From Croceitalea dokdonensis DOKDO 023 (GTDB lineage: Bacteria > Bacteroidota > Bacteroidia > Flavobacteriales > Flavobacteriaceae), in NCBI RefSeq assembly GCF_001306415.1, contig NZ_LDJX01000002.1, forward strand, positions 1 to 64,000: DNA of 64,000 nucleotides, in the 5' to 3' direction. Below the pieces are notes generated by a model, which saw nothing but the letters and a program-made list of their open reading frames with translations, had not been told where the DNA came from and searched no databases. The position numbers and the translations under genes were made by a program. Shown here in pieces: positions 1-64,000 of the stretch. Position 1 is the stretch's first letter, and every line of letters starts with the position of its first letter.

Positions 1-4
1 GCCG

Positions 5-248
5 TTATTGTATTAATTCCTTTAATTTATCCCTTCCTATTCCAGATTTGTAATATTTTTCCCTTTTCCTTGCTTTTTCTAAGCCTCCAACCTATTCTTG
101 ATACACCAAAAACCCACGGCCGATAGCCTTTGGTTGATTTGGTCTTCCCTTCATTATGCCATTTTAAACGTTGTGCTACGTCCTTGGAAATCCCCTTATA
201 TATTCGACCGTCAACCGTACTTTTTAGTGCATAAAAATAATAAATCAT
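5..248 (-). pseudogene. GIY-YIG nuclease-like gene, frameshifted
   Basis: The first ~45 codons read as the N-terminal half of a small GIY-YIG domain protein (YFYALKSTVDGRIYKGIS, then a KSTKGYRPW segment). After RPWVF the frame shifts: the expected C-terminal half (LEKARKREKYYKSGIGRDK, then LKELIQ and stop) continues in another frame and also contains an in-frame TAG shortly after the shift. An intact protein would be about 80 residues. The open frame at 27-248 is therefore a broken product. Removing one T from the T-run near position 130 restores the frame but not the TAG, so two lesions are needed and a single sequencing error is unlikely. Small GIY-YIG genes of this kind are frequent hitchhikers in Flavobacteriaceae. 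Confidence 0.75.
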
Positions 249-263
249 ATCCCTTCTGTGCTC

Positions 264-283
264 CCTGCCTGCCGGCAGTCAGG
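264..283. repeat. GC-rich imperfect palindrome
   Basis: Twenty bases, cctgcctgccggcagtcagg, form a near-perfect inverted repeat with one mismatched pair. It lies between the tRNA-like fragment and the broken GIY-YIG gene and stands out against the AT-rich surroundings. Confidence 0.6.
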
Positions 284-300
284 TATCCAGCTGAGCTACG
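284..300 (-). other. tRNA-like 5' fragment (D-arm)
   Basis: On the minus strand the sequence CGTAGCTCAGCTGGATA matches the universal start of tRNA genes such as tRNA-Arg (end of the acceptor stem plus D-arm). It is followed at once by the GC palindrome and the GIY-YIG remnant; no anticodon arm, T-arm or CCA-side sequence follows. It looks like a tRNA fragment left by an insertion or recombination next to a tRNA gene. Chance similarity over 17 bases cannot be excluded. Confidence 0.4.
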
Positions 301-351
301 TGGTGGAATTCCACTAATTCTTATCAGAATTTTCTAAATCCCCGCTCCTTC

Positions 352-804
352 CTATTGAGAAAGCTTTGCCTTTACAATAGTGGATATGGTCTTACCATCT
401 GCCTGGCCAGCCAATTCTTTGGAGACCATTCCCATAACTTTTCCCATATCCTGCATTCCCGACGCACCAATACTTTCAATTGTTTGTACGACTACTTTTT
501 CAATTTCCTCTTCCGTTAACTGTTCAGGTAAAAACTTTTCGATAATCGCAACTTGAGCCAATTCTGGGGCTGCCAAATCCTCACGACCCTGCTCGGAAAA
601 AATGGCGGCACTGTCTTTGCGTTGCTTTACCAATTTCTGCACCAGTTTCACCTCATCTTCCTCAGAAAGTCCATCTCCTCCACCTTTGTCTGTCTGAGCC
701 AATAAAATGGCAGACTTTATGGCTCTTAACGATTCTAGTGCCACGGTGTCCTTGGCTTTCATAGCAGCTTTCATTTCTGTCATTACCTTTTCCTGCAAAC
801 TCAT
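352..804 (-). CDS. yqeY: GatB/YqeY domain protein
   Basis: A 150-residue soluble protein covering the full YqeY family: an N-terminal helical part (LQEKVMTEMKAAMKAKD) and a C-terminal part with LPEQLTEEEIEKVV and MGKVMGMVSKELAGQADGK. The family resembles the tail domain of the GatB amidotransferase subunit and is thought to act around aminoacyl-tRNA, but its exact role is not settled. It follows ftsZ on the same strand, separated by a strong terminator hairpin (831-871), so it probably has its own promoter; TATATTCG at 825-832, one mismatch from TAnnTTTG, is a weak candidate. The start ATG at 804 gives the usual family length. Confidence 0.9.
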   Translation of the reverse strand: MSLQEKVMTEMKAAMKAKDTVALESLRAIKSAILLAQTDKGGGDGLSEEDEVKLVQKLVKQRKDSAAIFSEQGREDLAAPELAQVAIIEKFLPEQLTEEEIEKVVVQTIESIGASGMQDMGKVMGMVSKELAGQADGKTISTIVKAKLSQ

Positions 805-830
805 TTGTGCACTGTTTTGGCTTGCGAATA

Positions 831-871
831 TAAAAAATTAACCTGAAAGCAAACACTCACTTTCAGGTTAA
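831..871 (-). terminator. Terminator after ftsZ
   Basis: A perfect 12-bp stem (838-849 paired with 860-871; arm ttaacctgaaag) with a 10-base loop is followed on the minus strand by a T-run (complement of 832-837). It sits 29 bases past the ftsZ stop and probably ends transcription of the whole dcw cluster. Confidence 0.85.
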
Positions 872-899
872 AACAACGTACCTCTGGGTCTTTTTTCCG

Positions 900-2843
900 T
901 TAGTCTACATTATCGTGAAGAAAAGAATTGTTGGAGCGTAACTGAATTTCATCATTACTGTCCTCGCCCAGGCTCATTCTGGAAACCTTCTGGTCTTTAA
1001 CCTCATTATCCAGTTCCAAGCCTTGTCTTTTGTAGGCTGGTTCTTTTTCAATTTCATCAAGGCTGCTACCTCTATTGGAATTGAACTTGTAATTAAATGA
1101 TTTAAACTTATTACGTCTTTGCTCTGCACGTTCCCGCAAGATTTCGCTAATAGGGCTGTTCATTGGGTCTGCTTCGGCCGAATGGCTGCTACCTTCAGAT
1201 GCTGCGGCGGCTTTTATGGTTTTTTTCTCAAAAACGAGCTCATCTTCCACAATTTTTGGTTCATGGGTCTCCGCTACGGATTGTGCACCTGTGAGTTTTT
1301 TCTCCAGTTCCATATACTCCTCCAAATTATAACGGGTCTCATTCTCCTTATCATAATCCAATACTGGACTTACCTCTATATATTCGTTAACCGGTAATTC
1401 CTTGGTATCCTCCGTTAAATCAAAGGAGACCACATTTTCTTCCACAACCTCTTCTTTCAAGGGCATGTCAAACGTAAAAGCTATCTGCTCTTCTTCCGGT
1501 TTTTCAGGAAGGATTTCTTGGGCATCTACCACCTCAATATCATTGAGCACATTCTTAGCTTCAATGATAATAAAATCATCTTCCTTTGGGGTTGCAATAC
1601 GTTCTTCTACTTGTTCTGGAAGCACCTCTTCATAGAACACGTTAAAGTTTTTGATATAACTCGTGGTTTTGATCAGTTCTGGGTTGGCAGTTGATCCTGG
1701 TTCCTCTATCTCTCCTAAATCATGCGTAATCTTTGTCGGGGCCACCTGAATATGCTGCACCTGGTTTGGATTGGCCTCTAATTGTTGTACCGCCTTTTGC
1801 TCATCCCCAAGGGTATGAATTATTTTCTTTGTTTCGGTATTACTTATTTCATCCTGTTGCTCCGTATTGAAACCTGTAGCTATGACCGTAACCGCTATGG
1901 CGTCCCCCAAGCTTTCATCTTCCCCGATACCCATGATAATATTGGCAGTCTGGCCTGCCTCCATTTGGATAAAATCATTGATTTCACCAATTTCATCAAT
2001 GGTTATCTCCTGTCCTCCGGAAACAATAAGCAAAAGGACGTTTTTTGCCCCGGTAATTTTATTATCGTTCAATAGAGGGGAATCCAAGGCCTTGGTAATT
2101 GCCTCGTTCGCTCGCCCGGAACCTGCTGCGGCAGCACTCCCCATAATGGCAGTACCACTATCTGACAGTACGGTTTTTGCATCCCGTAAATCTATGTTTT
2201 GGGTATAATGATGGGTAATCACCTCTGCTATACCTTTTGCGGCCGTGGACAACACCTCATCCGCTTTTGAAAAGCCTGCTTTATAACCTAGGTTCCCATA
2301 GATATCCCTTAATTTGTTGTTATTGATGACAATCAAGGAATCTACATTATTTCGTAGTTTTTCGATTCCTGCCTGGGCCTGCTTGCATCTAGGGGCACCT
2401 TCAAACAAAAAAGGCGTGGTAACGATTCCTACGGTTAAAATTCCTAACTCCTTGGCAACACTGGCAATGATGGGTGCCGCACCTGTGCCCGTTCCACCGC
2501 CCATGCCTGCTGTTATAAATACCATTTTGGTAGTATGCTCAAGCATTGCCTTTATATCCTCCATGCTTTCCATGGCGGCTTGCTCTCCAACAGAAGGGTC
2601 CGCACCTGCACCCAAACCTTCGGTCAGAGAAACACCCAATTGAATTTTGTTGGGTATACTGCTATTTTCTAACGCTTGTGCATCAGTATTACAAATTACA
2701 AAGTCTACGCCATTGATTCCCGCTTGGAACATGTGGTTTATAGCGTTGCTACCACCACCACCAACGCCAATTACCTTAATTACGTTGCTCTTATTTTTGG
2801 GCAAATCAAATGCGATATTATCAAATTCGATGTTCTTACTCAT
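900..2843 (-). CDS. ftsZ: Cell division GTPase FtsZ, long C-terminal tail
   Basis: Tubulin-like GTPase that polymerises into the Z-ring. The GTPase core covers roughly residues 15-330, with VGGGGSNAINHM near the N terminus and the tubulin signature GGGTGTGAAP at about 115-124. The remaining ~315 residues form an unusually long acidic linker rich in Glu, Pro and Val, ending in a more basic segment (RAEQRRNKFKSFNYKFNSNR) and an acidic tip. At 647 residues it is much longer than the ~385 of E. coli FtsZ; extended tails are common in Bacteroidota. It is the last gene of the cluster, 24 bases downstream of ftsA, and is followed by a terminator. Confidence 0.98.
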   Translation of the reverse strand: MSKNIEFDNIAFDLPKNKSNVIKVIGVGGGGSNAINHMFQAGINGVDFVICNTDAQALENSSIPNKIQLGVSLTEGLGAGADPSVGEQAAMESMEDIKAMLEHTTKMVFITAGMGGGTGTGAAPIIASVAKELGILTVGIVTTPFLFEGAPRCKQAQAGIEKLRNNVDSLIVINNNKLRDIYGNLGYKAGFSKADEVLSTAAKGIAEVITHHYTQNIDLRDAKTVLSDSGTAIMGSAAAAGSGRANEAITKALDSPLLNDNKITGAKNVLLLIVSGGQEITIDEIGEINDFIQMEAGQTANIIMGIGEDESLGDAIAVTVIATGFNTEQQDEISNTETKKIIHTLGDEQKAVQQLEANPNQVQHIQVAPTKITHDLGEIEEPGSTANPELIKTTSYIKNFNVFYEEVLPEQVEERIATPKEDDFIIIEAKNVLNDIEVVDAQEILPEKPEEEQIAFTFDMPLKEEVVEENVVSFDLTEDTKELPVNEYIEVSPVLDYDKENETRYNLEEYMELEKKLTGAQSVAETHEPKIVEDELVFEKKTIKAAAASEGSSHSAEADPMNSPISEILRERAEQRRNKFKSFNYKFNSNRGSSLDEIEKEPAYKRQGLELDNEVKDQKVSRMSLGEDSNDEIQLRSNNSFLHDNVD

Positions 2844-2867
2844 GGTGCTTTATTTATTGTGGGTGTT

Positions 2868-4217
2868 TTATTCTGCGTTATCTAAAAAATCTTTCAACTT
2901 TTCTGACCATCGGTCAAAAATGGATTTCTTTTCCTTTACGGCCTTATGTGTGGCGGCAGTGGCCAAATTTTCTGGATCTCCTGCCATTACAGGTTGTTCT
3001 TGGCCTTCATTTTCAGTGGTTTGCTCCCTGTGATTGGCATTTAAGAGCAACTTCTCATCAGTCTTTAATGCGTTCATTAACAATCCAACAGCTGTTGCGT
3101 ACAGCGGACTTGCAATGTCCTCATCAGAATCCCCGGCCAAATGCTCGTTGGGATAACCAATCCTGGTATCCATTCCCGTGATATATTCCACCAGCTGTTT
3201 TAAGTGCTTTAATTGGCTACCGCCGCCAGTAAGTACAATACCGGCAATTAATTTTTTCTTTTGCTCTTCATGCCCGTAATTCTTTATTTCTACGTAGACC
3301 TGTTCTACAATTTCAACAACTCTGGCATGTATAATTTTAGAAAGGTTCTTTAAGGTGATTTCCTTTGGTTCCCTTCCACGTAAACCGGGTATGGAAACAA
3401 TTTCATTGTCCCTGTTCTCGCCAGGCCAGGCGGATCCAAATTTGATTTTTAGCAATTCTGCTTGCTTTTCAATGATGGAACAGCCTTCTTTAATGTCTTC
3501 CGTAATCACGTTACCCCCAAAAGGGATTACGGCCGTATGCCTTATGATACCATCTTTAAAAATGGCTAGGTCCGTAGTACCGCCACCGATATCGATTAGG
3601 GCAACTCCCGCCTCTTTTTCTTCTTGGCTCAAAACCGCCTCTGCGGACGCTAACGGTTCCAAGGTAATATTGGATAAATCCAGTCCAGCACTCTTAACAC
3701 ACCTGCCAATATTCTTAATGGAGTGTACCTGACCCACCACTACATGGAAATTGGCCTCTAGGCGACCACCGTACATTCCTATGGGCTCTTTTATTTCTGC
3801 CTGGCCATCTACCTTGTATTCCTGAGGAAGCACGTGGATAATTTCTTCACCGGGCAACATCACCAGTTTATATACTTGGTTGCACAACTTGTCCAAATCC
3901 TCATCATTGATCACTTCCTCTGCATTAGCCCTTGTGATGTAATCACTATGCTGTAAACTGCGGATGTGCTGACCGGCGATACCCACCACCACCGAAGCTA
4001 TCTTAAGCCCGGAATTGACCTCCGCTTGCTCTACTGCTTGTTGTATGGAAGATATGGTTTGGGTGATATTGTTTACCACCCCCCGGTGTACACCTAAACT
4101 TTTTGAACGGCCAGAACCCAATATCTCAATTTTACCGAACTCATTTTTCCTGCCAATGATGGCCACTATTTTGGTAGTGCCAATATCTAATCCCACTGAA
4201 TAATTACCCTGTTCCAT
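2868..4217 (-). CDS. ftsA: Cell division protein FtsA
   Basis: Actin-like ATPase that tethers FtsZ to the membrane. The 449 residues show the actin-fold phosphate-1 loop at the N terminus (YSVGLDIGTTKIVAIIG), the 1C domain, the phosphate-2 loop (GVALIDIGGGTTDLAIF) and the adenosine motif (IVLTGGGSQL). A Gln/Glu-rich stretch follows residue ~395, and the C terminus (SIFDRWSEKLKDFLDNA) forms the amphipathic membrane-targeting helix typical of FtsA. It lies between ftsQ (3-base gap) and ftsZ (24-base gap), the conserved order. Confidence 0.97.
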   Translation of the reverse strand: MEQGNYSVGLDIGTTKIVAIIGRKNEFGKIEILGSGRSKSLGVHRGVVNNITQTISSIQQAVEQAEVNSGLKIASVVVGIAGQHIRSLQHSDYITRANAEEVINDEDLDKLCNQVYKLVMLPGEEIIHVLPQEYKVDGQAEIKEPIGMYGGRLEANFHVVVGQVHSIKNIGRCVKSAGLDLSNITLEPLASAEAVLSQEEKEAGVALIDIGGGTTDLAIFKDGIIRHTAVIPFGGNVITEDIKEGCSIIEKQAELLKIKFGSAWPGENRDNEIVSIPGLRGREPKEITLKNLSKIIHARVVEIVEQVYVEIKNYGHEEQKKKLIAGIVLTGGGSQLKHLKQLVEYITGMDTRIGYPNEHLAGDSDEDIASPLYATAVGLLMNALKTDEKLLLNANHREQTTENEGQEQPVMAGDPENLATAATHKAVKEKKSIFDRWSEKLKDFLDNAE

Positions 4218-4220
4218 ACG

Positions 4221-4940
4221 TTATATTTTGGTGCAAACAACTTGATTTTCAAACTCTAAACTCACGGCTACATAATCATTTAAAGTATCATCCTTGGTAG
4301 CCTTAACATAAAAAGCCATGAAATTCTTGAACTTGCCTTCCAAGTTTTCTATCCCCCCAAGGTTGACCACAAAATTTTCCAACCTAAATTTTAATTGATA
4401 CTTATCTTCATCCTCTATATGGATTCCAATGACGTTTTTTCTCAAAAAATCATCTCCCATCACAAAATTCAAAATAACATAAGCGTCCTCAAGGCTCTTG
4501 CCAGTTATCTTTCCTGTAATGATGGGTACGCGTGCCGAATGGTATTTAGACAATGGCATGCGTTTTCCCATATCATCCAAATAAAATTTGGAGATGCCTT
4601 CAATTCTACCAATTGGTTTTCGCTGAACTATTTTAGAAATAAGCTCCCCCTCCACAGAGAGATAGACCTGGGCATTTTTTACCATAGGACTGTTTGCAAT
4701 AGTCATTTCTATGGTATCCAAAACTACCTGTTCTTTTGGGGTGTTTTTAAGGCTTCCGAATTTTTGTATCAACATTTTATTAACGGCTTCCTCCGTGAGG
4801 AACAGGTTATTCTCCCCTAGAAATTGGACGGAGATATTCTCAACGTTCTTAGTTTTGCTCCTATGGTCCGCAAAGCCGTACAAACCAACAATGGCCAACA
4901 AAAGAGACAACACTTTAAAAAGGTTCCAGTTAATTTTCAT
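4221..4940 (-). CDS. ftsQ: Cell division protein FtsQ
   Basis: Bitopic division protein of 239 residues. A short cytoplasmic start (MKINWNLFK) is followed by one membrane helix (VLSLLLAIVGLYGFA) and an extracytoplasmic POTRA/FtsQ domain (ENISVQFLGENNLFLTEEAV onward). It links periplasmic and cytoplasmic division proteins. The reading frame is open further upstream, but the ATG at 4940 places the helix at the usual distance from the N terminus and overlaps the end of murC by 11 bases, which suggests translational coupling; the upstream ATG at 4979 would run deep into murC. Confidence 0.93.
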   Translation of the reverse strand: MKINWNLFKVLSLLLAIVGLYGFADHRSKTKNVENISVQFLGENNLFLTEEAVNKMLIQKFGSLKNTPKEQVVLDTIEMTIANSPMVKNAQVYLSVEGELISKIVQRKPIGRIEGISKFYLDDMGKRMPLSKYHSARVPIITGKITGKSLEDAYVILNFVMGDDFLRKNVIGIHIEDEDKYQLKFRLENFVVNLGGIENLEGKFKNFMAFYVKATKDDTLNDYVAVSLEFENQVVCTKI

Positions 4941-6282
4941 GATCAAAAGCATTTTTGATTTTATGTACCTCCAGACCAATGTCCCCAGCCCCCATGGTAA
5001 TGATGACCTCTGGACTTTGGGCCCGTAATTCTTCTATAATTTTTTCTTTTGAAATCTTCTTTTTATTAGGATTTTCCACCATATCCAGTAGCCATTGGCT
5101 ATGCACGCCCTCCATAGGTTTTTCCCTTGCTGGATATATCTCTAACAACAGAATAGCATCAAATTGCGATAGACTTTGGGCAAACTCTGGTCCAAAATCT
5201 TTAGTTCTTGAGAATAAATGGGGTTGGAACACTACCGCTGTTTTTTTATGGGGATGCATTTCCGTCACTGCTTGGTACACCGCATCTATTTCCGTGGGAT
5301 GATGGGCATAATCATCTATAAAAATTAAATTGTCCTGTTTAATGTGATAGGTAAATCTTCGTTTTACCCCTTGAAAGGTTCCCAGGGCATCTGCCAATCC
5401 AGCCAAATCATCTACTTGTTGAGACGCCATGGCAAAAGCCGCCAGACCATTCAGCAGGTTATGTTTTCCCGGTCTTGAAAACCAAACATCCCTTACTATG
5501 GTTTCCGGTGTTTTGATACTAAAACGATACCCACCGTTTTCTAACCTTACCTCTTGAATGTCATAATCCGCATCCTCTTCCAACCCAAAAGTGAGCCCTT
5601 CCAGGGGCAGTCCTTTTTTCACAAGCATTGTTCCATCTGGTTGAAGCTTGGAAGCAAACTCACCAAAGGTCTTTTTAAGTTCAGTATCGGAACCGTAAAT
5701 ATCCAAATGGTCTGCATCCATTGAGGTAATACAGGCCACCGTTGGCGACAACTGTAAAAATGAGCGGTCATACTCATCGGCCTCAACCACAGAAGTGCTG
5801 GTTCCCGTCCATAAAAAATTACTGTTGAAATTTTCTGAAACACCGCCCAGAAAAGCAGTTAACGGAACCTTGAGCTCATGTAACAAATGGGCCAATATGC
5901 ATGAGGTCGTGGTTTTTCCATGTGTACCGGCAACGGCATGGCAATAGGTCCCTTCGGTAATCAGACCCAATACCTCTGACCGTTTTTTAATGGAAAAATC
6001 TTGCGTTTGGAAAAATTGAAGCTCCTTGGATTCCTTGGGGATTGCCGGCGTATAGACCACCAAGGTGCTGTTGGGATTTCTAAACTCCCCGGTTATTTGC
6101 ATAACATCATCCCTATAGTGAATAGCGATACCCAAATCTGTCAATTCCGCTGTCAACGGGCTGGAAACCTGGTCATAACCAGCCACATTTTTGTCCATAA
6201 ATTTAAAGTAACGGGCAAGCGCAGACATCCCTATGCCTCCTATACCAATAAAATAGACGTTATGTATGCTGTTTAAATCCAA
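4930..6282 (-). CDS. murC: UDP-N-acetylmuramate--L-alanine ligase
   Basis: Cytoplasmic Mur ligase that adds L-alanine to UDP-MurNAc. It has the N-terminal Rossmann signature (VYFIGIGGIGMSALARYF), the central ATP-binding loop AGTHGKTTTSCILAHLL, the family motif YAHHPTEIDA and a C-terminal glycine-rich segment (VIITMGAGDI). At 450 residues it is of normal length. It lies between murG and ftsQ, in the dcw order. Confidence 0.97.
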   Translation of the reverse strand: MDLNSIHNVYFIGIGGIGMSALARYFKFMDKNVAGYDQVSSPLTAELTDLGIAIHYRDDVMQITGEFRNPNSTLVVYTPAIPKESKELQFFQTQDFSIKKRSEVLGLITEGTYCHAVAGTHGKTTTSCILAHLLHELKVPLTAFLGGVSENFNSNFLWTGTSTSVVEADEYDRSFLQLSPTVACITSMDADHLDIYGSDTELKKTFGEFASKLQPDGTMLVKKGLPLEGLTFGLEEDADYDIQEVRLENGGYRFSIKTPETIVRDVWFSRPGKHNLLNGLAAFAMASQQVDDLAGLADALGTFQGVKRRFTYHIKQDNLIFIDDYAHHPTEIDAVYQAVTEMHPHKKTAVVFQPHLFSRTKDFGPEFAQSLSQFDAILLLEIYPAREKPMEGVHSQWLLDMVENPNKKKISKEKIIEELRAQSPEVIITMGAGDIGLEVHKIKNAFDHEN

Positions 6283-6307
6283 ATCAAACGTGTTCTATGC
6301 TTTTCTA

Positions 6308-7414
6308 CTAATGTGTTGCTGTTTTGCTTAACAATAATTTTTCAATCTCATCCACGATATGACTGGTTGCCTTGGGCAAGGCCAATCGCTTAATATTTTT
6401 TGATAGCTGATTTTGTCTCACTTCGGAACCCAACAAATTTTTAAAATGGTTTTGAAATTGTGCGTCCAGTTCCTTTTCCATAATCATGATGGCCGCGTCC
6501 TCATTCACCAAAGCCTTCGCGTTTTTGGTTTGATGATCTTCTGCCACATTGGGCGATGGAATAAAAATAGTTGGCTTCCCAACCAAACACAATTCTGATA
6601 CGGACCCTGCTCCCGCCCGCGATATCACAAAATCCGCAGCGGCGTAGGAGTAATCCATTTGGTTTAAAAATGGCCTGACCCTCACATCTTCCGATTCATA
6701 TTTTTGGTACTCCTCCCAATAAAACTTGCCACACTGCCACAGCAGCTGCAAACCAAGCGTTGCAAAAAAGGAAAGCTCCTTTTCTACCAACTGGTTTATG
6801 CGCCTCGCTCCAAGACTTCCGCCCAACACCAATAAAACGGGTTTCTTTGCATCAAACTTAAAACTAACTTTGGCTTGCTGTTGATCTATTGAAATCTCCA
6901 CCAAATCCGAGCGTACCGGATTACCGGTCTTCACTATTTTCTCTTTTGGAAAAAAACGATGCATTCCATCATAGGCCACACAAATCTTATGGGCCTTTGC
7001 GGCCAGAAGTTTATTGGTAATACCTGCATAGGAGTTCTGTTCCTGTAAAACATAGGGCACCTTGGCACGTGCGGCCATCTTCAATAAAGGTCCGCTGGCA
7101 AACCCCCCCGTTCCAATGGCAACATCTGGCTGAAATTGTTTTACTATGTTCCTTGCTTTTACCAAACTACTGATCAATTTAATGGGAAACATTACATTCT
7201 TCAATGTAAGTTTCCGCTGTAATCCACTTATCCAAAGGCCTTTAATTGTGTACCCGGCCTGGGGTACTTTTTCCATCTCCATTTTATCCTTGGCGCCCAC
7301 AAACAGAAATTCCGCATCCGCATACCGGCACTTCAATTCATTGGCTATCGCAATTGCCGGATAGATATGACCACCCGTACCACCACCGGACACTATGAAC
7401 TTATAATTGCCCAC
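6308..7414 (-). CDS. murG: Lipid II synthase MurG (GlcNAc transferase)
   Basis: Membrane-associated GT28 glycosyltransferase that adds GlcNAc to lipid I to make lipid II. The N-terminal glycine-rich loop [19 protein letters not shown], the acceptor-side GTGGFASGP and the C-terminal UDP-GlcNAc region ([19 protein letters not shown]) are all present. The 368-residue length is typical. Its first 14 bases overlap the end of ftsW, which indicates coupled translation. Confidence 0.97.
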
Positions 7415-8603
7415 TTAATACTTCTAAAGGGTTATGATCATCTATATCCACTGTTTTTGGTGCAACTTGATTTTTATCACTGGCACTGAGCACAATACCA
7501 ATAGCCAAACAGGTCATCCATATGGCGGTACCCCCCATACTTATTAATGGAAGGGGTTGCCCAGTGGTAGGAAACAATTGCACTACCACACCCATATTGA
7601 TAAAGGCCTGAAAAACAATGGGGAGACCTACCCCTATTACCAGTAGCTTGGCAAAAACGGTTTTTGCAGAATTGGCGACCACCACTATTCTAAACAATAA
7701 CAAAAGATAAAAGAATAGTAGTCCCAAACCACCAACCAGGCCATACTCCTCTATGATAATGGCAAAAATGAAATCTGATGTGCTCTGGGACAAAATGTTC
7801 TTCATCACGCTTTTACCCGCACCTTTTCCAAACAACTCCCCCTCCGCAATAGCCATTTTCGCATAGTTTACCTGCCTAGAAGCATCCGCACTGGCAGCTT
7901 CTGGGTGAATAAATGTATCTATACGGGATTTCCAAGTACCTGCGCGATCCGGAAGCGCTTCCGGGGCTTTATAGAGCACTGCTAGGAACAAACCGGCCAA
8001 TACTATTCCCGTGCCCACAATGATCCCTAGATATTTTAAAGGATAGCCTCCTAAAAAGCAAAGTACGATGACCAGAAACCCAACAATGGCCGCAGTAGAA
8101 AAATTTGCGGGCAATATGAGCCCAATAACCAAACAAACAGGCACCCATAAGGGCAATATGCTCTCTGAAAAAGAGATTTGCCTATCCCTAATCTTACTCA
8201 AATACCTTGCAATCCAAATCATTAAAACGATGGATGCGAGCGTTGAGGTCTGGAACTTCACCCCAATTACAGGGATGGGAATCCAACGATTTGCACTTAC
8301 GCCACCGATATTGGTTTCCACGGTAAGGGTATACCCCAATAGCAAAAGCACTATGGGCAAACCAATCAAGGACAAGCCTTTAAAATAATGGGTAGGTATG
8401 CGGTGTACCGCATAAATAATCATGAACCCTAAAAACAACAGCACGCCATGCTTTACCAAATGTCCCACCGTTGTGCCGGTGTCCTTTACATAGACCAAGT
8501 TGGTACTTGCACTAAAAACCGGTAAAAATGAGAACAGTGCCAATAGTGCCACAATGGCCCAAATGGCTTTATCCCCCTTTAAGTTTTTAAACAATTGCAA
8601 CAC
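7401..8603 (-). CDS. ftsW: FtsW/RodA-family SEDS glycosyltransferase
   Basis: Polytopic membrane protein of 400 residues, about ten hydrophobic segments, SEDS family, which polymerises lipid II at the septum together with a class B PBP. Characteristic stretches are the loop [18 protein letters not shown] and the C-terminal signature [18 protein letters not shown]. Its position between murD and murG beside ftsI argues for FtsW rather than RodA. The gap to murD is 3 bases. Confidence 0.95.
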
Positions 8604-8606
8604 CTC

Positions 8607-10010
8607 TTATAATTTTTTTATAGCTTCCTTAAATTGGTTTCCGCGATCTTCATAGTTTTTAAATAGGTCAAAACTGGCACAGGCAGGGGACAATAACACG
8701 GCATCTCCGCGCTCCGCTATTTTGTAGGCAATCTTTACGGCCTCGCTCATGGCTACAGTCTCTACAATTGGCTCTACCACATTGCCAAAGGTTTCCATTA
8801 GCTTGGCATTATCAACTCCAAGACAAATGATGGCCTTTACCTTTTCCCGTACCAAAGGCATTAATTCATTGTAATCATTTCCTTTATCCACGCCGCCCAC
8901 GATCCAGACAATAGGTTTTTGTATCCCGTCCAAAGCGTAATAGGTCGCATTGACATTGGTTGCCTTGGAATCATTAATATACTCTACGTGGTTAATTTTG
9001 AGCACTTTTTCCAATCTGTGCGGTGCACCTTGAAAATTCTCAATACTCTTTTGAATGGTTTCTTTACGCACTTTTACCAAAAGTGCGGCCATGGATGCTG
9101 CCATGGCATTCTTTAGGTTGTGCTGCCCATCAAGTGTTAAAAATTCTGTACTCATTTTCAAGTTATTTGGTTCTAATTCTATGTGTATTGTTCCGTCTTT
9201 GCACCACGCTCCCCATCGTTGCTCCTTTTCTAAAGAGAATGGCACCAATTTGGACTTGACGGGATGTTTTTTAAGCCAATCTGTTATCACCTTATCGTCT
9301 GCATCATAAATCAGATAATCATTGGCATCTTGGTTCATGGCTATCCTAAACTTGGAGGCTATATAATTTTCAAACGTATGATCATACCGGTCCAAGTGGT
9401 CTGGCGTAATGTTCAGTATCATAGCCACTTTTGGCTTAAAATCCTGAATTCCGTCCAGCTGAAAACTGCTGATTTCCAACACATAGCTCCCAAAGTCCCG
9501 TTCTGCCACCATTTTTGCGAAACTATCACCAATATTGCCGGCCATACCTGCATCTACATCGCCTCCTTTAAGAAGATGGTGCGTAAGCATGGTAGTGGTG
9601 GTCTTTCCATTACTGCCCGTAATGCCTATTATAGTGGCATCCGTAAACCTAGCGGCAAATTCAATCTCTGAGATTACCGGAATCCCTGCGGCCACCAATG
9701 CTTTAACCAATGGAACCCCATCTGGTATCCCGGGGCTTTTCATCACAACATCGGCTTTTTGCAACTCTTGCTGACTATGGCCATCTTCTTCCCATTCAAT
9801 TCCAAGATGTTCTAGAACGTCTTTATATCCTTTCTGTATTTTTCCATTGTCCGAAACAAAAACCTTATATCCTTTTTGCTTCCCTAAAATGGCAGTACCT
9901 ACCCCACTTTCTCCAGCACCCAAAATCACCAGGCAGCCTGCGTTTTCCCTCCTGAAAAGCGATTCCCCTACATCCTGCTTTCTATCTTTTTCATTTTCTC
10001 CAATCATCAT
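8607..10010 (-). CDS. murD: UDP-MurNAc-L-alanine--D-glutamate ligase
   Basis: Mur ligase adding D-glutamate to UDP-MurNAc-L-Ala. The N-terminal domain starts at LVILGAGESGVGTAILGKQ, the ATP loop is ITGSNGKTTTTMLTHHL, and the C terminus has LLSPACASFDLFKNYEDRG. The frame is open to a TTG at 10037; the ATG at 10010 (or 10007) is preferred because it is preceded by an A/G-rich stretch and gives ~466 residues. Even so, about 25 residues (GENEKDRKQDVGESLFRREN) precede the Rossmann fold, slightly more than usual. Confidence 0.93.
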   Translation of the reverse strand: MMIGENEKDRKQDVGESLFRRENAGCLVILGAGESGVGTAILGKQKGYKVFVSDNGKIQKGYKDVLEHLGIEWEEDGHSQQELQKADVVMKSPGIPDGVPLVKALVAAGIPVISEIEFAARFTDATIIGITGSNGKTTTTMLTHHLLKGGDVDAGMAGNIGDSFAKMVAERDFGSYVLEISSFQLDGIQDFKPKVAMILNITPDHLDRYDHTFENYIASKFRIAMNQDANDYLIYDADDKVITDWLKKHPVKSKLVPFSLEKEQRWGAWCKDGTIHIELEPNNLKMSTEFLTLDGQHNLKNAMAASMAALLVKVRKETIQKSIENFQGAPHRLEKVLKINHVEYINDSKATNVNATYYALDGIQKPIVWIVGGVDKGNDYNELMPLVREKVKAIICLGVDNAKLMETFGNVVEPIVETVAMSEAVKIAYKIAERGDAVLLSPACASFDLFKNYEDRGNQFKEAIKKL

Positions 10011-10051
10011 ACTTCCATTTTCCCACAGCCATGGCAACGACTAGGGACTGG

Positions 10052-11272
10052 CTATCTAATTTTCAAGGTCACAATACTAATAATGGCCAGTAAGATTCCA
10101 ATAATCCAAAACCGGGTCACTATCTTACTTTCATGGTACATTTTCTTTTGATAATGGTGGTGAAGCGGTGCCATCAAAAAAATGCGTTTTCCTTGACCGT
10201 ACTTCTTCTTGGAATGTTTAAAATAACCCACCTGTAGCATCACGGATAAGGACTCTGCAAAGAAGATTCCGCACAGGATGGGTATCAACAATTCTTTCCT
10301 CACAATAATGGCGATAACGGCAATGACCCCTCCAATGGTTAAACTACCAGTATCTCCCATAAAGACCTGCGCGGGATAGGCATTGTACCAAAGAAACCCC
10401 ACCAAGCCCCCTACAAAGGCCGAAATGAACACCACCAGCTCACCTACCCTTGGGATATAAAAAATATCCAGATATCTAGAGAATTCTATATTGCCCGAAA
10501 GCCAAGCGAATATGGCCAGGGTAATCACGATGATAGCAGAGGATCCTGCGGCCAACCCGTCTATTCCATCGGTTAAGTTAGCCCCATTGGAGACTGCTGT
10601 AACAATTAGGATGACCACGGGAATAAAAACCAACCAAGCATATTCTTTTGCACCTTCACCGGCCCATGACAAAAAATCCGCATAGTCCAACTCATTGTTC
10701 TTAAAGAAAGGAACATTGGTACGAACCGATTTCTTTTCCTTTCCGATAACGCGCTCTACCGTAAGTCTTTCGGTAATCTGCGTAGCATCCTTTTCCTTCA
10801 TGGTCACCTCCGGATGAAAATATAGCACCACCCCAACGATTAAACCGAGCCCTACTTGCCCCATCACCTTAAAGCGCCCCTTTAATCCTTTTTTATCTTT
10901 TTTAAAAATCTTGATATAATCATCTATAAAACCTATTATGCCCATCCAAATCATGGTCACAATTAAAAGAATGACGTAGATGTTTTTAAGATCACCGAAC
11001 AACAATACCGGTATTAAGGTGGACATGATGATGATAAGGCCTCCCATGGTGGGTGTACCGGCCTTTTGTTTTTGACCTTCCAAGCCCAAATCCCTTACCG
11101 TTTCACCAATCTGTTTTGCCTGTAGGTATAGAATAATGCGTTTACCATAAACCATGGCAATCAACAACGACAACAAAACCGCCACAGCAGACCTGAAGGT
11201 CAAAAACTGAAACAGCGATGCCCCAGGAAACTGGTATTGTTGCTCTAAATATTCAAATAAATAGTATAGCAT
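10052..11272 (-). CDS. mraY: Phospho-MurNAc-pentapeptide transferase MraY
   Basis: Integral membrane enzyme that transfers phospho-MurNAc-pentapeptide to undecaprenyl phosphate, forming lipid I. The 406 residues form about ten membrane segments and carry the conserved acidic motifs [21 protein letters not shown] and the [11 protein letters not shown] histidine motif. A loop at about residues 155-200 ([21 protein letters not shown] onward) is longer than in E. coli and is usual for Bacteroidota. The 114 bases up to murE contain only leader sequence. Confidence 0.97.
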
Positions 11273-11386
11273 TACTATGGTTTCTGTTCTGTACTAAATT
11301 CCTTTTTCTTTGTTCTCTGTGCGCCCTGTTTTCTTTTCCATGTTCTATACAACCCTAGGTTCTGTCTTAAAGATGCCATGTTAAGC

Positions 11387-12841
11387 TTAACCCTTAAGTG
11401 CTGTCTTCACTTCTTTATAATCATCAAAATCTACGCGTAACCCATTGGTTTCTTGGTAGGTTTCATGTCCCTTACCAGCAATAAGGATGATATCATTAGG
11501 TACCGCCAGTTTACAGGCCGTCCTTATGGCTTGGCGCCTGTTTTCTATAGACAATACCTTTTTGGCATTCTGGGGCTCCACCCCTGCTTCCATTTCTTCT
11601 ATAATGGCCGTAGGTGATTCCGATCGTGGGTTATCTGCTGTAAAAATGACCTGATTACTCATCTCGGAAGCGATATGACCCATAACCGGACGCTTAGACT
11701 TGTCACGATCACCACCACACCCCACTACGGTGATGACGTTTTCATTTCCAGTCCTCAATGTGTTAATGGTAGTCAACACATTTTTAAGCGCATCCGGTGT
11801 ATGGGCATAATCAACTATTGCCGTAATTTTTTCTTTTGATATAAAATATTGGAACCTTCCATCCACATTCTCCAGTTCACTGATGAGCCTTAGAATCTCA
11901 AGTTTTTCCAATCCAAGTAAATCTGCCGCAGCGTAAATGGCCACCAAATTATAAGCATTAAAATCTCCGATGAGTTTGGACCACAGTTCATTCTCGTCAA
12001 TCTTGAGCAACTGGCCGTTTATTTGGTTCTCCAATATTTGGGCCCTGTAATCCGCAAAGGACTTTAAGGCATAGGTTCGCTTTTTGGCCTTAGTGTTCTG
12101 TAGCATCACCATACCGTTCTTATCGTCCAAATTGGTCAAAGCAAAAGCTGATTTTGGCAAACCATCAAACAATTCCTTTTTACAGTCCCTGTAGGCGGCA
12201 AAGGTTTTATGATAGTCCAAATGATCATGGGATAGGTTGGTGAAAATTGCCCCTGTGAAAAACAAACCTTCTGCCCGTTTCTGATGTATCCCATGGGAAC
12301 TGACCTCCATAAAACAGTACTCCACACCTACCTCTGTCATCTTGTGCAAGTATGTATTGATGGTCAAAGCATCCGGGGTGGTGTGGGTGGTTGGATATTC
12401 CGTGTCATCCACTAGAATTTTAATGGTAGAAATCAAACCAACTTTATACCCAGCCTTTTTAAACAGGCTGTACAATAGCGAAGTTACCGTGGTCTTTCCG
12501 TTGGTTCCGGTTACACCTACCAATTTTAGGTTTTTACTGGGAACTCCATAATAGTTGGATGCCATGATGGCCAATGCATGGTTGCCGTTAGAGACCTTAA
12601 CATAGGTAACCCCATTGATAATCAGTTCTGGAAGTTCATCACAGACTATGGCAACGGCCCCCTGGTGAATGGCGTTTTGAATGTACTTGTGCCCATCCGT
12701 TACCAAACCCTTAATGGCTACGAACGCATCATCCATACCCACTTTTCTGGAATCAAAATGAACCTGGTTTACCAGCACATTGGTGTCCCCGTTCACCGCG
12801 GAAATACCTACACCATACAAAATGTCCTTTAACAATATCAT
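11387..12841 (-). CDS. murE: UDP-MurNAc-tripeptide synthetase, meso-DAP type
   Basis: Mur ligase that adds the third stem-peptide residue. ATP loop GVTGTNGKTTVTSLLYSLF; central YAHTPDALKNVL; substrate loop TADNPRSESP. In MurE the DNPR motif marks meso-diaminopimelate specificity, so a DAP-type peptidoglycan is predicted. Length 484 residues. The start overlaps the ftsI stop (ATGA, 12838-12841), indicating coupling. Confidence 0.96.
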   Translation of the reverse strand: MILLKDILYGVGISAVNGDTNVLVNQVHFDSRKVGMDDAFVAIKGLVTDGHKYIQNAIHQGAVAIVCDELPELIINGVTYVKVSNGNHALAIMASNYYGVPSKNLKLVGVTGTNGKTTVTSLLYSLFKKAGYKVGLISTIKILVDDTEYPTTHTTPDALTINTYLHKMTEVGVEYCFMEVSSHGIHQKRAEGLFFTGAIFTNLSHDHLDYHKTFAAYRDCKKELFDGLPKSAFALTNLDDKNGMVMLQNTKAKKRTYALKSFADYRAQILENQINGQLLKIDENELWSKLIGDFNAYNLVAIYAAADLLGLEKLEILRLISELENVDGRFQYFISKEKITAIVDYAHTPDALKNVLTTINTLRTGNENVITVVGCGGDRDKSKRPVMGHIASEMSNQVIFTADNPRSESPTAIIEEMEAGVEPQNAKKVLSIENRRQAIRTACKLAVPNDIILIAGKGHETYQETNGLRVDFDDYKEVKTALKG

Positions 12842-14847
12842 GACAGCTCCAGAACTATTTTATCGATTTCACCTATGGTAACCCCTTCTTCAACAGATTG
12901 GCTCCTTACCTTCCCATTTCCCTTGACCTCTACTTGAATCCCAAGGTTTTCCAATATGGCAATGGCATCCATGCCGCTCATCCCAGTTACGTTGGGCACT
13001 TTTAAGTACTTTTTCTGGGCATGGGCATAATACTGCTGAAATGCCTTTTCTATTTGCGCTTCCTTTGGGTTTTCTGGTATCACTTCATCCGCAATGGGTG
13101 AGGTGATATAAATTTTTTCTGCCAAGGATTTAAATACCGGGCCTGATACATCTGCACCATAATACCCAACACTTTTATCTGGTTCATGAATAATGACAAT
13201 ACAGGAATACTTTGGGCTATCTGCTGGAAAATAACCCACAAAAGAGGAAATATAAGCCAACTTCTCTGGGTCCTTGGCCACATAATTTTTTTGGCAGGTC
13301 CCTGTTTTACCGGCCATGGAAAAGTCTTTGGAATAAAGCCCATGTCCCGTTCCATACTTTTTCTCCACTACGTCCTTTAGCAGTTGTTGTGCTATTTTCA
13401 CCGTTTCCTTAGAACAAATGGACGGATTCAATACTTCTTTTTTAAAGGCCTTAAGCACCTTATTACCAACCCTAGCCTCTTTTACAAATCTTGGCCTAAC
13501 CAATTCGCCATCATTGGCAATGGCATTGTAAAAGGTAAGGGTTTGTAGGGGGGTCATGGAAACTTCATAGCCATGGGACATCCATGCCAATGAAATTCCG
13601 GACCAGCCTTTATCACCAGGGTACCTTAAGACAGGTTGCCCTTCACCTACTATGGGAAGGCCTAAATCCTTATGCAGGCCCATATTCATTAACCTATCGA
13701 CATAATCTGTCTGCCTATCCTTATAATTCTCGTGAATCATTTTGGCAAAGGCCGTATTTGATGACAGCGCAAAGGCTTTGGCCATGGAAATTTCACCATA
13801 GCCACCCCATTTAGAATCCCTAACGGTACGGTCATAAATACGCCATCTGCCTTTTTCCGTATCTACAACAGTGCCGGTATCTATCACTTTGTCCTCTAAG
13901 GCAGCTACCATTGACATTAACTTAAAGGTGGAGCCTGGCTCATGGGATTCGCCCACGGCATAATTCAGTTTCTCATAATACTTCCCTTCTTCCGTTCTTC
14001 CCAAATTGGAGATGGCCTTAATTTCCCCGGTTTTAGTCTCCATGACCACAACACATCCATGGTCTGCCTTATACTTTTCTAACTGCTTTAGTAGGGCATG
14101 ATGGGCAATATCCTGAATATTGGTATTGATGGTGGTTACGATATCCCTCCCATCTTGAGGTTCAATAATATTATCAAAACCAACAGGTTTCCATTCACTA
14201 CCGGCACTTTTTTGCTTTAGTCTTTTACCTTCGTTTCCGCGGAGGTATTTTTTACCAAAAGCACCGTCCAGGCCCACTCTGGTATAGTGTCCTGCCTCAT
14301 CTACACGTTCATACCCAATACTCCTGGCAGCGATTTTACCCAATGGATAATCCCTGACTACCCTGTGCCTTTCGATAAAACCACCTTTATTGGGTCCAAG
14401 CCTGAACATTGGAAACTCACGCATACGCACATAATCAAGATATTCTACATTTCTTGCAATAAGCTTATAACCATTCTTATTCGCACGTGCCTTACGCAGC
14501 ATTTGCCTGTAGTATGCCGATGGTTTATCAAACAATACCCCAAGCGAATCACAAAGGGGTGCTAGATACTTTTCCCAGTTGTCCTTACTTACCGTGTTGG
14601 CATCAAACCTAATTTCATACTTGGCTACGGAGGCTGCCAAAAGACTGCCATCATCCGCATAGATGTTACCCCGGTTAGGCTCAATGGTAAATACCTGTTC
14701 CGTTTTTTTGGCGGCCAGTTCCTTGTAAGCCTTACCCTTAACCATTTGTATATCCACCAATTTCACCACAACGGCAATAGCAAAAACAAAGAGAACCCCA
14801 GCGATGAGGTACAGTCTATTCATGATATTTCTTTCGGTTATTGGCAC
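12838..14847 (-). CDS. ftsI: Class B penicillin-binding protein with PASTA domain
   Basis: Septal transpeptidase of 669 residues. A single N-terminal membrane helix (LYLIAGVLFVFAIAVVVKLV) is followed by a dimerisation region and a transpeptidase domain with all three catalytic boxes: S306-T-F-K309, S362-S-N364 and K514-T-G-T517. One PASTA domain closes the protein (VPNVTGMSGMDAIAILENLG). PASTA domains are known from Gram-positive PBPs and are also common in Bacteroidota FtsI. It overlaps both the upstream ftsL-like gene and murE. Confidence 0.96.
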   Translation of the reverse strand: MPITERNIMNRLYLIAGVLFVFAIAVVVKLVDIQMVKGKAYKELAAKKTEQVFTIEPNRGNIYADDGSLLAASVAKYEIRFDANTVSKDNWEKYLAPLCDSLGVLFDKPSAYYRQMLRKARANKNGYKLIARNVEYLDYVRMREFPMFRLGPNKGGFIERHRVVRDYPLGKIAARSIGYERVDEAGHYTRVGLDGAFGKKYLRGNEGKRLKQKSAGSEWKPVGFDNIIEPQDGRDIVTTINTNIQDIAHHALLKQLEKYKADHGCVVVMETKTGEIKAISNLGRTEEGKYYEKLNYAVGESHEPGSTFKLMSMVAALEDKVIDTGTVVDTEKGRWRIYDRTVRDSKWGGYGEISMAKAFALSSNTAFAKMIHENYKDRQTDYVDRLMNMGLHKDLGLPIVGEGQPVLRYPGDKGWSGISLAWMSHGYEVSMTPLQTLTFYNAIANDGELVRPRFVKEARVGNKVLKAFKKEVLNPSICSKETVKIAQQLLKDVVEKKYGTGHGLYSKDFSMAGKTGTCQKNYVAKDPEKLAYISSFVGYFPADSPKYSCIVIIHEPDKSVGYYGADVSGPVFKSLAEKIYITSPIADEVIPENPKEAQIEKAFQQYYAHAQKKYLKVPNVTGMSGMDAIAILENLGIQVEVKGNGKVRSQSVEEGVTIGEIDKIVLELS

Positions 14848-15170
14848 TAGTCAATCGTTTTAACAATGATTTTTTTTGGTGGTTTTTGTGAAGGTTTTAA
14901 TCCTTTTTCCGCGACAACATGCTTTAAGGACGATTCCAACTTTAGCTGCTGCACATGCCTTCTAGTATCCACAAACTCACTTCTAAGGCCGCGCACCTCT
15001 TCAGTAAGCTGTGCTATTTCATGTACCTTTTTATCGGCTTGGTGGCTACTGGAAATCATCATAGCAGCCAAAAAGGAGGCATACAACAAAAAAAGCCAGT
15101 TCTTTGGGGCGTCACCGCTAACCAAAAACTTGCCCTTTAAGACATCCAACAAACCTTTTTTCACTTTCAT
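14847..15170 (-). CDS. ftsL: FtsL-like bitopic division protein
   Basis: A 107-residue protein with a short cytoplasmic N terminus, one membrane helix (NWLFLLYASFLAAMMIS) and a heptad-like coiled coil (HEIAQLTEEVRGLRSEFVDT onward) ending in a Lys/Pro-rich tail. Topology and position between rsmH and ftsI match FtsL, the coiled-coil partner of FtsB/FtsQ. Sequence identity within this family is too low to rely on, so the name rests on context and topology. Its stop overlaps the ftsI start. Confidence 0.8.
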   Translation of the reverse strand: MKVKKGLLDVLKGKFLVSGDAPKNWLFLLYASFLAAMMISSSHQADKKVHEIAQLTEEVRGLRSEFVDTRRHVQQLKLESSLKHVVAEKGLKPSQKPPKKIIVKTID

Positions 15171-15237
15171 TTTATACTACTGTTCTAAATGCTTCTTCCT
15201 AGGCTTTTAAACGGCTTTCCCATCCTAACCTATGGTA

Positions 15238-16140
15238 TTATAATTTCTCGGCAATCCTTAGTTTGGCGCTTCTGGCGCGGTTGTTGTTTGCAATCTCATT
15301 GGCCGTGGGGACCACCAAACCACCCACTTTTTTTAAGGGAACATTGATGTTTCCATAAAAATCCTTTTCCGCCTCCCCTTCAAACCTGCCGTCCCTGATA
15401 AATCTTTTCACCAAACGATCCTCCAGGGAATGATAACTTATAAGACTTAACCTACCTGCCTCCTTTAACACTTGCGGCACTTGCAACAAAAATGATTTTA
15501 GGACTTCAAGCTCCTCATTTACCTCTATTCTTATGGCTTGGTACACCTGTGCCAAAATTTTATTCTCTTTCATTTTGGGCAAAAACCGCTGCAATACTTG
15601 TTTTAAATCTGCTGTGGTCTTTATGGGTCTTTCCGCTCTGGAAGCCACAATTGTCTTGGCCATAGCACGACCGTTCTTAAGATCACCATATTGAAAAAGA
15701 ACATTGGCCAAATCTTCCTCAGGGTAGTGATTGACCACCTCAAAGGCAGACTTGTTGGTCTTTTTGCTCATCCTCATATCCAAAGTGGCTTCAAAACGGG
15801 TAGAAAAACCCCTGTCCGCTTTGTTGAACTGATGGGAAGACACCCCAAAATCACCTAGAATCCCATCAACTGTTGCGATGCCATAGAACTTTAAAAACTG
15901 CCTTAGAAACTTGAAATTTTGTTGGATGAGCACAAAGCGGTCATCATTAATCGCATTGATTGCTGCATCCTCATCCTGGTCAAAGGCAAACAATTTACCT
16001 TTTGACCCCAAACGTTTCAAAATTTCCTTGGAGTGTCCGCCACCACCAAAGGTGACATCCACATATACCCCATGGGGCTTTATATCCAATCCATCCACCG
16101 ATTCTTTGAGCAATACCGGACTATGGTACACCTCACTCAT
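15238..16140 (-). CDS. rsmH: 16S rRNA (cytosine1402-N4)-methyltransferase
   Basis: SAM-dependent methyltransferase (formerly MraW) modifying C1402 of 16S rRNA. The start HSPVLLKESVDGL, the SAM loop YVDVTFGGGGHSKEIL, GILGDFGVSSHQF and the C-terminal ISYHSLEDRLVKRF are diagnostic. At 300 residues the length is normal. It overlaps mraZ by 8 bases and is followed by 67 noncoding bases before ftsL. Confidence 0.97.
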   Translation of the reverse strand: MSEVYHSPVLLKESVDGLDIKPHGVYVDVTFGGGGHSKEILKRLGSKGKLFAFDQDEDAAINAINDDRFVLIQQNFKFLRQFLKFYGIATVDGILGDFGVSSHQFNKADRGFSTRFEATLDMRMSKKTNKSAFEVVNHYPEEDLANVLFQYGDLKNGRAMAKTIVASRAERPIKTTADLKQVLQRFLPKMKENKILAQVYQAIRIEVNEELEVLKSFLLQVPQVLKEAGRLSLISYHSLEDRLVKRFIRDGRFEGEAEKDFYGNINVPLKKVGGLVVPTANEIANNNRARSAKLRIAEKL

Positions 16141-16618
16141 CTTCCCCTACCTTCTTTGGTTCGGTATTTGGCTTGTTAAATATGCTCTCTGCAACATCCG
16201 GGTAAACGGCATCCCCTTCCTTTAGGACTTCCTCATACTGTTGTTTGTCCCAAATTTCGATACAACCATCACCGCAATGCAGCGAAACCTCTTTGGTAAT
16301 ACCTGCAAACTCTAAAAGGTCCTTAGGTATTTGAAAACGTCCGGTATCGGCATCTACGCGAACATCCGGTTTTACACCCGCCATATACTTTCTGTAAAAA
16401 AGATCATATTCCCTACTGATGCGTCTTTCCCTTTTTACTTCTGCCAATGCCTTTTGAAAGGTACTCTTTGGATATAACTCTAAACAGCGCTGAAAAATGG
16501 CTCGCTTAAGGATAAAATCATCGTTCAATACCGACATAAGCTGATTTTTCAATGCCGTAGGAAGTGTTACCCTCCCCTTGGCATCAGCTTTGCAATAGTG
16601 TTGACCGAATAAATCCAT
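16133..16618 (-). CDS. mraZ: Transcriptional regulator MraZ
   Basis: A 161-residue AbrB-fold protein made of two SpoVT/AbrB-like halves: FGQHYCKADAKGRVTLPTAL at the N terminus and VDADTGRFQIPKDLLEFAGI in the middle. MraZ forms ring oligomers that bind repeated boxes in front of the dcw cluster and repress it. It is first in the cluster, and matching repeats lie just upstream (16667-16682). A 15-20 residue tail after the second half is slightly longer than in E. coli. Confidence 0.95.
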   Translation of the reverse strand: MDLFGQHYCKADAKGRVTLPTALKNQLMSVLNDDFILKRAIFQRCLELYPKSTFQKALAEVKRERRISREYDLFYRKYMAGVKPDVRVDADTGRFQIPKDLLEFAGITKEVSLHCGDGCIEIWDKQQYEEVLKEGDAVYPDVAESIFNKPNTEPKKVGEDE

Positions 16619-16647
16619 TAGGCGGTTTTGATTTGTTTATCCAAGGT

Positions 16648-16655
16648 CAAATATA
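16648..16655 (-). promoter_or_regulatory. mraZ: dcw cluster promoter, -7 element
   Basis: The minus strand reads TATATTTG, an exact match to the Bacteroidota -7 consensus TAnnTTTG, 30 bases upstream of the mraZ ATG. The MraZ-box repeats lie directly upstream, in the -25 to -40 region. Confidence 0.7.
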
Positions 16656-16666
16656 TAGATTTCTCC

Positions 16667-16682
16667 TCCACTTTATTCCACT
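16667..16682 (-). promoter_or_regulatory. MraZ-box direct repeats
   Basis: The minus strand carries AGTGGA twice at exact 10-base spacing (16677-16682 and 16667-16672); a third copy of the same hexamer lies farther upstream at 16759-16764. MraZ is known to bind tandem TGG-core boxes spaced about one helical turn apart. Position immediately upstream of the -7 element fits autorepression. Confidence 0.65.
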
Positions 16683-16851
16683 TTTTGACACGATTGTTAA
16701 TAAATACTATATTTTTAACTCTAAAACCCCACCATTTCGTATAAAAATTCCCCAGAATTCCACTTTTTCCCCTTTGCGCCATGAGCTGTTACTTTGGTAG
16801 ACGCCAGAGCGGCGTACCTTTTCTTGCTATTTTCTTTGTGCTGAAAATGCC

Positions 16852-16859
16852 TATATTTG
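16852..16859 (+). promoter_or_regulatory. Promoter -7 element, alpha/beta hydrolase gene
   Basis: TATATTTG, an exact TAnnTTTG match, 24 bases upstream of the ATG at 16883. A TTTG at 16835-16838 is closer than the usual -33 spacing. Confidence 0.6.
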
Positions 16860-16882
16860 GCACTTTACACCAACTGACTTAC

Positions 16883-17647
16883 ATGAAGGAAGATATCATT
16901 CAAGAAGGCAAGTTTAAGTACCTTGAAATTGGGGAGGGAAAGCCAATCATCATTTTACATGGGTTAATGGGCGGTTTAAGTAATTTTAAGGGGGTTACCC
17001 ACTTTTTTCCACCAAAGGGATATCAAGTTTTAGTACCGGAACTTCCCATTTATGATATGCCCATGTTAAAGACAACGGTAAAGAATTTTGCCGTTTTTCT
17101 TGCAGATTTTGTAAAGCATAAAAATTTAAAGGATGTGATTCTTTTAGGCAACTCATTGGGCGGCCATATTGGATTATTGCACACCAAAATGTTTCCTGAC
17201 CTCGTAAAAGCCTTGGTCATAACCGGCAGCTCTGGATTGTATGAAAGTGCCATGGGCGACGGCTACCCAAAACGTGGGGATTATGAGTTCATTAAAAAAA
17301 AGGCCCAAGACGTGTTCTATGACCCAAATGTTGCCACGAAGGAAATTGTGGACGAAGTTTTTGAAACGGTGAACGACAGGATGAAGTTGGTAAAGACCTT
17401 GGCCATTGCAAAAAGTGCCATTAGGCACAATATGTCCAAAGACTTGCCCAATATGCCCACGCCTACTTGTATTATTTGGGGGGAAAACGATTCCGTTACC
17501 CCGCCCAACGTTGCCAAGGAGTTTCATGAACTTTTACCCGATTCCGAACTTTTTTGGATAAAAAAATGCGGGCATGCCCCAATGATGGAACATCCAAACG
17601 AATTTAACGCCATACTAGATGGCTGGCTCACAAAAAGAGGTTTTTAA
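16883..17647 (+). CDS. Alpha/beta hydrolase
   Basis: A 254-residue soluble alpha/beta-hydrolase. The oxyanion segment IIILHGLMGG, nucleophile elbow LGNSLGGHIG (GxSxG), acid region WGENDSVTPP and catalytic-His region KKCGHAPMMEHP are all in order. The substrate cannot be predicted. The frame is open to 16781, but the ATG at 16883 follows a good -7 element and gives the normal family start just before the first strand. It is divergent from the dcw cluster; genes of this type often lie between mraZ and engB in Flavobacteriaceae. Confidence 0.9.
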   Translation: MKEDIIQEGKFKYLEIGEGKPIIILHGLMGGLSNFKGVTHFFPPKGYQVLVPELPIYDMPMLKTTVKNFAVFLADFVKHKNLKDVILLGNSLGGHIGLLHTKMFPDLVKALVITGSSGLYESAMGDGYPKRGDYEFIKKKAQDVFYDPNVATKEIVDEVFETVNDRMKLVKTLAIAKSAIRHNMSKDLPNMPTPTCIIWGENDSVTPPNVAKEFHELLPDSELFWIKKCGHAPMMEHPNEFNAILDGWLTKRGF

Positions 17648-17943
17648 CAAACATAAGAAGGTTAAGGATTTTAGTTTTTTGGCCTTTATGGTGAGCTTCC
17701 ATAACCTTGGGATTTCACCTGCTGTTTTTAATTTTTCTTCCCGTTTTTTAACACAACGGTTTAGGTTGTTCCGTATCCGGGATTCCGTTTACCCGAAAAC
17801 AATCATCAAGCGATTTCTAAAATTTGATAAACATACCCCACGGCATTCCCAAAAGAAACTTGTGTTACCATCCTAAAGATAAAGTCATTTAAAAACAAAG
17901 CCTTAGTTTTGGTGCCAGTAGTCCAAAATTGAGCGTTGACCAA

Positions 17944-18561
17944 ATGAAAATAACCTCTGCCGAATTTGTAATGAGCAACTCCGAGGTGGCCAAATGCCCA
18001 AAAGAGTCATTGCCGGAATATGCATTTATAGGAAGGTCCAACGTTGGGAAGTCCTCATTGATCAACATGCTTGTAGATCGGAAAAGCCTGGCCAAAACCT
18101 CTGGACGGCCTGGTAAAACACAGCTGATCAACCATTTTAAAATCAATAAGAATTGGTTTTTGGTAGATTTACCAGGATATGGATATGCCAGGGTTTCCAA
18201 AAAGGACAAAAAGACTTTTCAAAAATACATTACGGCATATTTTGAAAAACGAAAACAATTGGTCTGTGCCTTTGTTTTGGTGGATATTCGGCATGAACCA
18301 CAGCCTATAGATTTAGAGTTTATGGAGTGGCTAGGCACGCATGGTGTACCCTTTGCCATTATTTTTACCAAAGCGGACAAATTAAAACCAAAGGCAATAC
18401 AACGGCATGTAACTGATTATCTACAGGTTTTGCTAGACACTGTCTGGGAGGAGGCCCCAACCTATTTTGTAACCTCATCAACCAATAGAACTGGCAAGGA
18501 GGACTTGCTTTCCTTTATCAACGATATCAATCTACAAGTAGCGAAAAACCCAATTCCATAG
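17944..18561 (+). CDS. engB: Ribosome biogenesis GTP-binding protein EngB
   Basis: TRAFAC GTPase (YsxC/YihA) needed for 50S assembly. Nucleotide-binding motifs in order: G1 GRSNVGKSSLINML, G2 region TSGRPGKTQ, G3 DLPGYGYARV, G4 TKADK, then a C-terminal SSTNRTGKEDL. 205 residues from the ATG at 17944; the frame is open to 17929, but KITSAEFVMS is the usual beginning. The ~296 bases before it hold an open frame without recognisable protein features and no clear regulatory signal. Confidence 0.96.
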   Translation: MKITSAEFVMSNSEVAKCPKESLPEYAFIGRSNVGKSSLINMLVDRKSLAKTSGRPGKTQLINHFKINKNWFLVDLPGYGYARVSKKDKKTFQKYITAYFEKRKQLVCAFVLVDIRHEPQPIDLEFMEWLGTHGVPFAIIFTKADKLKPKAIQRHVTDYLQVLLDTVWEEAPTYFVTSSTNRTGKEDLLSFINDINLQVAKNPIP

Positions 18562-18616
18562 GCGCAAAGTGCGCGGCGTTTAACCATTAGTGTTAAGTAA
18601 AGCCTTAAAACTATTT

Positions 18617-18991
18617 TTATCCCCGTTGCTTTAGCAAGCGGATCAAACCATGCGCAGTTTTTAAGGTATTCATTTCCACGGCTGAAACCAATACTTCCAA
18701 ACCCTTATCACCTTCAGCCAATACAACAGGATAATCAAACTTATAGCCAAACTTACTGGCATATTTTTTAGCAAACTCGTCTTTATGCAAAAAGCTCATT
18801 TGATGGTTACTTTCTTGACGAAACTTCTTCCAAGTTCTATTTTCTGCAACCAACCCAAAAGTAAGATCACATAATTTACAATCGTAGGTTGATGGGCTAA
18901 ACACCTTTTGCATACTGTCCAAAATAGCATTTCTCTTACCTGAGTTGGCATTATAAACAAAGATGAGTTTTTGTGATGCGTTCTTTTTCAT
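18617..18991 (-). CDS. Conserved hypothetical protein with CxxC
   Basis: A 124-residue soluble protein starting LIFVYNANSGKRNAILDSMQ, with a CKLC pair (Cys38/Cys41) and a conserved-looking FPVVLAEG-like segment (YPVVLAEGDKGLEVLVS). Homologues I recall from Flavobacteriaceae share the N-terminal VYNANSGK. Despite the GK ending, this is not a convincing P-loop, so no enzymatic role is claimed. It faces engB tail to tail, with the repeat array upstream of its start. Confidence 0.75.
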   Translation of the reverse strand: MKKNASQKLIFVYNANSGKRNAILDSMQKVFSPSTYDCKLCDLTFGLVAENRTWKKFRQESNHQMSFLHKDEFAKKYASKFGYKFDYPVVLAEGDKGLEVLVSAVEMNTLKTAHGLIRLLKQRG

Positions 18992-19105
18992 AAGGTAAAA
19001 ATACAGACCTTAATCCCTTTTTCACCAACACCCTAAGGTATTTACCTAGACAGGTGGTTTTAAATTAAAAACCGATGCAAACCAAAAAAAAGGTTCATCA
19101 CTACA

Positions 19106-19845
19106 CCATAAAATCACTCGAAGTGACAACGGCAATCAAAACAAACCACAACGTCAGTTCGAGTTTTTTCCCTGAAAGTGGAAAGAGTATCGAGAACTAC
19201 TGCAGGGCAGCCAACACAATCTACTTCCAAACACCATTGCTTCTCGATAAAATTTTATGCCAAGTTATCGCTGCGCCATAAAATCACCAGAAGTGACAAC
19301 GGCAATCAAAACAAACCCCCAATGTCAGTTCGAGTTTTTTCCCTGAAAGTGGAAAAAGTATCGAGAACCCTTGAAGGGCGACAAAAAAAAATGTCAGTTC
19401 GAGTTTTTTCCCTGAAAGTGGAAAAAGTATCGAGAACCCTCGAAGGGCGACAAAAAAAAATGTCAGTTCGAGTTTTTTCCCTGAAAGTGGAAAAAGTATC
19501 GAGAACCCTTGAAGGGCGACAAAAAAAATGTCAGTTCGAGTTTTTTCCCTGAAAGTGGAAAAAGTATCGAGAACTACTGCAGGGCAGCCAACACAATCTA
19601 CTTCCAAACACCATTGCTTCTCTATAAAATTTTATGCCAAGTTATCGCTGCGCCATAAAATCACCAGAAGTGACAACGGCAATCAAAACAAACCCCAATG
19701 TCAGTTCGAGTTTTTTTCCAAAAAGTGGAAAAAGTGTCGAGAACCACTGCAGGGCAGCCAACACAATCTACTTCCAAACACCATTGCTTCTCTATAAAAT
19801 TTTATGCCATGCTATCGCCAGGCCATAAAATCACCTACAGTGATA
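19106..19845. repeat. Nested tandem repeat array (170-bp and 69-bp units)
   Basis: A long unit starting ccataaaatcac recurs at 19106, 19276, 19653 and (partial) 19823. Successive spacings are 170, 377 and 170; 377 equals 170 plus three extra copies of an inner unit. The inner unit, beginning atgtcagttcgag, recurs at 19322, 19391, 19460 and 19528 (69, 69 and 68 bp) and once in each flanking long unit (near 19152 and 19698). Each inner core contains an imperfect hairpin (TTTTTTCC, then a short loop, then GGAAAAA) between gttcgag and cgagaac ends. Open frames through it are by-products of the 69-base period (23 codons); no real gene is supported. Confidence 0.95.
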
Positions 19846-19863
19846 TGGCCTAATTAAATACCG

Positions 19864-19871
19864 TATTTTTG
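19864..19871 (+). promoter_or_regulatory. Promoter -7 element
   Basis: TATTTTTG, an exact TAnnTTTG match, 14 bases before the ATG at 19885, just past the repeat array. Confidence 0.55.
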
Positions 19872-19884
19872 GGTTAAAAACCAT

Positions 19885-20343
19885 ATGTCCACAAACCCAA
19901 ATACATTTTTAAGGAGGCTAAAAACCATTCATTTAGTACTCTTGGCAAGCCCATTGCTCTTAGGGGTTTTCTATTTTCTAAATACAGCGATAGATACCAA
20001 CGGTGGAGCAAATGATGTTTTTGTCTATGTCTTTCCCATGTTTGGGCTGGCCGGTTATTTTGCTAGTAAGGTCATATCTAGGAAACTCATACTCCCATTG
20101 AAGGACAAAAAATCCCTATCAGAAAAATTAATAGGTTTCCAAACGGCCTCCATCATACAATATACTTTGGTAGAAGGTCCTGCGCTTCTTAATATTCTAT
20201 GGTTTGGGATGACTGGAAATCTGCTTTTTCTAACCATTGGAGGGGCTTTGGCTCTTTACTTGTTTTCCATTCGCCCTAAAAAAGAAAAAATCATTGAGGA
20301 CCTAGCACTTTCCATGGAAGAAAAAAGAGCGTTAGATAGATGA
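19885..20343 (+). CDS. Small four-helix membrane protein
   Basis: A 152-residue integral membrane protein with four predicted helices (IHLVLLASPLLLGVFYFL, VYVFPMFGLAGYFA, a segment around IIQYTLVEGPALLNILWFG, LLFLTIGGALALYLFSI) and a charged cytoplasmic C terminus (KKEKIIEDLALSMEEKRALD). I do not recognise a named family beyond Bacteroidota hypothetical proteins. Its end overlaps the next gene by 4 bases (ATGA), so the two are probably co-translated. Confidence 0.8.
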   Translation: MSTNPNTFLRRLKTIHLVLLASPLLLGVFYFLNTAIDTNGGANDVFVYVFPMFGLAGYFASKVISRKLILPLKDKKSLSEKLIGFQTASIIQYTLVEGPALLNILWFGMTGNLLFLTIGGALALYLFSIRPKKEKIIEDLALSMEEKRALDR

Positions 20344-20945
20344 TAACCATTTACCCAACCATAAAAAGTTATCGATTATCGTTTTTAACCTTATATGTAT
20401 TCTTGGGTGGCTTAATTGGCCATGCCCAATTTTATGAACAACTGGCGGATTCTGCACTTACACTAACCTATGACAGGGTATCCTATGACCCTGCCTATTT
20501 CTCCATTCCTTATCCCAACGGGGATGTACCAAAGAGCAAAGGAGTTTGTACGGACGTAATCATCAGGGCGTATAGAAAATTAGGTGTCGACCTCCAACAA
20601 GAAGTGCATGAGGACATGAAGGATAACTTTGGCAAATATCCCAAAATCTGGGGCTTAAGGGGTCCGGACAAAAATATTGACCATCGGCGGGTACCAAACC
20701 TTATGGTGTTTTTTGAGCGCCATGGAACCATACTCCCCATAACCAAAAAAGCGGAGCTTTATACCCCGGGCGATATTGTCTGCTGGAATTTGGGAGGGGC
20801 CGTAACCCATATTGGATTGGTATCCAATAAGAAAAATCCAGCGGGAACACGGTACTTAATTATTCACAATATTGGTGCGGGGCAGGTTACAGAAGACTTT
20901 CTGTTCAATTTTAAGGTCATTGGGCATTACCGCTATAAAAAATAA
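20340..20945 (+). CDS. Secreted DUF1287 protein
   Basis: A 201-residue exported protein with an N-terminal hydrophobic signal segment (LSFLTLYVFLGGLIGHAQ), then a DUF1287 domain. That family resembles NlpC/P60-type Cys-His hydrolases: here Cys70 (in SKGVCTDVIIRAYRKLG) and His157 (in GGAVTHIGLVS) with His176 (in IIHNIGAG) occupy the expected places. A role in envelope or peptidoglycan metabolism is plausible but unproven. The start overlaps the upstream membrane-protein gene. Confidence 0.85.
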   Translation: MITIYPTIKSYRLSFLTLYVFLGGLIGHAQFYEQLADSALTLTYDRVSYDPAYFSIPYPNGDVPKSKGVCTDVIIRAYRKLGVDLQQEVHEDMKDNFGKYPKIWGLRGPDKNIDHRRVPNLMVFFERHGTILPITKKAELYTPGDIVCWNLGGAVTHIGLVSNKKNPAGTRYLIIHNIGAGQVTEDFLFNFKVIGHYRYKK

Positions 20946-21035
20946 GGTACTACAGAAAAACCTTGGTTTTTACGTTGAAACATTCCCAATTGCCGGTAAT
21001 TGGGAAGAATTGTAAACTGTACATCTAGTAAATAT

Positions 21036-21371
21036 CTATTTTTTAAGCGCTAACTTTTCAGCAAAATAGTCACAGAAATCCCTCATGGTCGCCGTCATTT
21101 TCTCATCTTGGGTGGCCTTCATAAAGGTGTCCGCCATGGTGACCAAGGTCTGGTGAAAAAAGATTTTCATCTCATCTACTGGCATATCTTTGGTCCAAAG
21201 GTCAATTTTTAAAGATTCTTGGTTCTTGCTGTCCCAAACGGAGAGCATCATGGCCTTGGCCTCTTCATTGTCAATGCCGCCATCTTCTGCAGACCAATGC
21301 AATTCTTCTGGCACCCGGTTCTCATCTAGGCCTACTTTTAACTTAATTTCTGAGGTATGTGCTACTGGCAT
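21036..21371 (-). CDS. gldC: Gliding motility protein GldC
   Basis: A 111-residue soluble protein beginning with the characteristic HTSEIKLKVGLDENRVPEELHWSAEDGG. GldC supports gliding in Flavobacterium, where it is linked to GldB; its biochemical role is unknown. It overlaps gldB by one base, so the pair is co-transcribed. Downstream, an inverted repeat (stem 20983-20991/20998-21006) without a T-run separates it from the facing DUF1287 gene. Confidence 0.93.
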   Translation of the reverse strand: MPVAHTSEIKLKVGLDENRVPEELHWSAEDGGIDNEEAKAMMLSVWDSKNQESLKIDLWTKDMPVDEMKIFFHQTLVTMADTFMKATQDEKMTATMRDFCDYFAEKLALKK

Positions 21372-22345
21372 TATTTCTTTGGTTTATAATTAGATTTTTT
21401 AAAGAGCTCATCCGCAGGTAAATCCAATAACTCTACCAATGGGGTGTCAGGATTTTTCTCCATATAGCTCCTTACAATTTGCCAACCCATAAAACGTCCT
21501 ATGCGTCCAGGGGATTCGTTATCTATTTCTTCTAGGCCAAACTTTGAAAATGGAGCTGGGTCCAAAAAACGTTTTTCCAATTTTGTCTCTGTACTGTAAA
21601 GCAATTCCCTTTCAATAAAATAACGCCAAATTTGGGATTCATTGGCAACGGCCCATGCGTATTCCTCTTCCGTAAAGTTAATACGTTGGTAAGTTTCCGT
21701 TTGCGGAAGAAGCAAGTCTTTGAGATAGAGTTCCTTTCCGTAATAGAGCATTTTGGAAAGAAAAGTCCTATTTTTTGGATAGGCGTTTACCGCTTTGGCA
21801 AAAGCACCTGCAATATCGGATGTAAGGTACCTCTTGTCTAGCTGCCGGGCAATGTAGGCCGAAAAACTCCGGTAAAACCTATGGTCCGCACCAAGATAAT
21901 TGTCCAACCCAATCAAAAGCAAGGTATCAGTAAGGATGATGCGACTTTCATATTCCACATCAGATGTTAGGGTAACCACCTTGGGCACTTTAAAATTGGG
22001 AAAATAATAGGTGATATGTTTAAAGAGTGATGCGATATCCGCAGTTTCAGTCTTAAAATCACCAAAAACAACATGTACTTCGTTAAATAGCTCTTTCTGG
22101 ATGGTATCGTTCTTTTTGGCCACCCAAAGACTATCTGGATATTGCTCCGGAAATAGATAGGGATAAGATCGTTTAAGCTGTGGAATGGCTTTGACATCTG
22201 CCTCGGCAAACTTTCTGTCAAATCGCTCTACCTCCAAATCTAGCGGTATGTTAGCAATCACGGACTCCAGTTTTGAAGCATCTTTACAACCAAAAAGACT
22301 AAAAAAACACACCGTTGCCAAAAAGAATATGGGCTTCACCTTCAT
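21371..22345 (-). CDS. gldB: Gliding motility lipoprotein GldB
   Basis: A 324-residue lipoprotein essential for gliding in Flavobacterium. Signal peptide KVKPIFFLATVCFFSLFG with lipobox Cys20; the mature part begins DLEVERFDRKFAEAD and contains YLGADHRFYRSFSAYIARQLD, resembling DUF2268-type peptidase-related proteins. The frame is open to 22381, but the ATG at 22345 gives a proper signal peptide and lies 33 bases after an exact -7 element. Divergent from nadE. Confidence 0.94.
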   Translation of the reverse strand: MKVKPIFFLATVCFFSLFGCKDASKLESVIANIPLDLEVERFDRKFAEADVKAIPQLKRSYPYLFPEQYPDSLWVAKKNDTIQKELFNEVHVVFGDFKTETADIASLFKHITYYFPNFKVPKVVTLTSDVEYESRIILTDTLLLIGLDNYLGADHRFYRSFSAYIARQLDKRYLTSDIAGAFAKAVNAYPKNRTFLSKMLYYGKELYLKDLLLPQTETYQRINFTEEEYAWAVANESQIWRYFIERELLYSTETKLEKRFLDPAPFSKFGLEEIDNESPGRIGRFMGWQIVRSYMEKNPDTPLVELLDLPADELFKKSNYKPKK

Positions 22346-22378
22346 TTTTCGAATTGCAGCATTTAAATTTACAAGGTG

Positions 22379-22386
22379 CAAAGGTA
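22379..22386 (-). promoter_or_regulatory. gldB: gldBC promoter -7 element
   Basis: The minus strand reads TACCTTTG, an exact TAnnTTTG match; transcription would start about 25 bases upstream of the gldB ATG. Confidence 0.6.
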
Positions 22387-22516
22387 ATTTTTTTTGGGTG
22401 TAATGGCCGCAGGGACAAAAAGACTTACAACAGAAGTCGACTTAAAAACCAATACCTGTATCCAAATTATGCTACCCGTTTAGTTACCGATTGTTATGAA
22501 CGCAAAAAAAAACGCT

Positions 22517-23314
22517 ATGCAAACACAAAAAGTCATTGACCATATTACCAACTGGTTAAAAACCTATGCCACAAACGCAAATTGTAAGGGATTTGTCATT
22601 GGAATTTCCGGAGGTATAGACTCTGCCGTGACCTCAACCTTATGTGCAAGGACGGGCTTGGACCTGCTTTGTCTTGAAATGCCCATTCACCAAGGAAAAA
22701 ACCAAGTGACCAGAGCGGATAACCATATTGATTGGCTCATGAACAACTTTGGGAATGTTAAAAGGCAGAAGGTGGAGCTTACCCCAGTTTTTGACGCGTT
22801 GGTCAAAGCTTTTCCAGAGGTGGAACAGGAAGAGGACCGCTTTATGTCCCTAGCCAATACGCGAGCCCGCTTACGGATGACCTCTCTATATTATTTTGCC
22901 GCACTCAAAGGGTACCTTGTTGCGGGCACGGGTAACAAGGTAGAAGACTTTGGGGTGGGCTTTTATACAAAGTATGGAGATGGCGGGGTAGATTTAAGCC
23001 CGATTGCGGATTTGGTTAAGACGGAAGTTTGGGAACTTGGTCGCGTCCTTGGCGTAAACCAAGAAATCATAGATGCAGCGCCCACAGACGGGCTATGGGG
23101 GGACAGCAGAACCGATGAAGATCAGATTGGAGCAAGTTATCCAGAATTGGAATGGGCCATGCAGATGGACGATCAAGGAAAAAAAGTTGAAGACTTTTCT
23201 GACAGAAAAAAAGAGGTCTTTAAAATCTATAAAAGGTTCAATACCGCCAATAAACACAAAATGGTGCCTATACCAATTTGTGAAATACCTGATTCCCTAA
23301 AAGTTACCGATTGA
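22517..23314 (+). CDS. nadE: NAD+ synthetase
   Basis: Ammonia-dependent NAD synthetase that amidates nicotinate adenine dinucleotide. The PP-loop ATP motif SGGIDSAVTSTL lies near the N terminus, followed by ARLRMTSLYYFA and VAGTGNKVEDFGVGFYTKYGDG. There is no glutaminase domain, so ammonia must be supplied by other means. At 265 residues it matches the short NadE class. The alternative ATG at 22496 adds seven residues (NAKKNA) of low similarity. Head to head with gldB. Confidence 0.94.
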   Translation: MQTQKVIDHITNWLKTYATNANCKGFVIGISGGIDSAVTSTLCARTGLDLLCLEMPIHQGKNQVTRADNHIDWLMNNFGNVKRQKVELTPVFDALVKAFPEVEQEEDRFMSLANTRARLRMTSLYYFAALKGYLVAGTGNKVEDFGVGFYTKYGDGGVDLSPIADLVKTEVWELGRVLGVNQEIIDAAPTDGLWGDSRTDEDQIGASYPELEWAMQMDDQGKKVEDFSDRKKEVFKIYKRFNTANKHKMVPIPICEIPDSLKVTD

Positions 23315-23477
23315 CCGTGAATAAAGTGATTAAGTCGAATAAAACCTTACATTTTCTGTGGTTTTCATCAAAATACCTCACATTTGTAACATAAAATTGT
23401 TACCTTGCCTTGCATCCTTTGTAAGGATTTAAGTACTAAACACAATTTTGAACCACTAATTAAGTAAAACTACAGAC

Positions 23478-24107
23478 ATGATCCATGTATTAATCGCTGA
23501 CAGCCACCCCATTGTCAGACTAGGTATTAAACAAGTATTAAACAGCACATCCGAGCTTAAGGTAATCGGTGATGCCTCTACCACAACAGAACTTTTTGAA
23601 GCGTTGGACAAGGTTACCCCAGATGTGGTAATGTTGGAAATGGACATCCCGGAAATCAACGGAATTGCCACACTTCGTAAAATTAAACAGGAGTACCCAG
23701 ATACCAAGGTACTCATGTACAGCGGACAATCCGAGGATGTTTACGCATTAAGTACCATACGCGCCGGTGCCTTTGGATACCTTTCCAAAACTGCGGACGT
23801 AGACTATATTATCTCTGCCATCAAAAAAGTGGCCGAAGGCAATATGTTTATCACCAATGAATTGGCCCAACGTTTGGCATTTGATGAGGGCACCCAAAAG
23901 CCAAGGCGTTTCTTTAGAAAACTATCTACCCGCGAGGTAGAGGTGTTAAAGCTTCTGGCCAGTGGCAAACGCAATAAAGAGGTGGCAGAGGGACTAAACC
24001 TCAATGAGAAAACAGTAAGCACTTACAAAGCCCGCTTAATGAGAAAGCTTAATGTAGACAACCTTGTAGATTTGCTACAGCAGGCAAAGGCATTGGAACT
24101 ATATTAA
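23478..24107 (+). CDS. NarL/FixJ-type regulator with atypical receiver
   Basis: A 209-residue two-domain regulator: a receiver (1-~120) and a C-terminal LuxR-type HTH (LSTREVEVLKLLASGKRNKEVAEGL onward). The phospho-acceptor position is Glu54 (VVMLEMDIPEING) instead of Asp, and the acidic pair near the N terminus is degraded (ADSHP for ADDHP). The switch Ser (MYSGQ) and Lys (YLSKTA) remain. The fold is kept, but normal phosphorylation is unlikely; Glu may mimic the active state. No histidine kinase gene is adjacent. A terminator follows. Confidence 0.93.
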   Translation: MIHVLIADSHPIVRLGIKQVLNSTSELKVIGDASTTTELFEALDKVTPDVVMLEMDIPEINGIATLRKIKQEYPDTKVLMYSGQSEDVYALSTIRAGAFGYLSKTADVDYIISAIKKVAEGNMFITNELAQRLAFDEGTQKPRRFFRKLSTREVEVLKLLASGKRNKEVAEGLNLNEKTVSTYKARLMRKLNVDNLVDLLQQAKALELY

Positions 24108-24127
24108 AATAGTTTTAAAGTACACTT

Positions 24128-24157
24128 AAAATCCCCATTACAACTGGGGATTTTTTT
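24128..24157. terminator. Bidirectional terminator
   Basis: A 9-bp stem (aaatcccca / tggggattt) with a 7-base loop, followed by seven T on the plus strand and preceded by A residues, lies between the convergent regulator and dnaG. It can serve both strands. Confidence 0.75.
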
Positions 24158-26126
24158 ATGCCAAAACCCGATTAAGTTTAGCGTTTAGGAGTTTATTTAA
24201 TTGAAGGTAGTTCATGATTTCTTCCAGAATCTCCTTATTTTCCTGCTGGTCTACCGTTTCTTGTTGCAGCTGAAGGATTCTGCTTTTGATCAAGTGGCAA
24301 CGAAGTGTTAAAATGGTTTCTCCAACCAACTGAGCCACCCCTACTTTTTTATCCTTTGGATAAATATCCTTTCTTTCCCAATTATGGAGCACATAACGTT
24401 CTTCCTCCATTAAAATACTGGAAACCTCTTGCGCCATACCATGCTCCATTTCCGTAAACATGGTCTGTACCGAAAACTCCTCCGAGGCATTAAGCCTTTC
24501 CATAAGTTGGTAATAGATTTGCCTAAATTGTTCATTTGAAAGCTCAATTTCATCTTCTTGAAGATCCAAATAAATCTTTTCATAGACCTTTGCCTCTACG
24601 ATTTCTGGCTGCAATTCCAAATCCCCCTCTTCATTTTCCTTGAGTACCAAGTCTTCAAAACTTTCCTTTTGACTGCCATAGAGCAAGAGCAGTTCTATGA
24701 TTTTGCGTTCTAATTGAAACTGGACGTCCACCTTTTCTATGACCTCTTGGTCTTTCACCACTTCAAAGGCCTTTTGCGCTTGTTGGTTCTTTTTGGTCGC
24801 TTCTTGAACTGTTTTTTTATCTATTTGCGCCAAGGTGTTGTACAATACCTCTTCTGAAATCTGCATAATCTTGGCACATTCCTGAATATAGATTTCCTTT
24901 TGTATCCTATCAGGGATTTTAGCTATGCTATGGACGATATCACGAACCGTATCCGCTCGTTTAATAGGATCATCCGCCGCTTCTTGCGCCAATAGTGACG
25001 TCTTAAACTGTATAAAATCCTTGGCGTTTTGTTCCAAGTAGTGCACCACATCTTCATAAGGGTTGTTCTTGGAGAAACTATCCGGGTCCTCACCTTCTGG
25101 AAAGGTGCAGACTTTAACGTTCATGCCCTGTTCCAATATCAAATCAATACCCCTGAGGGAGGCACGCAAGCCGGCGGCATCTCCATCAAAGAGTACCGTA
25201 ATATTCTTGGTAAGCCTGTTGATGAGCCTTATCTGCTCTGGGGTAAGGGCAGTTCCGCTGGAAGCCACCACATTTTCAATGCCCTTTTGGTGCATCTGGA
25301 TAACATCCGTATAACCCTCCACCAGATAACAGTTATCCTCTTTGGCAATGGCTTTTTTGGCATAATAAATACCATACAATACTTTGCTCTTGTGGTAAAT
25401 ATCACTTTCTGGGGAATTTAAGTATTTGGCCGCCTTTTTATCATTGGTAAGTATCCGGCCACCAAAGCCCAGCACCCGGCCACTCATGGAGTGTATGGGA
25501 AACATGACCCTTCCTTTGAATCGGTCAAAAGTGCGCGGAGGGCCACCTGGCTGTTCTTTTACTATAGTAAGCCCAGTTTTGGACAGATACTCCAATTGGT
25601 ATTTGTCTTGGATAGCTGTTGCGGTAAAAGCATCCCATTGGTCTGGATTGTATCCTAATTGAAATTTTTTAATGGTATCATCCGAAAAGCCCCTTTCTTT
25701 AAAATAGGACAACCCTATAGCCTTTCCCAACTCACTCTCCCACAAAGTTTTAATGAAATAATTAGATGCATATTCGGATACCAAGTACATGCTCTCACGT
25801 TCATTGGCCTGCTCTTTTTCTTCGTCCGTACGCTCCGTTTCCTCAATCTCAATATTGTACTTTTTTGCCAAGTACCTAATGGCCTCCGGGTAACTAAAAT
25901 GCTCATGTTCCATCAAAAACGCTACTGCGTTCCCACCTTTTCCGCTACTAAAATCCTTCCAAATCTGCTTCACGGGAGATACCATAAAGCTTGGGGTACG
26001 TTCATCACTGAACGGACTAAGCCCCTTATAGTTAGATCCTGATTTTTTTAATTGCACAAAATCACCGATGACCTCTTCCACGCGGGAAATTTCATACACT
26101 TGGTCTATGGTGTTTTTTGAAATCAT
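24156..26126 (-). CDS. dnaG: DNA primase DnaG lacking zinc ligands
   Basis: Replicative primase of 656 residues. An N-terminal CHC2-like domain (to ~100), a primase core/TOPRIM domain (LVEGYTDVIQMHQKG, VLFDGDAAGLRASL) and a helical C-terminal region are present. The four zinc-ligand positions of the N-terminal ribbon are Ser37, Ser40, Asp58 and Ser61 (GLSPFSDERTPSF, WKDFSSGKGG) rather than Cys/His, although the surrounding fold sequence is well kept. The frame is open to 26150; the ATG at 26126 matches the family start, 53 bases after a TATTTTTG element. Confidence 0.95.
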   Translation of the reverse strand: MISKNTIDQVYEISRVEEVIGDFVQLKKSGSNYKGLSPFSDERTPSFMVSPVKQIWKDFSSGKGGNAVAFLMEHEHFSYPEAIRYLAKKYNIEIEETERTDEEKEQANERESMYLVSEYASNYFIKTLWESELGKAIGLSYFKERGFSDDTIKKFQLGYNPDQWDAFTATAIQDKYQLEYLSKTGLTIVKEQPGGPPRTFDRFKGRVMFPIHSMSGRVLGFGGRILTNDKKAAKYLNSPESDIYHKSKVLYGIYYAKKAIAKEDNCYLVEGYTDVIQMHQKGIENVVASSGTALTPEQIRLINRLTKNITVLFDGDAAGLRASLRGIDLILEQGMNVKVCTFPEGEDPDSFSKNNPYEDVVHYLEQNAKDFIQFKTSLLAQEAADDPIKRADTVRDIVHSIAKIPDRIQKEIYIQECAKIMQISEEVLYNTLAQIDKKTVQEATKKNQQAQKAFEVVKDQEVIEKVDVQFQLERKIIELLLLYGSQKESFEDLVLKENEEGDLELQPEIVEAKVYEKIYLDLQEDEIELSNEQFRQIYYQLMERLNASEEFSVQTMFTEMEHGMAQEVSSILMEEERYVLHNWERKDIYPKDKKVGVAQLVGETILTLRCHLIKSRILQLQQETVDQQENKEILEEIMNYLQLNKLLNAKLNRVLA

Positions 26127-26178
26127 ATAGCTGTGATGGCCGTAGGCCAAAATAAGGTAAATGTTGCACTGGAACTTT

Positions 26179-26186
26179 CAAAAATA
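26179..26186 (-). promoter_or_regulatory. dnaG: dnaG promoter -7 element
   Basis: The minus strand reads TATTTTTG (TAnnTTTG), giving a leader of roughly 45 bases before the dnaG ATG. Confidence 0.5.
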
Positions 26187-26240
26187 TGGAAAATTAACCG
26201 CATCATTACGCCAACCAAAGAGAGACAAAGGATTATTTTT

Positions 26241-26248
26241 TATTTTTG
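26241..26248 (+). promoter_or_regulatory. Promoter -7 element, zinc-ribbon gene
   Basis: TATTTTTG (TAnnTTTG), 13 bases before the ATG at 26262. Confidence 0.5.
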
Positions 26249-26261
26249 AAAAAAGCGTGTT

Positions 26262-26513
26262 ATGATTCTTTTCTTTGGCACAAGACCGGGAAAAAAAAGG
26301 ACCACCCAACTACGGCATGTAAGCTGTAATTTTTGTGAACAAGTAGGCACGCTTACGGTAGTAGAGCAGGCCAATTACATCCACGTTTTCTGGTTACCTA
26401 TTATAAAAATAGGAACATCCCGCTATGCGGCATGTTCCCATTGTAAAAAGCATTTTGATGCGGAAGATTTTGATGCCCCAATGCAACGTGCATTACATCA
26501 AAACCATCCTTAA
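26262..26513 (+). CDS. Zinc-ribbon protein
   Basis: An 83-residue protein with two CxxC pairs (VSCNFCEQ and AACSHCKKHF) flanking a hydrophobic segment (YIHVFWLPIIKIG), the layout of the zinc-ribbon family whose members begin MILFFGTRPGK. Function unknown; it probably binds one zinc and associates with the membrane. It is divergent from dnaG and faces the outer-membrane-protein gene end to end with a 3-base gap. Confidence 0.85.
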   Translation: MILFFGTRPGKKRTTQLRHVSCNFCEQVGTLTVVEQANYIHVFWLPIIKIGTSRYAACSHCKKHFDAEDFDAPMQRALHQNHP

Positions 26514-26516
26514 GGT

Positions 26517-27599
26517 CTATAGGTCAAACCGAAGCCCAAGTGAAATGTTGCGCTGGTCTACCGCAGCATTTTCAAAGATGGGATTTAAATCGTATTTAAC
26601 ATACAGTTGGGTGCCACCAAAACCAGCGTAGGCACTAAGACCGTAAATTAATTCTGATGTATTGTAATCCCTTTTGATTTTTTCCTTGATACGTTCCCCA
26701 TTGTCCTGATACTTTAGTTTTTGGCGCGTGCTCATATTAAAGCCTCCATAGCCCCCAATACCAAATCGGAAACTACGGTCTATGTTATACCTTATGGTTT
26801 TATCTGTTTCCTTGACCCTAGAAGGACCAAACTCAAAATGTATAGGGAAGACCAAATTATCCCTCCTAAATTTAGAACGATCCAATTCCAGTGGAAACAC
26901 TTGCAGCTCCGTCTGGCCCCCATTTTCCACAAAAAATTGGTTGTCATTTGGTTTTAGGGCATTAAACTGAAAGGAAAAACCATAGTTTAGCCTCACAAAG
27001 TTGGTATTCTTGAACAATCTTGTACGCCATTGCCACCCCAATTCCACAAAGCGGCTACCCCCAATCTTGTAGGGTGAATCTCCCAAGGATGATCCTTGGA
27101 TTATAGCATTATTAAGTCCAAACGCCAAAACGCCATCAGAGAAAGTTCTCTTATCATATTTTGGTGGTAATCTATTCTCATTATTTTTAAGAAGGATGCC
27201 AAAAGTCCTATCGCCGCTACCCTCCCTTGATCCAAATCCTATCTCTATTCTGCTCAAATAATCTAACGTGTCCAAATCCATTATTACTCCCTCGTTTCTT
27301 TCCAAAAGGGCAATACGGTTATTGATTATGGCAATACGATCCTCTATGTTTAACGCCCTCTTTTTTGCCGCTTCTTCCTTCAATATTTTTGCCTGTGCCT
27401 CGGTAAGGGTGCCCCTTTTGACTCGTTGATTAATTTTTTCCACTTCAGTTTTCAAGGCATCTTTCTCTTGGGCCGTGATACGCTCTTTTTGTTTCTTTAA
27501 AACTTCTACGCGCTGTTGGTACTCTTCTTCTTGGGCAGTGGCATGCTGCACAAACAAACTCAATAAAGCGATAACAATAAAAGTTGAAATTTTTTTCAT
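26517..27599 (-). CDS. Exported beta-barrel-like protein with coiled coil
   Basis: A 360-residue exported protein: signal peptide KKISTFIVIALLSLFVQHATAQ, a charged helical/coiled-coil stretch (~22-105, rich in Lys, Glu and Gln), then a C-terminal region with alternating aromatic and polar residues ending in a C-terminal Leu after aromatic strands (ISLGLRFDL), as in outer-membrane barrels. It is the third gene after a sigma factor and its likely anti-sigma factor, so it may be a target of that sigma. No named family is recognised. Confidence 0.8.
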   Translation of the reverse strand: MKKISTFIVIALLSLFVQHATAQEEEYQQRVEVLKKQKERITAQEKDALKTEVEKINQRVKRGTLTEAQAKILKEEAAKKRALNIEDRIAIINNRIALLERNEGVIMDLDTLDYLSRIEIGFGSREGSGDRTFGILLKNNENRLPPKYDKRTFSDGVLAFGLNNAIIQGSSLGDSPYKIGGSRFVELGWQWRTRLFKNTNFVRLNYGFSFQFNALKPNDNQFFVENGGQTELQVFPLELDRSKFRRDNLVFPIHFEFGPSRVKETDKTIRYNIDRSFRFGIGGYGGFNMSTRQKLKYQDNGERIKEKIKRDYNTSELIYGLSAYAGFGGTQLYVKYDLNPIFENAAVDQRNISLGLRFDL

Positions 27600-27704
27600 G
27601 ATGATGTTTGATTAATGTCCGGTCTGGCATACCCCAGCTAAAATAGCTGGGCCGTGCCAAATGAACGGTGATTGATGAATAAACTATATGATTGAAAATA
27701 ATGA

Positions 27705-28436
27705 CTACTTATTGCGTTCTGCCATAGCCAGCCTTACTTTAAAATAACTCTCCTTTAATTTCTCAAACAATTGCCCACGGACAGTCCTGTCCAACTCATC
27801 CTCTACTTCCATAAGCAGTGCCATGGCATCTACCCTACCATCTGTTTTCACTACGTTTTCCATAAGCAGCTCTCCTTGGGCCTTTAAAAGCAAGCTTTCT
27901 ACTTCTGCATCCGTTACCTGAATGTTCTTTCCTTCCAAATCCATCACTTCTTTAACAATGGCATTTACCTTTTTCTGAATTACCGTTTCCGTTAATACAG
28001 CTTCCTCCGCTAGAGTACTATCAAAAGTTTCCGGATTGGGGCTGGGCTCTTCTAAATTGTCGGTAGCGGCAACCACCTCTTCATTAAAATCCTGCTCGGT
28101 TATCACTTCCAAACTTTTAACAAGATCCAACGGTGGTCTTTCAAAAGGGATTCCAGATGGCGTCTTGGTTTTATCAACATCCGGAGCTGCTGCTGGTTTG
28201 CCCTTAACAACTACGGGTTGATTGGGTTCCACATTTACTGTCTCTTTTTGGAAAAACAGTGTAGACACCATAAAAACGAGAACGGCGGCAGCGGCAGCAG
28301 ACCACAAGAACCAAGCTTTATTTTCTTTCTTTTCCTCAGGTTCCAATTGTTCAGCAATCTTTTCCCAAGCCTTTGCGGAAGGGGCTATCCTTCTACCTTC
28401 CAGGGCCGTTTTAATATGTTTTTCAAACTTGTCCAT
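27705..28436 (-). CDS. Probable anti-sigma factor, single-pass membrane protein
   Basis: A 243-residue protein with a ~60-residue cytoplasmic N terminus (DKFEKHIKTALEGRRIAPSA, AWEKIAEQLEPEEKK), one membrane helix (AWFLWSAAAAAVLVFMVSTLFF) and a long periplasmic acidic region. Bacteroidota anti-sigma-like proteins show this layout, with a W-containing N-terminal segment. It starts 11 bases after the sigma gene. The classification rests on topology and position; no zinc-binding anti-sigma motif (HxxxCxxC) is present. Confidence 0.7.
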   Translation of the reverse strand: MDKFEKHIKTALEGRRIAPSAKAWEKIAEQLEPEEKKENKAWFLWSAAAAAVLVFMVSTLFFQKETVNVEPNQPVVVKGKPAAAPDVDKTKTPSGIPFERPPLDLVKSLEVITEQDFNEEVVAATDNLEEPSPNPETFDSTLAEEAVLTETVIQKKVNAIVKEVMDLEGKNIQVTDAEVESLLLKAQGELLMENVVKTDGRVDAMALLMEVEDELDRTVRGQLFEKLKESYFKVRLAMAERNK

Positions 28437-28447
28437 AACAAGATGTC

Positions 28448-29017
28448 TTAATTTGTCTTTTGTTTTGTGTTCACCAGCTGTAAGGTTTTTAATTGCTCTT
28501 GGAGCATTTTCCTTGCCTTGAACAATTGGGACTTGGACGTCCCTTCGGTAATGTTTAACATGTCCGCAATTTCATGATGCTTATATCCCTCTACCGCATA
28601 TAGCACAAACACCATCTTATAGCCTTCTGGAAGTCTATCAATCACGCCCTGTACCCTATCAACATCCACCTCGGTTTCCGTTTGCATTAGCGGTGACTGA
28701 TGGTTGTCCAAAACCTCATCGTCAAAAACAACAAATTGTTTTTTTCTTATGTAGGAAATACTTTCCCTGACCATGATTTTCCTGATCCATCCTTCTAAAC
28801 TTCCACGTTCTTCAAAACTGTGCAGATAGGTAAACACCTTTACAAAACCGTTGACCATAACGTCCTCCGCAAAATGTACATCTTTGATATATTGCCTGCA
28901 CACACTCAGCATTTTAGGCGCATACGTTTCATACAACAGCTGTTGCGCTTGCCGGTTATTAGCTTTTGCCTTCTTTAGCAGTTGCTTTTCATTTTTATAA
29001 AATGAAACTATTTTCAA
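28448..29017 (-). CDS. ECF RNA polymerase sigma factor
   Basis: A 189-residue sigma-70-family ECF factor. Region 2 (QQLLYETYAPKMLSVCRQYI, AEDVMVNGFVKVF) and region 4 (VIDRLPEGYKMVFVLYAVEG, HHEIADMLNITEGTSKSQL) are joined by a variable linker. Region 3 is absent, as expected for ECF factors. It is first in a likely three-gene unit with the anti-sigma candidate and the exported protein. No clear TAnnTTTG precedes it, which would fit autoregulation from its own promoter type. Confidence 0.92.
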   Translation of the reverse strand: MKIVSFYKNEKQLLKKAKANNRQAQQLLYETYAPKMLSVCRQYIKDVHFAEDVMVNGFVKVFTYLHSFEERGSLEGWIRKIMVRESISYIRKKQFVVFDDEVLDNHQSPLMQTETEVDVDRVQGVIDRLPEGYKMVFVLYAVEGYKHHEIADMLNITEGTSKSQLFKARKMLQEQLKTLQLVNTKQKTN

Positions 29018-29200
29018 CGGAGTTTTTTATTTGGTTTCTATAAGTAAAGACGCAAATCCATCCAAAAGGGTTGCCCAGCATCTACTATTTCTTCATAAAA
29101 TTGAAAAAATAATTTTAACTAATTGATTCCCATTTATTTAAAAAAAAGTAAAAATGGATGGTCTTGACCAAGCTTTTAAGGGCATGCCACGGAATAATGG

Positions 29201-30193
29201 TTATTTTTCCCGGTCTACCACATAATTCACCATAAGAATAAGGGAATCCTTATATGGGGAATCTGGATATTCCCCCAAGATGTCCAAGGCCTCATCTTTA
29301 AAAGAGAGCATTTTTTCCACAGCGTAATCCAGACCTTTGGCCTGTTTTACATACGCAATGACCTCTTTTACCCTTTTCTTATCGGTATTATGATTTTTTA
29401 TGGAATTGATCAACCAGCGCTTTTTCTCCTGGGGACTGTTGTTAAGTGCATAGATCAATGGGAGCGTCATCTTTTGTTCTTTGATATCGATACCTGTTGG
29501 TTTTCCGATACGCTGATTTCCGTAGTCAAAGAGGTCGTCCTTTATCTGAAAGGCCATTCCGCAGAGTTCCCCAAATTTTCTGAATTTCTCTACTTCCTCA
29601 GAATTTGGTTTTACCGAGGCGGCACCCATACTGCAGCAAGAAGCAATTAAACGTGCTGTTTTTTGGCGAATGATCTCATAATAAATTTCCTCTGTGATGT
29701 CCAACTTCCTGGCCTTCTCTATCTGCAGCAATTCTCCTTCGCTCATGGCCCTTACGGATTCTGAGATAATATGTAATAGGTCGTAATCCTTTTTATCCAA
29801 GGCTGTCAACAATCCTTTGGAGAACAAAAAATCCCCAACTAAAACGGCAATCTTATTCTTCCATAGGGCATTAACAGAGAAGAAACCCCGTCTTTTATAG
29901 CTATCGTCCACTACATCATCATGGACCAGACTTGCCGTATGAATCAATTCTATAATGGATGCTCCGGTGTAGGTGCGCTCATTTACCTCTCCGTTGTTAA
30001 GCAATTTTGCCGTTAAAAACACAAACATAGGCCGCATTTGCTTGCCTTTTCGGTTGACAATGTAGTACGTGATACGGTTAAAAAGTGCCACTTTGGAAGA
30101 CATGGACTCACGAAATTTTGCCTCAAAAAGCTCCATTTCCCTTTCTATAGGTTCCCGTATTTGTGCCGTTATTTTCAATAGACTTCGCTTCAT
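29201..30193 (-). CDS. Long-chain polyprenyl diphosphate synthase
   Basis: Trans-prenyltransferase of 330 residues. The first aspartate-rich motif lies in LVHDDVVDDSYKRRG and the second in FQIKDDLFDYGN; GKQMRPMFVFLTAKLL holds the IPP-binding region. Such enzymes (IspB/HepT-like) make the menaquinone side chain in Flavobacteriaceae; product length cannot be read from the sequence. An exact -7 element lies 14 bases upstream. About 180 bases without a gene separate it from the sigma factor. Confidence 0.92.
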   Translation of the reverse strand: MKRSLLKITAQIREPIEREMELFEAKFRESMSSKVALFNRITYYIVNRKGKQMRPMFVFLTAKLLNNGEVNERTYTGASIIELIHTASLVHDDVVDDSYKRRGFFSVNALWKNKIAVLVGDFLFSKGLLTALDKKDYDLLHIISESVRAMSEGELLQIEKARKLDITEEIYYEIIRQKTARLIASCCSMGAASVKPNSEEVEKFRKFGELCGMAFQIKDDLFDYGNQRIGKPTGIDIKEQKMTLPLIYALNNSPQEKKRWLINSIKNHNTDKKRVKEVIAYVKQAKGLDYAVEKMLSFKDEALDILGEYPDSPYKDSLILMVNYVVDREK

Positions 30194-30206
30194 TTTTTAA
30201 GCCTTT

Positions 30207-30214
30207 CAAAAGTA
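30207..30214 (-). promoter_or_regulatory. Promoter -7 element, polyprenyl synthase
   Basis: The minus strand reads TACTTTTG (TAnnTTTG) just upstream of the start codon at 30193. Confidence 0.5.
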
Positions 30215-30358
30215 GCTAAAAAGGGCTATTTAAAAGGGATACTTGGACAGTTTTAGGATAATTGGCCAAATACCCAGACCAAGGGTATAGGGCTACGTCC
30301 AATTTTAAAGGGTGGGCATTGGACACCAAGCAAGATGGTCTCCATCCAAAGGGTTGGT

Positions 30359-31399
30359 CTAAGCCTTATTGGCCAATTGCCCGCACGCCGCATCAATATC
30401 CTTTCCGCGGGAACGACGGACGGTTACCGTGATACCGTTGGATTCCAATACGTTTTTATACAAATCTATGGCATCACTGTCTGCTTGCTGAAACGCTCCG
30501 TCATCAATGGGGTTGTACTCTATGATATTCACCTTGGAGGGCGCAAAACGGCAAAATTTCACTAAGGCATCCACATCTTTTCTAGTGTCGTTGATACCCT
30601 GCCAGACCACATATTCATAGGTGATGCGATTTTTGGTCCTATCATACCAATACTGCAGTGCCTCCCTTAAATCCTGTAGCGGAAAATGGGCATTAAAGGG
30701 CATTATAGAAGTTCTAATATCATCTATAGCGGAGTGTAAGGACACCGCTAGGTTAAACTTTACGTTCCCATCTGCCATTTTCTTTATCATTTTTGGCACC
30801 CCGGAGGTTGAAACCGTAATGCGCTTGGCAGACATGCCCAAACCTTCCGGAGAAGTGATTTTTTCAATGGCCTTTAAAACATTGTTATAATTCATCAAAG
30901 GTTCTCCCATGCCCATAAAAACAATGTTGCTCAAGGGCCTATCAAAATATAGCCTACTTTCATTATCAATGGCGACCACCTGATCGTATATTTCATCGGG
31001 ATTTAAATTGCGCATCCGTTTTAACCTTGAGGTGGCACAGAATTTACAGTCCAAACTACACCCTACCTGGCTGGAGACACAGGCGGTAGTCCTGGTTGCC
31101 GTGGGTATCAATACGGATTCCACCACCAACCCATCATGCAAACGAACGGCGTTTTTAATAGTACCGTCCTTGCTACGTTGCATTTGGTCTACCTTTATAT
31201 GGTTAATGACAAAGTTGTCTTCCAGCATTCGCCGGACCTCTTTGGACAAATTGGTCATCCCTTCAAAAGAGTGTGCACTTTTTTGCCACAACCACTCATA
31301 TACCTGATTGCCCCGGAAGGCCTTTTCCCCTTTTTCCTCAAAAAAAGTTCTGAGCTGTTCTTTGGTAAAAGCCCTTATATCCCGTTTACTGACCCCCAT
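30359..31399 (-). CDS. rlmN: 23S rRNA A2503/tRNA A37 C2-methyltransferase
   Basis: Radical-SAM methyltransferase of 346 residues. The cluster motif CxxxCxxC is at Cys114/Cys118/Cys121 (VGCSLDCKFCATS); FMGMGEPLMNYNNV, the SAM-binding TVSTSG and a Cys near the C terminus (DIDAACGQLA) complete the family features. The start ATG lies only five bases past a perfect TACCTTTG element, so the mRNA may be leaderless. The queA terminator is directly upstream. Confidence 0.95.
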   Translation of the reverse strand: MGVSKRDIRAFTKEQLRTFFEEKGEKAFRGNQVYEWLWQKSAHSFEGMTNLSKEVRRMLEDNFVINHIKVDQMQRSKDGTIKNAVRLHDGLVVESVLIPTATRTTACVSSQVGCSLDCKFCATSRLKRMRNLNPDEIYDQVVAIDNESRLYFDRPLSNIVFMGMGEPLMNYNNVLKAIEKITSPEGLGMSAKRITVSTSGVPKMIKKMADGNVKFNLAVSLHSAIDDIRTSIMPFNAHFPLQDLREALQYWYDRTKNRITYEYVVWQGINDTRKDVDALVKFCRFAPSKVNIIEYNPIDDGAFQQADSDAIDLYKNVLESNGITVTVRRSRGKDIDAACGQLANKA

Positions 31400-31404
31400 A
31401 GTTA

Positions 31405-31412
31405 CAAAGGTA
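31405..31412 (-). promoter_or_regulatory. rlmN: rlmN promoter -7 element
   Basis: The minus strand reads TACCTTTG (TAnnTTTG), ending five bases before the rlmN ATG; the upstream promoter region overlaps the queA terminator. Confidence 0.6.
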
Positions 31413-31413
31413 A

Positions 31414-31448
31414 GGCATAAAAAAATCCCGATATAGCACCGGGATTTT
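31414..31448 (-). terminator. Terminator after queA
   Basis: A 9-bp stem aaaatcccg/cgggatttt (31422-31430 with 31440-31448), loop of 9 bases, followed on the minus strand by seven T. It lies 20 bases past the queA stop. Confidence 0.8.
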
Positions 31449-31468
31449 CTTTAATTCCAAGTTTTTTC

Positions 31469-32518
31469 CTACAAAATCAGCATTGCATCGCCATAAGAAT
31501 AAAAACGATATTGTTCTAGAATGGCTTGTTTGTAGGCTTTTTTCATTAAATCATGGCCCATGAACGCCGATATCATCATCAACAAGGTTGATTTTGGCAA
31601 GTGAAAGTTGGTGACCATGCAATTGGCAATACTAAAGTCATAAGGAGGGAAAATAAACTTGTTGGTCCACCCCTCAAACGTATTCAATTGATGGTCAGAG
31701 GATACTGCACTTTCCAAGCCACGCATTACCGTAGTCCCTACGGCACAAATGCGTTTTTTGTTCTTTTTGGCGTTATTGACAATTTCGGTTGCCTTCTCCT
31801 CAATGGTAAGCTCCTCACTATCCATTTTATGCTTGGATAGGTCTTCCACTTCCACCGGATTAAAGGTGCCAAGTCCAATATGGAGGGTTACCTCGGCAAA
31901 GTCAATCCCCTTGATCTCTAATCTTTTTAGGAGGTGTTTGGAAAAATGTAGACCCGCGGTTGGCGCCGCTACTGCACCTTCATGTTTGGCATAAATGGTC
32001 TGGTAGCGTTCCTCATCCTCTGGCATCACCTCCCTTTTTATGTATTTTGGAAGAGGGGTTTCTCCCAACTGACGTAATTTTCTGCGAAAGTCCGTATAAG
32101 AACCATCGTACAGAAATCTGAGCGTCCTACCTCTAGATGTAGTATTGTCTATAACTTCTGCCACTAAATCTTCATCATCCCCAAAATAGAGCTTGTTCCC
32201 TATTCTAATTTTTCTGGCAGGGTCTACCAAAACGTCCCAAAGACGTTGTTCCTCATTTAACTCCCGCAAAAGGAACACCTCTATACGGGCACCTGTTTTC
32301 TCTTTGTTTCCAAACAGACGTGCCGGAAAAACCTTGGTATTGTTGAGTACCATGACATCACCCTCATCAAAATAATTAATCAAATCCTTGAACATTTTAT
32401 GCTCAATCTTACCGGTTTCTCGGTGAATGACCATTAATTTGGATTCATCCCTATTTTCTGCAGGATACTCCGCTAACAACTCCTTTGGAAGCTCAAAATT
32501 AAAATTGGATAATTTCAT
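31469..32518 (-). CDS. queA: tRNA preQ1 ribosyltransferase-isomerase QueA
   Basis: Enzyme that adds the ribosyl part of SAM to preQ1 in tRNA, forming epoxyqueuosine. The family stretches [21 protein letters not shown] (start), [15 protein letters not shown] and [15 protein letters not shown] are present. 349 residues, normal length. It has its own -7 element (TATATTTG) upstream and a terminator downstream, so it is probably a single-gene unit. Confidence 0.95.
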
Positions 32519-32549
32519 GAGGAAGTTTTTGGTTTTTTATCAAAGGTGG

Positions 32550-32557
32550 CAAATATA
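32550..32557 (-). promoter_or_regulatory. queA: queA promoter -7 element
   Basis: The minus strand reads TATATTTG (TAnnTTTG), 31 bases before the queA ATG. Confidence 0.55.
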
Positions 32558-32594
32558 CAATCTGGGGATAGGGGTTGTCAAGTAAAAGACCAAT

Positions 32595-33833
32595 TTAATT
32601 CTCCCCTTCGTGTTTAATGACCAAACCTACCTTTTTCAAATCCTCCCAAAAGTCAGGGTAGGATTTGGAGACCACCCCTGCATCGTTTATAGACAGATTG
32701 GTTTTTAAGCAAAGCGGGGCAAAGGCCATGGCCATTCTATGATCATTATAGGTATCAATAGTAGCTCCACCAATGACCTGACCGCCCTTTGCCAAGCTTA
32801 AGTTATCTGGTCCAATAGCTACGGAGGCACCTACCTTTTCCAGTTCGGTTTTCATGGCCGCTAAACGGTCTGTTTCTTTAATGGGCAAGGTATGAAGCCC
32901 CGTTAAATGACAGCCCAACCCTAGACCAAAGCAGGTTACCGCTATGGTCTGTGCAATATCCGGGGCATTGGCCAAATCTAGATTTAGCTGGTCCATTAGC
33001 TGATTTTGGACTTTTTTTAAGATGATGGCATGCGCGGCAAATTCCGTTGATACCCCAAAATTCTTATAAATTTCCACTAAGGCACTATCCCCTTGTAGCG
33101 AATCCTTTTTATAGGAAGTTAGCGTAATTGCACTCCCTTTTTCTGCCATCGCCACCAAACTATAAAAATAGCTTGCAGCACTCCAGTCAGATTCTACCAC
33201 GATAGTGGCGTCCACTGCGTTGGTTAAAGGTTGGATGTGAATGGTGTTCTCCTTAAAATTGGTTGCCACCCCAATTTGGTTCAGGAGGCCCAACGTCATT
33301 TCAATGTAAGGTACGGAGGTGATCTTACCCAGTAGTTTTATCGTCAGTCCATTTTCCAAACTTGGAGCAATGAGCATAAGCGATGAAATATACTGACTAC
33401 TAATGTTTGCGGGTAGCTCTACTTCTGAGGCCGTTAATTTTCTACCGCTGATTTTTAAGGGGGGAAATCCTTGGTTTTCCAGATAAGAAATATGGGCGCC
33501 CAAACTATTTAGAGCGTCTACCAAAATTTTTATGGGCCGTTCTTTCATTCTTGCGGAACCTGTTAACACCACTTCCTTCCCATCAGAAGCTGCAAAATAG
33601 GAGGTTAAAAAACGCATGGCGGTACCCGCATGGTGTATATCCACCTCTCCATTGGAAACCATCAATCCTTTCTTCATGACCTCCGCGTCATCAGAGTTGG
33701 AAAGGTTTTTAAGTTTGATGTTGGCAAATAGTGCCTGCAACAACAATAACCGGTTGGTCTCACTTTTAGAACCCGTTATAGCAATAACGGCAGAAATAAG
33801 GTTGGTTGTAGGCTTGGATAAATGGAGCTTCAA
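32595..33833 (-). CDS. aroA: EPSP synthase (3-phosphoshikimate 1-carboxyvinyltransferase)
   Basis: Shikimate-pathway enzyme joining shikimate-3-phosphate and PEP. Substrate loop ITGSKSETNRLLLLQ with Lys23 and Arg28; NAGTAMRF-equivalent HHAGTAMRFLTSYFA; C-terminal LPIKETDRLAAMKTELEKVG and TYNDHRMAMAFAP. 412 residues. The PEP-site motif reads HAGTAMR rather than NAGTAMR and the E. coli-type spacing is shortened, as often seen in Bacteroidota. It supplies chorismate to the operon at 40.9-45.1 kb but is not linked to it. Confidence 0.94.
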   Translation of the reverse strand: MKLHLSKPTTNLISAVIAITGSKSETNRLLLLQALFANIKLKNLSNSDDAEVMKKGLMVSNGEVDIHHAGTAMRFLTSYFAASDGKEVVLTGSARMKERPIKILVDALNSLGAHISYLENQGFPPLKISGRKLTASEVELPANISSQYISSLMLIAPSLENGLTIKLLGKITSVPYIEMTLGLLNQIGVATNFKENTIHIQPLTNAVDATIVVESDWSAASYFYSLVAMAEKGSAITLTSYKKDSLQGDSALVEIYKNFGVSTEFAAHAIILKKVQNQLMDQLNLDLANAPDIAQTIAVTCFGLGLGCHLTGLHTLPIKETDRLAAMKTELEKVGASVAIGPDNLSLAKGGQVIGGATIDTYNDHRMAMAFAPLCLKTNLSINDAGVVSKSYPDFWEDLKKVGLVIKHEGEN

Positions 33834-33864
33834 AATAACGGATTTAAGGTTGGTTAAAAGCCTT

Positions 33865-33872
33865 CAAAGATA
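33865..33872 (-). promoter_or_regulatory. aroA: aroA promoter -7 element
   Basis: The minus strand reads TATCTTTG (TAnnTTTG), 31 bases before the aroA ATG, in the short gap after the MazG-like gene. Confidence 0.5.
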
Positions 33873-33875
33873 ACC

Positions 33876-34202
33876 CTATTTTAATTTGTCATTGTTGTGA
33901 TGGCGGTCATGGTCCCGTTCCGTTTTAATGGCCAGTTTTTTATTGAACGACTCTTGTAAATCCACCCCAGTTTGGTTGGCGAGACAGAGCACCACAAACA
34001 ACACATCTGCCAGCTCCTCCCCAAGATCTTTGTCCTTGTCAGAAGGTTTTTCACTTTGCTCACCATATCTTCTGGCAACAATGCGGGCTACTTCGCCCAC
34101 CTCCTCGGTAAGCTGCGCCATGTTGGTGAGCTCGTTAAAATAGCGAACCCCATGTTCCTTTATCCAATCATCTACCGCCTGTTGTGCTTTGTGAATTCCC
34201 AT
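33876..34202 (-). CDS. MazG-like nucleotide pyrophosphohydrolase
   Basis: A 108-residue all-alpha NTP pyrophosphohydrolase. The metal-binding EExxE and ExxD motifs appear as LTEEVGEVARIVARRYGEQ and LGEELADVLFVVLCLA. Short MazG proteins hydrolyse noncanonical or excess nucleotides. The tail (TERDHDRHHNNDKLK) is His-rich. The start overlaps the end of the upstream DUF3857 gene by 35 bases; the overlap is real because both protein ends look normal. Confidence 0.9.
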   Translation of the reverse strand: MGIHKAQQAVDDWIKEHGVRYFNELTNMAQLTEEVGEVARIVARRYGEQSEKPSDKDKDLGEELADVLFVVLCLANQTGVDLQESFNKKLAIKTERDHDRHHNNDKLK

Positions 34203-36144
34203 TGGTGATTTTTGACAAAACTAAAGGTTCTGCCTCTTTGGTTATGATCTGTTTGTAAAATTCTTTTAAAAAATCATAATTTTCTGGATACACTATGGAT
34301 TGGTTTATTTCATAGTTTACCAAAATATTTAATTTGGAAGCTGTTACCTTTACCATATAGGTGAATGTACCCAAATCCCCGGGGATTTTCATCCTTAAAC
34401 CCTCCGGAACAGACTCCACTGTATAGCCTTCTGGCAGCGTATAATTCACCATAAAGCTATTTTTAAAAGGAAATCCAAAATCTACGGGATACTGTCTTTT
34501 TTCCGTTTTAAATGGATTTTCTTCCATGGTAAGGAATTCCAAAGGTTTTAGAAAAAGTTTACCATTCATCATCTCAGCCCCTTCTTCATCATAGAACTTA
34601 AACTCTTCCGTAACACCTCCCTTAAAATCTTTTAGTTTTTGGACGCTATGTTCGGAAATTTCAATATTACCGTATTTTACCTCAAGATCGGCGACGTATT
34701 CCTCTTCGTCCAAATTTTTAAATTCTTCCCTAAAATTCATGGCAAAATGGTTGGAGAGCCTAGCCTTTACCGTACCATCCGTAGTGCCATCATCATGTAC
34801 AATGGCATCGAGAACAAACATTTTAACCGCTTTTTTGGGTTGCTTAAGATCTACTATTCTCCATACCTTATCTGGATTGTTAATGAGGATACCCCTCCAA
34901 TTATAATCCCGTATAGGCAATATATTTACATCACTAAATTCATGGGTGGCATCCAGGAAATAATCCGTACCATCCAGTTTCACATAGGCAATAACATAGT
35001 TTAACCCATCTACCGTAGGAAAATAAGGAACCCTATTGTCCTTGGTACTTATAAGCACTGGGTTGGCGTTTAACCCGGCGTAACGCAACATGGCCACCAA
35101 TGAGAGGTTGATATCCGCGGCGTTTCCCTTTTTCTCTTTCCACGTTTTTTTTAGACCGTTAAAAAAGTACTTCCCATCCATTTCATTCCAAGTGAGCTGG
35201 TCCTTAACGTACTTAAAAATCCCGTCCATTTTATCTTTTTTGGATGGCAAACCACTGAGAACGGCGTCCAATTCGTCATCAAAAGCACGGGTCTTGTCCA
35301 ACTCGTTTTTGTAATCGTCCGTATTCCCGATGGTTTTGGCAACATCTGCCCAGCTTTGGGAGTAACTTCTAAAATAGCCTGGCAAGTCCACCGAAACAAG
35401 CTCAAAAAGGACGCCAGATCTATAATTATCAATATTGTCCACGTATTTTTCCTCCTTTAATGCCGGGACGTTGTTTAAGTGATAGGCCGTTTTAACTACG
35501 TCCATCCCAATCCTATGGTCAGTGGCGGTGCTCACCTTTGGATACACAAAAAATTCACCCTTGGGAGTTTTCTTAAAATTAAATCCTTTTGGAGTCCTAA
35601 TTTCCGCAACCAGTTGTTTTACAGGTATTTCATATTGAAAAACAAAGGAATCTATATTCCAGATAAAAGGTGAGTTAAGACGATATGTAATGTCCAGTAT
35701 ACTTCCTTCTTGGACGTTGGGCATGGTAAAGTTTACTTTATTGTAATAATAACTAGCCTCTGTTTTGAAAATATTCTCTTTGTCCAACTCGGTTTCAACG
35801 GCCTTACCATCTATTAAATTAAAGGTTAGGGCCTTTAGTTTACTTACGGTTTCCTCCGAGCTTCTGTTTTTATAAAGGGAAATTTCCTTTGTGGCATGCT
35901 CAAAACCGTCTTTGTTAAATATCTTTATTCTTTCGTGTACCTCGGTGACCAAACGGCTATTTCCCCCGTTGGTAATAAAATAAGAATTTACCTTCTTGTA
36001 GAGAATTACGGCATTGGCCTCGGTATCATTTATATATTCCGTAGCGTTTAAATCTTCCAAATTGATTTCTCCAAATTTAACTTCCTGTGCCCCTAAGGCC
36101 AATGAGCATACGCCCATTATGGTAATAAAAAAACGATGTAACAT
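34168..36144 (-). CDS. DUF3857 transglutaminase-like protein, catalytic residues lost
   Basis: A 658-residue exported protein (signal LHRFFITIMGVCSLALGAQE): DUF3857 N-terminal domain (~50-240), transglutaminase-like core (~300-400) and a beta-rich C-terminal DUF3858-like part. In the core the Cys site is Ala342 (KKGNAADINLS, versus YGDCKGLT in the neighbour) and the His site is Tyr (LNYVIAYV); only the Asp site (FLDATHEF) remains. It should therefore be non-enzymatic, perhaps a binding or scaffold partner of the intact paralogue that starts 2 bases upstream of it. Confidence 0.88.
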   Translation of the reverse strand: MLHRFFITIMGVCSLALGAQEVKFGEINLEDLNATEYINDTEANAVILYKKVNSYFITNGGNSRLVTEVHERIKIFNKDGFEHATKEISLYKNRSSEETVSKLKALTFNLIDGKAVETELDKENIFKTEASYYYNKVNFTMPNVQEGSILDITYRLNSPFIWNIDSFVFQYEIPVKQLVAEIRTPKGFNFKKTPKGEFFVYPKVSTATDHRIGMDVVKTAYHLNNVPALKEEKYVDNIDNYRSGVLFELVSVDLPGYFRSYSQSWADVAKTIGNTDDYKNELDKTRAFDDELDAVLSGLPSKKDKMDGIFKYVKDQLTWNEMDGKYFFNGLKKTWKEKKGNAADINLSLVAMLRYAGLNANPVLISTKDNRVPYFPTVDGLNYVIAYVKLDGTDYFLDATHEFSDVNILPIRDYNWRGILINNPDKVWRIVDLKQPKKAVKMFVLDAIVHDDGTTDGTVKARLSNHFAMNFREEFKNLDEEEYVADLEVKYGNIEISEHSVQKLKDFKGGVTEEFKFYDEEGAEMMNGKLFLKPLEFLTMEENPFKTEKRQYPVDFGFPFKNSFMVNYTLPEGYTVESVPEGLRMKIPGDLGTFTYMVKVTASKLNILVNYEINQSIVYPENYDFLKEFYKQIITKEAEPLVLSKITNGNSQSTTGGR

Positions 36145-36146
36145 AC

Positions 36147-38045
36147 TTATTGGTCTGTGGTTATTATAATTTTGGTGTTGTCCGTCTTGGCAACCTGCCT
36201 TCTAAATTTCCTGTAATTTTCATATTCCTCTGGAGGATAATATCCTTGCTTTAACAAGAACTTTCTTTTTAAACGCAATCCTCCTTGAGTAGCTTCATAA
36301 GTCATTTGGTATTCACCAAAGTTACTTTGGATATGCACAGGTTGGGGCAAGTTCTCCACGTTGTAGCCCTCAGGATAGCTAATGAGATAATTATCCTCGT
36401 CTAGGTAGCCCCGCTGTACCTCAAACGGCAATTTTCTATGGCGATACCGTTTGGGAACATAGCCAGAATTGTTGAAAACATTTGGGGCAAAAATAATTTG
36501 GTCATTGGTTTTGGCAGCATAGTCCAAAGCGGATACCTGGAGCGTTTCCTGGAACAGCACACTATCTTTTTGGTTTTGAAAAGCAAACTTCTCCACCCGT
36601 AAACTACCAATGGAACCCCAATAGTTTTTATAAAATCTTTCTATGTTTTCCTTGGTTTCATTTTCTATAAAGAAACGTCGATCATACTGGATACCGGTGG
36701 TTTTTATGTTAAGCTGTGCATCCATGGAACCGTCTTTAAACAGCTTAACTTCAGCATTGGTAAGCTGGAGGTTGTCCTCGTTAAGATAAGCCTCCGTTTT
36801 CATTAATTCGCCACCTTCCGGTTTTACCACCAAGACTTGCCTGTCATCCGTAAAATCGCCTATAAAACCAAAAGGGTGCACTTGGGAAGTACAATCTATC
36901 CAATAGTATTTTCCGTTGTACGGAATGGTTAAAATCACATGATTGCCCTGACCCAAATCTGCAAAATCGTCATAAAAATCAACCTTGTCCCTGCCGGCTT
37001 GTACCACCACATAATAGGAATTTACCCCAACCGCTTTAAGCAAAGCCATGGTATAATTGGTAAGCCCCTTACAGTCGCCATATTTTACGCGATCTACCTC
37101 AATGGCACTAATGGGCTGTAAACCTCCAATACCTACCTGCACGCTAATGTATCTTGTATTTTCTTGTACGTAGGCATGTATCAACTTTGCCTTTTCCAGG
37201 GTATCCTTGGCATTGGTCACTAATTGCTTAGCAGTGGAAATGGTCTCTGGAGAGAGCTCATCCTGACCTTCCAAAAGCCCATTCATCCAAAGGCCAACGT
37301 CTTTCCAAGTATATATGGAGCCAGGTACGCTTTTGTAGTTAAAATTGGGCATATGCACCATTAGTTGGGGAGCTGTCTTGGCAAAAGACGGACTTAAACT
37401 TTCATATTTCATAGCTTTTAAACCCTGGGCTTGGTACGCAAAACTGCCTTCTGTTTCCCTTTTTTTAAGAATGAACGAACCCAAATTTCTTTCAACAATA
37501 GTAGGTCTAAGTTTGTTATTGGGATATTTTACCGTATACCTGCTTTGCTCCACACTGGCATTATACCCGGGCATAAAAACCCATGAAGGTATAACACCGG
37601 TGTCCTTGGTATCAATCTCATAATCAAATACAATGGTAACCGGGTAGTCTTGTATTAAATACTGATACGCCAAGACCCGGTTATCTGTGTACAGGGACAT
37701 ACCATCAACGGCAGAGAAATCCTTAAAATCATTTTTTTTGATTTGGTCTATTTCCTCACCTTGTTCATTCAATATTTTAGCGGAGACCGACCTTATTTTA
37801 AGGTCATTGTCATACCCCACGGAGAGGGTTCCGTAAGAGTCACCATCTTCATTTAAAATGGTGACCACGCGGTGAACCGTTATTTTCATTTTATCCAAAG
37901 CAAACACCTCAACGTCCATAAAATCCTCGCGGACAACAATATCTGCATCATTTAAAAGGGAATCTGGAATCTTGCTTACTGGGTAAATCTGGCTTTGGGC
38001 CACAACAAACAGTGGACAAATTAAAAAGTAAAGAAAAAAACGCAT
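36147..38045 (-). CDS. DUF3857/transglutaminase-like protein, intact triad
   Basis: A 632-residue exported protein (signal RFFLYFLICPLFVVAQS) with DUF3857 domain, transglutaminase-like core and C-terminal beta-rich part. Catalytic residues are present: Cys325 (KYGDCKGLTNY), His369 (GNHVILTI) and Asp384 (YWIDCTSQ). Substrate unknown; the family is widespread in Bacteroidota envelopes. It forms a pair with the downstream catalytically dead paralogue (2-base gap), so the two are almost certainly co-expressed. An AT-rich palindrome (near 38082-38101) lies upstream of its start. Confidence 0.9.
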   Translation of the reverse strand: MRFFLYFLICPLFVVAQSQIYPVSKIPDSLLNDADIVVREDFMDVEVFALDKMKITVHRVVTILNEDGDSYGTLSVGYDNDLKIRSVSAKILNEQGEEIDQIKKNDFKDFSAVDGMSLYTDNRVLAYQYLIQDYPVTIVFDYEIDTKDTGVIPSWVFMPGYNASVEQSRYTVKYPNNKLRPTIVERNLGSFILKKRETEGSFAYQAQGLKAMKYESLSPSFAKTAPQLMVHMPNFNYKSVPGSIYTWKDVGLWMNGLLEGQDELSPETISTAKQLVTNAKDTLEKAKLIHAYVQENTRYISVQVGIGGLQPISAIEVDRVKYGDCKGLTNYTMALLKAVGVNSYYVVVQAGRDKVDFYDDFADLGQGNHVILTIPYNGKYYWIDCTSQVHPFGFIGDFTDDRQVLVVKPEGGELMKTEAYLNEDNLQLTNAEVKLFKDGSMDAQLNIKTTGIQYDRRFFIENETKENIERFYKNYWGSIGSLRVEKFAFQNQKDSVLFQETLQVSALDYAAKTNDQIIFAPNVFNNSGYVPKRYRHRKLPFEVQRGYLDEDNYLISYPEGYNVENLPQPVHIQSNFGEYQMTYEATQGGLRLKRKFLLKQGYYPPEEYENYRKFRRQVAKTDNTKIIITTDQ

Positions 38046-38124
38046 GCGTGTTGGTTAGGTCAATATCACAACGTAAAAATGCAAATATTATTAAATAATA
38101 TTGACCAGAACATGACAAAAATCA

Positions 38125-38577
38125 TTACTCCCTATTTTTGGAATCTATTAAAATAGTGACCGGGCCTTCATTTAAAAGAGACACTTTCATGTCTGCCCCA
38201 AAGACCCCTTTCCCCACTTTTTTACCCAATACCTGTTCCAGTTGGTGTACAAATTCCACATATAAAGGTTGGGAAATATCTGGCTTGGCAGCCTTGATGT
38301 AAGATGGCCTATTGCCTTTTTTGGTGCTTGCATGCAAGGTAAACTGACTCACCACAATAGCCTCCCCTTTTGTGGTTAAGAGCGATAGGTTCATGACCCC
38401 TTTATCATCATTAAAAATCCGTAGATTGGCTATCTTATGCACCAACCAGGCAATGTCCTCTGCAGTGTCAGAAGTTTCAATCCCCAATAAGAGCAAAACT
38501 CCAGCTCCTATGTTTGCCACCTGTTTCCCTTCGACGGTTACAGTGGCTTTGGATACCCGTTGCGCTACCACCCTCAT
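38125..38577 (-). CDS. dtd: D-aminoacyl-tRNA deacylase
   Basis: A 150-residue DTD enzyme that removes D-amino acids (and glycine from tRNA-Ala) from mischarged tRNA. The two signature motifs are visible: SQFTLHASTKKGNRPSY and NEGPVTILID (the cross-subunit Gly-cisPro). Starts MRVVAQRVSKATVTVEG as in the family. Overlaps rsgA by 4 bases. Confidence 0.95.
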   Translation of the reverse strand: MRVVAQRVSKATVTVEGKQVANIGAGVLLLLGIETSDTAEDIAWLVHKIANLRIFNDDKGVMNLSLLTTKGEAIVVSQFTLHASTKKGNRPSYIKAAKPDISQPLYVEFVHQLEQVLGKKVGKGVFGADMKVSLLNEGPVTILIDSKNRE

Positions 38578-39530
38578 ACGCCATGGTCTTTATGGATATC
38601 CACCCGATAATTCTCATCCTCGCCCAAGGCCATTTGGGCATAACTTCGGTACCTGCTCCAAGAAACCCCATCATCATCCAGCGCTTTTTTTACGGCACAT
38701 TTTGGCTCATCCAAATGCAGGCAATTGTTGAATTTACAAGCTGTTTTTAAAGCGAAAAACTCCGGAAAATAGTCCCCTAACTCTTCTTTTTCAATATCCA
38801 CGACCCCAAAGCCCCTAATTCCTGGGGTGTCTATAATTCTTGCATCAAAACTTAGATCATACATTTCGGCAAAAGTAGTGGTATGCTGCCCTTGCAAGTG
38901 TTGGTCCGAAATTTCAGCGGTTTTAAGGTCCAGCCCATTTTCAATAGCATTGACCAAGGTAGATTTCCCAACACCGGAATTACCGGAGAACATACTGGTC
39001 TTGCCTTGCATTAGCGTCTTTACCTCTGCTATATTCTTTCCTGTTTTGGCGGAGATTTGAATACAGGTATATCCTATTTTCTGATATAAGTCTGACAAAT
39101 AATGTACCTCTGAGCGTTCTTCCAATGTATAGCTATCCAACTTGTTGAACAACAAAATGGCCGGTATGTCATAGGCCTCTGCGGTAACCAGAAAACGGTC
39201 TATAAAACTGGTATACGTGGTTGGATTGTTTAAGGTAACCACCAAGAATACCAGGTCTAGGTTAGCTGCTATAATGTGGGTTTGTTTGGAAAGGTTAACA
39301 GACTTTCTGATGATGTAATTCCTACGGTCATGGATTTTAGAGATGATTCCTACCTCTTCATCACCAATCTTCTCCAGTTGAAAATCCACCCGATCACCCA
39401 CAGCAATGGGATTGGTGCTTTTTATACCCTTTATCCGGAACTTTCCCTTAATACGGCACTGATAAAATGCACCTGCATCGGATTTAACGGTGTACCAACT
39501 TCCGGTAGATTTATAAACAGTTCCCAGCAC
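38574..39530 (-). CDS. rsgA: Ribosome small subunit GTPase RsgA
   Basis: Circularly permuted GTPase acting in late 30S assembly. An OB-fold N terminus is followed by G4 (LLFNKLDSY), then G1 (SGNSGVGKSTLVN) and G3 (DTPGIRGFG), the permuted order; a C-terminal zinc knuckle CKFNNCLHLDEPKC follows. 318 residues. It precedes dtd in a two-gene unit. Confidence 0.96.
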   Translation of the reverse strand: MLGTVYKSTGSWYTVKSDAGAFYQCRIKGKFRIKGIKSTNPIAVGDRVDFQLEKIGDEEVGIISKIHDRRNYIIRKSVNLSKQTHIIAANLDLVFLVVTLNNPTTYTSFIDRFLVTAEAYDIPAILLFNKLDSYTLEERSEVHYLSDLYQKIGYTCIQISAKTGKNIAEVKTLMQGKTSMFSGNSGVGKSTLVNAIENGLDLKTAEISDQHLQGQHTTTFAEMYDLSFDARIIDTPGIRGFGVVDIEKEELGDYFPEFFALKTACKFNNCLHLDEPKCAVKKALDDDGVSWSRYRSYAQMALGEDENYRVDIHKDHGV

Positions 39531-39618
39531 GTGATTGAATTAATGGTAACAAAGAAACAATATTTGCCTTTTTTAAACGTACTAACAGACTAACATCTGA
39601 AATTAATCGACCTTAATT

Positions 39619-40059
39619 ATGAAAAAAGTATTGTTTATTGCCATTTTGGCCGTTGTCGGATTTACTGAAATCAACGCACAGCAATTTAAAGTGATCACCA
39701 GTGTAGAATCCATTGTACCCAACGGTCTTGGTCGTTCCAGAATCGTCAATGCCTTGGAAGACAAAGATTATAGGGAATATACCAGCGTACAGACGGAGGA
39801 GGACAACACCAGAAACAAATCCAAACGTGGGGACATCAGGGTGAAGAATTTTGAGGAAACCAAATTGTTGAACTTTTATAATATTGCGGGCATCCGTTTT
39901 CAGAACATTGCCGCCAACGATGCCTTGTTAACCTCCATGATCAATGATATGGTCGCCAATGGATGGGAACTGGCCTTTGTAACCAGTGCTGTTGAAGGTG
40001 ATAGTGGCAAAGGGGATGGTAATGGTATTTTTATTACCCGATATATTTTCAAGAAATAA
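39619..40059 (+). CDS. Small exported hypothetical protein
   Basis: A 146-residue protein with a clear signal peptide (KKVLFIAILAVVGFTEINAQ) and a compact mature domain containing MINDMVANGWELAFVTSAVE and a C-terminal IFITRYIFKK. The NGWELAFV pattern recalls small DUF4177-like domains, but the match is weak. Divergent from rsgA; a bidirectional terminator follows. Confidence 0.75.
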   Translation: MKKVLFIAILAVVGFTEINAQQFKVITSVESIVPNGLGRSRIVNALEDKDYREYTSVQTEEDNTRNKSKRGDIRVKNFEETKLLNFYNIAGIRFQNIAANDALLTSMINDMVANGWELAFVTSAVEGDSGKGDGNGIFITRYIFKK

Positions 40060-40081
40060 CCCCTATTATTTTTGACACCAA

Positions 40082-40114
40082 AAAAAGGCCCAGGCATAAT
40101 GTTTGGGCCTTTTT
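40082..40114. terminator. Bidirectional terminator
   Basis: An 11-bp stem (aaaaaggccca with tgggccttttt) and an 11-base loop lie between two convergent genes, with A-run and T-run on opposite sides so that it works in both directions. Confidence 0.8.
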
Positions 40115-40141
40115 AGGTTTGCTACATTATTGTAAGACTTC

Positions 40142-40816
40142 CTAGTCCATTATGGTGATGTTCCCTCCTACCAAGGTCTTTTTATGCAGTTCTGCGGGAT
40201 TGCCGTAGACATAAACCTCACCGCCGGCCTTAATATTGATATCCGCCCTTTCCGAAGCAAATATTTCTACTTCTCCCCCGGCAGAAACCTTAACATCGGA
40301 TATTTGTGATTTAAGTTCCCTACCTTCAAAAATCCCGCCGGTATTCACCACTATTTCTTGATTTTTGGCAAGGCCGGATGCTTCCACAATGCCCCCGGTG
40401 ACAGCTCTGATTTCCGCAACGGAAACATCCATTCCTATTTTTATTCTTGCCCCCTCTTGTGCCCTAAGCTCTATTTTATTCTGCTGAACAAGCTCGCTAC
40501 AAGTTATTTGGGCACCTTCATTAGCGTCTATTACATCGGTATCCGTATAGAACACCTCAATAAGGGTATCCTCACCGGTAAATTTCTTGTCTAACTGCAT
40601 CCTTAATCTTAAAACACCGGCTTTGTTGGACCATATGATATCTTCCGTATTCCAACCTTTTATGACAATTCTATTGTCATCTGACGGAATCAGGTTAACC
40701 GCTATCAAGTCAAAAACCTTTATTTCATTGAACTCCCCTACATTTTTATCAATAATTTCCTGGGCAAAGCCCCCCATAAAAAATAAGCAAAAGACAAAAG
40801 TTGGTATCGCTTTCAT
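40142..40816 (-). CDS. DUF2807 (head GIN domain) exported protein
   Basis: A 224-residue exported protein (signal KAIPTFVFCLFFMGGFAQE) with a DUF2807/GIN-type right-handed beta-repeat domain: repeated short strands such as EIRAVTGGIVEASGLA, VKVSAGGEVEIFAS and INIKAGGEVYVYGNP. The domain's function is not established. It lies after the aromatic operon but beyond its terminator. A second DUF2807 protein is encoded at 49118-49936. Confidence 0.85.
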   Translation of the reverse strand: MKAIPTFVFCLFFMGGFAQEIIDKNVGEFNEIKVFDLIAVNLIPSDDNRIVIKGWNTEDIIWSNKAGVLRLRMQLDKKFTGEDTLIEVFYTDTDVIDANEGAQITCSELVQQNKIELRAQEGARIKIGMDVSVAEIRAVTGGIVEASGLAKNQEIVVNTGGIFEGRELKSQISDVKVSAGGEVEIFASERADINIKAGGEVYVYGNPAELHKKTLVGGNITIMD

Positions 40817-40871
40817 ATCTCTGTGTTTTTCTAATGACTAGGCAAAACTGCGTTTGTTACACTTTTGAACA

Positions 40872-40903
40872 AAAAAAGCCATTTCTAATGAAACGGCTTT
40901 TTA
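40872..40903 (-). terminator. Terminator of the aromatic amino-acid operon
   Basis: Stem aaaaagcc/ggcttttt (40873-40880 with 40895-40902), extended by ttt/aaa after one mismatch, followed by T on the minus strand; 24 bases past the stop of the DAHP synthase gene. Confidence 0.75.
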
Positions 40904-40926
40904 TCTGTAGCAAACCCCAAGATGGG

Positions 40927-42009
40927 TTAAGCCTTTAAGATTTTTTCTTGATGGTTGATGGATTCTTGGTGAATGGCCTTAAACATTTTTAGGACAAACT
41001 CCTCACTAAGTCCTTTGGATTCCCCTTCCAAAATCATCTTACCTAAAATTGAGTTCCAACGATTGGTTTGTAACACGGCCACATTTTTTTGCTTTTTGAG
41101 CGCTCCAATGCTGTCTGCCACCTTCATCCGTTTCCCCAAAGTCTCGATCAACTGCTGATCAATAACATCAATCTGTGCACGTAAGTTACTCAGTTCCGCA
41201 TTATAGGCGGCTTCTTGATCATCTTCTTTTCTAATCTTTAAATCCCTCATAATCTGTACCAAGGTTTGTGGGGTTACCTGCTGTGCAGCGTCACTCCAAG
41301 CATTATCGGGATCGGTATGTGTCTCTATCATCAAACCGTCAAAATTCAAATCCAAAGCAGTTTGCGAAACATCAAAAATCATATCCCGCTTCCCGGTAAT
41401 ATGGGAAGGGTCGTTGATCAAGGGTAAATCTGGAAAACGGTTCTGGAACTCAATGGCCAGTTGCCATTCCGGAATATTACGATATTTGGACTTTTCATAG
41501 GTGGAAAACCCTCTATGGATAGCTCCTAGTTTTTTGATGCCAGCGGTATGCAGCCGCTCTATGCCCCCAAGCCACAAGGCTAGATCTGGATTTACCGGGT
41601 TTTTGACCAAGACAATCTTATCCGTCCCTTCCAAGGCATCTGCCAAATCTTGCATGATAAATGGACTTACCGTTGATCTAGCACCTATCCACAATAGATC
41701 AACGTCATGCTCCAAAGCCAGTTCCACATGGGCCTTATTGGCAACTTCAGTGGCGGTTTTCAATCCGGTTTCTGCTTTTACCTTTTGTAACCACTTTAGA
41801 CCAATGGCGCCAACGCCCTCAAAATTACCTGGTCTAGTCCTTGGTTTCCAAATACCCGCTCGGTAATAGTTTACATCGGTATCCTTAAGCTCATGGGCTA
41901 TTTTTAAAACTTGTTCTTCCGTTTCTGCACTGCAAGGGCCTGCAATGACCAAAGGATGAGGCAGCGCCATATCATCCAACCACGTTCTCATCTCTTTTGA
42001 ATTTTCCAT
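40927..42009 (-). CDS. DAHP synthase/chorismate mutase fusion
   Basis: A 360-residue bifunctional enzyme: N-terminal class I-beta-like 3-deoxy-7-phosphoheptulonate synthase (~1-260; VIAGPCSAETEEQVLKIA, YRAGIWKPRTRPGNFEG, LINDPSHITGKR, MIETHTDPDNAWSDAAQQV) and C-terminal AroQ-type chorismate mutase (~265-345; LRAQIDVIDQQLIETLGKRM, IGALKKQKN). It joins the first step of the shikimate pathway to the first committed step for Phe/Tyr. Last gene of the attenuated operon, 200 bases after tyrA across a heptamer repeat. Confidence 0.94.
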   Translation of the reverse strand: MENSKEMRTWLDDMALPHPLVIAGPCSAETEEQVLKIAHELKDTDVNYYRAGIWKPRTRPGNFEGVGAIGLKWLQKVKAETGLKTATEVANKAHVELALEHDVDLLWIGARSTVSPFIMQDLADALEGTDKIVLVKNPVNPDLALWLGGIERLHTAGIKKLGAIHRGFSTYEKSKYRNIPEWQLAIEFQNRFPDLPLINDPSHITGKRDMIFDVSQTALDLNFDGLMIETHTDPDNAWSDAAQQVTPQTLVQIMRDLKIRKEDDQEAAYNAELSNLRAQIDVIDQQLIETLGKRMKVADSIGALKKQKNVAVLQTNRWNSILGKMILEGESKGLSEEFVLKMFKAIHQESINHQEKILKA

Positions 42010-42014
42010 AGGTA

Positions 42015-42180
42015 TATGTGTTGTTCGTTTTTCGTTTTTCGTTGTTCGTTGTTGGTTGTTGGTTGTTGGTTGTTCGTTGTTCGTTGTTGGTTGTTGGTTG
42101 TTCGTTGTTGGTTGTTGGTTGTTGGTTGTTTGTTGTTCGTTGTTGGTTGTTGGTTTTTTGTTGTTCGTTGTTGGTTGTTT
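42015..42180. repeat. Heptamer simple-sequence array in the aromatic operon
   Basis: About 165 bases made almost wholly of 7-base units of the type TTGTTGG/TTGTTCG on the plus strand (CCAACAA/CGAACAA on the transcribed strand). It fills the intergenic space between tyrA and the DAHP synthase gene. The open frames through it (Asn-Gln-Gln-Thr-Thr repeats) are not considered genes. The transcribed strand is almost free of U and G pairing options, so this mRNA stretch should be unstructured. Confidence 0.9.
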
Positions 42181-42212
42181 GCTAGCAGCTGCGGCTTATG
42201 GCCCAATGCAGA

Positions 42213-43079
42213 CTAATCAACATTCCCATTCATTGGTATTCCGTTTAATATCTGTTTTATCTTGTTGGTATTGTTCATTTCTTCATAAACTCCTTTAAAA
42301 TCATCTTCTAGCAACATCTGTTTAAACTGCTCCAAGTTTTGGATATATTCCTGCAAGGTCTCTACAACGTTGGCTTTGTTCTGTTTAAAAATTGGGGTCC
42401 ACATGGCAGGTGAGCTTTTGGCCAAACGCACGGTACTTTCAAATCCACTCCCAGCCATATCAAAGATATCGCGTTCGTTTTTCTCTTTTTCAATTACTGT
42501 TTTTCCCAACATAAAAGAGCTAATGTGTGATAGGTGGGATACATAGGCAATATGCTTGTCATGTGCATCTGCATTCATGTAGCGGATACGCATTCCCATT
42601 TCCTGAAAGAGTTGTAGCGCTTTTTCTTGCAGCTTAAACGCTGTTTTTTCCACTTCACAGATGATATTGGTCTTGCCTTTGTACAACTGTGCCATAGCTG
42701 CATCCGGCCCTGAAAATTCCGTTCCAGCGATGGGGTGGCACGCAAGAAAGTTCCGCCGTTTTGGGTGGTTTTCAATCGTGGCGCAAATCATCGCCTTTGT
42801 GGAACCTGCATCAAAAACAACAGTTTCTTCACCTACGGCGTCTAAAATTTTTGGGAGCTCCTGCACTAACACATCTACAGGTACGGCCACTAAGACCATA
42901 GTGGCATCCGTAAGGTCCTTATAGGCCGCTTCAGCATCGATCAAACCAAGTTCCAACGCCCTTTGCAGATGGTCTTCATTGGCATCAATTCCCCATAAGG
43001 TTGCCTCTGGATAGAGTTTACGTATATCCTTGGCAAAAGAACCTCCTATTAACCCAATACCTATTATTGCTACTTTCAT
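42213..43079 (-). CDS. tyrA: Prephenate dehydrogenase
   Basis: NAD(P)-dependent oxidative decarboxylase of prephenate toward tyrosine. The Rossmann start AIIGIGLIGGSFAKDIRKLY, the substrate-side HPIAGTEFSGPDAA and SHLSHISSFMLG are characteristic. 288 residues, no ACT or chorismate mutase domain, which is provided by the neighbouring fusion enzyme. The gap to the upstream aminotransferase is about 46 bases. Confidence 0.94.
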   Translation of the reverse strand: MKVAIIGIGLIGGSFAKDIRKLYPEATLWGIDANEDHLQRALELGLIDAEAAYKDLTDATMVLVAVPVDVLVQELPKILDAVGEETVVFDAGSTKAMICATIENHPKRRNFLACHPIAGTEFSGPDAAMAQLYKGKTNIICEVEKTAFKLQEKALQLFQEMGMRIRYMNADAHDKHIAYVSHLSHISSFMLGKTVIEKEKNERDIFDMAGSGFESTVRLAKSSPAMWTPIFKQNKANVVETLQEYIQNLEQFKQMLLEDDFKGVYEEMNNTNKIKQILNGIPMNGNVD

Positions 43080-43125
43080 AAACCCTTCCCAAATCCCCTC
43101 AAAAGGAGGAATTATGCACTGTTTT

Positions 43126-44274
43126 TTAATTGAACCTTTCTACTGCTTCCCGAATTTTTTCTTCTTCCACGCAAAGCGAAAACCTAATATATCCTTCTCC
43201 GTTACTTCCAAAAATTGTGCCCGGTGCGATGAAGATATCTTTATCATACAGCAATTCATCTATAAAATCTTCGGAAGTTTTGGAACCTGCGGGTAATTTT
43301 GCCCATACGAACATACCGGCTGCATCCCTGTCATAGGTGGCACCTATTTTATCCACAAGGGCATACATGCATTGACGCCTCTTACGATACACCTCATCCA
43401 ATCCATGGAACCAACTAGCACCACTTTGCAAGGCGGTAACAGCCCCTTTTTGGATACCATAAAACATCCCGGAATCCATATTGCTCTTTATCTTAAGGAC
43501 GGCCGTAATATGCGCCGCACTTCCCAAAACCATACCTACCCGCCAACCGGCCATGTTAAATGTTTTACTGAGGGAATTAAGTTCAAGCGCAACATCTTTG
43601 GCCCCTTTCACCTGTAGAATACTTGTTGGCTCATTATTGAGAACAAAGCTATAGGGGTTGTCGTTGACAATTAAAATATCATTGGCCTTGGCAAAATCTA
43701 CCAGGGCCATCATGCGCTCCATATCTATACGGGCGCCGGTGGGCATATTTGGGTAACTGATCCACATTAATTTTACCTTGCCCAAATCCAGTTTTTTCAA
43801 AGCCTCTAAATCTGGCAACCAACCATTGGCCTCCGTTAAATCATACAATTGCGCTTTGGCACCCAGTAATTTGGTGACCGAGCTGTAGGTAGGGTAACCC
43901 GGGTTGGGAATCAACACGGTATCACCCACATTTAAAAATGCCATACTAATGTGCATGATGCCCTCTTTAGACCCCATTAAGGGCAATAATTCGGTATCGG
44001 CATCAACGATTACCCCAAATTTTGAGGCGTAAAAATTTGCCATGGCCCCGCGCAGTTCTGGCAAACCTTGATAGCTTTGGTATTGGTGCGCTTTGCTATC
44101 TTGTAATACGGTTTGCAAGGTGTGCACCGTTTCATCCGAAGGTGGCAGATCTGGGCTACCGATACCCATGTTGATGATGGGACGACCTTGAGCCATGAGT
44201 CCCCTGACCTCCCTTAATTTCTTGGAAAAGTAATATTCCTGAACCGATGCCAGCCTATCCGAAGTTACGATCAT
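43126..44274 (-). CDS. PLP-dependent aminotransferase, class I/II
   Basis: A 382-residue fold-type I aminotransferase. PLP-lysine region LNSLSKTFNMAGWRVGM, NPGYPTYSSV and the Asn/Asp sites in VNDNPYSFVLN are visible. Position between pheA and tyrA makes it the likely transaminase for phenylpyruvate and 4-hydroxyphenylpyruvate (or prephenate), although the sequence resembles broad-specificity AspC/DapL-like enzymes. Overlaps pheA by 4 bases (ATGA). Confidence 0.92.
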   Translation of the reverse strand: MIVTSDRLASVQEYYFSKKLREVRGLMAQGRPIINMGIGSPDLPPSDETVHTLQTVLQDSKAHQYQSYQGLPELRGAMANFYASKFGVIVDADTELLPLMGSKEGIMHISMAFLNVGDTVLIPNPGYPTYSSVTKLLGAKAQLYDLTEANGWLPDLEALKKLDLGKVKLMWISYPNMPTGARIDMERMMALVDFAKANDILIVNDNPYSFVLNNEPTSILQVKGAKDVALELNSLSKTFNMAGWRVGMVLGSAAHITAVLKIKSNMDSGMFYGIQKGAVTALQSGASWFHGLDEVYRKRRQCMYALVDKIGATYDRDAAGMFVWAKLPAGSKTSEDFIDELLYDKDIFIAPGTIFGSNGEGYIRFSLCVEEEKIREAVERFN

Positions 44275-45098
44275 TTTAATGCATTTTTATATTCGCCCAA
44301 GACCCTAAAATCCTCGGACATGATTTGTAATAGGGATTTTGCCTTTTTAAAATCGTCATACGCATCAAAAGTAATATCGACAAAAAAGGCGTATTTCCAT
44401 GGGGTTTCTATCACCGGTAGTGACTGTATTTTAGTCAAATTTAAACTGCAATCGCTCATTACGTTCAGCACGGTGGCCAAACTGCCCCGCTTATGATCGG
44501 TAATAAAACGTACAGAAGCTTTATTGATCTCCTCCTCAGGCAAAAGCTTGTTCTGCTTTTTAAGAATGATAAATCGGGTGGCATTGTTTTTTATGGTCTG
44601 TATGTCCGATGCAATAATCTCCAAGCCATATAATTCTGCCGCTACTTTAGGCGCTATGGCAGCGGTGGTCCTAAGCCCGTTCTCGCTTATCCGTTTGGCA
44701 GTTTCGGCGGTATCTACGTCTTCCATCAATCTTATTTCCGGATATTCCTTAAAAAACTGTTTGCACTGCAGCAATGCCATGGGATGCGAGCTTACCTCCT
44801 TGATATCTTTTAGCAATACGCCCTTTTGTACCATAAGGTGATGGTGTATGGTGAGATAGCTTTCCCCTACAATGTGTATGTTGTTATGGTAAATAAGATT
44901 ATAGTTGGGGATGATGGAACCTGCAATGGAATTTTCTATGGCCATTACTGCCTGGTCTGCGGTCCCTGCAATCAGATGGGCTATCAGTTGATCAAAGGAA
45001 AGGCATTGTACCAGACTTACGTCCCCGCCAAAATAGTTGATGGCGACCTGGTGGTGATTGCTCCCTTTAATTCCTTGTATGGCTACTTTTAAACCCAT
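44271..45098 (-). CDS. pheA: Prephenate dehydratase
   Basis: Converts prephenate to phenylpyruvate. The 275 residues comprise a PDT domain (AIQGIKGSNHHQVAINYFGG, AIENSIAGSI, the catalytic TRF in NNATRFIILKK) and a C-terminal ACT domain (~195-275). The usual Phe-binding motifs GALV and ESRP read GSLA and QSLP here, so feedback by Phe may be weaker or altered. No chorismate mutase domain; that lies in the last gene. First structural gene of an operon preceded by a Phe/Tyr leader peptide and terminator. Confidence 0.94.
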   Translation of the reverse strand: MGLKVAIQGIKGSNHHQVAINYFGGDVSLVQCLSFDQLIAHLIAGTADQAVMAIENSIAGSIIPNYNLIYHNNIHIVGESYLTIHHHLMVQKGVLLKDIKEVSSHPMALLQCKQFFKEYPEIRLMEDVDTAETAKRISENGLRTTAAIAPKVAAELYGLEIIASDIQTIKNNATRFIILKKQNKLLPEEEINKASVRFITDHKRGSLATVLNVMSDCSLNLTKIQSLPVIETPWKYAFFVDITFDAYDDFKKAKSLLQIMSEDFRVLGEYKNALK

Positions 45099-45131
45099 AT
45101 TCTACTTACGCTAACCATTTAAATTTCCGGC

Positions 45132-45164
45132 AATAAAAAAGTCCCGATGTTACATCGGGACTTT
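45132..45164 (-). terminator. Attenuator terminator upstream of pheA
   Basis: An almost perfect 13-bp palindrome (arm aaagtcccgatgt, 45152-45164, with 45138-45150) followed by six T on the minus strand. It lies about 35 bases upstream of the pheA ATG and 25 bases after the leader-peptide stop, so it would block entry into the operon when it forms. Confidence 0.85.
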
Positions 45165-45202
45165 AAGTGATTTTATACTTGATATATACTAGCACAGTCC
45201 CG
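45156..45202 (-). promoter_or_regulatory. Predicted antiterminator pairing
   Basis: The segment CGGGACT in the last codons of the leader peptide (minus strand of 45196-45202) is exactly complementary to AGTCCCG in the first arm of the terminator (minus strand of 45156-45162). A ribosome stalled on the Phe/Tyr codons would leave it free to pair and prevent the terminator; a ribosome at the stop codon would cover it. Confidence 0.65.
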
Positions 45203-45260
45203 TATCTCTCTTAAAAAAGAAATAGAAATAAAAACCGTTCCAGAAATATGTTTTGCTCAT
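45189..45260 (-). CDS. Phe/Tyr-rich leader peptide of the aromatic operon
   Basis: A 23-residue ORF (ATG 45260, TAG ending 45189). Residues 5-16 read YFWNGFYFYFFF: six Phe, three Tyr and one Trp in twelve codons. This is the pattern of attenuator leader peptides such as pheL of enterobacteria. An A-rich stretch (aagaaaagaaca) precedes the ATG, as is usual in Bacteroidota. The ORF ends just before a terminator in front of pheA, and its 3' codons can pair with that terminator. Too short for routine gene calling; the composition and placement make it convincing. Confidence 0.85.
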   Translation of the reverse strand: MSKTYFWNGFYFYFFFKRDTGLC

Positions 45261-45405
45261 TGTTCTTTTCTTACGGTGCTAATATTCGATAATCCATTGA
45301 GAAATCAAAGTGAGTTCTTAGATTTTTTTGGATTTTTTTAAGAAAACAGCCATTCACTGAAAATAAAGACTTCAAAAATTACATTTCTTACGAATATGAA
45401 AACCA

Positions 45406-45423
45406 TATTCTCAACTGAGAATA
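45406..45423. promoter_or_regulatory. Palindromic operator candidate before gldA
   Basis: TATTCTCA-AC-TGAGAATA is a perfect 18-base inverted repeat located directly upstream of the gldA -7 element (45426-45433), where an activator or repressor could bind. Confidence 0.45.
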
Positions 45424-45425
45424 CC

Positions 45426-45433
45426 TATTTTTG
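45426..45433 (+). promoter_or_regulatory. gldA: gldA promoter -7 element
   Basis: TATTTTTG (TAnnTTTG), 18 bases before the gldA ATG at 45452. Confidence 0.55.
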
Positions 45434-45451
45434 AATAGAAAACTTGTATTC

Positions 45452-46345
45452 ATGTCCATTACCGTCACAAACATCACCAAAACCTTTGGAGCCCAAAAAG
45501 CCATAAACAATATTTCCTTTTCCGTGGACAAGGGCGAAATTGTAGGGTTTTTAGGTCCTAATGGGGCGGGTAAATCCACCATGATGCGGCTATTGACTAC
45601 CTATTACACTGCTGATTCCGGCAAGGCCATAGTCAATGGATTTGATGTTCAAAAGGATAATAAGGCGGTAAAAAAAAGTATCGGTTATCTACCGGAACAC
45701 AACCCACTGTACCTAGAAATGTACGTAAGGGAATATTTAAATTTCCATGCAAATCTTCATCATGCCCCCAAAGACAGGGTAAGGAATGTGGTTGAGCTCA
45801 CAGGCCTAGTCCCGGAGGCACATAAAAAAATTGGGCAACTTTCCAAGGGATATAGGCAAAGGGTGGGCCTAGCGGCGGCGCTATTACATGACCCGGAGGT
45901 GCTTATCCTAGATGAACCTACTACCGGATTGGACCCCAACCAATTGATAGAAATCAGAAAACTTATCCGGGAGATTGGCAAGGAAAAAACCATTTTGTTA
46001 TCTACCCACATCATGAAAGAGGTAGAAGCGGTCTGTGACAGGGTCATCATCATCAATAAGGGAGAGGTGGTAGCCGATAAAAAACTGGTAGAACTAAGGA
46101 AAGCAGAAGAACAGGTCATAGAGGTAGAGTTTGATTATCGGGTAGAAGAAGTGTTGCTGCAACAGCTACCGCATGTAAAGACGGTAAAAAATACTGGTGG
46201 TTTTGTGTACGATATTGTTTTTAACACAGAAATAGATATGCGCCCCGCCGTGTTTGATTTTGCACATGACAACGAACTAAAGACCCTACAATTAAGTAGG
46301 AAAAACAAAAATTTGGAAAGCTTGTTTACGGAACTAACAAGTTAA
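45452..46345 (+). CDS. gldA: Gliding motility ABC transporter ATPase GldA
   Basis: ABC ATP-binding protein of 297 residues: Walker A GPNGAGKSTMMRL, Q-loop region YLPEHNPLYLEMYV, signature LSKGYRQRVGLA, Walker B VLILDEPTTGLDP, H-loop STHIMKEVEA. Length and the N-terminal SITVTNITKTFGAQKAI match GldA, which works with the membrane proteins GldF and GldG in gliding; those genes are not in this window, as in other flavobacteria where gldA is unlinked. The ATG at 45452 is chosen over the upstream TTG at 45431, which lies inside the promoter element. Confidence 0.88.
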   Translation: MSITVTNITKTFGAQKAINNISFSVDKGEIVGFLGPNGAGKSTMMRLLTTYYTADSGKAIVNGFDVQKDNKAVKKSIGYLPEHNPLYLEMYVREYLNFHANLHHAPKDRVRNVVELTGLVPEAHKKIGQLSKGYRQRVGLAAALLHDPEVLILDEPTTGLDPNQLIEIRKLIREIGKEKTILLSTHIMKEVEAVCDRVIIINKGEVVADKKLVELRKAEEQVIEVEFDYRVEEVLLQQLPHVKTVKNTGGFVYDIVFNTEIDMRPAVFDFAHDNELKTLQLSRKNKNLESLFTELTS

Positions 46346-46867
46346 TCGGCCCCGCTAAACCATATCCATTTCAATCGGTCGAGTGGTATGAACACTTGGG
46401 CTACTGTGAAATCATGTTAGTCCAGCATTTTCTTTGAAGAGGGTTACTTGGTCCATTTTAAATCACATCAGGCACTTACTTTTACCCTGTAAAAACAAAA
46501 CCCGTTCGGGCCAAATCCACTATCAACTTTAGAGAGGATGGGATGCCATGAAACAATTGAGTTCTTAGTACGATTGATGCGGTTTTGGAGCACCACAGGA
46601 CATAACATCAAAAGGGGGCTGTTTGGTTCGCCATTCCGGAAGTAATGGATACTTTATTACAAAAGAAGTCCAGATGAGCCAAGCAACGTTAGCGATGTTT
46701 TACGGTTTATTGTGGATAAGGTCATGACAAATGGCACGTTTTATGACGTGCGAGAACGTTTTCCTTTGTGCCAAGTAGTGCCTCGATTGTGGTGGATCAA
46801 CACAAAAACACAACCTAGGGATGTGCTGGATGTACTTACACTTGTGAAAAATTGCCCAAGCTATTTC
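46346..46867 (+). pseudogene. Possible decayed gene, 520-base gene-free stretch
   Basis: No intact gene is found. On the plus strand one frame stays protein-like for about 450 bases but is interrupted by a few stops: a block ending FKSHQALTFTL, then RMGCHETIEFLVRLMRFWST, and, after a stop, NVSDVLRFIVDKVMTNGTF followed by RPRLWW-like sequence. An earlier segment (PFQSVEWYEHLGYCEIML) lies in another frame. I do not recognise the family. A decayed gene fits better than ordinary intergenic DNA, but this is a judgement by eye. Confidence 0.35.
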
Positions 46868-47527
46868 CTAAGCCCTTTTCCTGTCTACCCAGAAAGCCAT
46901 TCCTGCCAGCAATAAAAAGGAAAGTAAGGCAGACCCTGTTAAACTGGCCAAATCATTGTTTGGAGGCAACACATAGTAATTCAGATAATTCACCAAAATT
47001 AAAAATAGCACCAAACCCATGGCAGCATACTTTCCCAGTTTGTTTTGTCTCTTGGTACGTTTAAGATAATATCCCAAGGCCAACAACAGTAGTACCGCTT
47101 CCAACAAAAACGTGGCCAATTTATTTTCCCATAGCCCTAATCCTAATTTAGGCTCCCCTTTGATCAACGGTAGATCGGGCGTATGCACCAAAAAATCTGA
47201 AAACCAATGGGACAGTACTCCCAGTCCCAATATCCATGCTACCCTTTTGGCGTTTTGGTATTTTTTAGCGATGATTAGGTAGTAAATGAGCGCAAAAAGT
47301 ACAGCCCAAATAGCGGTACCCAACAAACTATGGGTCAGCGGAAACTCCATTTTAAAATCATTGGTCTCCGTAAAGCCGGGTACAAAATCCATAGTTTCCA
47401 AACCCCATAAAGCGAAAGGAAAGAATAAAAAATCCACAAATTGGACGGCGATAAAAAGCCAACCCAAAGAAGCATTTTTTTCTTTTCCCTTTAAGGCAAA
47501 TGCGGCTGCATAATGACCTACGAACAT
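46868..47527 (-). CDS. YdjM-like membrane metal-dependent hydrolase family protein
   Basis: A 219-residue integral membrane protein with about six helices. MFVGHYAAAFALKGKEKN at the start, PLTHSLLGTAIWA and LSHWFSDFLVHTPDLPL carry the His/Asp residues typical of the LexA-binding, membrane-bound hydrolase-like family (YdjM type). Actual activity is unknown. The 3-base gap to the upstream gene suggests one unit. Confidence 0.75.
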   Translation of the reverse strand: MFVGHYAAAFALKGKEKNASLGWLFIAVQFVDFLFFPFALWGLETMDFVPGFTETNDFKMEFPLTHSLLGTAIWAVLFALIYYLIIAKKYQNAKRVAWILGLGVLSHWFSDFLVHTPDLPLIKGEPKLGLGLWENKLATFLLEAVLLLLALGYYLKRTKRQNKLGKYAAMGLVLFLILVNYLNYYVLPPNNDLASLTGSALLSFLLLAGMAFWVDRKRA

Positions 47528-47529
47528 GG

Positions 47530-47997
47530 CTAAAACTTTAAGGCAAGGCCCAATCCATTGGTGTTTCCTACCGGAACCAACCTAAACGTAGTGGTTCTAT
47601 TATCAAATTGTGCATTATAGGTGAGAATGGCCTTTTTTGCATTTTTTCCGGTATTGTTCAAAAAAATGGCGCTTAGCACCAATGTTCCCAATAATCCCGC
47701 TGGCGCGGCAGCATTGCCATTGTTCCCATCATTGGACAATTCGTTTATCGTCCAAATGGTAAAGCCCAACTGGGCCACCGTAGAAACATAAAACAAGGTT
47801 TCATTGGTTATTTTTTTCTTCCAAAACTGCTCGGAAGGTTGATAGGACAAAAGCAGTGACTTTGCTTCTTGCTTGCTTATTTTAACATCATCTTGGTAAT
47901 ACTCCGGTGCCCAAAATCCAGAAAAAACACTGAGTTCCTGCGCAAAAGAATGGAAGGTAAGGACAAAAAACAGGGATATGGTTAAGGTACATTTCAT
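47530..47997 (-). CDS. Exported hypothetical protein
   Basis: A 155-residue protein with a signal peptide (KCTLTISLFFVLTFHSFAQE), a short charged part, a possible membrane segment (APAGLLGTLVLSAIFLN) and a C-terminal RLVPVGNTNGLGLALKF ending in Phe as in outer-membrane-inserted proteins. No family recognised. Confidence 0.7.
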   Translation of the reverse strand: MKCTLTISLFFVLTFHSFAQELSVFSGFWAPEYYQDDVKISKQEAKSLLLSYQPSEQFWKKKITNETLFYVSTVAQLGFTIWTINELSNDGNNGNAAAPAGLLGTLVLSAIFLNNTGKNAKKAILTYNAQFDNRTTTFRLVPVGNTNGLGLALKF

Positions 47998-48030
47998 AAC
48001 TTCAGGTTTAGAAATCTAAAATAGGCTTTT

Positions 48031-49101
48031 TTAACTTAAGGCTTCATGTTCCAGCAGTGCATTAATGGCTTCATCAAAATAAGATTGTAGCTTAGGGTCT
48101 GTGCAATTGACCAATATGGAAATTACCATGCGCTCATTGGGATATACAAAAAGATTGGAATAGGCCCCCACACTGCTGCCCACATGCCCATAGAAAAGCC
48201 TACCCTTTGCATCCTCACTCACCTGAAAACCAAGTCCATAATAGGTATTCTTGCCTTTGACCCTCTGTGCCTGCAATAATTGCCCATAGGTTTTGGGACA
48301 CAACAGTTGTTGGAGCAAAACCGCTTCGCCTAGTTTGGCAATATCGGTTGCCGTGGATATGTAGCCCCCACCGGCCAGTTTATAAAAATTATCCACGTTG
48401 ACGGCCTTCTTAAACCCAGAGGTTCTTGGCGTATAAAAACGGGCCAATTGGTCTTTTGGGACGGCATCCCTAGGGGTAAATGTCTGGTACATGTCCAATG
48501 GGTGCAGCACTTTTTCCCGCACGTACGCCTCAAAAGGTATACCACAAGCTTCTTGCATGGCCAGGGACAGCAAGACAAAATCAAAACTATTGTATAGATA
48601 GCCTTGGCCCGGTTCAAAAAGTAGCGGGTCATTTTTAAATACAGCCAAGCTTTCCTTAATGGAGTATGGCATATCCAAAGCATACTCCTTACCCCTGTAG
48701 CCGCGTATTCCAGCCGTATGGCTGGCCAATTGCCTTAAGGTAAAGTCATATTTTTTTGGGGGAAAATAGGGTACATGATCATAGAAGGAATCATCCCAAT
48801 CCAACAGGCCTTCTTCCACCATTTTCCCCAAGGCCAGTCCAGTGATACATTTAGAAATGCTGGCGATACGGAACAGGGTTTTGGAAGGGTTTATGGGGCG
48901 TTGATTCTCCAAATTGCTGCATCCATAACCTTTTTGAAGGAGAATTTCGCCTTGCCTTGTTGCGGTTACGGACAGCCCGGGAACTTTCTGCCCAATAATC
49001 GCATTGTAAAACAAAACATCGGCAAGGGCCGCTCCTTGCAGACCTACGATCGATTTTGGCGTTGGGCTGGTTCCCAACAATTTTTTAATAAAAGAAAACA
49101 T
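48031..49101 (-). CDS. Serine beta-lactamase-like hydrolase
   Basis: A 356-residue member of the class C beta-lactamase/PBP fold. Catalytic S81-I-S-K84, the Tyr motif in LYNSFDFVLLSLA (Y-N-S) and a C-terminal HVGSSVG (HxG box) are all present. Family members range from esterases to D-aminopeptidases; the substrate is not predictable. No obvious cleavable signal peptide: the N terminus (FSFIKKLLGTSPTPKS) is only mildly hydrophobic, so export is uncertain. Confidence 0.88.
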   Translation of the reverse strand: MFSFIKKLLGTSPTPKSIVGLQGAALADVLFYNAIIGQKVPGLSVTATRQGEILLQKGYGCSNLENQRPINPSKTLFRIASISKCITGLALGKMVEEGLLDWDDSFYDHVPYFPPKKYDFTLRQLASHTAGIRGYRGKEYALDMPYSIKESLAVFKNDPLLFEPGQGYLYNSFDFVLLSLAMQEACGIPFEAYVREKVLHPLDMYQTFTPRDAVPKDQLARFYTPRTSGFKKAVNVDNFYKLAGGGYISTATDIAKLGEAVLLQQLLCPKTYGQLLQAQRVKGKNTYYGLGFQVSEDAKGRLFYGHVGSSVGAYSNLFVYPNERMVISILVNCTDPKLQSYFDEAINALLEHEALS

Positions 49102-49117
49102 GGTTTACATGAATAGG

Positions 49118-49936
49118 TTATAAATCATCCCTAAAAATTAACCTACCATTAAAGGTTTCTTCCACCTCAACCTCGGCGGGGCGGTTTACACTGATCACAT
49201 TACCATAGCCACGTATAATACCTGATAGTCGCAGCTCCGGATGTACAAAAATATCATTGGAACCCCTGTGGTTTACTGTCACATTTTGGGCAATTAGCGT
49301 TTGGGCCTCAATCCTAGAATCACCAGCGGGAACATTCACGGAGAAATTATCCGTTTGCCCCCTAAGTTTCACAAATGCAATCCCGTTAACGAGTACGGCA
49401 ATGCTATTGGCCGCTACCTGCAGATCAAAAGCACCATCCGTGGTAGCTGCCTCAGGTTCTGCAAAACTCTCCGATATTAAGCGCAAACTGGGATACCCAA
49501 GGATACCCTCACTGGAAATAAGCCCTCCGGTACTGCTACGTACTTCAGAGATATTGGGTGCCGTAACGTAGATTGTGGTAATGCCATAATCGCGCACATA
49601 ATTGCAGGCATTTTCATTGCGTAGGACAAGGCGGTCCCCCACAAGGGTTGCGGAGATATCATTCAATAGAAACTCCCCAATTTCAATTTCAACCCTATAC
49701 ACATCCCCTTGTTTAATGACCAAGTTTAAATTTTCATAAACCGTAATTGAGGTAAACTCCCCTAGGTCCGCGTTAACCCGAATCAAATCGCCGGCGTTCT
49801 GAAAACAATCCGGGGCATTTTCCGAATTACAGGAGAATAAGAATACTGATAGAAGAAAAATAGAAGAAAGAAAACAGACCATGGAAGGGCCCTCCTTGTT
49901 ACGGCCAAATTTCCTGTAGTTGTTTTTACTGTTCAT
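49118..49936 (-). CDS. DUF2807 lipoprotein
   Basis: A 272-residue lipoprotein with a DUF2807/GIN beta-repeat domain (INVNADLGEFTSITVYENLN-like opening; later SSTGGLISSEGILGYPSLRL, INHRGSNDIFVHPELRLSG-like repeats). Lipobox in FLLSVFLFSCNSE. The ATG at 49936 gives a positively charged lead (NYRKFGRNKEG); an alternative ATG at 49882 follows an unusually good AAGGAGG but would leave the signal peptide without basic residues. Second DUF2807 protein of the window. Confidence 0.82.
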   Translation of the reverse strand: MNSKNNYRKFGRNKEGPSMVCFLSSIFLLSVFLFSCNSENAPDCFQNAGDLIRVNADLGEFTSITVYENLNLVIKQGDVYRVEIEIGEFLLNDISATLVGDRLVLRNENACNYVRDYGITTIYVTAPNISEVRSSTGGLISSEGILGYPSLRLISESFAEPEAATTDGAFDLQVAANSIAVLVNGIAFVKLRGQTDNFSVNVPAGDSRIEAQTLIAQNVTVNHRGSNDIFVHPELRLSGIIRGYGNVISVNRPAEVEVEETFNGRLIFRDDL

Positions 49937-49947
49937 AGTTTAATCAT

Positions 49948-51048
49948 CTATAGCCTAATACCTATGCCCCATTCCACCGCCTCTGCGGCGGCGGCATGGG
50001 CCTTTAAGGCAACACTGCCAAATATGTTATTCCCAAAATAGCGCTTTAGACCAATACGGTTATACACCCTACCCTCAAAATCAAAAGGATAGTACACGTA
50101 GTACCCCAACTGGGTAACAATACTCATTTTATTTATAAAAAGCTCATGGCCCATAAACACACCCACCCTTTTAAAATCGGTATCTGCCGCTACCTCCATT
50201 TCAGGAAACGAGGTAGCCTGGAAACGTATCAACTCTTTTAAAAAGTTGGAAAAAAACACATCCGTTCCCAATTGCAGGGCACTTTTACGGCCTAATCTTT
50301 TATCCGCATAGGCAGAAAAAATAGCAAAGCCATATTGCCCTGAGCCAATAACGTCACTTTCATTTAAACCACTTCTAAACACCAAATTATACCGTATTGG
50401 TTCTTTTATTTTTTCTTGGGGCTGTTTGGGCATGTATTCATAACGTTCACCGCCATCCAAATCATAGGTGATCCCTAAATTCCACGCGGCGGTATTGGTA
50501 GATGTATTGGGCGCCTTAAAATTGGCATTGGAATAATGAATCAGGGAAAGCCCCGCCTTAAAACCAAGGCCGGCAATGATATTTTCCCTATGATAATTTA
50601 ACATGAGCATGGTAGAACTCAACAGATGGGAACCATAGGCATTGTTCCTAAAATTGGTGTTTCTATCATATGGATTGGTGTTGTAGGCCAGTCCTTGACC
50701 TACCCGTAACTGCAAATTTCGTTTAAAGAAATAGAAATTGTAGTGCGCATACAGGCCGTAATTTTCACCCAAGGTGGCATTTCTCATATTCTGATAGGTG
50801 AAGGTGAAACCGGTATCCGGATACCCATAGTCTGCCTCCCAAGCTTCTTCGCCAAAACGTTTTCTGTTCCAGCCCAGGATAAAACCCCGGGGATGCTCAG
50901 AAATCAAGTGTGAAATATCTGGGTTGTGCAACAATACCACGCCGGAAAAACTGGAAAAATCCACTACAAATTTGTTATTTCCTCCAGCAGATTGCGCATG
51001 GGTAAAACAACTCCATAATAGAGAGAATAAAAAAATAAATTTTTTCAT
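49948..51048 (-). CDS. PagL-like acyloxyacyl hydrolase family outer-membrane protein
   Basis: A 366-residue exported beta-barrel (signal KKFIFLFSLLWSCFTHAQ) with the His-x-Ser-Asn signature of lipid A 3-O-deacylase PagL in LSLIHYSNANFKAPNTST. The catalytic Glu expected ~12 residues later is not obvious (Thr/Ser/Asn-rich there). A C-terminal strand EWGIGIRL fits an outer-membrane barrel. It is much longer than PagL (~150 residues). The frame opens at a GTG (51054), but the ATG at 51048 gives the better signal peptide. Confidence 0.75.
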   Translation of the reverse strand: MKKFIFLFSLLWSCFTHAQSAGGNNKFVVDFSSFSGVVLLHNPDISHLISEHPRGFILGWNRKRFGEEAWEADYGYPDTGFTFTYQNMRNATLGENYGLYAHYNFYFFKRNLQLRVGQGLAYNTNPYDRNTNFRNNAYGSHLLSSTMLMLNYHRENIIAGLGFKAGLSLIHYSNANFKAPNTSTNTAAWNLGITYDLDGGERYEYMPKQPQEKIKEPIRYNLVFRSGLNESDVIGSGQYGFAIFSAYADKRLGRKSALQLGTDVFFSNFLKELIRFQATSFPEMEVAADTDFKRVGVFMGHELFINKMSIVTQLGYYVYYPFDFEGRVYNRIGLKRYFGNNIFGSVALKAHAAAAEAVEWGIGIRL

Positions 51049-51053
51049 CCGCA

Positions 51054-51061
51054 CAAATGTA
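51054..51061 (-). promoter_or_regulatory. Promoter -7 element, PagL-like gene
   Basis: The minus strand reads TACATTTG (TAnnTTTG), ending five bases before the ATG at 51048, the same spacing as at rlmN. Confidence 0.5.
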
Positions 51062-51157
51062 ACCTATAATTCAATGATCACTTAAAAACCTTTACTTTTA
51101 AAATAGTTGCAATTAGGGTAAATCCGTTCTGAACTGTTATAATAGAAACCATTAATT

Positions 51158-52528
51158 ATGAGAACTCAAAAAATAACCGTGAAAATTGGTATCAAACTTA
51201 GTTATGTATTATTCGGTTATATTTTTTTCGCTTTCCTGTTAAACGCTTGCAGTAAGGAAAGTAAGCATAGTATTGACCCTACGGCAACTTTGGAAGAAGA
51301 ACAGGAAACAGACCTATCCAACAATCCGCTTCAATTAACTTTAGAGTCAGAATTTGCCAACGAACAAGATTATATTGTCGTTACTGATGATGTGTTCGCC
51401 ATCTGGTGGGACAAGCGTTTTGACCATGAAGATGATATTGAATTCATGTTCGAAACCTTTAAGACCTTAAGACAAGACTGTTTGACCAATCTAGGAATGC
51501 AAGACCCTCCAAATGTTGCTGCCGGGGTTTTCTTCAATATCTATATTCACCATGGAGAACAGGACAATTTACCTGATGGTTGGGCAAATGGAGTGGGCAC
51601 AAACCGCTTTGACCTTCCTTATATGACTTTACCAGAAGGAGCTCATTTAGACTATAATAATTTGCTACATGAAGGTTTTCATGTTTTTCAGTACTCTAGC
51701 AATAGTCCTGGTTTTAAATATAGCGGTGACACTGCTTGGTATACGGAGTCTAGCGCTCAATGGTATGCGGTGAGCAGAAATCCTGAAGCAGTAGATACCT
51801 TTATAGAAATTGAAACACTGACCTCCAACCCCCATTTAGCGCTATGGCACAGCTTTGACAATGAAGCTGTTGGTGACCCAACAGATTGGTTGTACCAGGT
51901 CAGACAATATGCGATGCAGGCTTGGTTATATTATATGACCAGTCAAGAAGGAGTGGGAGAAAATTTAATCACGGATGGTTTTTATTCTAAAACTGATTTA
52001 AGTCCCCAAAATTATCATTTTGAAAATATTGGGGGAGAACGACTGAGAAATATTTTTGCTAATTGGGCAGCCAGAAACACCTTAGACTTTGACTACCTTA
52101 CCAGACCACAGGTAGCCCGTGCCAAAGAAGAATTAAATAACGTAGCGGATTTATCCAATAGAAAACCTTACGCTATCTCTTTAATTCCGGAAAACTTTTT
52201 AGGAACCCATATTCCTCCAGCAGAATTGAAACCCAGAGGTTGGGGTTATAATGTTATTAAATTGGAAAACATTCCCAATGGCACTTACAACATTTCTTTC
52301 AACGGAAATGAGGAAGGCTCAGAAGGGGCTTTGAGTCACTTTGAAGCTAGGTTTGTTACAAAAGGGCAATCCGAAGTACAGACCATTACCATGAACAATA
52401 ACATAAGTGGAAGCTTTAACCTAAACCTTGAAAATAATCTGGTGGAAGGCTATTTAATTATCGTAGCTGTTCCAGAACATTTTACCTCCACACAAAATTA
52501 TGGTTATAGCATTACCATTTCTGAATAG
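51158..52528 (+). CDS. Lipoprotein with HExxH metallopeptidase motif
   Basis: A 456-residue lipoprotein (lipobox LLNAC, Cys31) with an acidic linker. The mature part has H171-E-G-F-H175 followed 22 residues later by Glu197 in TESSA, the zinc-binding layout of gluzincin metallopeptidases, and a separate C-terminal beta-rich domain (~370-456, GTYNISFNGNEEGSEG). It resembles DUF6055-type proteins, but I cannot confirm that. The gene looks more AT-rich than its neighbours by eye and stands alone on the plus strand among minus-strand genes, which could mean recent acquisition. Confidence 0.75.
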   Translation: MRTQKITVKIGIKLSYVLFGYIFFAFLLNACSKESKHSIDPTATLEEEQETDLSNNPLQLTLESEFANEQDYIVVTDDVFAIWWDKRFDHEDDIEFMFETFKTLRQDCLTNLGMQDPPNVAAGVFFNIYIHHGEQDNLPDGWANGVGTNRFDLPYMTLPEGAHLDYNNLLHEGFHVFQYSSNSPGFKYSGDTAWYTESSAQWYAVSRNPEAVDTFIEIETLTSNPHLALWHSFDNEAVGDPTDWLYQVRQYAMQAWLYYMTSQEGVGENLITDGFYSKTDLSPQNYHFENIGGERLRNIFANWAARNTLDFDYLTRPQVARAKEELNNVADLSNRKPYAISLIPENFLGTHIPPAELKPRGWGYNVIKLENIPNGTYNISFNGNEEGSEGALSHFEARFVTKGQSEVQTITMNNNISGSFNLNLENNLVEGYLIIVAVPEHFTSTQNYGYSITISE

Positions 52529-52539
52529 CTAAAACAGTG

Positions 52540-53493
52540 CTAAAAAACCTCCTTGGCTATCTTTTTAATATTGTCAGATTTTCCCATGGAATAGTAATGA
52601 AGAACAGGAACGCCCGCCGTTTTTAATTCTTTGGATTGTTGAATGCACCACTCCACCCCTACTTGCCGTACTTCTTTGTTGGAGTTGCATTTTTCCACGG
52701 CATCTACCAAATCCTGGGGGATGTCAATGCTAAACACTTGCGGCAACAACTGCAAATGTTTTTTTATGGCAATAGGTTTGATGCCCGGAATAATGGGCAC
52801 TTGTATCCCTGCACCGCGGGCGGCATCCACAAACTCAAAATATTTGGCATTATCAAAGAACATTTGGGTCACCACATAATCTGCTCCTAAATCCACTTTT
52901 TCCTTAAGGCGTTTTAAGTCCGATTGTAAGGATGGTGCTTCCATGTGTTTTTCAGGATATCCGGCAACACCTATACAGAAATCCGCACAATCATCCGTCT
53001 CGATCACCTCATGTAGGTAATTCCCACAATTCAGTTCTTGAATCTGTTTCACCAAGCTTGCCGCATAGGGATGTCCTCCCTCGGTAGCCTTAAAATACTT
53101 TTCCTCACGCATGGCATCCCCCCGTAGGGCCATCACGTTATCTATGCCCAAATAATGACAGTCCACCAACAGGTATTCCGTTTCTTCCTTGGTAAAGCCA
53201 CCACAAAGCACATGTGGAATAGCGTCTACGTTGTACTTGTGCTTAATAGATGCGCAAATACCCAACGTCCCTGGGCGCATGCGGGTTAATTTTTTGTCCA
53301 ACAGGCCATCACGGTCAATGTAGACATACTCTTCCCTGGACGTGGTAACGTCAATAAAAGGAGGGTTAAACTCCATTAAGGGATCAATATTATCATAAAG
53401 CTCCTGTATGTTCTTTCCCTTTACCGGAGGAATAATCTCAAAACTAAAAAGGGTCTCTCCCTTAGCCTTTTCTATATGTTTGGTTACTTTCAT
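52540..53493 (-). CDS. metF: Methylenetetrahydrofolate reductase
   Basis: FAD-dependent TIM-barrel enzyme giving 5-methyl-THF for MetH. SFEIIPPVKGKNIQELYDNI at the N terminus, MALRGDAMREEK, GVAGYPEKHMEAPS and VTQMFFDN are family hallmarks. 317 residues. It lies downstream of metH on the same strand, separated by 340 bases, and could be part of the same SAM-controlled unit. Confidence 0.95.
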   Translation of the reverse strand: MKVTKHIEKAKGETLFSFEIIPPVKGKNIQELYDNIDPLMEFNPPFIDVTTSREEYVYIDRDGLLDKKLTRMRPGTLGICASIKHKYNVDAIPHVLCGGFTKEETEYLLVDCHYLGIDNVMALRGDAMREEKYFKATEGGHPYAASLVKQIQELNCGNYLHEVIETDDCADFCIGVAGYPEKHMEAPSLQSDLKRLKEKVDLGADYVVTQMFFDNAKYFEFVDAARGAGIQVPIIPGIKPIAIKKHLQLLPQVFSIDIPQDLVDAVEKCNSNKEVRQVGVEWCIQQSKELKTAGVPVLHYYSMGKSDNIKKIAKEVF

Positions 53494-53834
53494 TACACTG
53501 TAGTTGATTGTCTTTGGTTCATGGTTAATGGCTACTTTTATGACTACTAATTACTAAAACCCTTTTACAACTGCTTACAAACTTTAATTTGATTTAGCAC
53601 TCATTCAAATGTTGGGTAATCCAAGTGTTTCGCATAATAGGATAAATAAAGCCCAGTTTTCAAATCATATAGTGCGCCTTTAGCATATGATTGGTTGGCC
53701 CAAAACTTCTTCTTTCCGAAAAGGTTTTGTTGTCTCGTAAATCATTTTTACCCATTTTCTAAATTCACTCCAAACATCTGCATCCGTTTATTCCATGGTG
53801 ATACTTTTAACTATAAATAAACAACCATCAGCGA
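53494..53834 (-). other. 340-base gap between metH and metF
   Basis: No intact gene. On the minus strand a short protein-like stretch (KKKFWANQSYAKGALYDL, then TGLYLSYYAKHLDYPTFE) is bracketed by stops; it may be a gene remnant. No terminator, riboswitch or exact promoter element was recognised. Confidence 0.3.
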
Positions 53835-56800
53835 TTAATCATCCACCAAATTGGGCGCCAACCATTTCCTTGCCATTTCCAAGTCCATTCCTTTTCTATG
53901 GGCATAATCTTTTAACTGGTCTTCTTTAATTTTACCCAACCCAAAATATTTGGCTTCAGGATGTGCAAAATAATAGCCGCTGACACTGGCCGCCGGCCAC
54001 ATAGCCAAACTTTCCGTTAGCTCTACCCCAATATTTTCCTTTACTCGCAACAGTTCCCAAATGGTCAGTTTTTCTAAATGGTCCGGGCAGGCAGGATAAC
54101 CTGGCGCAGGACGGATTCCCCTATATTTCTCATCTATTAAAGCTACATTGTCCAAATCCTCATCAGAAGCGTATCCCCAGTTTTTGGTTCTGACCTCCTT
54201 GTGTAGGTATTCTGCAAAAGCTTCGGCCAACCTGTCTGCCAAGGCTTTTACCATTATGGCATTATAATCATCGTGCTTCCTCTCAAATTCATTTGCCAGT
54301 TCCTTGGTCCCAAATCCGGCCGATACGCAAAAACACCCGATATAGTCTTGAATACTACTTTCTTTTGGGGCGATGAAATCTGCCAATGCGATATTGGGCA
54401 CACCTTCCCGTTTTTTGAGCTGTTGACGGAGAGTGCGAAAAACAGCCGCCTCTAAATCTCCCCCCAAGGGGGAGACTTCAATATCATCATCATTTACCTG
54501 ATTTGCCGGGAACAACCCAAAAACGGCCTTGCCCATTAACAATTTTTCACTCAAAACTTTTTTCAGTAAGGCCTGGGCATCATCAAATAATTCTGTGGCT
54601 TGTGCACCAACGATAGCATCCTTTAGGATTTCAGGATATCTGCCATGCAAATCCCAAGAACGGAAAAAAGGGGTCCAATCTATATAATCGGTTAGCTGGG
54701 ATAGGTCAAAATCGTTCCATATTTGTACGCCAAGTTCCTTGGGTTTTTTGATATCCTCTTCTTTAAAATCAATACTGTGCTTATTCGCTCTTGCCTGCGA
54801 CAAGGTCAGGTATTCTTTTTGTTTGGTTCGGTTCAGGAACTTCTCACGAAAGCTGTCATAATCTAATTTAATGTTCTCTTTATAGGTATCCGAGGTTTCT
54901 TTTTGTAACAAATCCCCAACCACGGTCACCGCTCTTGAGGCATCGTTCACATGCACTACGGCCTGACTATAGGCCGGGGCTATCTTTACGGCCGTATGCG
55001 CCTTGCTGGTGGTCGCACCCCCAATCAGCAGGGGAACTTTAAAGTCTTGGCGTTCCATCTCCTTGGCCAAAAAGACCATTTCGTCAAGGGAGGGCGTAAT
55101 CAATCCGCTCAAGCCAATGATATCCACTTTTTCTTCAATGGCCTTATTGATGATCTTTTCTGGGGGCACCATCACGCCCAAATCCACAATCTCATAATTG
55201 TTACATGCTAAAACGACGGAAACAATATTCTTTCCAATATCATGGACATCTCCCTTTACCGTGGCCATTAGAATTTTACCGGCAGAAGCCCCCCCCGCCC
55301 CCAAAGGGGGAGCTTGAAGCTCTTTGAGGATTACATCAAAAACTCCTTCAAGATTGCCCAAAACTTCATCATTCGTGAATCTAATTACCCGATACCCTTG
55401 TTGCTCAAGCCATTGTGTTCGCTCAGCATCGCTTTTTTTATTATCAGGTAGTTGGTGAATGCTTCCATCCACCTCAATGATCAAATTTTTCTTCAGGCAT
55501 ATAAAATCAGCAATAAACTCACCGATGATATGCTGACGACGAAATTTATATCCATCCAAATTTTTGACGCTAAGGGCACTCCAAAGTAGTTGTTCAGCCT
55601 TTGTGGGTTGGCTTCGCATCTTTCTCGCGTGCTCTTTCAATAATCCGTATAACACCGGATTTGCAGTCTCCCAGTATTGCTCCCCTTTTGGGGGCTGGGG
55701 GGCTTTTTTCGCTTCCTCAATGAAGGGCTCCAAGTAGGCGACAGCCTTTTTCATCACGCGGGCAGATTTCACTACTTGCGGCAAAAACATTTTTCCACTC
55801 CCGAACAAATCTCCCACCACGTTCATTCCGATCATGAGGTTGCCCTCAATCACTTCAATGGGTTGCTTTGCCGCCAATCTCGCCTCCTCAACGTCTTGGA
55901 TAATGTACTGGTCTATCCCTTTGACCAAGGCCCTGGTTATTCTGTTTTGTAAAGGTTCCACTCGCCAAGAGAGGTCAATGGTGCTTTCCCTGGCCTTGCC
56001 CTGAAAGGTCTCGGCAAATTCCAGCAGCCGTTCCGTAGCATCATCCCTTCGGTTTAAAATCACGTCTTCCACATGTTCCAGGAGATCTTTGGGAATGTCA
56101 TCATAGACCTCCAACAATGTTGGATTCACAATACCCATGTTCATGCCAACTTTAATGGCATGGTATAGAAAAACGGAATGCATGGCCTCACGAACCGGGT
56201 TATTGCCCCTAAAGGAAAAAGACACATTGCTTACGCCCCCACTTACACTGCAATACGGCAGGTTCTCACGCACCCATTTGGTGCCCTCAATAAAATCCAG
56301 CGCATTGCGCTTGTGCTCGTCCATTCCCGTTGCCACCGGGAAAATATTAAGGTCAAAAATGATGTCCTCTGGGGGGAATTTTACGATATCCACCAATATA
56401 CGGTAAGACCGGGTTGCAATTTCCTTTCTACGCTCTAGGTTATCTGCCTGCCCCACCTCATCAAAGGCCATCACAATCATGGCTGCCCCATAGCGCTTAA
56501 TGAGTTTGGCCTGACGGATAAATTCTGCCTCCCCTTCTTTTAGGCTAATGGAATTTACCACACATTTGCCCTGAACCACCTGTAGGCCCGCCTCTATGAT
56601 TTCCCATTTTGAGGAATCTATCATAATGGGTACCCTAGAAATATCGGGCTCTGCCACAATCAAATTCAAGAACTTGACCATGGCTTCCTTACCGTCTATC
56701 AACCCATCGTCCATATTGATGTCGATGATTTGGGCGCCATTCTCCACCTGTTCCCGCGCTACGGACAAAGCCTCCTCAAACCTTTCTTCCTTAATCAAAC

Positions 56801-56960
56801 GAAGGAATTTTTTGGAACCCGCCACATTGGTGCGCTCACCAACATTGACGAAATTGCTCTCCGGAGTGATGACCAATGGTTCTAGTCCACTTAACTTTAA
56901 GTATCTAAATGTTTGTTGTCGGTTGTTGTTTGCCGGTATATGTGAATTGCCTTGAGTCAT
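53835..56960 (-). CDS. metH: Methionine synthase MetH (pterin/B12/activation domains) with inserted DUF559 domain
   Basis: Cobalamin-dependent methionine synthase without the homocysteine domain, which is the separate gene at 57341. Order: pterin-binding domain (~20-290; [20 protein letters not shown]), B12 cap (~310-420), an in-frame foreign block (~421-562), B12-binding domain ([12 protein letters not shown], cobalt-ligand His574), and SAM-dependent activation domain ([20 protein letters not shown]). The foreign block encodes a DUF559 endonuclease-like domain ([32 protein letters not shown]) in the linker before the B12 domain. The ATG at 56960 overlaps the TGA of the S23 gene. 1041 residues. 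Confidence 0.93.
54457..54475. repeat. Short palindrome inside metH, related to the insertion ends
   Basis: TCTCCCCCCAAGGGGGAGA, a near-perfect palindrome, is read in frame as part of [12 protein letters not shown]. It shares its core with the terminal repeats of the DUF559 block and is absent from the family consensus as I know it, so it is probably a minimal copy or remnant of the same element. Confidence 0.6.
55287..55704 (-). mobile_element. In-frame DUF559-encoding element in metH
   Basis: A ~418-base block bounded by imperfect terminal inverted repeats of about 26 bases (55287-55313 and 55679-55704), each beginning AGCCCCCC and ending GGGGAGC when read inward. It has no start or stop codon of its own, keeps the metH frame and adds about 140 codons. 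It encodes a DUF559 (Vsr/PD-(D/E)XK-like) domain with Asp in IADF and Glu-Val-Asp in IIEVDG retained. No intein splice-site residues (N-terminal Cys/Ser, C-terminal His-Asn) are at its borders. No transposase is present. Confidence 0.8.
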
Positions 56961-57316
56961 CAATTATTCTTTTTGTAATATTTGATGAATCCGTTAATGA
57001 GTTTTTTACATTTTAATATCTGTTTGAATTGCTTATCAAAATCTTCCTTTTTCAGGTATCCTTGATCTAAAGCAATGAACAATTGGGTTTCCAATTCATA
57101 CAAAGACCCACGAGAAATATGCAAAAACCGGATGGTATCGGCAGAGGTTCTTCTACCACAGCCTTCGGCAATATTAGATGGAATAGAAACAGCACATCTA
57201 CATATCTGACTCGTCAATCCATACATTTCTTCCTTTGGGAAAGCTTTTGATATCTGATAAACATCATTTACCAAAACTCTAGCCTCTTTCCAAACCTCCA
57301 ACTCAGTATATTCCAT
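56960..57316 (-). CDS. S23-type four-helix bundle protein
   Basis: A 118-residue protein of the 23S rRNA intervening-sequence (S23/IVP) family, starting [20 protein letters not shown], with [20 protein letters not shown] and [12 protein letters not shown]. Such proteins pack as pentamers of four-helix bundles; their function is unknown and their genes are mobile, often inside rRNA genes. Here it sits between the two halves of methionine synthase, joined to the second half by TGATG (one-base overlap). Confidence 0.92.
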
Positions 57317-57340
57317 TTATTTATAATTTAATGACAACTA

Positions 57341-58342
57341 TCAACCGAAAACTGTCAACTCCCTCGGGTTATATTGCTTTACCAAGTTGGCAATCGCTTT
57401 GATATGCTCTGGGGTAGTACCACAGCAACCACCTATAATATTTACCAATCCTTTTTCTAGATATTCTTTAATCTGGGAAGCCATTTGCTCTGGTGTTTCA
57501 TCGTATTCGCCAAAGGCATTTGGCAACCCCGCATTGGGATGGGCAGATGTAAAAAAATGGGATTTTGCCGAAATCACCTCTAAATGGGGAGTCAACTGCT
57601 TTGCACCCAGGGCACAATTAAATCCCACAGAAAGTATAGGTATATGGGAGACTGAAATTAAAAAAGCCTCAGCGGTCTGCCCTGACAAAGTTCTACCCGA
57701 GGCATCGGTTATCGTACCGCTTACCATGATAGGCACTTCTATATCACGTTCCTCCTTAACCTCTTCGATGGCAAAAAGGGCCGCCTTTGCATTTAAAGTA
57801 TCGAAAATGGTCTCTACCAACAAAATGTCTGCACCACCATCCAACAAGGCCTCTACCTGCTGTTTATAGGCCACACGCAGCTCATCGAAGGAAATTGCAC
57901 GAAATCCAGGGTCGTTAACATCAGGGGACATACTTGCAGTTTTGTTGGTAGGACCAATACTACCTGCCACAAAACGCGGTTTTTGGGGTTCCTTATCCGT
58001 AAACGACTGGGCTACTTGCTTGGCAATTCGGGCGGACTCATAATTCAACTCATAGACCAAATCCTCCATATGGTAATCTGCCATGGCAACGGTCGTTCCC
58101 GAAAAAGTATTCGTCTCCACGATATCAGCCCCTGCTGCAAAATATTTTCGGTGTACCTCAGCTATGGCTTCGGGCTGGGTCAACGACAACAAATCGTTGT
58201 TGCCCTGCAGTGGCGAAGGCCAGTCTTTAAAACGTTCGCCCCGAAAGTCCTCCTCGGTGAACTTGTAGCGCTGCAGCATAGTGCCCATGGCACCGTCCAA
58301 TACTAAAATCCGTTCTTGCAGTATTTCCTCAATTTTTGTCAT
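57341..58342 (-). CDS. metH: Homocysteine S-methyltransferase domain (MetH N-terminal half)
   Basis: The 333-residue homocysteine-binding TIM barrel of methionine synthase as a separate protein. Start [20 protein letters not shown]; zinc-ligand cysteines in [12 protein letters not shown] and [11 protein letters not shown]. Together with the gene at 53835 it makes a complete split MetH, the usual arrangement in Bacteroidota. The SAM-I riboswitch lies upstream of it. Confidence 0.95.
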
Positions 58343-58416
58343 ACACTTATCTTTCCCTTATAGGGTTTATAAACAGGAGCTATCAAGTAAAGTGAAAAAG
58401 AGGTCTATTCTTTTTT

Positions 58417-58560
58417 GTTATCCTTCCCAAATAAAGGTTCGCTAGAACCGTTGGTTCCCCAAAGTTGTTTTGGAGTGGGTAGAATGTAGCACCTTCTCTG
58501 TATGGAACAGCAGGTTGCTAAGGCTTCAAAGGGTCTAATCCCTCCACCTTTCTTGATAAC
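58417..58560 (-). ncRNA. SAM-I (S-box) riboswitch
   Basis: On the minus strand the sequence opens with ttatcaagaaaggtggaggg, then ccttagcaacctg, the conserved S-box core including the k-turn region and GCAACC. The P1 helix closes with GTTATC at the 5' end pairing to GGATAAC at 58417-58423. It ends 74 bases before the homocysteine-methyltransferase ATG, so SAM binding would regulate metH synthesis (and possibly metF). I see no clear U-tract terminator after P1, so control could be translational; a small stem, CCCTATAAGGG, lies near the start codon. Confidence 0.9.
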
Positions 58561-58751
58561 TTCAATTTTTAAAAGAACTAGAACAAAGAAAGTACACCGT
58601 GATGTTTAAAACAAATTATCCCTTGTTTTTTTACAACGTCCAAGAAAGTAAAACCCCCTGACCTCTAACAATCAAGGGATTTAGAGCTAACTAAAATAAA
58701 TCTACTTCTAACAAGCTTTATGGCCCATTACGGTTTAACGTACCTTAACAC
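58561..58751. other. Gap between riboswitch and FNR-like gene
   Basis: 191 bases with only weak inverted repeats (for example around 58652-58680). It should contain the metH promoter on the minus strand, but no exact TAnnTTTG was found. Confidence 0.4.
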
Positions 58752-59813
58752 TCATAAAATACTTTGCACCACTTCTTTCTTGGCCTCCTTCCTAGTACCG
58801 TCAAAACCCTGCACTCCCCCAACTGTGGTATACTTCATTAGGTAACGCTTATTGGGATGGATGATTTTATATGCGTATTGGCACATCACCGCTGCCTCAT
58901 GAAATCCAGATAATATCAGTTTTAGTTTTCCTTCGTAGGTATTGACATCGCCTATGGCAAATACCCCTGGAATGTTGGTTTGGTAATCTTTGGCATTATT
59001 TACCTTAATAGCATTTTTCTCAATGTCTAGCCCCCAATTCCCAATTGGCCCCAGTTTTGGCGAAAGGCCAAATAAGGGGATAAAGGCATCTACTTCTAGG
59101 TAGGTATCCTCTTTTTCCCTGTCGTTGTGCTGCACTACCACCCCACTTAGGATATCATGGCCATGGAGTGCCGTTATCTGGGCTTGGGTGAGTAATTTAA
59201 TCTTGCCCAGTTTGGCCAATTCAGCAGCTTTCTCTACAGAATCCAAGGCTCCCCTAAACTCATCTCTACGATGTACCAGTGTTACCTCACTAGCCACATC
59301 GGCCAGAAATATTGCCCAGTCAAGAGCGGAATCCCCACCGCCGGCGATGACTACTTTTTTATTCCGATAGGCTTCTGGGTCCTTGATGATGTAGGCTACT
59401 CCCTTGTCTTCATAATCCCTAATATTTACAATGGCTGGTTTCCGGGGCTCAAAAGAGCCAAGACCGCCAGCGATGACCACGACTTTGGCATGATGGGCAG
59501 TGCCGTGATTGGTAGTCACGATAAAAGAACCGTCTGCCTGTTTCTCCAATGTTTCAGCCCGTTCCCCCAGCGTGTAACCTGCTTCGAAGGGTTTTATCTG
59601 TTCCAAAAGACGCGCTACCAAGTCACCTGCCAGTATTTCGGGATATGCTGGTATATCATAAATCGGCTTCTTTGGATAAATCTCAGAACATTGCCCGCCA
59701 GCTTGTGGAAGCGCGTCAATCAAATGGCATTTTAGTTTCAACAAGCCCGCTTCGAATACGGTAAATAATCCTGTTGGGCCTGCCCCAATAATCAAAATAT
59801 CCGTTGTAATCAT
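58752..59813 (-). CDS. FNR-like NAD(P)/FAD oxidoreductase
   Basis: A 353-residue flavoprotein of the thioredoxin-reductase-like ferredoxin/flavodoxin-NADP reductase group (YumC type). FAD motif ILIIGAGPTGLFTVFEAGLL, NAD(P) motif VIAGGGDSALDWAIFL and C-terminal GVFAIGDVNTYEGKLKLI. It lacks the CxxC redox pair of thioredoxin reductase. In this operon it probably supplies reduced ferredoxin to the siroheme reductase. Confidence 0.92.
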   Translation of the reverse strand: MITTDILIIGAGPTGLFTVFEAGLLKLKCHLIDALPQAGGQCSEIYPKKPIYDIPAYPEILAGDLVARLLEQIKPFEAGYTLGERAETLEKQADGSFIVTTNHGTAHHAKVVVIAGGLGSFEPRKPAIVNIRDYEDKGVAYIIKDPEAYRNKKVVIAGGGDSALDWAIFLADVASEVTLVHRRDEFRGALDSVEKAAELAKLGKIKLLTQAQITALHGHDILSGVVVQHNDREKEDTYLEVDAFIPLFGLSPKLGPIGNWGLDIEKNAIKVNNAKDYQTNIPGVFAIGDVNTYEGKLKLILSGFHEAAVMCQYAYKIIHPNKRYLMKYTTVGGVQGFDGTRKEAKKEVVQSIL

Positions 59814-59823
59814 GCTTTCTTTG

Positions 59824-60402
59824 TTAATTGCTATTTACCAAGTTTTCTGTTATTTCGTTCATTTTATCCACTTTTTGTTCAAAATCCCCCTTAATCGTTT
59901 TTCTATAGGAATTCAGGTTAAGCACCATTTTGTTGATATCATCTGGGATTACCTCCTCAAAGAACTGACGAAGCCTTTTTGCCGTAGTTGGGGATTTTCC
60001 ATTGGTGGAGATCGCAACTTTTACATTCCCCTTGGTGACGATACCTCCCATGTAAAAATCGCATAACGGTGGGTTATCTGCCACATTTACCAGTTTATGC
60101 TTTTTTCTACAATCACGATAAACAGTTTCATTTACGGCCGGAACATCCGTGGTGGCAATCACCAACTGTTTTCCCTTTAAATACTTTCTTCGGTATTTCT
60201 TTAATTTCACTTTGGCCCCAATCCTTTTGGCCACCTCCAAGGTTGATTTCCTTATCATTGGCGTTACAATGGTGACGCTAGCATCTGGACTGGATTTAGC
60301 GAGAAAGCGCAACTTCTCTTCTGCAACATAACCTCCGCCAACGAGCAAAACCTCCAATTGAACGGTTTTTAAAAAAATGGGATATAGATTGTTTCTTTCC
60401 AT
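59824..60402 (-). CDS. Precorrin-2 dehydrogenase/ferrochelatase (Met8/CysG-N type)
   Basis: A 192-residue siroheme-synthase N-terminal-type protein with the Rossmann motif VLLVGGGYVAEEKL, VIATTDVPAVN and the active-site segment NPPLCDFYMGG. It oxidises precorrin-2 to sirohydrochlorin and probably inserts iron. CysG's other half is the adjacent cobA gene, so siroheme synthesis is split over two proteins. Overlaps cobA by one base. Confidence 0.93.
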   Translation of the reverse strand: MERNNLYPIFLKTVQLEVLLVGGGYVAEEKLRFLAKSSPDASVTIVTPMIRKSTLEVAKRIGAKVKLKKYRRKYLKGKQLVIATTDVPAVNETVYRDCRKKHKLVNVADNPPLCDFYMGGIVTKGNVKVAISTNGKSPTTAKRLRQFFEEVIPDDINKMVLNLNSYRKTIKGDFEQKVDKMNEITENLVNSN

Positions 60403-61169
60403 TAGGCCGTAACTTTTGCGCGTTGGTACTTTTGCTGAATATTGCTTAATTGGTTCCTGTGCCGTACAACCTCACCTATAACAATAATGGCCGGGTTGGT
60501 CAATTGCTTTTTCCTTACTACCTCCCCTAAGGTGGCTATGGTGCCCACACCTATTTTTTCCCTTTCCGTAGTACCCTCTTGGATGATGGCCACTGGCATA
60601 TCTGCTTTGTCCTGCTCTTTAAAGAGCCCAACGATTTCTGCCAGTTTGGACATCCCCATTAGAATAACCACCGTTGCATTTGATTTTGCAGCTAGGGCGA
60701 TATCCTTTGACAACGTATGGCTCTTTGTGGTTCCGGTAATTACCCAGAAACTCTCTGCGGAACCTCTCTTTGTCACTGGTATATTTTGGGAAGCCGGAAC
60801 GGCCAATGAGGAGGAAATTCCCGGCACCATAGCTACCGCTATCCCAAATGATGCAGCATATTCCATCTCCTCCGCACCCCTTCCAAAAACAAAGGCATCC
60901 CCCCCTTTTAACCGAATCACATTTTTGCCCTGCAAGGCTTTAAGAACGATTAATTCATTTATCTGATCCTGCTGGTACGTACAGCAACCTTTCCGTTTTC
61001 CGACAAAAATGAGCTCTGCATTTTTGGCAAAACACAATAATTCCTTGTTCACCAAGGCATCATACAACACCACCTCCGCAGCTTGTAAGGCCCTTACCCC
61101 TTTGATGGTTATCAATTCTGCATCGCCAGGTCCTGCCCCAACTACCGTAAATTTTCCGCTATTATACAT
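60402..61169 (-). CDS. cobA: Uroporphyrinogen-III C-methyltransferase
   Basis: SUMT, making precorrin-2 from uroporphyrinogen III. GxGxGD-type start FTVVGAGPGDAELITIKGVR, RLKGGDAFVFGRGAEE and VPGISSSLAVPA are diagnostic. The frame is open to 61223; the ATG at 61169 gives a 255-residue protein of normal length and overlaps the reductase gene by 8 bases, indicating coupling. Confidence 0.95.
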   Translation of the reverse strand: MYNSGKFTVVGAGPGDAELITIKGVRALQAAEVVLYDALVNKELLCFAKNAELIFVGKRKGCCTYQQDQINELIVLKALQGKNVIRLKGGDAFVFGRGAEEMEYAASFGIAVAMVPGISSSLAVPASQNIPVTKRGSAESFWVITGTTKSHTLSKDIALAAKSNATVVILMGMSKLAEIVGLFKEQDKADMPVAIIQEGTTEREKIGVGTIATLGEVVRKKQLTNPAIIVIGEVVRHRNQLSNIQQKYQRAKVTA

Positions 61170-63252
61170 GGGCCAACTCTGATTGTCTGAAAGATTGCAA
61201 CTGCTCAAGAACCATTTTGGCATCGTCTACATAGGTTTTGGCAAAATCTTTGGAAGGTCTGCTTTTATTTAACTGTAGGACGATGTCCGAAAGGGAGCCG
61301 GTAAACTGAATCCTTCCACTATCAACAAATAGACGATCAAAATCCTTTAGGATACTGGCGTGCGTATTGGTCTTAGTGTGCTCCGCAGTAAGTAATGCCT
61401 TGGCAGAGTTCACCATGGACTGGTAGGCATAATAGATACTTGCCGCCCATTTTTCTTCCTGTAAAGCCTCTTGGGCATGCCCAATCTTTTCTTGGCTCTC
61501 CAAAAATAAGGTCGCAATTAGATCTACCATGACACCAGCACATTCACCTATACCAATTTCCTTCTTGTATTTTTCAGAATTTCCCCAATCAATAAAGTCG
61601 TCTTGGACAAGATTATCCGTGATCGTTAGCGGCTTTAAAAAGTTATAGAAATACTGCTCTCCCTTTGCTTGGTAATAGGCCTCAAAAAGCAGTCCGTTGC
61701 CATTGACTTCATAGTCATCCAATATCAACCTAAGGGCTTGTGGACCTCGTTTGCTTGGAATCTTTACGACTTTATCCGCAAAACGTGCTTTTCCATTACC
61801 AAAATTACCTCCCCCTAAAAGTACTTGTAGCGCAGGAGCCACCAATTTTTCCTTTGTCCTGATGCTCATGCCTTGAAATCCGATATGAGCCATATTGTGT
61901 TGGCCGCAAGCATTCATACAACCACTTATTTTTATGACCACATCTGGATTGTTAACATACTGTGGGTATTCTGCCTTAATCACCCGTTCCAGTTCCTTGG
62001 CAATACCAGTACTGCTCGCAATTCCTAAATTACAAGTATCCGTTCCTGGACATGCCGTAATATCCAAGGCCTTGTTATAACCAGCTTCGGCAAACCCCAA
62101 TTTGGAAAGTTCTTGGTAGAAAAACGGCACCAACCCAACTCTTACATGCGGAATTAGAATATTCTGACGTAGGGAAAGACGGATTTCTGCTGCGGCATAC
62201 TTTTGGACCAAATTGGCCAACAACCGTGCTTTATCCGTATAAAAGTCTCCCAGCAATACTTTAATGCCAATAGCAACAAAACCATCTTGTTTTTGTGCCA
62301 CCAGATTGGTGGACTTCCATTGATTAAAGGCGGCCGGATCGTTAATCTTAACTACAGGAATAGGGATTTGGGCTATTTTAGGTTTAGGATAAGATTGGTA
62401 ATCAATAGGATACACAAACTGCTCTAGGGCATGTTCTTCTTCTTTTAAAAGCGCTTTGAAACCGTCTACGCCCAAATCCTTTACCAAAAACTTTAACCTT
62501 GCCTTTGCCCTGCTCTTGCGTTCCCCGTAGCGATCAAAAACCCGGATGACGCCTTCCATTAGCGGAATGATCTTATCGGTTGGAAGAAAGGTATACAATA
62601 CATCTGCATGCCTTGGCTGTGATCCCAATCCGCCGGCAAGCATCACCTTAAAACCACGTTTCCCATTTTCCATTTTGGCAATAAAACCCAGATCGTGCAT
62701 GTACGAAAGACCAGTATCGGCAGCCGTAGCTGAAAATGAAACCTTGAATTTTCTCCCCATTTCTTGCCCTATAGGATTGCGCAAAAAATACTCGAATACA
62801 GCTTGGGCATATGGGGACACATCGAAAGGTTCGTTGGGGTCAATTCCGGCCGTTTCAGAAGCAGTAACGTTTCGAACTGTGTTTCCGCAGGCCTCTCTGA
62901 GGGTGACTTCATCTTTCTCTAACTGCGCCCAAAGTTCTGGGGTTCTTTCCAGGTCGACATAATGAATCTGAATATCTTGACGAGTGGTAATATGAAGTCG
63001 CCCTGTTGAATATTCATCGGCCACATCTGCGATTCGAAGCAATTGCTTTGAAGTGACCTTGCCATAAGGAAGCTTTATCCGAATCATTTGAACCCCCTGC
63101 TGTCGTTGACCATAAACTCCCCTTGCCAAACGAAGACTTCTGAATTTCTCGTCGTCAATAGTACCATTCTTGAACTTCTGAATTTTTTGTTCCAATTCAA
63201 GGATGTCTTTCTCAACTACTGGATTCTCTATTTCCGTTCTAAAACTTTTCAT
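61162..63252 (-). CDS. Siroheme-dependent nitrite/sulfite reductase with HEPN tail
   Basis: A 696-residue ferredoxin-type siroheme reductase. Two repeats of ferredoxin-like/siroheme domains include IHITTRQDIQIHYV and LRQNILIPHV; the [4Fe-4S]-siroheme cysteines are Cys401, Cys407, Cys445 and Cys449 (ACPGTDTCN, CMNACGQHN). After ~560 comes a helical HEPN-like domain (EKWAASIYYAYQSMVNSAKA, TNTHASILKDFDRLFV) not found in the classic enzymes. Context (cysN, siroheme genes) favours sulfite as the physiological substrate, but nitrite cannot be excluded. Confidence 0.93.
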   Translation of the reverse strand: MKSFRTEIENPVVEKDILELEQKIQKFKNGTIDDEKFRSLRLARGVYGQRQQGVQMIRIKLPYGKVTSKQLLRIADVADEYSTGRLHITTRQDIQIHYVDLERTPELWAQLEKDEVTLREACGNTVRNVTASETAGIDPNEPFDVSPYAQAVFEYFLRNPIGQEMGRKFKVSFSATAADTGLSYMHDLGFIAKMENGKRGFKVMLAGGLGSQPRHADVLYTFLPTDKIIPLMEGVIRVFDRYGERKSRAKARLKFLVKDLGVDGFKALLKEEEHALEQFVYPIDYQSYPKPKIAQIPIPVVKINDPAAFNQWKSTNLVAQKQDGFVAIGIKVLLGDFYTDKARLLANLVQKYAAAEIRLSLRQNILIPHVRVGLVPFFYQELSKLGFAEAGYNKALDITACPGTDTCNLGIASSTGIAKELERVIKAEYPQYVNNPDVVIKISGCMNACGQHNMAHIGFQGMSIRTKEKLVAPALQVLLGGGNFGNGKARFADKVVKIPSKRGPQALRLILDDYEVNGNGLLFEAYYQAKGEQYFYNFLKPLTITDNLVQDDFIDWGNSEKYKKEIGIGECAGVMVDLIATLFLESQEKIGHAQEALQEEKWAASIYYAYQSMVNSAKALLTAEHTKTNTHASILKDFDRLFVDSGRIQFTGSLSDIVLQLNKSRPSKDFAKTYVDDAKMVLEQLQSFRQSELAHV

Positions 63253-63330
63253 TATTCTATTTATCCTATCTTTTTAGTAGATTTTATTGCAACAAAATGT
63301 TCCTCATAAGACCCATTTTGATTCTGCTAT

Positions 63331-64000
63331 TTATTTGATAAATCCTACTCCCGCGGTGGTATTGGTCTGCTCATCAATTAAAATGAAAGCACCGTTGGAT
63401 TTGTTGTCATTGTAAGCATCTGTAAAAACCGGTTTGCTCAACTTTATTTTTACTTCTCCAATTTCGTTAAGCCTCAACGAACCTGAGGATTCACTTTCGC
63501 CTGAAAAATCTGTTTCCACCACATTTCCAACTTCAGCAATTTTTGATACCACCTGGTTGGTATTGTGCTGAACGATATATCTAGATCCGGCGGAAAGTTG
63601 CTTGCTATCCATCCAGCAAACGGTAGCTGTAATTTCTTTTTCAACTTTTGGCAGTTCGTTGGTCTTAACCAGCATATCCCCACGAGTAACATTAATTTCA
63701 TCTTCTAGTGTGATGGTCACGGAACTACCTGCTTTGGCCAATTCATAGGGCGTATCGTAAAAATAGATGGACTTTACTTTGGACGTGGTCATCGAGGGCA
63801 AAACCGTTATTGCATCGCCTATCTTTACATCACCTCCCTTAATTTTTCCGGCAAAGCCCCTAAAATCATGAAACTCATCGGTCTTAGGCCGAATGACCAT
63901 CTGTACGGGGAATCGGAAATTACCATCTTCCTGCACATCTGTACCTTTAAGGTTTTCCAAATGTTCCAATACTGTATGTCCTTTGTACCATGGCATTTCA
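63331..64000 (-). CDS. cysN: Sulfate adenylyltransferase subunit 1, partial
   Basis: The C-terminal ~220 residues of CysN, the GTPase subunit of ATP sulfurylase; the gene continues beyond the right edge. It covers domains II and III after the GTPase domain: MVIRPKTDEFHDFRGFAG, VTVLPSM-like (AITVLPSMTTSKVKSIY) and SRYIVQHNTNQVVSKI. No APS-kinase fusion is present at the C terminus. The following siroheme reductase gene is 78 bases downstream, so the whole unit is likely a sulfate-assimilation operon. Confidence 0.9.
   Translation of the reverse strand, partial: EMPWYKGHTVLEHLENLKGTDVQEDGNFRFPVQMVIRPKTDEFHDFRGFAGKIKGGDVKIGDAITVLPSMTTSKVKSIYFYDTPYELAKAGSSVTITLEDEINVTRGDMLVKTNELPKVEKEITATVCWMDSKQLSAGSRYIVQHNTNQVVSKIAEVGNVVETDFSGESESSGSLRLNEIGEVKIKLSKPVFTDAYNDNKSNGAFILIDEQTNTTAGVGFIK

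Follow-up and report, generated by a model that had tools for sequence, protein, structure and literature searches.

A block within methionine synthase

The window analysed here is the whole stretch of 64,000 nucleotides from Croceitalea dokdonensis DOKDO 023, and within it a minus-strand open reading frame codes for the second portion of methionine synthase, which is split here (Table 1). When the whole protein was scanned, the NCBIfam metH models TIGR02082 and PRK09490 matched on both sides of a block that itself matches DUF559, and the frame stays open through all 1042 amino acids. The block lies in the linker directly before the KGDVHDIGK motif of the B12-binding domain. Its ends are GC-rich inverted repeats of 24 nt that are 92% complementary (arms 55290..55313 and 55679..55702), it lacks both a start and a stop codon, and the nuclease motif DF..E[VIL]DG..H is intact.

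Table 1. Features of the metH locus, with positions in the window.
Feature	Position	Strand	Description
metH, second ORF	53835..56963	-	Open frame, 1042 aa; pterin-binding, B12-binding and activation domains; hosts the insert
Element	55287..55704	-	Block AG...CT, in frame, ends inverted; lacks its own start and stop codons
DUF559 nuclease domain (PF04480)	55314..55637	-	Own-genome match; Pfam DUF559 E 2.4e-37
5' terminal repeat (coding strand)	55679..55704	-	C-tract, spacer, short hairpin; translated PQPPKGE
3' terminal repeat (coding strand)	55287..55313	-	Hairpin CCCCC-TTT-GGGGG and outer G-tract; translated PPLGAGG
Single-end copy, second metH site	54444..54475	-	Scar or solo insertion, window genome

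This arrangement had been described in a sequence-only reading of the window, which took the block for an in-frame DUF559 insert with terminal inverted repeats and intact nuclease residues, and held it to be neither a standard insertion sequence nor an intein. That reading was right in substance. Inverted repeats are present but no transposase was found within the block, where DUF559 was the sole domain found with Pfam and NCBIfam. The NCBIfam scan of the 1042-aa MetH gave no intein model up to E 0.01, and the ends of the block encode PPKGE and PPLGAGG. A target-site duplication is not definable, as filled and empty alleles have different flanking sequences.

The terminal repeats, whose recurrence the earlier reading expected, do occur elsewhere in the window genome: the 23-nt end has three further copies with at most three mismatches, against 0 in the control. 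These solo ends lie at C10:369909, C13:188295 and C1:68619, with 1, 2 and 3 mismatches, respectively, and the first two are located between ORFs. No further DUF559 was found in this genome, and the idea that the block is multi-copy within it was ruled out, since there is a single DUF559.

Occurrence in metH of related bacteria

The sequence-only reading would not have stood if MetH carried the domain throughout the relatives, and it does not: among the matches listed, DUF559 is found in metH of 7 family genomes, out of 227 that have a metH match. The site is empty in all 30 homologues that were fetched, one of them (G176) from the same genus as the window genome; these were the best matches to a query of the joined flanks, a choice that favours empty sites. 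In one genus represented by 11 genomes, two have a filled metH, each with an empty sister (host distances of 1.9% and 3.4%) and with empty outgroups. On the metH tree the filled state is clustered, with 9 changes compared with a shuffled mean of 17.2 (L238 skipped), and much of the distribution may therefore be vertical. One further genome (G287) was considered as a filled or cargo-less metH and ruled out, the linker expansion there being unrelated.

A similar block occupies the same metH site in G215, a single-contig genome that is alone in its genus, which hence yields no pairs. The presence of similar blocks at one site in independent genomes, including this single contig, speaks against an assembly or annotation artefact, as does the identity of metH in L140 and G300 (distance 0.000), though these may be the same isolate. 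The probability of an artefact is negligible.

In-frame DUF559 domains in other host genes

At E 1e-10, DUF559 was found in 108 of 299 family genomes, with the best matches within long open frames; in a scan of public genomes with a single peptide pattern, 80 of 538 relatives were retained. The suggestion in the earlier reading that other host genes might carry the block was well founded, as DUF559 stands in frame in about 15 host gene families. The hosts include metH (two sites), recG, leuS, ileS (two sites), valS, metG, cinA and hsdM, and further in-frame cases are a WbcJ-like reductase and a methylmalonyl-CoA mutase fusion; the domain lies at protein ends in hisF, rnhA, hemD, hisD and ispG. 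Host names were first given by eye, and one representative per host subsequently matched the family expected. Host matches below the curated cut-off include the WbcJ-like, hsdM and RNase H cases in NCBIfam, and for the second ileS site the host could be confirmed no further than as a class I tRNA synthetase. As a separate observation, DUF559 stands in frame ahead of hemD (uroporphyrinogen-III synthase) in nine family genomes (L126-L134; Pfam-confirmed for L126).

Judged by eye, several inserts lie beside WFDSGSMP in ileS, before LVMTATPIPRT in recG and before KGDVHDIGK in metH, which we take to be strongly conserved host motifs. In a tree of the inserts, which is a quick tree from few columns with 18 of 160 inner branches starred, the sequences cluster by host site, with 28 label changes compared with a mean of 98 after shuffling (3 of the 167 domain rows were left out, two being short and one a duplicate). 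The recG (22 rows) and cinA (5 rows) inserts form one group each, and those in the metH linker (7 changes) and leuS (6 changes) form several groups each. The same tree shows two or three derivations of the second metH site from the first. The two insert copies of G215 are sisters and are saturated at silent sites (dS 1.9), so that the jump in this genome was not recent.

The nuclease domain

A profile of 63 DUF559 domains matches PDB 3hrl (E 2.4e-33) and 3r3p, 'Mobile intron protein' (E 1.5e-7), the latter presumably being I-Bth0305I, a proven homing enzyme. The Vsr model TIGR00632 matches the block at E 0.0087 with 16.3 bits, which is below its curated cut-off of 97.85 and hence below the Vsr threshold. 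The motif that is intact in the window block is also intact in all 21 metH-linker copies, all 22 recG copies, all 8 ileS copies and 18 of 19 leuS copies, and is altered in 2 of 9 hemD copies. Values of dN/dS for the insert are between 0.03 and 0.19 in 13 of 17 pairs (those where the ratio is defined), with host values mostly lower still. Three leuS copies (L135, L136 and L137) hold a decayed DUF559 in which the catalytic residues are lost and the frame is kept.

Hairpin ends and derivative forms

Among the 90 in-frame copies with enough flank, a pyrimidine-arm hairpin with a perfect stem of at least 5 was found at the 5' end in 76, at the 3' end in 72 and at both ends in 62, compared with 8 of 519 host windows in the control. 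The test did not cover the hemD, hisD, ispG and mutase copies, nor those close to a contig end or the decayed L135 and L137. The stems have 37 different sequences; pairing was a condition of the count, and the point is therefore that hairpins recur with changing sequence. The 5' end of the window block misses the threshold of the test because its stem is only 4 bp.

Derivatives of the full element are found in metH itself. The gene of G241 (L240) keeps both ends with the nuclease gone, and that of L155 has a full element in the linker and a cargo-less element at the second site. This second site, at which the window genome has its single-end copy, holds full DUF559 elements in L003, L150 and L152.

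Purifying selection on the insert, together with the grouping of recG inserts from many genomes, is what would be expected of a domesticated DUF559 domain, retained because it confers a useful trait on MetH and the other host enzymes. Most relatives are without the block, however, the hosts are many and unrelated, and decayed and cargo-less forms survive in the same enzymes, so that domestication is very improbable. The grouping of the recG inserts also fits partly vertical descent.

Palindrome-like inserts of other, differing types occur in frame at the second metH site in L007, L141, L061 and L073, two of these four being CGTC-like by eye; the position is a hot spot for palindromes inserted in frame.

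Footprints beside the inserts

Comparison of closely related alleles gives some indication of how the insert was gained. The empty metH of L054 and the filled metH of L140 (Flavobacterium sp. ASW18X, Flavobacteriaceae) differ at 39 of 2210 nt away from the insert. In the left flank they differ at 17 of 110 nt, all within 82 nt of the insert (binomial 1e-11), and in the right flank at 10 of 30 nt, all within 18 nt of it (binomial 6e-11). An empty outgroup (L249) agrees with the empty allele at 16 of the 25 tract differences, with the filled allele at 6 and with neither at 3; the corresponding numbers outside the tract are 13, 19 and 2. Since the flanks have an excess of differences and the empty outgroup mostly matches the empty allele, the filled lineage most likely gained its insert along with foreign flanks. 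In the same genus there is a second gain (G302) beside an empty sister at 3.4% host distance, and for the pair L245/L253 the outgroup sides with the empty rather than the filled allele by 10 to 2 near the insert, and by 29 to 31 outside it.

A pattern of the opposite sign is found in ileS of two Psychroflexus species (L199/L204), where 12 of 420 nt differ over the insert and about 18% over the rest of the gene. The adjoining 40 codons on the left differ at 7 of 120 nt, and low divergence extends for about 18 codons on the right. A weaker form of footprint is seen in recG of Tenacibaculum. The footprint pairs number only three, two of them clear and one weak. From their sequences, the allele patterns in metH and ileS look like homing footprints, against which it must be set that fast-evolving linkers can add mismatches beside an insert.

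No donor of the L140 insert was found among the sampled alleles, because its left flank is not closer to the sampled filled alleles than to the empty ones (the best being L058, which is empty) and because the inserts of L140, L253 and the window are 25-29% different from each other. The notion that the L140 flank resembles filled alleles was dropped after this comparison, and our confidence in homing is set slightly lower on account of the missing donor. Over 616 same-site pairs, synonymous change is 0.478 in the insert and 0.500 in the host, with the insert lower in 354; the insert is hardly younger than the host, and most copies are therefore not recent transfers. These pairs do not support the view that inserts are in general younger than their hosts, which was kept for the two outlier pairs only.

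These data also bear on the view that the block is a passive passenger, spread solely when related bacteria exchange segments of host genes by ordinary homologous recombination, with the nuclease taking no part. Any recombination would produce exchange tracts such as those in metH and ileS, and an age of most inserts close to that of their hosts is in keeping with it. Against this, in both genes the tracts are of short length and lie directly beside the insert, the motif and dN/dS stay constrained, and many sites are beside motifs that we take by eye to be conserved, as is the case for inteins. A passenger without active nuclease is on balance unlikely.

Separately, a four-helix-bundle gene (TIGR02436) lies between the two metH halves of the window at 56960-57316. 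By eye, a similar gene lies between the metH halves of L140 and is absent from the 98%-identical L054, and it therefore also looks like a mobile insert.

A proposed mechanism

The block is probably a mobile element of the homing-endonuclease type, residing in the host protein as a domain that is in frame and not spliced out, and bearing REP-like ends. Its patchy occurrence, the clustering of inserts by site, the flank footprints in two genes, the constraint on the nuclease, and the cargo-less and single-end derivatives all point towards homing. Given the open frame, the block would presumably be translated as part of MetH. The DUF559 domain, which is Vsr-like and related to an intron-homing enzyme, is proposed to cut block-less metH near the linker; repair from a filled copy would then copy in the block and a short stretch of flanking host DNA. 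The GC-rich hairpin ends probably serve rare moves to new sites, and their translated Pro/Gly linkers may let the host enzyme fold around the insert. The sequence-only reading had proposed spread by insertion wherever the host protein tolerates it. Its view of the block as mobile is retained, and free insertion is not, as inserts cluster by site and the alleles suggest transfer with short flanks.

A different role for the ends is envisaged if the element is transposed through its hairpins by an enzyme acting in trans, such as the REP-associated tyrosine transposase (Y1_Tnp), with DUF559 as cargo. Inverted hairpin ends, solo and cargo-less forms, the origin of the second metH site from the first on two or three occasions, and dispersed solo hairpins in genomes with DUF559 are all compatible with this, and Y1_Tnp was found in 28 of the 38 carrier genomes searched. 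At E 1e-5, however, it was found neither in the window's own genome nor in nine more of the 38, and transposition does not predict the flank footprints in metH and ileS. As a general account it is quite improbable, and the candidacy of the transposase (RAYT) as a necessary mover finds no support in the window's own genome. Transposition of this kind may underlie rare moves to new sites.

Relation to known systems

The proposed homing element shares features with several known systems. The EDxHD or Vsr-like homing endonucleases have a homologous nuclease domain (3r3p), and like them the block has apparently spread into cognate sites with flanks; it differs in lacking a surrounding intron or intein, in staying in the host frame and in its hairpin ends. 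Inteins with homing endonucleases are similarly in frame, without start or stop, and often beside conserved motifs of essential enzymes (judged here by eye), whereas no splice domain was found in the block and the insert seems to be retained. The palindromic elements of Rickettsia are in-frame, hairpin-forming inserts in protein genes, and the cargo-less metH forms look alike; the block has a nuclease gene between its ends, and to our knowledge the Rickettsia elements carry no enzyme gene.

REP and REPIN sequences with RAYT, and CGTC-tagged REPs (PMC3733652), resemble the block in having an enzyme gene flanked by REP-like hairpins, solo copies and, in some cases, CGTC-type flanks; the enzyme here is DUF559 and not a tyrosine transposase. 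Some Rickettsia elements have been placed in the CGTC-tagged REP class (PMC3733652). VsrA of Caulobacter is a DUF559 protein for which there is genetic evidence that it provokes an SOS response in cells that have no cytosine methylase (PMC12907096); it shares the DUF559 domain with the block, and is there proposed to be a mismatch-repair enzyme and not part of a mobile element. In the open-licence literature, judged from titles and the starts of abstracts, no earlier description of an in-frame DUF559 element was found.

If homing is the correct reading, a selfish nuclease can persist in essential genes without a splicing device, as a tolerated extra domain that homes between species, which would be a life-style additional to those of intron-borne, intein-borne and freestanding homing enzymes. 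REP-like palindromes without a known mover would also gain a specific enzyme to be tested for that role. Furthermore, the Pro/Gly-bordered DUF559 domains of tRNA synthetases, RecG and MetH would have an explanation, and there would be reason for caution before such domains are interpreted as functional fusions.

Freestanding DUF559 genes and REP-like repeats

The likeness to Rickettsia palindromic elements that the sequence-only reading had drawn goes further than it supposed, as many freestanding DUF559 genes are flanked by REP-like hairpins. Pyrimidine-arm hairpins lie within 300 bp on both sides of 23 of the 38 FREESTANDING DUF559 genes of the family, on one side of 10 and on neither side of 5 (the 38 are freestanding genes, L084 and L115 having been dropped); the same search around 58 window genes found hairpins at 0 of 58 on either side. 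Generic hairpins, which were searched for first, lay on both sides of 28 of 40 genes, compared with 1 of 800 Markov shuffles (the coordinates of L084 were faulty in that search).

Hairpin density in non-coding DNA gives a similar picture. Near a DUF559 gene there were 76 hairpins in 13057 bp for the family, 15 in 2391 bp for genome contigs and 4 in 580 bp for plasmid records, and far from DUF559 the counts were 9 (12936 bp) and 1 (2651 bp). Control non-coding DNA, made up of 4502 bp from the window and 6312 bp from control loci in the family, had none. Around 14 plasmid-borne DUF559 genes, chosen from 38 records and belonging to Alphaproteobacteria, Deinococcus and a cyanobacterium, 27 hairpins lie in 8.4 kb of near DNA and 12 in 67.2 kb of far DNA, and both sides have hairpins in 6 of the 14.

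One hairpin type was followed across the family and occurs in 34 of the 299 genomes. DUF559 is present in 28 of these 34 and in 80 of the 265 others (Fisher 6e-9, uncorrected for kinship), and among the matches listed 20 of 78 copies of the hairpin are within 900 bp of a DUF559 match. At 9 of 59 freestanding DUF559 genes the flanks carry CGTC-type units, which were defined more loosely (stem of at least 6, loop of 3-8, CCA) than the canonical CGTC-tagged REP with its CGTC tag, stem of 8-9 bp, loop of 4-5 nt and CCA tail. The 64-kb window and 216 kb of far DNA had no such unit, and the CGTC tag is absent from the ends of the window block itself.

By association, these sequence comparisons make DUF559 a candidate mover of REP-like palindromes. 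A broader proposal, which we put forward tentatively, concerns a large class of bacterial REP-like palindromes (pyrimidine-arm, RIME-like and CGTC-tagged) from several phyla, for which DUF559 nucleases would be the mobility enzymes that have been missing. On this view the autonomous element would consist of a DUF559 gene together with the hairpins around it, and solo palindromes would derive from it; the in-frame inserts in essential enzymes would be a coding-sequence form that homes without splicing, and in-frame palindromes of the Rickettsia type would be relics of this system.

Individual loci outside the family show other arrangements. Two Sinorhizobium DUF559 genes (L223 and L224) adjoin double palindromes, which we take to resemble rhizobial mosaic elements (RIME). 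On a Sphingomonas plasmid (L222), sufB and sufC are separated by a DUF559 gene that is flanked by hairpins on either side.
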